Shown here: positions 1 through 33,914 of the stretch, piece after piece
Numbering within the stretch: the stretch's first letter is position 1
Layout of the letters: each line of letters starts with the position of its first letter
Source of the DNA: Verrucomicrobiota bacterium
Lineage (GTDB): Bacteria; Verrucomicrobiota; Verrucomicrobiia; Limisphaerales; UBA8199
Assembly (NCBI GenBank): GCA_029974925.1
Contig: JARKQH010000033.1
Coordinates: forward strand, 1 to 33,914
Length of the DNA: 33,914 nt
Direction: 5' to 3'
Program-made: the position numbers and the translations under genes
The notes under the pieces: generated by a model
What the model saw: the letters and a program-made list of their open reading frames with translations, nothing else
Told to the model about the DNA's origin: nothing
The model's database searches: none

Positions 1-3
1 CCC

Positions 4-51
4 CCCTCGCAACCCAAAGCTTTCTGGGACGAGACGTCCCAGCCCCCATCC
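4..51. repeat. 48-bp direct repeat, copy 1, with palindromic core
   Basis: This 48-base block recurs without mismatch exactly 100 bases downstream, and similarity continues with two mismatches to position 60. It contains a perfect inverted repeat at 24-42: CTGGGACG, a 3-base spacer, then CGTCCCAG. A related palindrome lies between the copies at 75-91 (GGAGACG, TCC, CGTCTCC). The arrangement resembles REP-like intergenic palindromes; no coding potential is seen. Confidence 0.75.
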
Positions 52-103
52 CGACCCTCAATCACCTCGGGGCTGGAGACGTCCCGTCTCCACACTTCCC
101 ACG

Positions 104-151
104 CCCTCGCAACCCAAAGCTTTCTGGGACGAGACGTCCCAGCCCCCATCC
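104..151. repeat. 48-bp direct repeat, copy 2, with palindromic core
   Basis: Second copy of the block at 4-51, with the same 8-base-arm palindrome at 124-142. It ends just past the stop codon of the short reading frame at 158-238 when read on the minus strand, so it could act as a 3' structure for the gltX-purE transcript. That role is inferred. Confidence 0.75.
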
Positions 152-157
152 AGACTC

Positions 158-238
158 TCATTTCGTCTTGAAAGCCACGTTGAAAGGATTTCCCCGGGCG
201 TCATAGCTCAAAGAATCCCGAATATCTCTCGGTTCCAT
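158..238 (-). CDS. possible 26-residue small protein downstream of purE
   Basis: An ATG-to-TGA frame of 26 residues starts 20 bases after the purE stop on the same strand. The peptide begins MEPRDIRDSLSYDARGNPFN and ends in a basic tail (VAFKTK). A purine-rich stretch (GGCGGAA) precedes the ATG. It has no signal peptide, membrane segment or cysteine motif. It could be a genuine small gene co-transcribed with purE or a chance frame; I do not recognise the peptide. Support is limited to a clean start, purine-rich leader and position. Confidence 0.3.
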   Translation of the reverse strand: MEPRDIRDSLSYDARGNPFNVAFKTK

Positions 239-258
239 TTCCGCCTTTTCCCCCGCGC

Positions 259-762
259 TTAAAGCGCCAGGTTGCGGTTCTTGGCGCGGGACTCCTCGCC
301 CAGCCGCTGCTTGAATTCTTCAAGTTTGCGCTGCAGCGCGGCGTCCGCCGTGGCCAGAATCTGAACCGCCAGCAGCCCCGCGTTGCGGGCGCCGCCCACC
401 GCCACCGTGGCCACCGGGATGCCCCCCGGCATCTGCACGATGCTCAACAGCGAGTCCAGCCCGTTCAGCGCCTTGCCCAAAATCGGCACCCCAATCACGG
501 GCAGGGTCGTGTAGGCTGCGGTGACGCCGGGCAGATGCGCTGCCCCCCCCGCTCCCGCGATGATCACCCGCAACCCCCGTTTCCGGGCGGAGCTGGCGTA
601 GCGGGAAAGGTCGCCCGGCGTCCGGTGCGCCGAAATCACGCGATATTCGCACGGGACGCCAAATTCGGCGCAAGCTTCCGCCGCGGCCTTCATCACCGGC
701 CAGTCGGAGTCGCTGCCCATCAGGATGCCTACCAAGGGTTGGGATGATTTGCTCGATTTCAT
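259..762 (-). CDS. purE: N5-carboxyaminoimidazole ribonucleotide mutase (PurE, class I)
   Basis: PurE interconverts N5-CAIR and CAIR in de novo purine synthesis in the cytoplasm. The 167-residue product has the family hallmarks in order: GSDSDWPVM near the N-terminus for the phosphate-binding loop, then SAHRTP, then the [12 protein letters not shown] glycine-rich loop, and GVPI before the C-terminal helix. Length matches class I PurE (about 160-170). I chose the ATG at 762; an in-frame ATG at 789 would add nine residues not typical of the family. An AGGAG lies about 14 bases before the chosen ATG. It lies 77 bases downstream of gltX on the same strand, so co-transcription is likely. No purK is in the window. 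Confidence 0.93.
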
Positions 763-839
763 AAAAGCGCGGCAGACTCCTAGCCTCATTCAGCCGGACT
801 GTCAACCCGGGTTCGGCAATTCTGGCGTCTGCGACTCCC

Positions 840-2186
840 TCAGCCGATTACGGCCAAAGCCTTGTCCAGGCGCTGCAAGACCCGCGTCTTGCCCAGGACC
901 GCCAACAGGTGGTAGAGGCTCGGTCCCGCCGTGTTTCCGCAGCAGGCCAAACGCGTCGGATGAACCAAGACGGCAGGTTTGACTCCCAGTTCCTGCGCCA
1001 CGGCTTTCAACGTGTGGCCAATCGGGTCCGGCTCGAACGGCTCCAGGCGGCTCAAGGCGTCGCGCAGCCGGGCCAATCGTGGCCGGTTCTCCGGCGTGAA
1101 GTCCCGCTTCGCCGCTTCCGGATCATACTGCACCTCGTCCTTGAAATAAAACCCGCCATAAGCCGGCAGCTCGCTGAACAGCTTGAACTTCCCTTTGCAG
1201 GTGTCCAAAGCCGCCTTCACGTACTCCACCGGGTAGCGCGTGGTGTCCAGCCCCGCCCGCCCCAGGGCCTGCACCGCCAGCTCATAAAACCGCTCGGTAT
1301 CCATCTCCCGCAGGTATTCGCCGTTCAGCCAGGTCAGCTTGGTCAGGTCGAACCGCGCGTTATGCCGCAGAATCTGCGGCAGGTCGAACATCTCCACCAC
1401 TTCGGACAACGACAGCTTCTCGCGATTGTTTTTCGGCGACCACCCCAGCAGGCACAGATAGTTCAAAACCGCTTCCGGCGCGTAGCCCTCCTCCATGTAG
1501 CTGGTGAGCGAAGCGCCCTTGTCGCGCTTGCTCATCTTGGTGCCATCGCTGTTCAAAATCAGGGGAATGTGCGCATACCGCGGGGGTTCAACTCCAAATG
1601 CCCGGAACAGGGCGATGTGTTTGGCCGTGTTGCTCAAGTGATCCTCGCCCCGGATGACATGCGTGATGTTCATCTCCAGGTCGTCCACCACGTTTACCAG
1701 GTGAAACACCGGCTGGCCGTCCGACCGGACAATGACAAAGTCCGGGTCGGCCTGCTCCCGGTCCGTCAATTCGCGCCGCACCTCCCCCACCACCAGATCC
1801 GGAATGACGATGGGTTCGCGGCTCATCTTGAACTTAATGGCGCCTTGATCCTCGTAAGCCAGGCCATGCGACAGCAAGGCTTCCACCCGCCGCTGATAGT
1901 TCTCTTTCCGCTGGCTTTGAAAATACGGACCGTAATCGCCCTTGCTCGGGCCGGTGGCATCGCCGCTGATCGGGCCTTCGTCCCAGTCCAGTCCCAGCCA
2001 GCGCAAGCCGTTCAGGATGACGTTGACCGCCTCCTGGCTGTTGCGCGCCACATCGGTATCCTCGATGCGCAGCACAAAGGTCCCCCCCGTGTGCCGGGCG
2101 TAAAGCCAGTTGAACAACGCCGTCCGGGCTCCGCCGATATGCAGAAACCCCGTCGGGCTCGGGGCAAAACGTACGCGTGTCTTCAT
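840..2186 (-). CDS. gltX: glutamyl-tRNA synthetase
   Basis: Class I aminoacyl-tRNA synthetase that charges tRNA-Glu. The 448-residue product opens with the signature FAPSPTGFLHIGGARTA (HIGH-type motif, residues 7-23) and carries the KMSKR loop at about 217-221, which together form the ATP site. RIEDTD (about 40-45) and the VIRGEDHLSNTAKH region (about 178-190) are typical of GluRS. The C-terminal anticodon-binding region is present but the protein is slightly shorter than the usual 470-500 residues, and I see no cysteine-rich zinc motif. Whether it also misacylates tRNA-Gln cannot be judged here. It is upstream of purE on the same strand and divergent from the GspF-like gene. Confidence 0.95.
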   Translation of the reverse strand: MKTRVRFAPSPTGFLHIGGARTALFNWLYARHTGGTFVLRIEDTDVARNSQEAVNVILNGLRWLGLDWDEGPISGDATGPSKGDYGPYFQSQRKENYQRRVEALLSHGLAYEDQGAIKFKMSREPIVIPDLVVGEVRRELTDREQADPDFVIVRSDGQPVFHLVNVVDDLEMNITHVIRGEDHLSNTAKHIALFRAFGVEPPRYAHIPLILNSDGTKMSKRDKGASLTSYMEEGYAPEAVLNYLCLLGWSPKNNREKLSLSEVVEMFDLPQILRHNARFDLTKLTWLNGEYLREMDTERFYELAVQALGRAGLDTTRYPVEYVKAALDTCKGKFKLFSELPAYGGFYFKDEVQYDPEAAKRDFTPENRPRLARLRDALSRLEPFEPDPIGHTLKAVAQELGVKPAVLVHPTRLACCGNTAGPSLYHLLAVLGKTRVLQRLDKALAVIG

Positions 2187-2421
2187 GGTTGCTGGATCAG
2201 TCCGGTCAGTTCGCTATCCCCCACGAACATAACCGACCCGTCGAGTCTGGCAAGCCCGGCGTCGGCGGCCCGCGCCAAACGCTGGCCCGGCGCGCCCCGC
2301 GCGGCCTCGGCGGGACGCTCTGCGTGAGGGCCGCTCCCACGCCCGGTCTAATTTCTTGTATGAGAACCCTGTCAACCCCAGTGCAAACGGCCGGGGCAAC
2401 CCGGGCAGAGTGGAGGTGATC

Positions 2422-3711
2422 ATGTCCTGTTTCTCCTACGTGGCCGTGGACCTGAAAGGAACGGAGACTCGCGGCGTGCTCGAAGTGCCCGACCAACTCG
2501 AAGCCATTCGCCGCATCAAGGAAATGGGGCTCTTCCCCACGCGGCTGCTGGCGGAGAAGCCCGCTCCGGGGCCCAGCCTCCCGCCCAGGGCCCGCCGGCC
2601 CGCCCTGTCGCAAACCCGCCCGCGGCCCTTCCGCTGGAGGGCGGGAATCAAGCCGGCCGTTCTGGCCGTGTTCACCCGCCAGTTGGCAACCTTGTTGGAA
2701 GCCGGCATGCCCCTGCTGCGCAGCCTCCGCACCCTCCGGGAACAACAACCGCACCGCCGGTTTCGCCTCATTCTGGCCGAGATCGAGTCCGCCATCGAAA
2801 ACGGAAGCTCGCTGGCGGAGGCGCTTGCCGCGCACCCCCAAGCCTTCAACCGCCTCTATGTTTACATGGTCAGGGCCGGCGAACTGGCGGGCGCCTTGGA
2901 AATCACCCTGCGGCGCCTGGCTGAATTCATGGAAAAGGCCCGGCGAATCAAGGGCAAAGTCAAAGCCGCCATGTTTTATCCCTGCGCCGTCCTGACCGTT
3001 GCGTCCGCCATCCTCGCCTTGCTGATGGCGTTTGTTGTTCCGCGCTTCAAGCTGGTCTTCGACGGACTGCTCGGCGGGGCGCCGCTCCCCACCTTCACGA
3101 CGTTTGTCTTTAATCTCAGCACCGCCGTCCAGACCCACTTCCTCGCCGGCCTGGCTCTGGTTGCCGTCCTGGCGGGGACGCTCCCGCTGGCGCTCCGCAC
3201 CACCGCGGGCCGCTGGGTCTTCGACCAACTCAAACTCACCCTTCCCGTCCTTGGCCCGCTGTTCCGCAAGGTCGCCATCTCCCGGTTCGCCCGCACCCTC
3301 GGCACGCTGGTCAACAGCGGCGTGCCGATTCTTCAGGCCCTTGCCATTGTCAAAGAAACAACCGGCAACGTGGTTTATGCCCGGATCATCGGCAAAGTCC
3401 ACGACCAGGTCAAAGCCGGCGACCCCATCGCTCCCACGCTTAAAGCCTCCGCGCTGTTTCCGACCATGGTTGCCGGGATGGTGGATGTCGGGGAGCAGAC
3501 CGGCGCCCTGCCCGACCTCCTCATGAAGATTGCCGACACGTACGACGAAGAGGTGGATAACGCCGCCTCGGCCCTCACCTCGCTTCTCGAACCAATCCTG
3601 ATTGTTTGCCTGGCGCTCATCGTGGGCAGCATCGTGGTCGCCATGTATCTGCCCATCCTCCACGCCCCGGCGCTCATTGACCCCTCGAATGCATCCGGCC
3701 CCGCCGACTGA
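2422..3711 (+). CDS. GspF/PilC-family inner-membrane assembly protein
   Basis: Polytopic inner-membrane platform protein of the type II secretion/type IV pilus family. The 429-residue product has the N-terminal FSYVAVDLKG start seen in PilC/GspF and two tandem T2SSF domains, roughly residues 85-210 and 290-415. Hydrophobic segments lie near the end of the first domain (ILALLMAFVVP), in the middle, and at the C-terminus (EPILIVCLALIVGSIVVAMY), where this family has its conserved last helix. I chose the ATG at 2422 because AGGTG precedes it; an in-frame ATG at 2356 would add 22 non-conserved residues. No secretion ATPase, secretin or pseudopilin is adjacent, so it is an isolated component that must work with genes elsewhere. 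Confidence 0.88.
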   Translation: MSCFSYVAVDLKGTETRGVLEVPDQLEAIRRIKEMGLFPTRLLAEKPAPGPSLPPRARRPALSQTRPRPFRWRAGIKPAVLAVFTRQLATLLEAGMPLLRSLRTLREQQPHRRFRLILAEIESAIENGSSLAEALAAHPQAFNRLYVYMVRAGELAGALEITLRRLAEFMEKARRIKGKVKAAMFYPCAVLTVASAILALLMAFVVPRFKLVFDGLLGGAPLPTFTTFVFNLSTAVQTHFLAGLALVAVLAGTLPLALRTTAGRWVFDQLKLTLPVLGPLFRKVAISRFARTLGTLVNSGVPILQALAIVKETTGNVVYARIIGKVHDQVKAGDPIAPTLKASALFPTMVAGMVDVGEQTGALPDLLMKIADTYDEEVDNAASALTSLLEPILIVCLALIVGSIVVAMYLPILHAPALIDPSNASGPAD

Positions 3712-3821
3712 GAAAGGCTCTCCCCTCGCCCGCGACCACCCCAAATTCCGCGGCTTGCAGCCTGACTCGTCGAACGCCGCCTGATAATAAAGCCCCGCGC
3801 TTTCTCGCCCTCTCTTTCCAC

Positions 3822-3851
3822 TTGCATCCGCGCCGCCCTCGGCCATAATGT
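3822..3851 (+). promoter_or_regulatory. putative sigma70-type promoter of tRNA-Ala(CGC)
   Basis: TTGCAT (3822-3827) and TAATGT (3846-3851) are spaced by 18 bases and sit 21 bases before the tRNA. Assignment is by eye. Confidence 0.4.
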
Positions 3852-3872
3852 CTCGCGTTGACTCTTTTGGAT

Positions 3873-3948
3873 GGGGTCGTAGCTCAGTTGGTAGAGCGTC
3901 TCGTTCGCAATGAGAAGGTCAGGGGTTCGACTCCCCTCGGCTCCACCA
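3873..3948 (+). tRNA. tRNA-Ala (anticodon CGC)
   Basis: A full cloverleaf of 76 bases with encoded CCA. The acceptor stem GGGGTCG/CGGCTCC contains the G3-T70 wobble pair that is the alanine identity element. The anticodon stem TCTCG/TGAGA closes a TTCGCAA loop giving CGC, which reads GCG. The T arm has AGGGG-TTCGACT-CCCCT. The acceptor stem and D arm match those of the other alanine tRNA at 20607. Confidence 0.97.
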
Positions 3949-4114
3949 TCCCCGAATTTCCCAACACCATCCCGGATTTTGACCAGGGAAGGCGCCGGGT
4001 TGCCCCAGCCACTGCCAGCAAACCGTCTCCTCTTGCTCTTCCGGCGCGTGGGAGAGCCCGCCGAAAACGAAAAAAACTCCCCCGCTTTCCCCCCTCCCCG
4101 AAACCCCGGCAAGG

Positions 4115-5530
4115 TTACTCCGTCCCCGTTACCTCGCTGAGAACCCCGCCCCGCTTCAGGCGCGTCCGCAACTTCCGGCCGGGTTCCAATCCGGCCGCGT
4201 CGCGCAGCACCGCTCCCGTCTCCGCGTCCAGGGTAATCGAGTAGCCGCGGGCCAGCACCTGTTCCGGTCCCAACAAGCGCAGCCGGGTCTGCAAGGTTTC
4301 CACCCCATTGCGCGCTTCGCGCAGCCGGTGGCGGGCCTGCTCCTTGAGGCGCTGGCCGGCGAGTCGCAGCAACTCCTGCCGCTGCTTTAATTGAACCGCC
4401 GGGCGGGTCCGGAACAGCCGTTCCGCCAGGTTTCTCCAGGCCACCCGGCGGTCGCGGACGCCCTGCCGCGCGCACCGCGCCAGCCCTCCCTGCAGGTCAT
4501 CCAGCCGCTGCAGCCATTCGTTCACCCGCCGCCGCGGCTGGGCCCGTTGCATCCGCCGCATCCAATCCGCCAGCTCTTCACCCTTGCTCTCGAGCTGCCG
4601 CCGCCCCAGCTCCCTCAAACGCTGGCGCGCCTCCCCCACAAACTCAACGCTGCGAAACATCCCGTCGGTCAGAATTTCCGCGGCCGCGCTGGGCGTTGCC
4701 GCGCGCACATCCGCAACGAAGTCGCTGATGGTAAAGTCTATTTCGTGCCCCACCGCGGACACAACCGGCAGCGCCGAGTTGAATATGGCGCGCGCCACCA
4801 CCTCTTCATTGAACGCCCACAAATCCTCCAGACTCCCGCCCCCGCGCGTGACCAGCACCACCTCGAGCCCGGGCCGGCCCGCCGCGTCAGTTGTCCGCGC
4901 CGCGTAATCATTCAGCAAAGCGATGGCGGCGGCAATCTCCTCCGCCGCCCCCTCCCCCTGAACGCGGCAGGGCGCCAACACCAGCTCGAGCGCCGGATGC
5001 CGCCGCCGAACAACGTGCAGCACATCCCGCAACGCCGCGCCGCTGGGGGAGGTCACCACCCCGACCCGCTGCGGAAACCGGGGCAGCGGCCGCTTTCGCT
5101 CCGTCGCGAACAAGCCCTCCGCCTTGAGCTTTTGCTTGAGCTTCTCAAACGCCGCCTGCAACGCCCCGACCCCCTGCAATTCCAGCGACGTCACCCGCAA
5201 CTGGTACTGCCCCCGCGGCTCATAAACCGTCAAGTCACCTCCCGCCAGCACCTTCCGGCCGTCCTCCAGCAAAGACCGGTCTATGCCCGGCTCCCCGCGG
5301 AACAGGACGCAGCTCAGTTGCGCCCCGGAGTCTTTGAGCGTGAAATAGATATGCCCGGAATTCTGCAGCCGCAGGTTGGTGACCTCGCCGGTCACGCGCA
5401 GCCGCGGAAACTCCTTTTCCAGCCGCCGCCGAATCTCCCCCGTCAATTCGCTGACAGTCCACACCTTCTGGAACTGCTCCGGGGGGAACAGTTCGCCAAA
5501 GTCCCATTGCGATTTGGTCGAGCGGCCCAT
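4115..5530 (-). CDS. xseA: exodeoxyribonuclease VII large subunit
   Basis: Large catalytic subunit of exonuclease VII, which degrades single-stranded DNA in both directions. The 471-residue product has an N-terminal OB-fold (about residues 22-115, with VTGEVTNLRLQNSGHIYFTL) and the central catalytic domain with GVVTSPSGAALRDV and the conserved VTRGGGSLEDLWAFNEE block, followed by SAVGHEIDFTISDFVAD. A charged, helical C-terminal region follows, as expected. GGTGAAAGG lies shortly before the ATG. The small subunit gene xseB is not next to it. It converges on tRNA-Ala(CGC) and is divergent from the sensor kinase gene. Confidence 0.95.
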   Translation of the reverse strand: MGRSTKSQWDFGELFPPEQFQKVWTVSELTGEIRRRLEKEFPRLRVTGEVTNLRLQNSGHIYFTLKDSGAQLSCVLFRGEPGIDRSLLEDGRKVLAGGDLTVYEPRGQYQLRVTSLELQGVGALQAAFEKLKQKLKAEGLFATERKRPLPRFPQRVGVVTSPSGAALRDVLHVVRRRHPALELVLAPCRVQGEGAAEEIAAAIALLNDYAARTTDAAGRPGLEVVLVTRGGGSLEDLWAFNEEVVARAIFNSALPVVSAVGHEIDFTISDFVADVRAATPSAAAEILTDGMFRSVEFVGEARQRLRELGRRQLESKGEELADWMRRMQRAQPRRRVNEWLQRLDDLQGGLARCARQGVRDRRVAWRNLAERLFRTRPAVQLKQRQELLRLAGQRLKEQARHRLREARNGVETLQTRLRLLGPEQVLARGYSITLDAETGAVLRDAAGLEPGRKLRTRLKRGGVLSEVTGTE

Positions 5531-5637
5531 GCCCTTTCACCTAACCATACGCGGCGTCTGGATTCAATCCGGGTTTTGCAACGGGGCGCCGCAAATTTCT
5601 GGCGACGCAAGCGCGACAAGTGTGGTATGCTGAAGCG

Positions 5638-7446
5638 ATGAATCGAATCAGGCAGATTTTGTTTGGCCTTCGGTTCCGTCTGCTTCTGCTGGTGCTGGTG
5701 GCGTGCGCGCCGCTGGCCGCCCTCACCCTGCACCGGGCCTGGGAGGAACGGGAACGGCAGGTGGCCAACTGGCAGCGCCGGGCCCAACAGTTCGCCGAGC
5801 TGGCCCTGGAAGAGGAGGAAAACCTCCTCGCCTCGGCCCGGCAACTGCTTTTCGCGGTGGCGGAATCGCCGCATATTGGGCCCGGCTCTTCCAACAATCC
5901 GCAAAAGACCCTCGAGGAGTTTCTCGCGCTCAACCCGCAGTACGCCAACCTGGGCGTCGTCAACACCAACGGCCAGCTCCTCGCCTCGACCGCGCCCGCG
6001 CCCCGCTCGCTCAACCTCGCCGGCGAGTCCTTCTTCCGCCGGGCGGTCGAGTCGCTGGAGTTCTCGGTTGGCGACATTGCCCTGCCGCCCCAGACGCCGC
6101 GCCCCACCCTGACATTCAGCCGGCCGGTGCTGGATTACCGGGGGCAGTTGACCGCCGTCGTGTTCGCCACGATTGAACTCAACTTTTTCGAGGGCCTGTA
6201 TTCCCAGTTGCGCCGGCTGCCGATTCCGCGCGACGCCAGTTGGACCCTGATCAACACCAACGGCCTCATCCTGGCGCGCTACCCCGGCCCCAAGCGCTGG
6301 GTCGGCCGCGAAAGCCTCGATGCCGCCGTGGTGGCCCGGGCTTTTGAATCTCCGGGCCAGCCCTTTGAAGCGCCGGGACCCGACGGCCGCGAAAGCATTT
6401 ATGCCTTTGCCCTGCTGCCCACCCAACTGGTCGCCGGCGACGCCCGGGCCGTCCTGTGTGTTCCGCGCCAGGTTCTTTTTGCCCAGGCCAACCGCACGGC
6501 CGCGCAGTATCTCACCTGGCTTGGCCTGGCGGGCGGAATCGCGCTGCTGCTCGGCTGGGTGGGCAGCAATGTGCTGGTGATCCAGCCGATCAAAGCGCTC
6601 GTCCAATCCAGCACCCGGCTGGCGCGCGGCGACCTCTCCGCCCGGACCGGCCTGCGCCATGGACACGATGAACTCGGACAACTCACGCTCAGCTTCGATC
6701 TCATGGCCCAGGCGCTCGAACAGCGGGAACGCGAACGCCAGCGCGCCAGCCTCAAACTGCAGGTCCTCTCCCACCGCCTCGTCGAAGTCCAGGAGAGCGA
6801 GCGCCGCCACATCGCCCGCGAGCTCCATGACGAAATCGGCCAAACCCTGACCGTTGCCGAAATGAACCTTCAGGCCGCCCTGCAAAGCCCCGAAAAGCCC
6901 GCGTTGGAACGGCGCCTGGAGGAAAGCATTCGCGCGGTCGAACGCGTGCTCGAACAGGTCCACGACCTGTCCCTCAACCTCCGCCCCTCGATGCTGGACG
7001 ACCTGGGCCTCGAGCCCGCGCTCCGGTGGTACACTCAGCGCCAGGCCGAGCTGGCCGGCCTCACAGCCGAATTCCACCCCGTCCCCCTGGACAAACGGCC
7101 CCCGCCGGTGATCGAAACCGAGTGCTTTCGTGTCGCCCAGGAAGCCCTGACCAACGTGGTTCGCCATGCCCAGGCCAGGTCGGTGGTGGTCACCCTCACC
7201 CAGTCCGACGGCTGCCTCCGGCTTTCCGTGCGCGATGACGGCTGCGGCTTTGAGGTGGCCCAGGTCCGCAACCGCGCCGTCCACGGCGCCAGCCTGGGCG
7301 TCCTCAGCATGGAGGAACGCGCCACGCTGGCGGGCGGCGGTCTGGAAATCATCTCCGCCCCCGGCCAGGGCACGGAGGTCCGCGCCTGGTTTCCCCTTGA
7401 CTATCATCGTCCCCAGGAACTCGCCTTGGAAACACAAAACCTATGA
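5638..7446 (+). CDS. NarL-type membrane sensor histidine kinase
   Basis: Two-component sensor of 602 residues. A first membrane segment (about 12-31) and a second (about 291-315) bracket a periplasmic sensing region of about 260 residues of the Cache type by length and layout. A HAMP linker follows (about 316-370). The HisKA_3 dimerisation domain contains RRHIARELHDEIGQ with H397 as the likely phosphoacceptor. The ATP-binding domain has the N box at about 502-512 (EALTNVVRHAQ) and DDGCGF at about 533-538. I took the ATG at 5638; an in-frame GTG at 5620 would add six residues. It overlaps the response regulator gene by four bases, so they form one operon. The signal sensed cannot be read from sequence. 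Confidence 0.9.
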   Translation: MNRIRQILFGLRFRLLLLVLVACAPLAALTLHRAWEERERQVANWQRRAQQFAELALEEEENLLASARQLLFAVAESPHIGPGSSNNPQKTLEEFLALNPQYANLGVVNTNGQLLASTAPAPRSLNLAGESFFRRAVESLEFSVGDIALPPQTPRPTLTFSRPVLDYRGQLTAVVFATIELNFFEGLYSQLRRLPIPRDASWTLINTNGLILARYPGPKRWVGRESLDAAVVARAFESPGQPFEAPGPDGRESIYAFALLPTQLVAGDARAVLCVPRQVLFAQANRTAAQYLTWLGLAGGIALLLGWVGSNVLVIQPIKALVQSSTRLARGDLSARTGLRHGHDELGQLTLSFDLMAQALEQRERERQRASLKLQVLSHRLVEVQESERRHIARELHDEIGQTLTVAEMNLQAALQSPEKPALERRLEESIRAVERVLEQVHDLSLNLRPSMLDDLGLEPALRWYTQRQAELAGLTAEFHPVPLDKRPPPVIETECFRVAQEALTNVVRHAQARSVVVTLTQSDGCLRLSVRDDGCGFEVAQVRNRAVHGASLGVLSMEERATLAGGGLEIISAPGQGTEVRAWFPLDYHRPQELALETQNL

Positions 7447-8102
7447 CCCACCCCATTCGCATCCTGCTGGCCGACGATCACCCGATCGTCCGCGCCGGTG
7501 TCAGAGCCGAGTTGGAAAAAATCCCCGGCGCCGAGGTGGTCGCCGAAGCCGCCGATGGCCGCCAGGCCCTCGAGCTGGTCGCCGCCCACAAACCGGACCT
7601 GCTGTTCATTGACATTTCCATGCCCAACCTCAATGGCCTCGAGACCGCCATCCGCGTCACCCGCGATTTCCCCGGCACCAAAGTCATCATCCTGTCCCGC
7701 CACAAGAACGAGGAATACGTCTGGCAGGCGCTCAAAGCCGGCGCCGCGGGCTACCTGGTCAAAAGCGCCGTCATCGGCGAAATTGCCGAGGCCGCCCGGC
7801 GCGTCCATGCGGGCGAAATCTACCTCAGCCGCGACATCTCCGACCGCTTTCTCAAGAAGTTCCCCCTCCACCAAATCGCCCACAAAAAGAGCCCGTTGGA
7901 CCAACTCACCGAACGGCAGCGCGAGATCCTTCAGCTCATCGCCGAAGGCCAAACCACCATCGGCATCGGCCTCATGCTCAATATCAGCCCCAAAACCGTT
8001 GAATACCATCGCGCCCAGCTCATGGACCGGCTCAAAATCCATGACATCCCCGGCCTGGTTCGATTCGCGCTCCGCACCGGCCTGATTTCCACGGAAGTCT
8101 GA
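7443..8102 (+). CDS. NarL/FixJ-family response regulator
   Basis: DNA-binding response regulator of 219 residues and partner of the kinase immediately upstream, with which it shares an ATGA stop/start overlap. The receiver domain (about 5-120) has the acidic pair D11/D12, phosphoacceptor D57 (LLFIDISMPNLNG), S85 and K107. A LuxR-type helix-turn-helix follows (about 155-215) with LTERQREILQLIAEGQT and the recognition-helix region ISPKTVEYHRAQLM. Its target genes are not evident; no repeated operator is seen nearby. Confidence 0.93.
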   Translation: MTHPIRILLADDHPIVRAGVRAELEKIPGAEVVAEAADGRQALELVAAHKPDLLFIDISMPNLNGLETAIRVTRDFPGTKVIILSRHKNEEYVWQALKAGAAGYLVKSAVIGEIAEAARRVHAGEIYLSRDISDRFLKKFPLHQIAHKKSPLDQLTERQREILQLIAEGQTTIGIGLMLNISPKTVEYHRAQLMDRLKIHDIPGLVRFALRTGLISTEV

Positions 8103-8179
8103 CCCGGGCGGGTTCGCCCCCGAGCGGGCCACCGGCCCCGGCCACGCACGCCAATCGTCCCCTTCCTGCGAGTTTCGGA

Positions 8180-8207
8180 TTGCGCGACCGGACGGCTGTG
8201 AGATATT
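8180..8207 (+). promoter_or_regulatory. putative promoter of tRNA-Pro
   Basis: TTGCGC (8180-8185) and GATATT (8202-8207) are spaced by 16 bases and lie 16 bases upstream of the tRNA. The match to consensus is partial. Confidence 0.3.
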
Positions 8208-8223
8208 CACCGGGTTGGTGGCT

Positions 8224-8301
8224 CGGAGCGTAGCTCAGCCTGGCTAGAGCACTTGGTTTGGGACCAAGACGTCGCAGGTTCAAATCCTGTCGCTCCGACC
8301 A
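8224..8301 (+). tRNA. tRNA-Pro (anticodon TGG)
   Basis: A complete cloverleaf of 78 bases with encoded CCA. The acceptor stem is CGGAGCG/CGCTCCG. The anticodon stem CTTGG/CCAAG closes the loop TTTGGGA giving TGG, which reads CCA and, by wobble, other proline codons. The T arm is CAGG-TTCAAAT-CCTG. The C1-G72 pair is typical of bacterial tRNA-Pro. Confidence 0.97.
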
Positions 8302-8386
8302 TTTGATGTACGAAAAGGCGGGTGGCGGCCCGAGTCAGCGGCCGGCCCTTCAACTGCCCGGACCCACCTCCAGCGCCAGGCGATGC

Positions 8387-9709
8387 CTAACCCGAAACCT
8401 GAGTCCGCAGCCGGGAAAACGCGACCCCTTCAATCTCGACGAGCAGCTCGGGCCGGCACACATCGGCCACAAGGTAAAGGACCGGGACCTTGCCCAAGCG
8501 CTCCTCGCAGACGCTCTTGCAGCGCGCGTAGTCCTCGGGACGCTTGATGTACACGCGTACCTTGGCAAGGTCGTCGAGCCGGGCCCCGGCCTGCGGGAAC
8601 CCGTGGGCGGCGCAGTTTTCCGGGGCAATGAGCCGCTCGATATTATCCAGGGTTTGCATCGTCTGCCGCGCAATGTCGCCGGGATACAGACTCTCGGAAT
8701 TGACAATACTGGCGGTGCCGGAAATCCAACTGGTCACGTAATGGCCCAACCCAAGCGCCATGGCCCGGGAGAACTTGGGCGACTCCGGAGAATAGGTGGG
8801 GGGATACTGATACGCGGGCACCTGCAAGGGATTCTCCAACGGGAACAGCCTGATGTCCTGCCGCCGGGTTTGCAGGCCGAGCGAGCTCAATATCAAGCCC
8901 CCGCCCCGCATGCCGATGCCCGTGCTGGCCGGCAAAACGGCCCCGGGACCACGCACCCCCGGAATGCCCCGGCAAAAATCCACCTCCCGGTACGCGTCGG
9001 TTCGCGCCCGGTTGAACTCCTTGTACCGCTCCAGCTCTCCCTCCACCGCATTGATGCCTCCCAGGTAATACCACGTGCGCACCACATCCTCCAACCCACT
9101 GCCCGCCAGGCGCAGCGCCGCTTCCAAAGCCTTGATGCCCCCGGTCGTCTGCTGATAAACCCCCGAAACCGAGGCGGGAGACTCAATGCCCCCACAATAA
9201 ATCCACCGCAACCCGTCGTAAGTGACCGTCAAAACCTGGGGACCAAAGTGTTCAATCCGGACGTCCCCTCCCCCAACCGCCCAAACTTCCATGGCCACCG
9301 CCGCGCCATTGCATGGCGGCTGCAGTACGTAGTTCGTCACCGGCATGCGTGCCCCAAAATACTCGGCCAGCAAACGCCCGGCCTCGTCACGGTCCCGAGG
9401 CTCGCGAAGAAATACCGTCAGCAGCGTCGCTTCCAAGGGGTGGGGCCGCCCTTCCAGGCTCGTCGCCAAAAGGCTCAAAACGTCGTTGACTTGCTCCTTG
9501 AACGTGCCTCGCCCTTCAGGGCACAGCAGCACCGCCATCCGTGCCGAGTCCCCCAAGTCCACGTACGAACCTTGCGCGCGAACCTCGGAATCCTCGCCGG
9601 ACAGGTTCCGCACCAGCCGGTCTGCCTGCGCCGCATGCGCGGCTTCGCTGCGCTGGGCGCGCGCCGCTTCTGCCTGGCGCTTGCGCGCGCCGAGTGGACT
9701 TGCAATCAT
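8387..9709 (-). CDS. long RidA/YjgF-fold protein (chorismatase-like architecture)
   Basis: Protein of about 440 residues whose C-terminal third matches the RidA (YjgF/UK114) family: RLDDLAKVRVYIKRPEDY, then KVPVLYLVADVCRP ending in LLVEIEGVA, which keeps the Arg and Glu that bind the carboxylate in RidA. A second Rid-like region in the middle contains TTGGIKALEAALRLAGSGLE and VVRTWYYL. Two Rid-like domains in a chain of over 300 residues recalls the FkbO/Hyg5 chorismatase family, but I cannot confirm chorismate-binding residues. An N-terminal stretch of about 60 residues is polar and Arg/Ala-rich. Start is uncertain: the ATG at 9709 lacks a clear ribosome site, and a TTG at 9730 is the alternative. 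It is divergent from the feo operon. Confidence 0.7.
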   Translation of the reverse strand: MIASPLGARKRQAEAARAQRSEAAHAAQADRLVRNLSGEDSEVRAQGSYVDLGDSARMAVLLCPEGRGTFKEQVNDVLSLLATSLEGRPHPLEATLLTVFLREPRDRDEAGRLLAEYFGARMPVTNYVLQPPCNGAAVAMEVWAVGGGDVRIEHFGPQVLTVTYDGLRWIYCGGIESPASVSGVYQQTTGGIKALEAALRLAGSGLEDVVRTWYYLGGINAVEGELERYKEFNRARTDAYREVDFCRGIPGVRGPGAVLPASTGIGMRGGGLILSSLGLQTRRQDIRLFPLENPLQVPAYQYPPTYSPESPKFSRAMALGLGHYVTSWISGTASIVNSESLYPGDIARQTMQTLDNIERLIAPENCAAHGFPQAGARLDDLAKVRVYIKRPEDYARCKSVCEERLGKVPVLYLVADVCRPELLVEIEGVAFSRLRTQVSG

Positions 9710-9847
9710 AGTAAAACTTGGGTGCAGCAAAAAGGCTGCCCAGCCACAACGGACTGGCTACATGGCTAGAGTCAAACCCGGGGCGAAGCCTTTACCAAAA
9801 TTTGTTTTTTTCCAACCCTTTTTTGGCATTTCATCCGGGGAATCCTC

Positions 9848-9876
9848 TTGCAACCGGGCCGCAACTGGCCTAGGTT
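9848..9876 (+). promoter_or_regulatory. putative feo promoter, nearly leaderless
   Basis: TTGCAA (9848-9853) and TAGGTT (9871-9876) are separated by exactly 17 bases. Initiation six or seven bases later would fall almost at the GTG of the first feoA (9885), leaving essentially no leader. No palindrome resembling a Fur box is seen. Confidence 0.35.
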
Positions 9877-9884
9877 CCCCCGCG

Positions 9885-10181
9885 GTGAAAGAGCCGGTGT
9901 CGCAACCCTATAACGTGATCGAAGGCCAATGTGCCGGAACGCAGGTTTGTCCTCTGAGCCGCGTGCAGGCTGGACAGATGGTCTGCATCAAGGGTTTGGT
10001 CGCCTCCCCGGAGACGTGCGCCCGATTGCGCGAGCTGGGTTTTTGTGAGGAGCAGAAAGTGCGGCTGCTGGCGCGGAATGCCACGTTCATTTGCCAGGTC
10101 TGCAACGCCCGGCTGGGAATCAGCGAGAAACTGGCCGAGAGCATTCTCGTCGAAACCCTCTCGCACACGCCGCACGGGTAA
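9885..10181 (+). CDS. feoA: FeoA-domain protein, cysteine-rich (first copy)
   Basis: Small SH3-like protein of 98 residues thought to assist FeoB in ferrous iron import. The FeoA fold is indicated by the pattern GQMVCIKGL, then RLRELGFCEEQKVRLLARN, then CNARLGISEKLAESILVE. It is unusually rich in cysteine for a FeoA, with an ICQVC pair late in the domain and several cysteines near the N-terminus, which could bind metal. The GTG at 9885 was chosen because residues upstream of it (an in-frame ATG at 9762 exists) are not family-like. It is followed after 18 bases by a second feoA and then feoB. Confidence 0.82.
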   Translation: MKEPVSQPYNVIEGQCAGTQVCPLSRVQAGQMVCIKGLVASPETCARLRELGFCEEQKVRLLARNATFICQVCNARLGISEKLAESILVETLSHTPHG

Positions 10182-10199
10182 GTGTGCCGGCCCTTCCCC

Positions 10200-10442
10200 A
10201 TGTCTGCCGAGATTCAGCCCTTGACCCGGATTGCCGCCGGAAGCCGCGCCACGGTGGCCGAAATCAAACTGCCCGCCGAATCGCGTCCCCGCCTCATGGA
10301 GATGGGGTTGCTGGTGGGCACTCCCATTGAACTGATCCGCTTTGCCCCCCTCGGCGACCCGGTCGAAATCAGGGTGCGGGGCTACAACCTGACTTTGCGG
10401 AAGCACGAGGCGGAGCAGATTTTCGTGCGCGCGGGCGAGTGA
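10200..10442 (+). CDS. feoA: FeoA-domain protein (second copy)
   Basis: An 80-residue FeoA-family protein starting at the ATG at 10200. The core is LPAESRPRLMEMGLLVGTPIE followed by GDPVEIRVRGYNLTLRKHEAEQIFV, the canonical FeoA layout ending in the strand that closes the SH3-like barrel. Unlike the copy before it, it has no cysteine. Its TGA overlaps the feoB start (TGATG), so translation of the two is probably coupled. Two FeoA proteins ahead of FeoB is a known arrangement in several bacterial groups. Confidence 0.88.
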   Translation: MSAEIQPLTRIAAGSRATVAEIKLPAESRPRLMEMGLLVGTPIELIRFAPLGDPVEIRVRGYNLTLRKHEAEQIFVRAGE

Positions 10443-12781
10443 TGACCCCCGGCCCGACCAGCCCCCCTGCCCGCAACGCTGCCGGGCCGTCTGCGAACGC
10501 CCCGGCGGCGCCCTGTCAAACCGCAGCCCCGCAAAACACCGCTCCGGCCCCTGGCGGAATGCCGTTGGTGGTGTTGACGGGGAATCCCAACTGCGGCAAA
10601 ACCACGGTTTTCAACGCCCTGACCGGTCTCCGGGCCAAGGTCGGGAACTATGCCGGGGTAACCGTTGAGCGAAAGGAAGGGCGCCTGTTGGGCGGCCCCC
10701 CGGCGCTCAAGGTGCGGCTGCTGGATTTGCCGGGCTCTTACAGCCTCAGCCCGCAATCCCTGGATGAGCAAATTGCCCGCGATGTGCTGCTCAACCGGCT
10801 GGCCGAGCTCCCCCCGCCCGCGCTGGTGGTCGTGGTGGTGGATGCCTCCAACCTGCAACGGAATCTCTATTACACCACCCAGGTGATCGAGTTGGGCTAC
10901 CCGACACTGATCGCCTTGAACATGATGGATGTGGCCGAAGCCAACGGTCATTTCATCCACGTGGACAAACTCGCCGAGGCGCTCGGGGTGCCCGTTCTCC
11001 CGTTGGTTGCCAGTGAGGGAAAAGGAATCCCCGAACTGCGCCAAAGCATCCTGGCAGCGCTGGCCAACGGCTCCACTCCCAAACCGGCTTGTTTCTGCAA
11101 ACTGCCGCCCGCGCTGGAACAGGAAGCCGAGGCGCTGGGTGAGCTTCTGGCGAAGACTTTCCGCGAGCGGAAAACCCAGGCCCACGCTGAAGCCCTCCTG
11201 ATTCTGGGAAATGAAAAGGCCCTGGCCTCCTCCGCCCGGCATTACCCTCCCCCGATTCTGGCCGCCGTGAGCGACGCGCGCCGGCGGCTGGAAAACGCCG
11301 GCATAGACTGGCGCAGCGCCGCCATTGAAGGCCGCTACGCGGCCATCGCCCGCCTCCAGCAGGCCGTCACCACCGAATCCGCCACCCCCGGCGAAACTTT
11401 CAGCGACCGGCTGGATCGCGTGCTCACCCATAAAATCTGGGGCACGGCAATCTTTCTGGCGCTGATGCTCCTGATGTTTCAAAGCATCTTCACTTTTGCG
11501 CGGCTGCCAATGGACGCGCTTCAGGCCGGCGTGGATTTGCTGGGGCGGACCGTCGAGCGCTGGCTGCCGCCGGGCGATTTGACCAGCCTCCTGGTGGACG
11601 GCGTGATTGCGGGCGTGGGCGCGGTGGTGATTTTCCTGCCCCAGATTCTGTTGCTGTTCCTGTTCATCGGCTTTCTTGAAGATACCGGCTACATGGCCCG
11701 CGCGGCCTTTCTCATGGACCGGCTGATGAGCAAGGTGGGCCTGCACGGCAAGAGTTTTATCCCCATGCTCAGTTCGTTCGCCTGCGCCATTCCCGGCATC
11801 ATGGCCACCCGGACGATTGAGAGCCCCAAAGACCGGCTGGTCACCATCCTGGTGGCGCCGTTGATGAGCTGCTCCGCCCGGCTCCCGGTCTATACCGTGC
11901 TGATTGCGGCCTGCATCCCGGATATCAAACTCCTGGGCGTGCTGAAGCTGGCGGGCCTGACACTCCTGGGCATGTATCTGCTGGGCATTGTGGCCGCCCT
12001 CGCCATGGCATGGGTGTTCAAGAGGACCCTGCTCAAGGGGGACCCTCCCCTCCTGATCATGGAACTGCCGCCCTACAAGCGCCCCTTGCTGCGCGTGGTG
12101 GCCCGGCACATGTGGGACCGCTCCCGGATTTTCCTGCGCCAGGCCGGAACCGTCATCCTCGGCATTAACATCGTCCTTTGGTTCCTCGCCACCTATCCCC
12201 GCGATTCCCAAACGCAAAAAGCGTTCGAAACGCGCCGCGCCGAACTCCGCGCCCAAATCGAAGCCGAGCCCGCCACACCCCCTGCCCCGGCTTCCCCCTC
12301 CCGAGACCGGTTGGAACGCGAGCTGCTGGCGCTGGAGAGCGCCCACGCCAGCGCCCAACTGCAAAGCAGTTTTGCCGGGAAGCTCGGCCGCCTGATCGAG
12401 CCGCTGATTGCTCCCTTGGGCTTCGATTGGAAGATGGGCATCGGCATTATCTCATCCTTTGCCGCCCGTGAAGTCTTCGTCAGCACCATGTCCATCGTTT
12501 ACAACGTCGGCGCGGCCGGCGGTGAGCCCGGCGCCGAAGGCATCGTCCAAACCCTCAAAGCTCAGCACCACGCCGACGGCACGCCCGTTTACAGCACGCT
12601 AACGGGCCTGACCCTGATGGTGTTTTACGTGTTCGCCTTGCAATGCGTCAGCACGGTGGCGGTCGTCAAACGGGAAACCAATTCCTGGAAATGGCCCTTG
12701 TTCCAGTGGTTCTATCTCGGCCTGCTGGCCTGGACCTGCGCCTTCCTTACCTACCGCTTGGGGCTGCTTCTGTCCGCCTGA
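10442..12781 (+). CDS. feoB: ferrous iron transporter FeoB
   Basis: Inner-membrane Fe2+ transporter of 779 residues with a cytoplasmic GTPase domain. After a Pro/Ala-rich N-terminal tail of about 40 residues come the G1 motif GNPNCGKT (47-54), G3 DLPG (95-98) and G4 NMMD (160-163). The membrane region contains two Gate/nucleoside-recognition repeats, with the FeoB-typical GFLEDTGYMARAAFLMDR and IPGIMATRTIESPKDR, and later FAAREVFVSTMSIVYNVG. A hydrophilic charged insert of about 60 residues (around 590-640) separates the late membrane segments. The start is the ATG at 10442, overlapping the feoA stop; a GTG three bases earlier is possible. Confidence 0.96.
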   Translation: MTPGPTSPPARNAAGPSANAPAAPCQTAAPQNTAPAPGGMPLVVLTGNPNCGKTTVFNALTGLRAKVGNYAGVTVERKEGRLLGGPPALKVRLLDLPGSYSLSPQSLDEQIARDVLLNRLAELPPPALVVVVVDASNLQRNLYYTTQVIELGYPTLIALNMMDVAEANGHFIHVDKLAEALGVPVLPLVASEGKGIPELRQSILAALANGSTPKPACFCKLPPALEQEAEALGELLAKTFRERKTQAHAEALLILGNEKALASSARHYPPPILAAVSDARRRLENAGIDWRSAAIEGRYAAIARLQQAVTTESATPGETFSDRLDRVLTHKIWGTAIFLALMLLMFQSIFTFARLPMDALQAGVDLLGRTVERWLPPGDLTSLLVDGVIAGVGAVVIFLPQILLLFLFIGFLEDTGYMARAAFLMDRLMSKVGLHGKSFIPMLSSFACAIPGIMATRTIESPKDRLVTILVAPLMSCSARLPVYTVLIAACIPDIKLLGVLKLAGLTLLGMYLLGIVAALAMAWVFKRTLLKGDPPLLIMELPPYKRPLLRVVARHMWDRSRIFLRQAGTVILGINIVLWFLATYPRDSQTQKAFETRRAELRAQIEAEPATPPAPASPSRDRLERELLALESAHASAQLQSSFAGKLGRLIEPLIAPLGFDWKMGIGIISSFAAREVFVSTMSIVYNVGAAGGEPGAEGIVQTLKAQHHADGTPVYSTLTGLTLMVFYVFALQCVSTVAVVKRETNSWKWPLFQWFYLGLLAWTCAFLTYRLGLLLSA

Positions 12782-12997
12782 CCACTCCGGCCGCAATTCC
12801 GGCTGTAAAATAGCTGGACAAGCTGCCCAAGGCTCTGCTATGCAAGCGGAAACAAGCCACTTTCACTGCGGCGCACCCCGGCTTGGGCGACGGCTCCTTT
12901 AACAGGCGTACGGTCTCCTGGGAGGGGGGGACCAGGCGTTCGCGGCGCGGCGGAGTGGGCACATGCAACCAATAAAACCTGAAACCGAGGAACCACT

Positions 12998-13168
12998 GTG
13001 TTAGGTATTGAAGACAAATGGGTGGCGCTGGCCTACCTCTTATGTTTGGCCGCGTCCGCGCTGTGTATCACTTACGGCCTGCTGCGCTGGAACCAGGGGG
13101 ATGAACCGGTCGAGGAAGCCGACCAACGTTGGGCGGAGCACGAAACGCGGGAAAGCGAAGAACTCTGA
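12998..13168 (+). CDS. small single-span protein ahead of SSS symporter
   Basis: A GTG-started frame of 56 residues with GAGG seven bases upstream of the start. It begins with VLGIEDKWVALAYLLCLAAS, continues as one membrane helix to about residue 28, reaches the YGLLRWN motif, and ends in a strongly acidic cytoplasmic tail. This matches the pattern of the recently catalogued symporter small accessory proteins: short hydrophobic peptides with an early Asp, one helix and a YG..WN motif, encoded just before sodium:solute symporters. It lies 57 bases before the symporter gene on the same strand. A regulatory or stabilising role for the transporter is inferred, not shown. Confidence 0.8.
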   Translation: MLGIEDKWVALAYLLCLAASALCITYGLLRWNQGDEPVEEADQRWAEHETRESEEL

Positions 13169-13225
13169 CGCCGCCGGACCAGACCCCAAGAAACCTCCAC
13201 CCTCTAACCTGGAGAGAAGAACTTT

Positions 13226-15223
13226 ATGATGTTCGCCCAAGTGGACTTCTGGGATTTGGCCTGGGTGCTGCTTTACCTGGCGGCGGTCGGTTACCTCGGC
13301 TGGCTTGGCTACTCCCACACCAAGAACGCGACGGACTACCTCGTGGCGGGGCGCAAGGTCCATCCCTTCATCATGGCCATGAGCTATGGCGCCACCTTCA
13401 TTTCGACCAGCGCCATCGTTGGGTTCGGCGGGGTGGCCGGCCTGTTCGGAATGAGCCTGTTGTGGCTGACCTTTTTCAACATCTTCGCCGGCATCTTTGT
13501 CGCCTTTATCGTGCTGGGCGGCCCAACCCGCCGGATGGGCCATCGGCTGGATGCCCACACCTTCCCCGAGCTGATGGGCCGGCGGTTCGAGTCGCGCTTC
13601 ATTCAAGTCCTGGCGGGGTTGATCATTTTCTGCGTCATGCCCCTCTACGCCGCCGCCGTGCTGATCGGCGGCACCGAGTTCATGGCCACCGCCTTTGGCC
13701 TGGACTACAACACCGCGCTGTTTGTGTTCGCGGTGGTCACCGGCGTTTACGTGTTCTTCGGCGGGCTCAAGGGCGTGTTATACACCGACACCTTCCAAGG
13801 CGTCATTATGACGGTGGGCATGTTGATCCTGCTGATCTGGGCCTATGTCTCGGTCGGCGGCGTCGTCACCGGCCATACGGAATTGACCGCCATGAAGGAC
13901 CAGGCCTTTGTCGGCTTCAAGAAAATCGGTCACCAAGGCTGGACCTCCATGCCCCAATTCGGCTGGGGAAAACCGGATTACAACCTCTGGTGGATCGTGG
14001 TCAGCACCCTGGTGATGGGGGTCGGCATTGGCGTGCTGGCCCAACCCCAACTGGTGCTTCGGTTTCTCACCGTCAAATCCGGCCGGGAATTGAACCGCGC
14101 CCTGGTTTATGGCGGCACGTTCATCCTGCTCATGACCGGCGTGGCCTTCACGGTCGGAGCCTTGTCCAACATCTATTTCTTCAAACGGGAGAAAGTCGTG
14201 GGCCGCATCCTCAGCCGCGAGGAGGCAAAAGTCATCGCCAAGAAGGAACCCGGGCAGAAGCCCGCCACCGTGCCGTGCGTGCTGCTGCATGTGGACACCA
14301 CCGGCAGCGGCAAAGCCGACACGCATCTGGTCGAACGGGGCATTGACACGGCCGGCCCGGATGGGAAGACCATCCCCTGGTCCAAGTTGATGCCGCAGGC
14401 TCAAATCACCCCGCTTCCCGATGGCCGCGCCGAGATCCTCCCCCGCTCCTCGAGTTTCACCCGCGCGGTCGTCCCCGCCGGCCCGGACTGGGTCTTTAAT
14501 CCCGACAGCATCATCCCCACCTACATCACCGCCGCCATGCCGCGATGGTTCAAAGTGGTGTTCCTCCTGACCCTGCTGGCGGCGGCCATGAGCACCATGT
14601 CCAGCCAATGCCACACCTTGGGAAGTGCCATCGGGCATGATGTGTTCGAACAGCTCTCGGGCCGCGAAAAACCCGGCCAGCCGCCCCCCCAAGCCACCGG
14701 CGATAAACGCACGATTCCGGTCGAATTCGCCAACTCCGGCCGGTCGGACAGCGCCGCGCAAAAGTCGAACCGGACCATCGTCATTGTTCGCGCGGGAATC
14801 GTGGTGGGCTTGCTGCTGGCGGTTACGTTCGCCTACTTCACCCGCGGGGGCTATATCATTGCGCGGGCAACCGCTATCTTCTTCGGCTTGTGCGCCTCGG
14901 CGTTCCTGCCCGCCTTTGTGGGGGGATTGTTTTTCCGGCGTATCACCAAGGCGGGGGCCATCAGCTCGATGGTGGTCGGCCTGGTGGTGACGGGCTTCTG
15001 GCTGGTCTTCGTGAAGGAGGCCGAGGCGGGAGCCATCGGCCTGGTCCGCCTGGTCACCGGCGGCCCCAACAGCATCCTGGCCAATTACCCGAACTGGCCC
15101 GTGGTGGACCCGCTTTTCGTCGCGCTTCCCCTCTCAGCGCTCACCGCGCTGGTCGTGAGCCTGTTCACCCGCCCGCCGGCGGACACGCACCTGGCAAAAT
15201 GCTTCGGCGCGGGATCATCGTGA
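13226..15223 (+). CDS. sodium:solute symporter (SSS family)
   Basis: Polytopic inner-membrane Na+-coupled transporter of 665 residues. The N-terminus has a first helix (DLAWVLLYLAAVGYLGWLGY) and then the SSS signature region TKNATDYLVAGRKVHPFIMA with SYGATFISTSAIVGFGG. About twelve further hydrophobic segments follow. Two long hydrophilic insertions are unusual: one around residues 325-430 (basic, then TGSGKADTHL-type loops) and one around 480-515. GGAGAG precedes the double ATG at 13226. Substrate cannot be assigned; the SSS family moves sugars, amino acids, carboxylates and other solutes. It is co-directional with the small accessory gene upstream. Confidence 0.9.
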   Translation: MMFAQVDFWDLAWVLLYLAAVGYLGWLGYSHTKNATDYLVAGRKVHPFIMAMSYGATFISTSAIVGFGGVAGLFGMSLLWLTFFNIFAGIFVAFIVLGGPTRRMGHRLDAHTFPELMGRRFESRFIQVLAGLIIFCVMPLYAAAVLIGGTEFMATAFGLDYNTALFVFAVVTGVYVFFGGLKGVLYTDTFQGVIMTVGMLILLIWAYVSVGGVVTGHTELTAMKDQAFVGFKKIGHQGWTSMPQFGWGKPDYNLWWIVVSTLVMGVGIGVLAQPQLVLRFLTVKSGRELNRALVYGGTFILLMTGVAFTVGALSNIYFFKREKVVGRILSREEAKVIAKKEPGQKPATVPCVLLHVDTTGSGKADTHLVERGIDTAGPDGKTIPWSKLMPQAQITPLPDGRAEILPRSSSFTRAVVPAGPDWVFNPDSIIPTYITAAMPRWFKVVFLLTLLAAAMSTMSSQCHTLGSAIGHDVFEQLSGREKPGQPPPQATGDKRTIPVEFANSGRSDSAAQKSNRTIVIVRAGIVVGLLLAVTFAYFTRGGYIIARATAIFFGLCASAFLPAFVGGLFFRRITKAGAISSMVVGLVVTGFWLVFVKEAEAGAIGLVRLVTGGPNSILANYPNWPVVDPLFVALPLSALTALVVSLFTRPPADTHLAKCFGAGSS

Positions 15224-15304
15224 GCTGACCCGCTCGCGCCCCGTCCCAGGCCGAATCACCTGGCAGGACAACCGGCAACCGCGCGGCTTCCCCCGCGAGC
15301 CACA

Positions 15305-15323
15305 GCGCTGCGCTCAGCAGCGC
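15305..15323 (-). terminator. hairpin just past the cold-shock gene stop
   Basis: A perfect 7-base stem (GCGCTGC/GCAGCGC on the minus strand) closes a 5-base loop, starting three bases after the stop of the cold-shock gene. No T-run follows, so it may act as a 3' stabiliser or a weak terminator. Confidence 0.45.
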
Positions 15324-15326
15324 GAA

Positions 15327-15536
15327 TCACATCGCCTGGGGCCGCTGAACATTCTCCGCCTTGGGGCCTTTGTCGCTGGCTACGAGATCGAAGATGACCT
15401 CCTCGCCTTCGTGCAAAGTCTTGAAGCCTTCGCCCTTGATCGAGGAGTGATGCACAAACACATCCCTGCCATCGGGCTGGGCAATGAAGCCGTAACCACT
15501 CTTATTATTCCACCACTTAACCTTGCCGCTGGCCAT
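15327..15536 (-). CDS. cold-shock protein, CspA family
   Basis: A 69-residue single OB-fold nucleic-acid chaperone. It starts MASGKVKWWNNKSGYGFIAQ, with RNP1 as KSGYGFI, and has RNP2 as DVFVHHSSI, followed by LHEGEEVIFDL and a short C-terminal tail. Length and motifs match the CspA family. The ATG at 15536 is fixed by AGGAGA seven bases upstream; the longer in-frame extension to 15605 is not family-like. A promoter candidate about 120 bases upstream would give a long 5' leader, as is common for cold-inducible csp genes, but thermal regulation is not shown. Confidence 0.95.
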   Translation of the reverse strand: MASGKVKWWNNKSGYGFIAQPDGRDVFVHHSSIKGEGFKTLHEGEEVIFDLVASDKGPKAENVQRPQAM

Positions 15537-15968
15537 AACACTGTCTCCTGAATGTCTGAGGATTTCCGGGACCGGCACGGCTGACTGAAGGCTGCACGCC
15601 CGCATTCACACCACCCGCACCCGGGTTACGACACGACAGTCTCAGAACGAGGCCGAGGGTAGCCTCTCCCCAAACCGCGTCAAGGCTTCAATTGCCCCTC
15701 TTTTAAGCCCCCTGCGGCGCAGGTCTCCCCCCCCAAACGGTTTGGAAAGCCAAAGGGAATCTCCCCACCCCGGGAGGCTCCCCTGCGGCTCCCGCGGCCT
15801 GCATCATCCGGCTCCAAGAAAAGTATTTCGCATCCTGAGGCAAGAAATGATAAACAAATGGCAACGACGGTGAAGTCCCGGCTGCGCGCAAACGGCAAAC
15901 TGGTCTGCAATACGGAACGGTTTTTCACCGGGTTCTCGACTTTGTTGACAACTGAATCGCTTAAATTT
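15537..15968. other. intergenic region between divergent csp and acetate-CoA ligase genes
   Basis: About 430 bases with no convincing gene. The half near 15540-15690 is the likely 5' leader and promoter of the cold-shock gene. The right end is relatively AT-rich just before the ATG at 15969 and includes TTGACA near 15944, which is too close to the following TTAAAT for a standard promoter. The acetate-CoA ligase frame stays open back to an ATG at 15858, but the 37 extra residues are not family-like. Confidence 0.5.
15656..15683 (-). promoter_or_regulatory. putative promoter of the cold-shock gene
   Basis: On the minus strand TTGACG (15683-15678) and TACCCT (15661-15656) are spaced by 16 bases. 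Initiation here would give a leader of about 110 bases before the csp ATG. Confidence 0.38.
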
Positions 15969-18728
15969 ATGGCAAGTTCTACATCTTCCACTCCGCAGCG
16001 GGTCGAACCCGCCCATGACATTCTCCACCAGTCCCGCCGCCACCCGCTGGATTCAATCTTTGCTCCGAAAGTCGTCGCGGTCATCGGCGCGACCGAAAAC
16101 CCCGGCAGCGTCGGCCGGACGGTGTTCCAGAACATGGGACGCGGCGGGTTCGGGGGCACCGTGTACCCCGTGAATCCCAAGCGCTCCAGCGTGCTTTGCG
16201 TCAAGGCCTACCCCAATATCAAGTCCGTCCCCGAGCCGGTGGACCTGGCCGTCATCACCACCCCGGCGGCGACCGTCCCGGGCCTCATTCGCGAATGCGC
16301 GGAGGCGGGAGTGCCGGGAGCGGTCATCATCTCGGCGGGCTTCAAGGAAACCGGCCCGGCCGGCGTCGAGCTCGAGCGGCAGGTTTTGGCCGAGGCCCGC
16401 AAAGGCAAAATGCGCCTCATCGGTCCCAACTGCCTCGGCGTGATGATGCCCCACAACGGCCTGAACGCCACCTTCGCCAGCACCATCGCCCAGCCCGGTT
16501 CGGTCGGCTTTCTGAGCCAAAGCGGCGCCCTGTGCACCGCCATTCTGGACTGGAGCCTGCGCGAAAACGTCGGGTTCAGCGCCTTCGTCTCCATCGGCTC
16601 CATGCTCGATGTGAACTGGGGCGACCTGATCTATTACCTCGGCGACGACCCCAAGACCAAGAGCATCGTCATCTACATGGAATCCATCGGCGACGCCAGG
16701 TCCTTCCTTTCCGCAGCGCGCGAAGTGGCGCTCACCAAGCCCATCATCGTCATCAAGGTGGGCCGCACGGAAGCCGCCGCCAAGGCCGCCGCCTCCCACA
16801 CCGGCTCGCTGACCGGCAGCGACGAAGTGCTCCACGCGGCGTTCCGGCGCACGGGGGTGCTGCGCGTGGACACCATTGCCGAGCTGTTCCACATGTCCGA
16901 GGTGCTGGCCAAACAGCCCCGCCCGCAAGGGCCGCGCCTGACCATCATCACCAACGCCGGCGGCCCGGGCGTGCTGGCCACCGACATGCTGATCAGCAGC
17001 GGCGGCGAGCTGGCCGATTTGTCCAAGGAAACCTTCGACGCGCTCAACAGTTTTCTCCCGGCGGCTTGGAGTCACAACAACCCCGTGGACGTGCTGGGCG
17101 ACGCCGGCGCCGACCGCTACGCCAAGGCGGTCGAAGTCGCCGCCAAGGACCCCAACAGCGACGGCATGCTCGTCATCCTCACCCCCCAGGCCATGACCGA
17201 CCCCGAGAAAACGGCCGAGGCGCTCAAGCCCTACGCCAAAGTCCCCGGCAAGCCGCTGCTTGCCTGCTGGATGGGCGCCGGTCAGGTCGAAGCCGGCGAG
17301 GACATCCTCAACAAGGCCGGCATCCCGACCTACAAGTTCCCCGACACCGCCGCCCGCGCGTTCGTTTACATGTGGCGCTACACCTATAACCTGCGCTCCC
17401 TGTACGAAACCCCCGCGCTCATTGACTTTAACAACCAAAACGTCTCCTCCAGCCGCTCCCAGGCCGATTCCATCATCCAGTCCGTCCGCTCCAGCGGCCG
17501 CACCATCCTCACCGAATTCGAGTCCAAACAACTGCTCAGTGCCTACGGCATCCCCACCGTGGATACGCGCATCGCCACCACCGAGGCGCAAGCGGTGAAA
17601 CTCGCCGCCGAAATCGGCTACCCGGTGGTGCTCAAGCTCTACTCGGAAACCATCACCCACAAAACGGATGTGGGCGGCGTCCAGCTCAACCTCAAGAACG
17701 CGGCCGCGGTCGAGCGCGCCTGGCGCGCCATCGAGTCCTCCGTCACCAAACGCGCCGGCAAAGAACATTTCCAAGGCGTCACCGTCCAGCCCATGATCAA
17801 GCTCGACGGCTATGAAATCATCATCGGCAGCAGCGTGGACTCGCAGTTCGGCCCGGTGCTGCTCTTCGGCTCGGGCGGCCAGTTGGTCGAGGTTTACAAG
17901 GACCGCGCCCTGGCCTTGCCGCCGCTGAACGCCACCCTCGCCCGACGGATGATGGAGCAGACCAAAATCTACACCGCCCTGAAAGGCGTGCGCGGCCGCC
18001 CGCCGGTGAACCTGGCCGCCCTCGAGGAGTTGCTCGTCCGCTTCAGCTACCTCGTCGTCGAGCAGCCCTGGATCTCCGAAATTGATATTAATCCGCTCCT
18101 GGCCTCGCCCGAACGCCTCATCGCCCTCGACGCCCGCGTCGTCGTTTACGCCAAGGACGTCAAAGCGGACAAACTGCCCAAGCCCGCCATCCGGCCCTAT
18201 CCCGTTCAATATGTTTACCCCTGGAAACTCAAGAACGGCACCCCGGTCACCATCCGTCCCATCCGGCCGGAAGACGAGCCGCTCATGGTCAAGTTCCATC
18301 AGACGCTCTCCGAGCAAAGCGTCTATTACCGCTACTTCAGCCAGCTCAAGCTGGACCAGCGCATCGCCCACGAGCGCCTCATCCGCATGTGCTTCAACGA
18401 TTACGACCGCGAAATCGCCCTGGTGGCCGAGCATAAGGACCCCAAGACTGGCGCGCACGAGATTCTGGGCGTGGGCCGCCTCAGCAAGGCCCGCGGCATG
18501 AACGAGGCGGAATTTGCCCTGATCATCAGCGACCAATACCAGCGCAACGGCCTGGGCACCGAATTGCTCAAGCGCCTGGTCCAGATCGGCCGGGACGAGA
18601 AGCTCAACCGCATCACCGCCACCATTCTCGCCGATAACCACGGCATGCATCTGGTCAGCAAAAAAGTCGGCTTCAAACTCCATCGCGACGCCAACAACCA
18701 GGACTTCAAAGCCGAAATCATTCTCTGA
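15969..18728 (+). CDS. ADP-forming acetate-CoA ligase fused to GNAT acetyltransferase
   Basis: Large fusion of about 919 residues with the same domain order as bacterial Pat/PatZ protein acetyltransferases. Domains in order: CoA-binding Rossmann domain (about 25-150, [19 protein letters not shown]), two succinyl-CoA-ligase-like domains (to about 475), an ATP-grasp domain (about 510-735, with [17 protein letters not shown]), and a C-terminal GNAT domain (about 755-919, with [14 protein letters not shown] for acetyl-CoA binding). His277 in the SHTGSL loop corresponds by position to the phospho-histidine of active NDP-forming ligases, so the ligase half may be catalytic and not just regulatory. 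Start chosen at the ATG at 15969; an in-frame ATG lies at 15858. Lysine acetylation of other enzymes is known for the family and inferred here. Confidence 0.88.
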
Positions 18729-18734
18729 GCCGGC

Positions 18735-18768
18735 GCCCGGCGCGCGCCCCCCCGCGCTCGCGCCGGGC
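18735..18768. terminator. bidirectional hairpin between convergent genes
   Basis: A perfect 10-base stem, GCCCGGCGCG and CGCGCCGGGC, encloses a 14-base C-rich loop. It begins six bases after the stop of the acetate-CoA ligase gene and lies between two convergent genes, fitting a shared terminator, although no T-run is present. Confidence 0.5.
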
Positions 18769-18821
18769 CCGCCTCGTTCCCCCGGCGCGGAGACTTACCC
18801 CTCCGCGGCAGAGGACGACCC

Positions 18822-20396
18822 TCAGCTCTCGCGCCGGAGCGCTTTTCCGGCCTTGGCGCCGGTGTGTTCTCCGTTTCGAATGACCACCATGCCGTTGACG
18901 ATCACCCACGGGATGCCCGCCGGGTACTGGTGCGGGGCTTCGTAAGTGGCGCGGTCCTGGACTTTCTCGGGGTCGAATAGCGTCAGGTCCGCCCAGCAGC
19001 CTTCGCGAATCAGACCGCGGTCTTTCAGCCGGAAGGTGGTCGCCGGCAGGCTGGTCATCTTCCGCACCGCATCCTCCAGCCGCAACACTTTCAATTCCCG
19101 CACGTAACGCGCCAGCACACGGGCGTTGTTGCCATACCCTCGCGGATGCGGCACTCCGACGCCGAATTTGCGCAGCCCGCTGTCGGAGGCCGCCATGGTG
19201 TTCGGGTGCCGCAAAAAGACCTGCAAGTCCGCCTCGCTCATCCCGTGAAACACCCCGCTGGCCCCGCCCGCAGCTTGAAGGTCCAGGATCGTCTCGATTT
19301 GATCCGCCAGGGTGTCGCCGCCCCGCAGTTTTTGGGCGGCCTGGACGAGGTTCAAGCCGTTGAGGGCGGGATGGCTGCGACAGGACGCGATCACGGCATA
19401 CGCGAAGTTTGTCCGCCCCCGGCTGAACAGATGCTTCTCCATTTCCGCGGCTATTTTCGCGCGCTGCGCGGGGTCCCGGGCCCGCTCGACAAACTTCGCC
19501 TGGCCGCCATCGCGGGCGGTCTCAGGAATCAGTTGGCTGATGCCTGTGCTTGACGCCGTGTAGGTGTATTGATCCTGGGTGATGTCCAGTCCCTCCGCCC
19601 TGGCCCGTTCGAGGCATTCGAGCACCTTGTCCGCCTGCCCCCAGGCCGCCGGACCCGACAACTTGATATGCGACACTTCCGCCCGCACCCCGGCCTCGCG
19701 CGCCACTCGAAACACTTCGTCCAACGCCTTGAAAATCTCCGCGTCCTCATGCCGCATGTGGCTGGCGTAAATCCCGCCATACGGCGCGATCACCTTGGCC
19801 AGCTCCACAATCTCGTCGGTTTGAGCGAACACCCCCGGCAGATAAATCAGGCCGGTGGACAACCCGGCCGCCCCCTCCTCCATCGCCGTGTTCACCAACT
19901 CCTTCATCCGCTGCATTTCCTCCGGCGTTGGCGCCCGGTTGAAGTCGCCGCCCATGGCCCGGGACCGCACACTGTTGTGGCCGACCAGGCAGGCGATATT
20001 GATTGCCACATTCGTCGCCTCGATCTCGCGGAAAAACCGCTTGAAATCCAACGTCGAGCTCCCGCAGTTGCCCGCCACCACCGTCGTGACTCCCATCCGC
20101 ACAAAATTCTCCGCCCGCGGCATCTCCGCCAGCTCGTCCGCGTGCGTATGCACGTCAATGAAACCCGGCGCCACCATCAAGCCCCTCGCCTCGATTTCCT
20201 CCTTCGCCTCCCCGTTCACCTGGCCCACCCGCACGATGCGCCCCTCGCGAACTGCAATGTCGGCAAACCAGGCCGGATTGCCCGTCCCATCCACCACCCG
20301 CCCGTTCCGAATCACCAGGTCATAGGATTCAGCCCGCGCCGGTAACACCGCCAAAACGAGCCAGCCGGCCAGGAAACCCGCAGCATGTCGCATCAT
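18822..20396 (-). CDS. secreted N-acyl-D-amino-acid deacylase (D-aminoacylase)
   Basis: Metal-dependent amidohydrolase of 524 residues that removes the acyl group from N-acyl-D-amino acids. A signal peptide (about 1-22, hydrophobic core ending ARAES) indicates export. The small beta-sandwich start YDLVIRNGRVVDGTGNPAW is followed by metal ligands H83 and H85 in DVHTHAD, and C111 in GNCGSS, the ligand position typical of D-aminoacylases. Further family blocks are SHIKLSG near 242-248, DQYTYTASSTG and ASDSGLRKFG. Length is usual for the family. It converges on the acetate-CoA ligase gene. Natural substrate, possibly peptidoglycan- or environment-derived D-amino acids, is not determinable. Confidence 0.9.
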   Translation of the reverse strand: MMRHAAGFLAGWLVLAVLPARAESYDLVIRNGRVVDGTGNPAWFADIAVREGRIVRVGQVNGEAKEEIEARGLMVAPGFIDVHTHADELAEMPRAENFVRMGVTTVVAGNCGSSTLDFKRFFREIEATNVAINIACLVGHNSVRSRAMGGDFNRAPTPEEMQRMKELVNTAMEEGAAGLSTGLIYLPGVFAQTDEIVELAKVIAPYGGIYASHMRHEDAEIFKALDEVFRVAREAGVRAEVSHIKLSGPAAWGQADKVLECLERARAEGLDITQDQYTYTASSTGISQLIPETARDGGQAKFVERARDPAQRAKIAAEMEKHLFSRGRTNFAYAVIASCRSHPALNGLNLVQAAQKLRGGDTLADQIETILDLQAAGGASGVFHGMSEADLQVFLRHPNTMAASDSGLRKFGVGVPHPRGYGNNARVLARYVRELKVLRLEDAVRKMTSLPATTFRLKDRGLIREGCWADLTLFDPEKVQDRATYEAPHQYPAGIPWVIVNGMVVIRNGEHTGAKAGKALRRES

Positions 20397-20562
20397 CCCC
20401 GACTCTATACACTTGCCCCGGCCATACTTCCAGTCCTGATGTCAAACCACCAGCCCGGCAAGCTCCAGCGCCCGGCAAGTCCAGTCCTCTCCCGGCCTTC
20501 AGGTGGGACCATGGCCCGCCCCCGCATCAAACTCTTGAAACAAAGCTTTTTGAAATAAGCCT

Positions 20563-20590
20563 TTGACAAAGCCGCGCGGTTTCATACATT
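20563..20590 (+). promoter_or_regulatory. sigma70-type promoter of tRNA-Ala(GGC)
   Basis: A perfect TTGACA (20563-20568) is followed after 16 bases by TACATT (20585-20590), 16 bases before the tRNA. The stretch is locally AT-rich within GC-rich surroundings, which supports the call. Confidence 0.6.
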
Positions 20591-20606
20591 TATTTTCGCT
20601 CTGGTT

Positions 20607-20682
20607 GGGGTCGTAGCTCAGTTGGTAGAGCGCCTGAATGGCATTCAGGAGGTCAGGGGTTCGAACCCCCTCGGCTCCACCA
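20607..20682 (+). tRNA. tRNA-Ala (anticodon GGC)
   Basis: A 76-base cloverleaf with encoded CCA and a T-run directly after it that could end transcription. The acceptor stem GGGGTCG/CGGCTCC keeps the G3-T70 alanine identity pair. The anticodon stem CCTGA/TCAGG closes loop ATGGCAT giving GGC, which reads GCC and GCT. Outside the anticodon arm it is nearly identical to the tRNA at 3873. Confidence 0.97.
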
Positions 20683-20900
20683 TCTTTTTTTTCGCGAATT
20701 CGCAACTCTGCCGCGCGCTCTAAACTTCCTGGCGTGGGGAAAATCCCGCCAACGAGTTTGTCCCAGTTCCTGACAAAGAACCCTATTGTCGCTTTCCTTG
20801 CCTCTCTGCTTGCAAGCCCGGCGGCGCCGCGCGCGGGCAGTGGTTCCAGGCCGAACTCCGCCGCTTGACCCGCTCGGCGAATCCGCCGGATATTCTCATT

Positions 20901-21710
20901 ATGGACATTCCAGAAATCACGGCGGGCGACTTGCAGTCGCCCCGGCTGGAACAGGAACTGTACCCGGACCTGAAGCGAAGCCTCTACTACAGCCCGCTCT
21001 GGGAGCCGGAGTGGTATGTCGCCCTGGCGCGCGCCGGCTTCATCAGCATCGCTTGGGAGTCCGACGGCTTGGAACTTTTGCTGCCCGAACTGCAAACGGC
21101 TTATGCGGTGCTCGACTGGAACCGGCGGCGCTGTTCGCGGGCGGTCCGGCGCCTGTTGCGGCGGGGCGAACTCGCCGCCGGTGGTTATACCTTGTTGATC
21201 TCCGGTCAGCCGGGACCGGTTGCAACCGTCGCGGACGGCATCCGGCAAGCCTATGGCCCCGCCTGCTGGCTGTGCCGGAATTATCGCAGCCTGCTGCTGG
21301 ACCTGGCCAACCGGGCGGCCGCGGGCAAACTCACGGACCCCGAATTCCATCTGGTGGCGACGGAGTTGAGGCATGGCGATGGCACGCTGTTGGGGGGAGA
21401 ACTCGGCTACACCATCGGCGCAGTTTACACCAGCTTGACCGGCTTCCTGGACCGCCGGGACCCGCGCCATCCCAACCTGGGCAAAGTCCAGCTCGCGGCC
21501 CTCGGCGTGGTGTTGGAACAACGAGGCTATGCCTTCTGGAATCTCGGCCACCCCTACATGGGCTATAAGCTCGAAATGGGAGCTGAAATCCTCTCGCGCG
21601 CCGCCTTTCTGGCGCGCTGGAGGCGGGGCATCGCGAGAAAACCGGCCGTGCCGCTCACCGCCGAACCCGCCCGCCACCCGGTGGCGGAGTTGTTTGCAGC
21701 GCGAGGTTAG
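20901..21710 (+). CDS. divergent leucyl/phenylalanyl-tRNA-protein transferase homologue
   Basis: Protein of 269 residues resembling Aat, which adds Leu or Phe from charged tRNA to protein N-termini in the N-degron pathway. The match lies in the C-terminal half: an ELRHGDGTLLGGELGYTIGA block corresponds to the Aat core GDELVGGLYG-type strand pair, followed by VYTSLTGF and then NLGKVQLAALGVVLEQRGYAFW, the position of the Aat helix after ASK. The N-terminal half (SPLWEPEWYVALARAGFISI) is more divergent and the protein is longer than bacterial Aat (about 230). The ATG at 20901 was chosen; a TTG at 20865 is possible. Activity is uncertain. Confidence 0.6.
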   Translation: MDIPEITAGDLQSPRLEQELYPDLKRSLYYSPLWEPEWYVALARAGFISIAWESDGLELLLPELQTAYAVLDWNRRRCSRAVRRLLRRGELAAGGYTLLISGQPGPVATVADGIRQAYGPACWLCRNYRSLLLDLANRAAAGKLTDPEFHLVATELRHGDGTLLGGELGYTIGAVYTSLTGFLDRRDPRHPNLGKVQLAALGVVLEQRGYAFWNLGHPYMGYKLEMGAEILSRAAFLARWRRGIARKPAVPLTAEPARHPVAELFAARG

Positions 21711-21778
21711 GGCGGGAATGCGCCCTGGCAAAATGAGAAGCGAGGCTGTCCGCCCCCACACCGGGCCCGTCCCCGCCC

Positions 21779-22618
21779 TTATCGCGCCTCATAGACGCGC
21801 ACATAATCCACTTCAAAATAGTCCGGCAGCGCGGCTTCCTCGATTTTGCCCGCCCACGTGCCAATCTCCTCGGTTAGCTTGAGAAACAGCGGCGCCCGGC
21901 ACACCCCGCCCGCCGAGCTTCGCCACACCTCCCTGCCATCCACGTAAAACATATATTCGGCTTCCGTCCACAACAGGCCAAAGGAATGCCATCCCTCCAT
22001 CACCTCGGGGATTTGAAACTTGTGCCCCGCCGATTTGTGATCCTTGCCGTATCCGTCCCAGTGCAGATTTACCGTCAGCCGCCCGTCCCGCCACGGCACC
22101 TCGATAATGTCAATCTCCGTTCCGTCCCGCCCTTCGTCGCCCACCTTTCCCACCCCGTCCCCCATCAGCCAGAAGGCCGGCCAATGCCCCGGTTGCCGCG
22201 GCAGTTTGCAGCGCGCCACGTAATAGCCAAACGCCCGCTCGAATTTCCCCTTCGTATTCACCGCCCCGCACGTGTACCGTTCCCCATCCTTCCGCGTTCG
22301 CAACACCAGTTGCCCCTTCCCGTTCAGGTAGGCATCCTCCTTCACCCAGTACCCGTCCCGCCGCTTCCAATCGCCCAGCCGATTCCATTTCTCCTCATTC
22401 AGCACGTTCCCCTCAAACTCGTCCTGCCACACCACCACCCATTCCTTCCCGGCCGGAGCCGGCGGTAACACCTCCGATTCCGCCCCCGCAACCGCCGCCG
22501 GCCACGCCATCAGCGTCCAGGCCAGAAAACCAAGATACACGCCAGCGCGAAACCCGTCTTTGTTTGTCCGCTGGTTCGATTTGCCAAACGTTGGTGGTTT
22601 GATCATGCCCCCAAGCAT
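21779..22618 (-). CDS. secreted glycoside hydrolase family 16 enzyme
   Basis: Predicted exported endo-glycosidase of 279 residues. A basic N-terminus and a hydrophobic stretch (about 26-46, ending AVAGAES) form the signal peptide. The catalytic GH16 signature is EIDIIE, with E168 as nucleophile, D170, and E173 as acid/base. Upstream, WQDEFEGNVLNEEKW and downstream WHSFGLLWTEAEYMFYVDG and YFEVDYVRVY are typical GH16 strands. Candidate substrates are laminarin, agar, porphyran or carrageenan; subfamily cannot be fixed by eye. The ATG at 22618 was chosen because GGGAGGGG precedes it. It converges on the Aat-like gene; the facing stops are flanked by AGGGCGGG and CCCGCCCT. Confidence 0.88.
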   Translation of the reverse strand: MLGGMIKPPTFGKSNQRTNKDGFRAGVYLGFLAWTLMAWPAAVAGAESEVLPPAPAGKEWVVVWQDEFEGNVLNEEKWNRLGDWKRRDGYWVKEDAYLNGKGQLVLRTRKDGERYTCGAVNTKGKFERAFGYYVARCKLPRQPGHWPAFWLMGDGVGKVGDEGRDGTEIDIIEVPWRDGRLTVNLHWDGYGKDHKSAGHKFQIPEVMEGWHSFGLLWTEAEYMFYVDGREVWRSSAGGVCRAPLFLKLTEEIGTWAGKIEEAALPDYFEVDYVRVYEAR

Positions 22619-22799
22619 CCCCGCGGCCCCTCCCAAAAGTCAATTCCTTTGCCCTTCACCTCTGGATTCGCCCGCCACCCTCCCGGGAGACAACAAATCC
22701 CCTGGCCCCGGACGCAAGGCGCAGCGCCGATTCCGTCCCTCGGAGCCCAGATTCAACGATACCGGTCCCGAACGTCCTCCTGGCAATTGGGCCTCGTCC

Positions 22800-22820
22800 C
22801 AAAACAGGACACCTCTGTCC
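22800..22820 (-). terminator. rho-independent-like terminator of the prepilin gene
   Basis: On the minus strand GGACA-GAGG-TGTCC forms a 5-base stem with a 4-base loop and is followed by TGTTTT. It begins 12 bases after the prepilin stop. Confidence 0.55.
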
Positions 22821-22831
22821 CATTCCCTGTG

Positions 22832-23248
22832 TCAAGTGCCCGTCTCATCCGGCGGCAAATAATGGGTCTCGGGGACGACCCTGCACGTCGGACGGGTGGC
22901 CAGGTCGTTGATGAAGTAGGTCTCACCAAACGTGGACCCACTTCCTCCGGAAGGACACGTCACATCACTCTTCAGATAATCGCGTATCTGGTCATACCTC
23001 GGTGTCTCCGACAAGGCCTGCTTGGTCTCGATGGCCCATTGCTGCTTGGCCCCGTCTATTTGCCTGAGGTTGTTGATGCACGCATTGACCTGCGACGTGC
23101 TGCGCGCATGCACCCAGTTCGGCACCGCAATCGAAGCCAGCAGCCCAATCAGGGCGACCACAATCATGATCTCCACCAGGGTAAAACCACCTCGCGCACC
23201 CGTCCCCGCCATCCGGCCCGCTCCGCTCTCTCGTTTGCTCAAATTCAT
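22832..23248 (-). CDS. type IV prepilin-like protein (class III signal)
   Basis: Protein of 138 residues with a prepilin peptidase site: a basic leader of 21 residues, cleavage expected between G21 and F22, then FTLVEIMIVVALIGLLASIA with the conserved Glu at position 5 of the mature protein (E26). After the helix comes NNLRQIDGAKQQWAIE, typical of the small pseudopilin-like proteins abundant in Verrucomicrobiota and Planctomycetota. The C-terminal part has one pair of cysteines that could form a disulfide. The start was taken at the ATG at 23248; the frame is open upstream to 23308. No other pilus genes adjoin it; the GspF-like gene at 2422 could belong to the same machinery. Confidence 0.85.
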   Translation of the reverse strand: MNLSKRESGAGRMAGTGARGGFTLVEIMIVVALIGLLASIAVPNWVHARSTSQVNACINNLRQIDGAKQQWAIETKQALSETPRYDQIRDYLKSDVTCPSGGSGSTFGETYFINDLATRPTCRVVPETHYLPPDETGT

Positions 23249-23470
23249 AACTCGGCTCTCGTTCACTGCCTCCCACAGCAATCCCAATGCCATCCCCCGA
23301 ACGAGCATCGGCCGCGAAGCCCCCCCGAATCTGCCGAGTCTCCGCTTCTAAAATCAACCCGCCCACACCGCGGTTGCCTTCCCACCCGGGTATCGGCGTT
23401 TTGTTCCCTCCTGCCCGGAATCCGGCGCGATTACTGCCCTGATTACAAGGCGCTTTGAGGTTCCAGGACT

Positions 23471-23779
23471 TTAGTTCGCCGGAGGCGCCGCCGCCGGCTC
23501 GTAACGAATCACCGTCTCGCCCGGCCGGGCATAGCCCAACTGCTCGCGCGCCTGCCGTTCGATCGCTTTGGGATCGTTCCGCAACGAATCAATCGAAGTC
23601 TTCAACTGCCGCGCCACTTGACTCTCCTTTTGAATTTGCGCATCCAGCCGCAAAATCTGCTGCCGCATCCGCTCGTTCTTCTTGATCAAGGGCAGATACC
23701 ACACCGCCACGATGAGCAGTCCCGCTATGAAAAGCAGAAACAGCACCAGCCGCGTCAGTTTGTCCCAAATGCCCGCCAT
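23471..23779 (-). CDS. DivIC/FtsB-family septum formation protein
   Basis: Bitopic division protein of 102 residues: a short cytoplasmic N-terminus, one membrane helix (about 9-29, LVLFLLFIAGLLIVAVWYL), a periplasmic coiled coil (about 33-68), and the family C-terminal block RNDPKAIERQAREQLGYARP followed by GETVIRY. FtsB/DivIC partners FtsL and FtsQ in the divisome. The ATG at 23779 has GGTGA upstream; a GTG at 23788 would add three residues. In many bacteria the gene follows eno, but eno is not here, so it stands alone. Confidence 0.88.
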   Translation of the reverse strand: MAGIWDKLTRLVLFLLFIAGLLIVAVWYLPLIKKNERMRQQILRLDAQIQKESQVARQLKTSIDSLRNDPKAIERQAREQLGYARPGETVIRYEPAAAPPAN

Positions 23780-24035
23780 TCCGTTCACCGGCCGCAGTTA
23801 AGCACCGCCCACTGCCGCTGTAAACTACAAACACGAGTTTTTCCCGCGCGACTCAACCTCTCGTTTTTGGCCCAAACGGTTGCTGCACTGCAGCGAGCTC
23901 GCGCGTCGCCACAAACCCCGGCTGGGAAATGCCCGCGCCGTGTCTTCAATGAGTCCTGAAGCTCTGGCCGCCCCTGACGGCCCGTGGCCGCCCGGCGGTT
24001 GACTTCGCTTACAATGCCCATTAGCTTTTCCCGTG

Positions 24036-24914
24036 ATGAACTTGCTGCAGGATTCCTTGCTCGAACTCATTCGCCGCACCTCCGCCGAAATCCCGGAGGA
24101 CGTGCACCGCGCAATCCTGGCCGCGCTGGAACGCGAGCGCAAAGGCACCATCGCCGAAAGCGCCATGAAGATCATTGACCGGAACATCGCGCTCGCCAAA
24201 AACAAGTCGCAGCCGATCTGCCAGGATACCGGCAGCATCATCTTCTACATCGCCGGACCGGTCGGACTGGATCAAATCGCCTTCGAGGCCGCGGCAAAGG
24301 AGGCGGTAAAAGTGGCCACAAAGAAGGGTTACCTCCGCCAGAACTCGGTGGATTCCCTGACAGGCAAAAATGACGGGACCAATGTCGGTCCGGGCTCTCC
24401 CACGCTTCATTTTCATCAACACCGCTCGCCCGAGGTCGCCGTGCGGCTGATTCTCAAGGGCGGCGGCTGCGAAAATGTGGGGGCGCAATACTCCCTGCCA
24501 AATGAAAAGTTGAAGGCCAACCGGGACCTGGACGGCTGCCGCAAGGCGATTCTGGACGCCGTTCTGCAGGCCCAAGGCAAGGGTTGCGGCCCCGGCATCC
24601 TCGGCGTGTGCATCGGCGGCGACCGCGCAACCGGTTACGAACATTCCAAGCAACAGTTGCTGCGGCGCCTCGATGACACCAACCCGAATCCGGACCTGGA
24701 CCGGTTGGAAAAGGACATCGTCGAGACCGCCAACAAGCTGGGCATCGGCCCGATGGGCTTTGGCGGCCAAACCACCCTCCTCGGCGCCAAAATCGGAGTG
24801 CTCAACCGCCTGCCGGCTTCGTATTTCGTCAGCGTCAGTTACATGTGCTGGGCCTACCGGCGCCAGGGCGTCTCCCTCGCTCCCGACGGCGGCATTGCCG
24901 CCTGGCTTTACTGA
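24036..24914 (+). CDS. class I fumarate hydratase / tartrate dehydratase, alpha subunit
   Basis: Catalytic alpha subunit (292 residues) of a two-subunit [4Fe-4S] hydro-lyase that adds water to fumarate in the TCA cycle or dehydrates tartrate. The signature PICQDTGSIIFYI holds the first cluster cysteine (C62). Later blocks are GSPTLHFHQH, GKGCGPGILGVCIGGDRATG, LGIGPMGFGG and SYMCWAYRRQG, which contain the other candidate cluster cysteines and substrate residues. The ATG at 24036 was chosen; a GTG directly before it is possible. The beta subunit starts 23 bases after the stop. Fumarase and TtdA cannot be separated by sequence inspection; fumarase is more likely in the absence of tartrate genes. 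Confidence 0.9.
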   Translation: MNLLQDSLLELIRRTSAEIPEDVHRAILAALERERKGTIAESAMKIIDRNIALAKNKSQPICQDTGSIIFYIAGPVGLDQIAFEAAAKEAVKVATKKGYLRQNSVDSLTGKNDGTNVGPGSPTLHFHQHRSPEVAVRLILKGGGCENVGAQYSLPNEKLKANRDLDGCRKAILDAVLQAQGKGCGPGILGVCIGGDRATGYEHSKQQLLRRLDDTNPNPDLDRLEKDIVETANKLGIGPMGFGGQTTLLGAKIGVLNRLPASYFVSVSYMCWAYRRQGVSLAPDGGIAAWLY

Positions 24915-24936
24915 GGGTTTTGCAAAGAGGATTCCT

Positions 24937-25512
24937 ATGATTGAACTTCAGACCCCCATTTCCGAGGACCAAATTCGTGCGCTCAAGGTCGGCGACGAGG
25001 TGGCCATCACCGGTACCCTGTTCACTGGCCGCGACGCCGTGCACAAATACCTCCACGAGGGGGGCAAGCTGCCGCCCGGAGTGAGCTTCCAGGGCGGCAT
25101 CCTGTATCACTGCGGCCCGGTCATCATCAAGGACGAGGCCGGCAACTGGAAATGCGTCGCCGCCGGCCCCACCACCTCCATCCGCGAGGAACCCTATCAG
25201 TGGCAGGTCATCCGCGATTTCGGCCTCCGGGGCGTGATCGGCAAGGGCGGCATGGGCGACAAAACCCTGCAAGCCTGCAAAGAATACGGCTGCGTTTACC
25301 TCCATGCCATCGGCGGCGCGGCCCAAGTGCTGGCGGAGTGCGTCAAACGCGTGCCCAACGTTCATTTCATGGAGCAATTCGGCGCCCCCGAAGCCATCTG
25401 GGAGTTCGAGGTGGTCCGATTCCCCGCCGTCGTGACGATGGACGCCCACGGCAACTCCCTGCACAAGGAAGTGCTCGCCGCCAGTCAGGCCGAGCTGGCC
25501 AAGTACGTTTAG
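24937..25512 (+). CDS. class I fumarate hydratase / tartrate dehydratase, beta subunit
   Basis: Beta subunit of 191 residues, homologous to the C-terminal part of single-chain FumA/FumB. Typical blocks are LKVGDEVAITGTLFTGRDAVHKY, the AAGPTTSIREEPYQ loop, GVIGKGGMGDKTLQACKEYG and YLHAIGGAAQVLAE. AGAGG lies seven bases before the ATG. It is translated in tandem with the alpha subunit, with which it forms the active site. Length matches the usual split-type beta subunit. Confidence 0.9.
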   Translation: MIELQTPISEDQIRALKVGDEVAITGTLFTGRDAVHKYLHEGGKLPPGVSFQGGILYHCGPVIIKDEAGNWKCVAAGPTTSIREEPYQWQVIRDFGLRGVIGKGGMGDKTLQACKEYGCVYLHAIGGAAQVLAECVKRVPNVHFMEQFGAPEAIWEFEVVRFPAVVTMDAHGNSLHKEVLAASQAELAKYV

Positions 25513-26063
25513 TTCCCCGGCGCCCCGGCCGCCCGGCCGGCCTGAGCATCAAAACTCCCCTCGCCTGCAAAACAGGCCGAAGGACATCCCGATTCGGAAT
25601 CGGGACCACTGGCGGCCCGGTTTCCTTCGTTCCCATCAACTGTCCCCCTCCAGCCTGCAGCCTAAAGACTCCAGCCTGTCCCCTGCCCTGCCCGGAGAAA
25701 ACCAAATCAAATCAACGAACCCACCCGACGCGTCTCATGACAGGAAATTGCTTCTTGGGCGCCCGCCTTGTGTGAGCGCCCCGCGGGTGAGAGCAAAGCA
25801 AATTCCCGCGGCGGTGGCGAGCAGACCGGTTGGTTTGAAGCGGGGCGGCAAGGCTTTCGTGCTGCCTTTGACTCACCAAATGGTCTGACCGCATCCCGCC
25901 TCGCGCTCAATCAAATCCGGGTCTGAACCCAGTAATGGGCGCGAATCAACACGAATTCGTTTCAATGCAATCTGGCGGGCTGAAATGTACTGAAGGCCGG
26001 AGACGCCGAGGCGCAAGTTCGACTCGCCAACACTCCGGCATTTGTGCATAGTCCTAGCATCGC
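25513..26063. other. 551-base gene-poor stretch bordering the accessory cluster
   Basis: No convincing gene is seen. Short open frames on both strands around 25700-25900 are compositional and lack start sites or recognisable motifs. The stretch holds a palindrome at 25588-25604, a short direct repeat CTCCAGCCTG in the 25650s to 25670s, and an imperfect inverted pair GGAAATTGCT (25743-25752) and AGCAAATTCC (25797-25806), followed by CCCGCGG that pairs with CCGCGGG upstream. No integrase, tRNA or insertion sequence marks the boundary. Its right end should hold the promoter of the following cluster, but none is clear. Confidence 0.5.
25588..25604. terminator. palindrome downstream of the fumarase genes
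   Basis: CCCGATTC and GAATCGGG flank a single G, about 75 bases after the beta-subunit stop. It could fold as a 6-base stem with a 5-base loop. There is no T-run, so a terminator role is tentative. Confidence 0.35.
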
Positions 26064-27530
26064 ATGGCGAACCGACGCTCATTCAAAAGGGACGAAAGCT
26101 TCCTCGAAAAGCTCGCCATTGGAGCGATTGGCGCGCGCGCCGTCTTTGAGAGCCTGAAGCGCCAGGGTCATCGCCCCATCGAGCTGGAACGCGGGGCGAT
26201 GAGCTACAAGATTTGGAAGCAAATCAAGATCAAGCGGCTTCGCGTTCCAGACATCCTTTGCCTGCACTGCGGCACACGCGTTGAGGCTCGCGCGAAAACG
26301 CAATTGGAAATCAGCATGTCGCACTCGCTCTCCGACCCCGAGCGCGGCTGGGACAAGGGACTTGCTGAGAGGGACATGGTTGCACTTGCCTTGTGCGCGA
26401 AGTCCGGAGAACGGCCGATTGATTGGCAGGCGAGCGAACTGGTTCAATTCGTGCCCGCTGCCGAGTTGCGTAGAGCCTACGCTGAGAAGCGTGTTGTTCT
26501 CACGAAACCGAAGGGCGCTCAGGAGGGGTTTGAGTTGCGCGTCACCTGGCCTGCGGCCGTGGCGAGTAGCGATGGCGTTGTTTCCGCAGTTTCCGAGTCT
26601 CGCCTTCAGTTCCGACGCAGCTCGGATGCACGCATCATCAGCCTTGGCCTGAAGCGAGGCGAGATTTCGCTGTCGCCGCTCGTTCAAGCGGGCGATCAAG
26701 TTCGTGCTGGCCAAATCATCGCTTCTGTGGTTCCGGTTTCCTCCGCAATTCCATGCGCCGGAACGTCTGCCGAGAATCTGTTCTTCCAATTGCTTGGCTC
26801 GTCAGCGGTCGCGGACCGTTACACCGCCGCGAAAGCCCTGTCGCACATTCAGTCGGCAGGCGCTTCTCAAGCTCTGCTTGCCCGTGTCAATGACGACCGC
26901 GAGCACATTTACGTGCGGCTTGAGGCCGCCGCGGGTCTCGCGCGATCCGGCCATGTTGTCGGCATGGAATTCATACGCCGCACACTCGCCGACCAGTATC
27001 TCGAACATCGCCTTGAGGCGGTCATCATCCTTGGCGAAATAAGCTCAGCCGAGTCGGCACAAGCGCTGACGGCGGTTCTGCTCGACACCGATCAACACGC
27101 CGATATTCGGGCGGGCGCAGCATGGGCGCTTGGCGAACTTCAGCAGCCGGCGGGCGTTGACGCGCTGATTCAAGTCTTTCTTGAATTGGCAGAACCCATC
27201 CGCATCGAGGCCGCCCGCGCGCTCCACAGAATCGCGGCCGCAACCGGCGCAAACATTTCATCCAAATTCCCAACCGCCCAAGACGACCAACGCGCCGGCA
27301 TCGCTTGGGCGCTGAGCCGCTCCGGTCGCGTCAACGTCCCCGAACTGCTGCCGTTGATGGTGGACGACGATGCCCGCCGCTGGGTCGCCTACATCCTCGG
27401 CACACAGGACAGGAACGCCTTCCTGGCTCAAATCGAAGAACTCCGCCGCCGCGACCCGGAAGTTTATTTCGCCGTCACCGTGCTTTGGAAGATTCTCGCG
27501 AGCTGGGTTTGCGACTTGGAGGAATTCTAA
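26064..27530 (+). CDS. HEAT-repeat protein with unassigned N-terminal domain
   Basis: First gene of the four-gene accessory cluster, 488 residues. Residues about 1-165 form a domain I do not recognise. It has a helical start, then IKIKRLRVPDILCLHCGTRV with C66 and C69, followed by E74 and K78 and LEISMSHS. The order helix, PD, E, K resembles PD-(D/E)XK nucleases but spacing is not canonical, so this is a suggestion only. Residues about 197-224 (LKRGEISLSPLVQAGDQVRA, then GQIIA) look like the turn of a barrel-sandwich/biotinyl-lipoyl-like fold. Residues about 245-450 are HEAT-like helical repeats (RLEAAAGLARSG, HRLEAVIILGEI, IRAGAAWALGEL, IRIEAARALHRI), a protein-binding scaffold. No signal peptide. 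The methyltransferase gene begins two bases after its TAA ends. Confidence 0.75.
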   Translation: MANRRSFKRDESFLEKLAIGAIGARAVFESLKRQGHRPIELERGAMSYKIWKQIKIKRLRVPDILCLHCGTRVEARAKTQLEISMSHSLSDPERGWDKGLAERDMVALALCAKSGERPIDWQASELVQFVPAAELRRAYAEKRVVLTKPKGAQEGFELRVTWPAAVASSDGVVSAVSESRLQFRRSSDARIISLGLKRGEISLSPLVQAGDQVRAGQIIASVVPVSSAIPCAGTSAENLFFQLLGSSAVADRYTAAKALSHIQSAGASQALLARVNDDREHIYVRLEAAAGLARSGHVVGMEFIRRTLADQYLEHRLEAVIILGEISSAESAQALTAVLLDTDQHADIRAGAAWALGELQQPAGVDALIQVFLELAEPIRIEAARALHRIAAATGANISSKFPTAQDDQRAGIAWALSRSGRVNVPELLPLMVDDDARRWVAYILGTQDRNAFLAQIEELRRRDPEVYFAVTVLWKILASWVCDLEEF

Positions 27531-27531
27531 C

Positions 27532-28557
27532 ATGCGCCACTCGTTGCCCACACCGCTTTACACCACACAATGGGGCGAGGCCCACGTCGGCGATTCGCTC
27601 GAGTTGCTGCCGCTGCTTCCCCCGGAGTCCATTGACCTTGTTGTCACCTCGCCGCCGTTCGCGCTCCAGCGCAAGAAGGAATACGGAAACGAAAACGAGG
27701 ACGCACACGTCGAGTGGCTGCTGCGATTTGCCGAACCCATCCGCCGCGTGCTCAAGCCCACCGGCAGTTTCGTCCTCGACCTCGGCGGCGCTTACCAGAG
27801 CGGACGTCCCGTCCGCTCGCTCTATAACTTCCGCGTCATGCTCCGCCTGTGCGACGAGCACGGTTTCCATCTCGCCGAGGAATTCTTCTGGCACAATCCC
27901 GCCAAGCTCCCGTCGCCCATCGAATGGGTGAACAAGCGCAAGATTCGGGCGAAAGATTCTGTGAATACCGTCTGGTGGTTCTCGAAAACCGAGCATCCGA
28001 AAGCCGACGTGCGCCGCGTCCTCGTGCCCTACTCCGAACGGATGCAAAAGCTCCTGCAAGATGCCGCCAGCTTTTATCGCCCGAAGAAACGGCCGTCCGG
28101 CCACGACATCAGCGCGAACTTCGCCAACGACAACGGCGGCGCGATTCCTTCGAACCTCCTGCAAATCCCGAACACGGAGAGCAACTCCTCCTACCTGCGC
28201 CATTGTGCGGCCGGCGGCGTAAAGCCGCACCCCGCGCGCTTCCCGGAAAAGCTGCCCTCCTTCTTCATCGAATTCCTCACCGACCCCGGCGACACCGTGC
28301 TGGACATCTTTGCCGGCTCGAATACAACGGGCAGCGCCGCCGAGAAACTGGGCCGCCGCTGGCTGGCGTTCGAGAAAGACCGCGCTTACTTGGCCGCGTC
28401 CGCCTTTCGTTTCATTGACGAACTGCCGGCGGACGATCTCCAGACCCTGTGGAGTCGTCTGCGCTCCGACGCATTGCCCATTGCGGTGGATCGGCAACAG
28501 CGCGAAATGGTGCTTGCGGAAACTGCGCCGCGCTACGCCGCGAAGCGGAAGCCTTGA
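27532..28557 (+). CDS. beta-class DNA N4-cytosine methyltransferase, PvuII-like
   Basis: S-adenosylmethionine-dependent DNA methyltransferase of 341 residues. Motif IV TSPPF lies early (about 39-43) and the cofactor motif I DIFAGSNTTG lies late (about 261-270), giving the beta-class order. SPPF rather than DPPY favours N4-cytosine methylation. The stretch FALQRKKEYGNENEDAHVEW and later FFWHNPAKLPSPIEWVNKRK recall M.PvuII and relatives as I remember them; the exact target site cannot be inferred. No matching restriction endonuclease adjoins it. It starts one base after the HEAT gene stop, so the two are surely co-transcribed. The next gene, an SNF2 helicase, starts 131 bases later. Confidence 0.88.
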   Translation: MRHSLPTPLYTTQWGEAHVGDSLELLPLLPPESIDLVVTSPPFALQRKKEYGNENEDAHVEWLLRFAEPIRRVLKPTGSFVLDLGGAYQSGRPVRSLYNFRVMLRLCDEHGFHLAEEFFWHNPAKLPSPIEWVNKRKIRAKDSVNTVWWFSKTEHPKADVRRVLVPYSERMQKLLQDAASFYRPKKRPSGHDISANFANDNGGAIPSNLLQIPNTESNSSYLRHCAAGGVKPHPARFPEKLPSFFIEFLTDPGDTVLDIFAGSNTTGSAAEKLGRRWLAFEKDRAYLAASAFRFIDELPADDLQTLWSRLRSDALPIAVDRQQREMVLAETAPRYAAKRKP

Positions 28558-28688
28558 ACTCGTTCGACCCGGCTTGGCGGCTGAGTGTCGCCGATGAGAT
28601 CTGATGCGTTTCGACGCAAAGACCCCGAAGGCACGACGAATTTCGACAGACTTGAGGAACGACGGCGAGAAAAGGCATACTCACGACG

Positions 28689-31600
28689 ATGGCATTCGCA
28701 GCTGGCCATACAGTGTTTGAGCTGAACAACCCGGGAAGGGGCGCTGGTCGTTTGACGGGTCGCCAGCAGACACGAGCAGGCGTCGTGTATTGGGAAGTGA
28801 CATTTGGACCAAATGAACGACGTTTTATTGCGGAGGCCTTTCTTCAGCCGTTCGGCGACCAAGACTGCAGCGCTGAAGAACTTGTCCGGCGCGGAATCTT
28901 CGGAAAAGCGGACGATCTAAGGCGGCTGTTGACCTTCGAGAAGCTCAAGGGAACGCTCCACGACTTCATCTATTCGATGGAAGCGGCGCGGATTGATTTC
29001 CTCGAATACCAGTTTAAGCCTGTCCTTGCGTTCATCAATTCGCCGACAGAGCGGTTGCTCATCGCGGATGAAGTTGGCTTGGGCAAGACGATTGAGGCCG
29101 CGCTCATCTGGCTGGAACTTCAGGCGCGGCGCGATGCCCGCCGGCTTTTGGTGGTTTGCCCGAAGATGCTCGCCCCCAAGTGGCGCATGGAGCTTCGTCA
29201 GAAGTTTGGGATTCAGGCGGAAATCGGCAACGTGGACCGCATGCAGCAGGCGCTTGCCGATGTCCGGCAGGAGGGAGAAGCGTGCTCCTTTTCCTGGATC
29301 TGCACTTACTCCGGGCTGCGTCCAGTCAGGCGTGACCTGATCCTTCTCGACGACCCGGAAGTAGAGGATTTGTCTGAACGTGGTCGGCTTTGCAGCGTGT
29401 TTCAGAATTGGGAGTCCAACTGTCCGCTTTTCGATTTGGCGATCTTCGATGAAGCGCACCATATGCGCAATCCGGCAGCAACTACTTTCCGGCTCGGCTC
29501 TGCAATCGCCAATGCAGCGAATGCACTCTTGCTCGTGTCGGCGACGCCAGTGAACAATACCAGCACCGATCTGTTCACGCTGCTTCGACTCCTCGATCCA
29601 GATTTCTTCTCGAACGAAACTGTGTTCAATGAATTGCTCGACAAAAACCGACCGGCGTTGCAGGCGTCCTTGGCACTCGGCCAGTCCAATTTCGTCCAGG
29701 CGGCAGAGGCTTTGTCCCGGTTGCGGCAAAGTCCTTTCGTCGGCAATTCGGAATTGCTTCGACAGGCAATCGAGCAGGTTCAGGCTCTCAAGCCGGGCGA
29801 TCATGCCGGAGTGCTCACCGTCATGGAGACAATCGAAAAGCTCAACATCGTTGGTCGTTACATTTCCAGAACACGCCGTGTTCAGGTCAAGGAGCGACGG
29901 CCAGTTCGTAAGCCCCTGATTCTTCGTGTTGAGTTTAACGAGCAAGAGATGCGGTTCTATCGCACGGTTACGTGGCTGGTCCGACGCCGGGTGGAAGCGG
30001 CTGGCGGTGGATTTCCCGCGTTCCATCTGATCTTACCGCAGCAAAGGACCGCGAGTTGCATTCCGGCGATGGTGCAGGCGGTTCGAAATGGTGATTTGGG
30101 TGATCCGGCTGAGCTGCTTCACGAAGCGTTCGACTTGGAATTGGATGCTGATGAGGAAATGCCGGCGGAATCATTCGATGACGACATCGTCAGTTGGCTC
30201 CGCGAATACGATTTCGAGGCGAATGATTCAAAGTTTTATGCTCTCAGAAAGTTGCTGGTTGAACAACTGGCAGATGAGAAGATCATCATTTTCGCCTACT
30301 TCAAGGCTACGCTGCGATACCTCCAGAGGCGACTTCTCGCGGAAGGAATTGGCTGCGCTTTGATTCACGGCGATCTCAATGATGACGAACGTGCGGCGGA
30401 GATGGAGTCGTTCCGCGAGAAGGCTGAAGTTCGCGTCCTTCTCTCGTCGGAGGTCGGCAGCGAGGGTATTGACCTTCAGTTTTGCCGGGTCGTCGTGAAC
30501 TACGACCTGCCGTGGAATCCAATGCGTGTCGAGCAGCGCATTGGCCGTATTGACCGCGTCGGCCAGAAAGCGGAGCGGCTAACGATTGTCCACTTCAAAG
30601 TGAAGGACACGGTCGAGGAACGGCTCTACGATAAACTGCACAGCAAACTCCGCGTGTTTGAAGAAAGCATCGGCGAACTCGAGCCGGTTTTGGGAGAGGA
30701 AATTCAGCACTTGACGATAGAGTTGCTCAGTCGCGACCTGTCGCCGGAAGAAGAGGAGAGGGTGATCGAGCGCACACGAATGGCGATTGAGAACAAGCGT
30801 CGCCTGGTAAAAGACTTGGAGTCACAAGGAGAAAACCTCCTCGCGCACGCCGACTACATCGCCTCGCAAGTCAACCGCAACCGCAGCTTGGGCCGTTACA
30901 TCACAGCGCATGAACTCAAGAGCTACATCGCGGACTTTTTTAATCGCAACTACAAAGGGTGCGTTCTCCAGTGGGATTGGCCACAGCCCGACTGCTTCAC
31001 GCTCGAACTCACACACAATGCTCACGACCGCCTGAAAGATTTTGTCGACAATCAGCGACTGAAAGCGCCACCGGAATTGCACTCGCGGAAGATCGTGGCA
31101 ACGCTCAACACTGAAGTTGCGCAAACGACGCGCCTTTCGCAAACCGGCCAATCAATTCTGCTCGTCACGCATCAGTCGCCGCTGGTGAAGTGGATCACCG
31201 ACGAAAACCTCCGCGCTGAGAACGTGTTCTTCGGTTTGTCGGCGACGCGGCTGCGAAGTAGCGAATGGGCGCAAGGCGTTTATGTTTATCGTGTCGAGCG
31301 ATGGAAATTCACCGGCTTGCGAAGCCGGGAACACCTGGCCTACGGCGTCTCAATGCTGGCAGAGGGTTCACTTCTTGACCCTGACGCAGCGGAACGATTC
31401 TTCCAGAGTGTAACAAGGGATGCGGAGACATGGCATGAGCCGAGGATCGAAGCCGAAGCTGTGCTCGCCCAATTCCAGCTAATTGACGAAGACCTTCGTC
31501 AGCGTTTTGAACAAATTCACAAGCAGTATGTCGCAGAGAACGCTGACACGTTGGCGATCCATAAGGCGCAAGTGAAAAGCCATTTCCAACGCCGATTGGC

Positions 31601-31790
31601 AGCGAACCAGCAGCGTATCCAGACCTTGCGAATGCGCGGACGCGCAGGGCACATGATTGCGCTCGTGGAGGCGAACATTAAAAAAGACGGGCTTCGCCTC
31701 GAAGAAAAGCTCCACAGCTTGAACGCGAAGGCAAGAACCGGCAGCGACTTCAGCCAGGTGGCCAGCGGCATTGTGGAGGTCCAACGATGA
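28689..31790 (+). CDS. SNF2/RapA-family helicase-like ATPase
   Basis: Double-stranded DNA translocase-type superfamily 2 ATPase of 1033 residues. Helicase motifs in order: motif I ADEVGLGKTIEAAL (about 127-140), motif II DEAHH (about 254-258), motif III SATPVNN, motif V LLSSEVGSEGIDLQF, motif VI QRIGRIDRVGQ (about 615-625). The N-terminal 100 residues and the C-terminal 350 are family-specific; the C-terminus is rich in charged helices. No nuclease motif is obvious. It most resembles the RapA/HepA-like group, which includes DrmD of DISARM. An ATGA overlap couples it to the next gene. By eye, codon use is less GC-rich than in the core genes to the left, hinting at acquisition. Confidence 0.9.
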   Translation: MAFAAGHTVFELNNPGRGAGRLTGRQQTRAGVVYWEVTFGPNERRFIAEAFLQPFGDQDCSAEELVRRGIFGKADDLRRLLTFEKLKGTLHDFIYSMEAARIDFLEYQFKPVLAFINSPTERLLIADEVGLGKTIEAALIWLELQARRDARRLLVVCPKMLAPKWRMELRQKFGIQAEIGNVDRMQQALADVRQEGEACSFSWICTYSGLRPVRRDLILLDDPEVEDLSERGRLCSVFQNWESNCPLFDLAIFDEAHHMRNPAATTFRLGSAIANAANALLLVSATPVNNTSTDLFTLLRLLDPDFFSNETVFNELLDKNRPALQASLALGQSNFVQAAEALSRLRQSPFVGNSELLRQAIEQVQALKPGDHAGVLTVMETIEKLNIVGRYISRTRRVQVKERRPVRKPLILRVEFNEQEMRFYRTVTWLVRRRVEAAGGGFPAFHLILPQQRTASCIPAMVQAVRNGDLGDPAELLHEAFDLELDADEEMPAESFDDDIVSWLREYDFEANDSKFYALRKLLVEQLADEKIIIFAYFKATLRYLQRRLLAEGIGCALIHGDLNDDERAAEMESFREKAEVRVLLSSEVGSEGIDLQFCRVVVNYDLPWNPMRVEQRIGRIDRVGQKAERLTIVHFKVKDTVEERLYDKLHSKLRVFEESIGELEPVLGEEIQHLTIELLSRDLSPEEEERVIERTRMAIENKRRLVKDLESQGENLLAHADYIASQVNRNRSLGRYITAHELKSYIADFFNRNYKGCVLQWDWPQPDCFTLELTHNAHDRLKDFVDNQRLKAPPELHSRKIVATLNTEVAQTTRLSQTGQSILLVTHQSPLVKWITDENLRAENVFFGLSATRLRSSEWAQGVYVYRVERWKFTGLRSREHLAYGVSMLAEGSLLDPDAAERFFQSVTRDAETWHEPRIEAEAVLAQFQLIDEDLRQRFEQIHKQYVAENADTLAIHKAQVKSHFQRRLAANQQRIQTLRMRGRAGHMIALVEANIKKDGLRLEEKLHSLNAKARTGSDFSQVASGIVEVQR

Positions 31791-33325
31791 GCGCACGATT
31801 CCTCAAAGCTCTACGGGACGCCGTCCGGCGCGGGATTGCGACATTCAGGTCGCTGTTTGCGCCGCAAGGACAAGAGCCAAAATCCGGGACAAAGGCGGGC
31901 GCAGTCCCGGCGGAAGAACCGCCAACTCCTGGAGGGCCGACTCCGCCACCTGCCAAAGAACATCTTCCGGCCATTCTCGCTCCTCGACGGGCCGTGCGTT
32001 TATGGAACATCGGGCTGGACTTTGGGACGGCTTTCACGAAAAGCATCGTGCGAAATCTTGCCACGGATGAAGCATTCATCGTCCCGCTTGGCTCACCACC
32101 ATATTTCTTTCCTTCTGAAGTGCTCTGCGGCAATGGCAGCTTTTGCATTTGCGGCGATTCCATGTCTGGAGCTCAAGCCCGAACTATCAGACATCTCAAA
32201 ATGGTTTTGGGGGATACAGCTCGCGAACAGCCGAATGGCGCGTGGCTTGCAGAGTTTGCCCGCGAAACTGACTCCGTGAACGATGGCGAACTGAAAGAAC
32301 GAGCAGAACATTTTACCGCCTACTTTCTCGCCCGCGTCATCCAAGAGGCGAAGGCCTTCATTCTCCGACAAACGCCCGATTTTGACGAAGCGGCGGGAGA
32401 CCGCTGGATGGTGAACATGGCTGTTCCTGTGGCGCACGCCCAAGATAATACGGTTGCCCACGCCTTCGAGCGCTGCCTGCGCCGCGCGTGGTTGCTTTCG
32501 CGTGAGCCGAACCTGGTCCGCATGACCTCACAGGAGATCGAAACGGCGCTTCGCAATCGCGAAGACGATGGAACGGACATGGGCTGCTACATTTACCCGG
32601 AAGTAAGCGCGAACGTGCAATCCTACATCAAATCGCGAGCAGGCGCAGACGGACTCTACCTCTTCACAGATGTTGGCGCTGGCACGGTGGACTTGAGCGT
32701 CTTCATCTACTACGTCCATCAGACCAACGACCGTCCGATCTCTTACGTTTCGGCCGGCGTCGTGCCGCTCGGTTCGTCACAAATCGAGATACGGACGGCA
32801 GAGAGACTGATTCGCGATCAGCCGGGAAGTGGTCTCGTTGAGCTTCGAGAGCAAATCCGGTTGGTGAAAGAAGGCCAACGCAACGGAGAGCCGAATTTGC
32901 TCGCTGCCATGCGTGCTGCAGAACAGGCAATCGAGGACCAGTTATTCGAGCACGCAGCGCCTGTACTGCAAAACGCCCGTTCCAGAATCCGCGGATCACA
33001 GTGGCGCACGCTCAAGGTCCTTTTCGGTGGAGGCGGAGCGGACGCGCTGCTTTACCGTCGCGCTGTAAAGCGTTGGTTTGAGCAATTCAGCTTCTTCACG
33101 CCAGAGCAGACGCCGATACCGCTGCCGCCAGATTTGCGGTGGCCGCCGAGCATTCCTGAAGCGAACCGAGCGCAACTCTTTCGCCGATTCTCAGTCGCGT
33201 ATGGCCTTTCATTCGACAGGGCCAATCTTGAAGATCACCGCTTTCCTTCAGATGTTGGCCCTCTGCCCCGACCAGCTGAGCCACCACCCGAGCGCCCGCA
33301 AGCGCCAACGATGGACGAATGCTGA
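31787..33325 (+). CDS. Hsp70/actin-fold ATPase-like protein
   Basis: Protein of 512 residues with an actin/Hsp70-type nucleotide-binding fold: phosphate-1 loop NIGLDFGTAFTKS (about 73-85), phosphate-2 loop FTDVGAGTVDLSVF (about 291-304) and adenosine loop VLFGGGGADALLY (about 410-422). A basic, Pro-rich tail of about 70 residues precedes the fold. No canonical DnaK substrate-binding domain follows; the C-terminus is a short Pro-rich tail. It is therefore an Hsp70-like ATPase and not a general chaperone. Its ATG overlaps the helicase stop by four bases, suggesting the two proteins are made together and interact. Role unknown; ATP-driven assembly or switching of the helicase is an inference. 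Confidence 0.85.
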   Translation: MSARFLKALRDAVRRGIATFRSLFAPQGQEPKSGTKAGAVPAEEPPTPGGPTPPPAKEHLPAILAPRRAVRLWNIGLDFGTAFTKSIVRNLATDEAFIVPLGSPPYFFPSEVLCGNGSFCICGDSMSGAQARTIRHLKMVLGDTAREQPNGAWLAEFARETDSVNDGELKERAEHFTAYFLARVIQEAKAFILRQTPDFDEAAGDRWMVNMAVPVAHAQDNTVAHAFERCLRRAWLLSREPNLVRMTSQEIETALRNREDDGTDMGCYIYPEVSANVQSYIKSRAGADGLYLFTDVGAGTVDLSVFIYYVHQTNDRPISYVSAGVVPLGSSQIEIRTAERLIRDQPGSGLVELREQIRLVKEGQRNGEPNLLAAMRAAEQAIEDQLFEHAAPVLQNARSRIRGSQWRTLKVLFGGGGADALLYRRAVKRWFEQFSFFTPEQTPIPLPPDLRWPPSIPEANRAQLFRRFSVAYGLSFDRANLEDHRFPSDVGPLPRPAEPPPERPQAPTMDEC

Positions 33326-33450
33326 GAGGATCTCGATTCCTCACCCCGGCCCTTGTTCAGCGTAAGCGCTGGCGCACAGCCAGCATCGCACAAAGCACTT
33401 TAAACGATTCCTTCACAGTCCTGTTCTCTCGGCAACCTCGCCAGTGCCCA

Positions 33451-33483
33451 GGTTCCCGCCGCCATGGCTAAGGCGGCGGAACC
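33451..33483. terminator. strong hairpin after the accessory cluster
   Basis: GGTTCCCGCCGCC (33451-33463) and GGCGGCGGAACC (33472-33483) pair over 12 bases with one bulged C and an 8-base loop. It lies about 125 bases past the Hsp70-like gene. No T-run follows. It may terminate the cluster transcript or be a repeat end. The bases between 33326 and 33541 otherwise show no gene. Confidence 0.5.
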
Positions 33484-33541
33484 GTAACCGGCGACCGGCG
33501 ACACCGCCGTCCATACCAAGCCACCAGGCCGCTGGAGATGA

Positions 33542-33826
33542 ACTTGGTTCGTTCCCGAAGGTCACGGCGATCTCCTGCGCGAATTACCGAGTTTGCCCTC
33601 CCGCCGGGCCATCCTTCTCGGCTGGGGCGCACCAGCGCCGGTTCTCGTCGAGCTGAAGGAATTGCCTGACGAGCACCGACCACACTCACCCGACCCCAAG
33701 TTTTGGGATATTTGGACTGGCGCGCAGCCCTGCGGCCTGGATTGGTCCGAGATCGCAAGTGCGTGGCAGGAGCCACAGAAGGATTCTGGACAGCAGGGAG
33801 GAGATCAAGACGGCCAACTCGAATGA
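33542..33826 (+). pseudogene. C-terminal remnant of a HerA/DUF87-type ATPase (probable)
   Basis: An open stretch of 94 codons, preceded in frame by TGA, reads as a protein C-terminus: LLRELPSLPSRRAILLGWGA, then PAPVLVELKELPDEHRP, then FWDIWTGAQP and LDWSEIASAWQ before the stop at 33826. The pattern of a short helix, a strand with GRA(I/V)L-type start, a PVPV-type strand and an HRP tail is the usual ending of HerA-like ATPases in accessory islands, as I recall it. The rest of the gene, including Walker motifs, is absent upstream, so this is probably a decayed fragment. A short expressed protein starting from TTG at 33593 cannot be excluded. Confidence 0.45.
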
Positions 33827-33914
33827 ATTCGCCCTCATCGCGGTAAATACCCTGTGGCGTTCGATCAAGTAGTCCTTCCCGAATTGCGGCTAGATGGCAT
33901 CAATGCTGGCGGAC

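What the first reader, a model, noticed from the sequence alone, without database searches (positions are those of the whole stretch)
26064..33325. Unrecognised four-gene cluster: HEAT protein, m4C methyltransferase, SNF2 ATPase, Hsp70-like ATPase
The sequence shows four tightly spaced same-strand genes (a 1-base gap, a 131-base gap, then a 4-base overlap). DNA methyltransferase plus SNF2 translocase is a hallmark of multi-gene restriction systems such as DISARM, but DrmA, DrmB and DrmC are absent and HEAT and Hsp70-like partners take their place. I cannot match this to a named system. A defence or DNA-surveillance role is inferred: the methyltransferase could mark self, the SNF2 motor could scan DNA, and the Hsp70-like ATPase and HEAT scaffold could gate an effector, possibly the unknown N-terminal domain.
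Basis: partly seen in the sequence, partly recalled or inferred. Interest (0 to 1): 0.78.

Follow-up and report, generated by a model that had tools for sequence, protein, structure and literature searches.

The report
Two abutting two-gene defence-like modules
The four genes are two separate pairs lying side by side: a probable PvuII-type restriction-modification pair whose DNA cutter appears to be a HEAT-repeat protein, and a widespread, so far unnamed pair made of a DNA motor and an Hsp70-like ATPase that almost always travel together.

Summary
The four ORFs and their spacing are real, but they are not one system.

Module A (26064-28557): a HEAT-repeat protein plus an M.PvuII-family m4C methyltransferase (about 61% identical to the pPvu1 enzyme). 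In the window's own order, this methyltransferase is partnered either by an R.PvuII homologue or by this HEAT protein. The HEAT protein carries an invariant PD-x10-E-x-R-x-K motif and shows no detectable R.PvuII homology. It is therefore predicted to be a non-orthologous restriction enzyme for CAGCTG. CAGCTG is nearly absent from genomes with the pair (5 seen, 169 expected in sampled DNA), but scarce across the whole order: support, not proof.

Module B (28689-33325): a DrmD-like SNF2 motor plus an Hsp70 nucleotide-binding-domain-only ATPase. In a clade of 61 SNF2 proteins, 58 of 59 testable loci have the Hsp70-like gene next door, across over a dozen phyla including archaea; distances correlate (r = 0.90). 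It is patchy, found on plasmids and among defence genes, once inside a DISARM operon. I found no name for it in PADLOC, NCBIfam or the papers searched.

No other locus joins A and B. Defence is likely but untested; module B's effector and mechanism are unknown.

The parts
26064..27530 (+). HEAT-repeat protein (488 aa), predicted restriction endonuclease partner of the MTase; module A
   Evidence: HEAT_2 E 7e-17; full-length homologues at 69-83% (five complete) and 31-36% beside M.PvuII-type MTases in the same order and 44% in a viral-collection contig
26064..26408 (+). N-terminal domain (about aa 1-115), putative PD-(D/E)xK-like nuclease
   Evidence: invariant E40, E42, P62, D63, E74, R76, K78 in 6-8 diverse homologues; predicted helix-strand order fits but at low confidence; no database hit
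26247..26297 (+). codons of the P62-D63 ... E74-x-R76-x-K78 motif
   Evidence: read from the alignment
26766..27506 (+). HEAT repeat solenoid (aa 235-481)
   Evidence: pLDDT mostly 70-93; Foldseek best hits alphaRep/HEAT proteins
27532..28557 (+). m4C DNA methyltransferase of the M.PvuII family (341 aa); module A
   Evidence: N6_N4_Mtase E 4e-41; about 61% identity to M.PvuII on pPvu1; TSPPF and DIFAGSNTTG motifs visible in the sequence
28558..28688 (.). 131-base gap between the two modules
   Evidence: sequence
28689..31790 (+). DrmD/BrxHI/RapA-like SNF2 motor (1033 aa); module B
   Evidence: PADLOC DrmD PDLC02623 750 bits, NCBIfam DrmD 370 bits against a cut-off of 610; conserved DEVGLGKT, DEAH and QRIGRIDR motifs
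31787..33325 (+). Hsp70-like ATPase, nucleotide-binding domain only (512 aa); module B
   Evidence: AF2 pLDDT 87; Hsp70 NBDs Z 28, residues 72-480; profile match to DnaK E 3e-12 with E272/D295 on DnaK E171/D194

Best explanation
Two independent modules lie next to each other. Module A works like a type II restriction-modification system of PvuII specificity: the M.PvuII-family enzyme methylates CAGCTG on the host chromosome, and the HEAT protein, through its N-terminal PD-x10-ExRxK domain, cuts unmodified CAGCTG, with the HEAT solenoid holding DNA or a partner (inferred). Module B is a mobile two-gene unit: a SNF2-family motor that moves on double-stranded DNA and an Hsp70-type ATPase without substrate-binding domain, most likely a nucleotide-driven switch or coupling subunit bound to the motor (inferred). 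B is most likely an anti-invader module (inferred); which part damages the invader is not known. Shown here: the gene pairs, their separate conservation, the families and folds, the partner exchange R.PvuII/HEAT, and the rarity of CAGCTG. Inferred: cutting by the HEAT protein, complex formation, defence.
For: A: MTase about 61% identical to M.PvuII. In the same order, MTases at 57-69% identity sit with R.PvuII homologues (L127-L130, L133, L136), while those closest to the window sit with the HEAT protein (L119-L125), as do two divergent pairs, L131 and L132; also L165. Motif conserved in all HEAT homologues. R.PvuII homologue not found in the own genome. CAGCTG 5 observed/169 expected in seven HEAT+MTase genomes, against 74/212 in 17 without the MTase; among 45 palindromes it is the outlier (ratio 0.085, next 0.63); whole-genome median 8.1 against 26.4 per Mb, p = 0.003. 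B: Hsp70-like neighbour in 58 of 59 testable members of one SNF2 clade; searches from the Hsp70 side give SNF2 next door in 7 of 7; distance correlation r = 0.903, permutation maximum 0.187; gap mostly -4 to +30 bases. Present in only 4 of 313 genomes of the order, on plasmids, inside a DISARM operon, beside Hachiman.
Against: No nuclease assay; the N-terminal fold of the HEAT protein was modelled at low confidence (pLDDT about 30-55) and has no PDB or Pfam hit; the motif has R where K is usual. CAGCTG is scarce in the whole order: R.PvuII genomes (median 28.6 per Mb) do not differ from genomes lacking the MTase, and two such genomes of the same genus as the HEAT genome G447 (G063 11.3, G471 5.7) are as low as it is (7.9). 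Module B has no recognisable effector, and its contig ends 589 bases downstream.
Confidence: 0.6

Rival explanations
1. All four genes form one new restriction system: the MTase marks self, SNF2 scans, Hsp70 and HEAT gate an effector.
For: Same strand, tight spacing.
Against: The two pairs are never found together elsewhere: 84 other SNF2 loci without the HEAT gene, nine other HEAT+MTase loci without SNF2/Hsp70; a genome of the same order (G461) has a close module B (69% SNF2) but is not among the genomes with the MTase or a full HEAT protein. Base composition of B (GC 0.56-0.58) differs from A (0.61-0.62).
Confidence: 0.05
2. Module B plus an MTase is a reduced or decayed DISARM (DrmD with a methyltransferase).
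For: SNF2 scores 750 bits with a PADLOC DrmD model; in L022 the pair lies inside a DISARM operon.
Against: No MZB/DUF1998 (DrmB-type) domain in the own genome; below NCBIfam's DrmD cut-off; the MTase is M.PvuII-like; in L022 the operon has its own separate partial SNF2 gene besides the pair; the pair stands alone at most loci.
Confidence: 0.1
3. The HEAT protein is not a nuclease but a scaffold or regulator, and the MTase is an orphan or protects against a PvuII-like enzyme encoded elsewhere.
For: The N-terminal domain has no recognised fold; the motif is not canonical; CAGCTG is avoided even in genomes without the pair.
Against: HEAT and R.PvuII appear to replace each other beside the same MTase family; R.PvuII was not found in the own genome; strict conservation of the acidic and basic motif residues.
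Confidence: 0.25
4. Module B is a housekeeping or mobile-element function (RapA-like transcription recycling, chaperoning, plasmid maintenance), not defence.
For: The SNF2 core resembles RapA; the partner is an Hsp70-fold ATPase; occurs on plasmids.
Against: Very patchy (4 of 313 genomes in the order), neighbours include restriction, DISARM, Druantia and Hachiman genes; the nearest named families are defence helicases.
Confidence: 0.2

Closest known systems
PvuII restriction-modification system (pPvu1, Proteus vulgaris)
   Same: Methyltransferase family and, by inference, CAGCTG specificity
   Different: R.PvuII is replaced by a HEAT-repeat protein with no detectable homology (hhalign probability 0.1); no controller (C protein) gene seen next to it; the two genes are co-directional
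DISARM (DrmD)
   Same: SNF2 protein of the DrmD/BrxHI/RapA group
   Different: No DrmB-type domain in the genome; the obligate partner is an Hsp70-like ATPase; no PglX/DrmMI-type MTase here
CoCoNuT and GAP1-N2 conflict systems with Hsp70 domains (PMC11090510, PMC7159879)
   Same: Hsp70-type domains used in prokaryotic conflict systems, some without peptide-binding domain
   Different: Those are built around McrB-like or other GTPases; no SNF2-Hsp70 two-gene unit was found in the passages read
PADLOC candidate PDC-M61 (component B)
   Same: Weak match to the Hsp70-like protein (31 of 53 homologues, best E 6e-11)
   Different: Component A model has 482 positions, too short for this SNF2, and did not match the own genome
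Eukaryotic SNF2 remodellers with actin/Arp subunits (INO80, SWI/SNF; own knowledge)
   Same: SNF2 motor paired with an actin/Hsp70-superfamily ATPase fold
   Different: No homology of partners or of an HSA helix was tested; analogy only

Membership tests
DISARM | DrmB-type DUF1998/MZB protein in the locus or genome | tested here: not met
   PF09369: no match in the own genome, 8 of 14 control genomes ring; MAG about 98% complete
DISARM | DrmD-type SNF2 helicase | tested here: inconclusive
   PADLOC PDLC02623 750 bits; NCBIfam NF038317 370 bits, cut-off 610 not reached
DISARM | DrmA and DrmC in the locus | tested here: inconclusive
   not among the window ORFs scanned with PADLOC, but the contig ends 589 bases after the cluster and the rest of the genome was not searched for them
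Type II R-M, PvuII kind | M.PvuII-family m4C methyltransferase | tested here: met
   about 61% identity to the pPvu1 enzyme, 89% of the query aligned
Type II R-M, PvuII kind | R.PvuII homologue | tested here: not met
   none found in the own genome (no positive control in that search); HEAT N-terminal profile does not match the R.PvuII profile
Type II R-M, PvuII kind | CAGCTG cleavage and methylation | not testable with these tools
   indirect only: CAGCTG avoidance
PD-(D/E)xK nuclease superfamily (HEAT N-terminal domain) | core fold with PD...(D/E)xK site | tested here: inconclusive
   PD-x10-E-x-R-x-K invariant; low-confidence model; no profile hit
Hsp70 chaperone | nucleotide-binding domain with phosphate-1, phosphate-2 and adenosine motifs | tested here: met
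   invariant G76, D78, G80, K138, E272, D295, G297, G415, G416
Hsp70 chaperone | C-terminal substrate-binding domain | tested here: not met
   NBD fills residues 72-481 of 512; about 30 residues remain
PDC-M61 (PADLOC candidate) | components A and B together | tested here: inconclusive
   B only weak; A (482 positions) did not match the own genome, but nothing rang in the controls either

The most novel reading that the evidence does not exclude
The SNF2 + Hsp70-NBD pair is a distinct, unnamed two-gene anti-invader system spread over bacteria and archaea, in which an Hsp70/actin-fold ATPase is an obligate coupling subunit of a SNF2 motor, a prokaryotic counterpart in design of Arp-SNF2 modules; and next to it stands a PvuII-type R-M system whose endonuclease was replaced by a HEAT-repeat nuclease of a new family.
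Probability: 0.3. Interest if true: 0.8.

Novelty: new variant of a known kind. Interest (0 to 1): 0.6.

Why it matters
PADLOC's DrmD model matches module B's SNF2 protein, so automated scans may file it as DISARM; the data show a separate SNF2 clade with its own near-obligate Hsp70-like partner in more than a dozen phyla, a concrete two-gene target for cloning. Module A would be a case of a restriction enzyme being displaced by an unrelated HEAT-repeat protein while methylase and site stay the same, and this can be tested with one purified protein and one six-base site. Together they show that a tidy four-gene 'operon' in a defence region can be two independent units.

Tried and rejected
One four-gene system: rejected on neighbourhood data. 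DISARM membership: DrmB-type domain absent, SNF2 below the NCBIfam cut-off. Hma (helicase, m5C methylase, ATPase, PMC8565338): the MTase here is m4C-type and the SNF2 prefers DrmD models. PDC-M61: component A has the wrong size. Homology of the HEAT N-terminal domain to R.PvuII: none by hhalign. Searching the single HEAT protein in plasmids, in the phylum sample and in viral contigs found nothing beyond the own genome; the alignment found two viral-collection contigs. Foldseek with the HEAT model gave only HEAT/armadillo hits, as expected from the low-confidence N-terminus. Defence enrichment of near against far neighbours (A7/A8) is only indicative: the numbers are matched models (183 against 48), not genes, and the near proteins are longer. 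A family-matched CAGCTG control by sampled sequence could not be fetched and was replaced by whole-genome counts, which weakened the avoidance argument. Literature searches for an SNF2-Hsp70 system found none; subscription papers and bioRxiv are not covered.
Full report
OBSERVATION. The four ORFs are present on the + strand with the stated spacing. The window is an entire contig of a 487-contig genome (about 98% complete) and ends 589 bases after the last gene. Genes further upstream are ordinary metabolism: glutamyl/glutaminyl-tRNA synthetase type, exonuclease VII, FeoB, sodium symporter, acyl-CoA synthetase, amidohydrolase, fumarase.

MODULE B, NEIGHBOURHOOD. A scan of 84,980 species genomes with the SNF2 protein returned 80 loci; four plasmid loci were added by searching with the Hsp70-like protein alone. 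Clustering of all ORFs put an Hsp70-like gene in 59 of the 85 loci (window included), usually directly downstream with overlaps or gaps of a few bases; in some cyanobacteria and one Cloacimonadota genome the order is reversed. In a maximum-likelihood tree of 85 SNF2 proteins, 58 of 61 members of one large clade have this partner (the branch holding the clade has support 94). Of the three without, two (L016, L076) end at a contig edge and one (L039) is a real absence. The clade spans Myxococcota, Verrucomicrobiota, Planctomycetota, Pseudomonadota, Cyanobacteriota, Spirochaetota, Bacteroidota, Balneolota, Nitrospirota, Acidobacteriota, Gemmatimonadota, Thermodesulfobacteriota, Cloacimonadota, a KSB1 bacterium and a methanosarcinal archaeon. 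Searches from the Hsp70 side (four plasmids; three other genomes of the order) found the SNF2 gene next door in all seven. Pairwise distances of the two proteins correlate at r = 0.903, with a permutation maximum of 0.187; shared taxonomy contributes to this figure.

MODULE B, PARTNERS OUTSIDE THE CLADE. Related SNF2 proteins have other partners: a true Hsp70 (PF00012) on the opposite strand or a UvrD-like helicase in Actinomycetota, and a sacsin/GHKL-type ATPase in others; two long examples show an HNH-like C-terminus by eye.

MODULE B, PROTEINS. The SNF2 protein keeps all motor motifs. Its best named relatives are PADLOC DrmD (750 bits), BrxHI, HmaA and RapA, and it lies under the NCBIfam DrmD cut-off. 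The Hsp70-like protein was modelled at pLDDT 87. Residues 72-481 superpose on Hsp70 NBDs with Z about 28, 3.4 A over 328 residues. ATP-site residues are invariant in 53 homologues and the C-terminal half aligns with DnaK at E 3e-12. There is no room for a substrate-binding domain, so it is an ATPase switch rather than a chaperone (inference).

MODULE B, CONTEXT. The pair is found in 4 of 313 genomes of the window's order, in four different families, on plasmids, beside Hachiman in Aminobacter, near CRISPR type I-D in Leptolyngbya and, in L022, between drmMI/PifA/a type II enzyme and drmA-drmB-drmC of a DISARM operon. This fits a mobile defence gene pair. A model of mechanism (inferred): the SNF2 motor moves on DNA, and the ATP state of the Hsp70-fold partner sets whether it stays engaged, by analogy with actin/Arp subunits of eukaryotic SNF2 remodellers (own knowledge). 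No effector was identified.

MODULE A, PAIRING. The MTase is about 61% identical to M.PvuII of plasmid pPvu1; M.PvuII makes N4-methylcytosine in CAGCTG (own knowledge), and the TSPPF motif fits an m4C enzyme. In the window's order 37 of 293 genomes have a relative. Where the flanks were read, six loci have an R.PvuII homologue (64-68% identical) beside the MTase, and nine others (L119-L125, L131, L132) have the HEAT protein beside it; the nearest MTases (77-85% identical) are in the second group. A viral-collection contig repeats the HEAT+MTase pair at 44% identity. In L131 the two genes are divergent.

MODULE A, HEAT PROTEIN. Its N-terminal 115 residues contain the invariant series E40-x-E42 ... 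P62-D63-x10-E74-x-R76-x-K78. That is close to PD-(D/E)xK, but with R at the usual K place. The AF2 model of this part is poor; the C-terminal HEAT solenoid is confident.

MODULE A, SITE AVOIDANCE. If the pair restricts CAGCTG, the site should be rare. In 225 kb of the own genome 2 are found and 66.5 expected; in seven HEAT+MTase genomes together 5 against 169; in 17 genomes without the MTase 74 against 212. Of 45 palindromes CAGCTG alone differs sharply between the two groups (ratio 0.085, next 0.63; MTase absence re-checked). Whole-genome counts agree in direction (median 8.1 against 26.4 per Mb, p = 0.003) but show that the site is scarce in much of the order, that R.PvuII genomes do not stand out, and that two genomes of the genus of G447 without the MTase are as low as it is. 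Contig samples were uneven (G009). The sign is therefore supportive, not decisive.

INDEPENDENCE OF THE MODULES. No SNF2 locus outside the window has the HEAT gene and no HEAT+MTase locus read has SNF2/Hsp70. G461 in the same order has a close module B and was not among the genomes with an MTase or full-length HEAT hit. GC of module B (0.56-0.58) is lower than that of module A (0.61-0.62).

KNOWN OR NOT. No SNF2-Hsp70 two-gene system turned up in PADLOC 2.0, NCBIfam or the open-access papers searched. Hsp70 domains without peptide-binding part are reported in GAP1-N2 conflict systems (PMC7159879), and Hsp70-like domains in CoCoNuTs (PMC11090510), but with GTPases. More recent or subscription literature could name it.

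Noticed in passing
G000 contigs (225 kb sampled): ATCGAT (o/e 0.0) and GTCGAC (o/e 0.03) are avoided as strongly as CAGCTG, suggesting further type II restriction systems in this genome.
   Followed up: no
L022:1504-21377: SNF2-Hsp70-like pair embedded in a DISARM operon together with PifA-like and type II restriction-like genes.
   Followed up: partly
L053:12826-16008, L047:13041-19037: Related SNF2 genes are followed, with a few bases of overlap, by sacsin/GHKL-type ATPase genes with an HNH-like C-terminus, another chaperone-like ATPase partner.
   Followed up: partly
L051:12789-14441 and five other Actinomycetota loci: True Hsp70 family (PF00012) gene convergent with the SNF2 gene.
   Followed up: partly
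L060, L063, L068, L074, L077 and others: UvrD-like helicase gene overlapping or directly following the end of the SNF2 gene in Actinomycetota.
   Followed up: no
G474:C23:828526-829989: HEAT gene beside an intact MTase carries two in-frame stops, so the predicted nuclease is probably broken there.
   Followed up: no
window 3873-3948, 8224-8301, 20607-20682: ARAGORN tRNA calls overlapping ORFs; two lie largely inside or beside coding genes and may be false.
   Followed up: no
L166:3850-7467: A HEAT-protein relative lies beside a different, larger methyltransferase on the other strand in a viral-collection contig.
   Followed up: no
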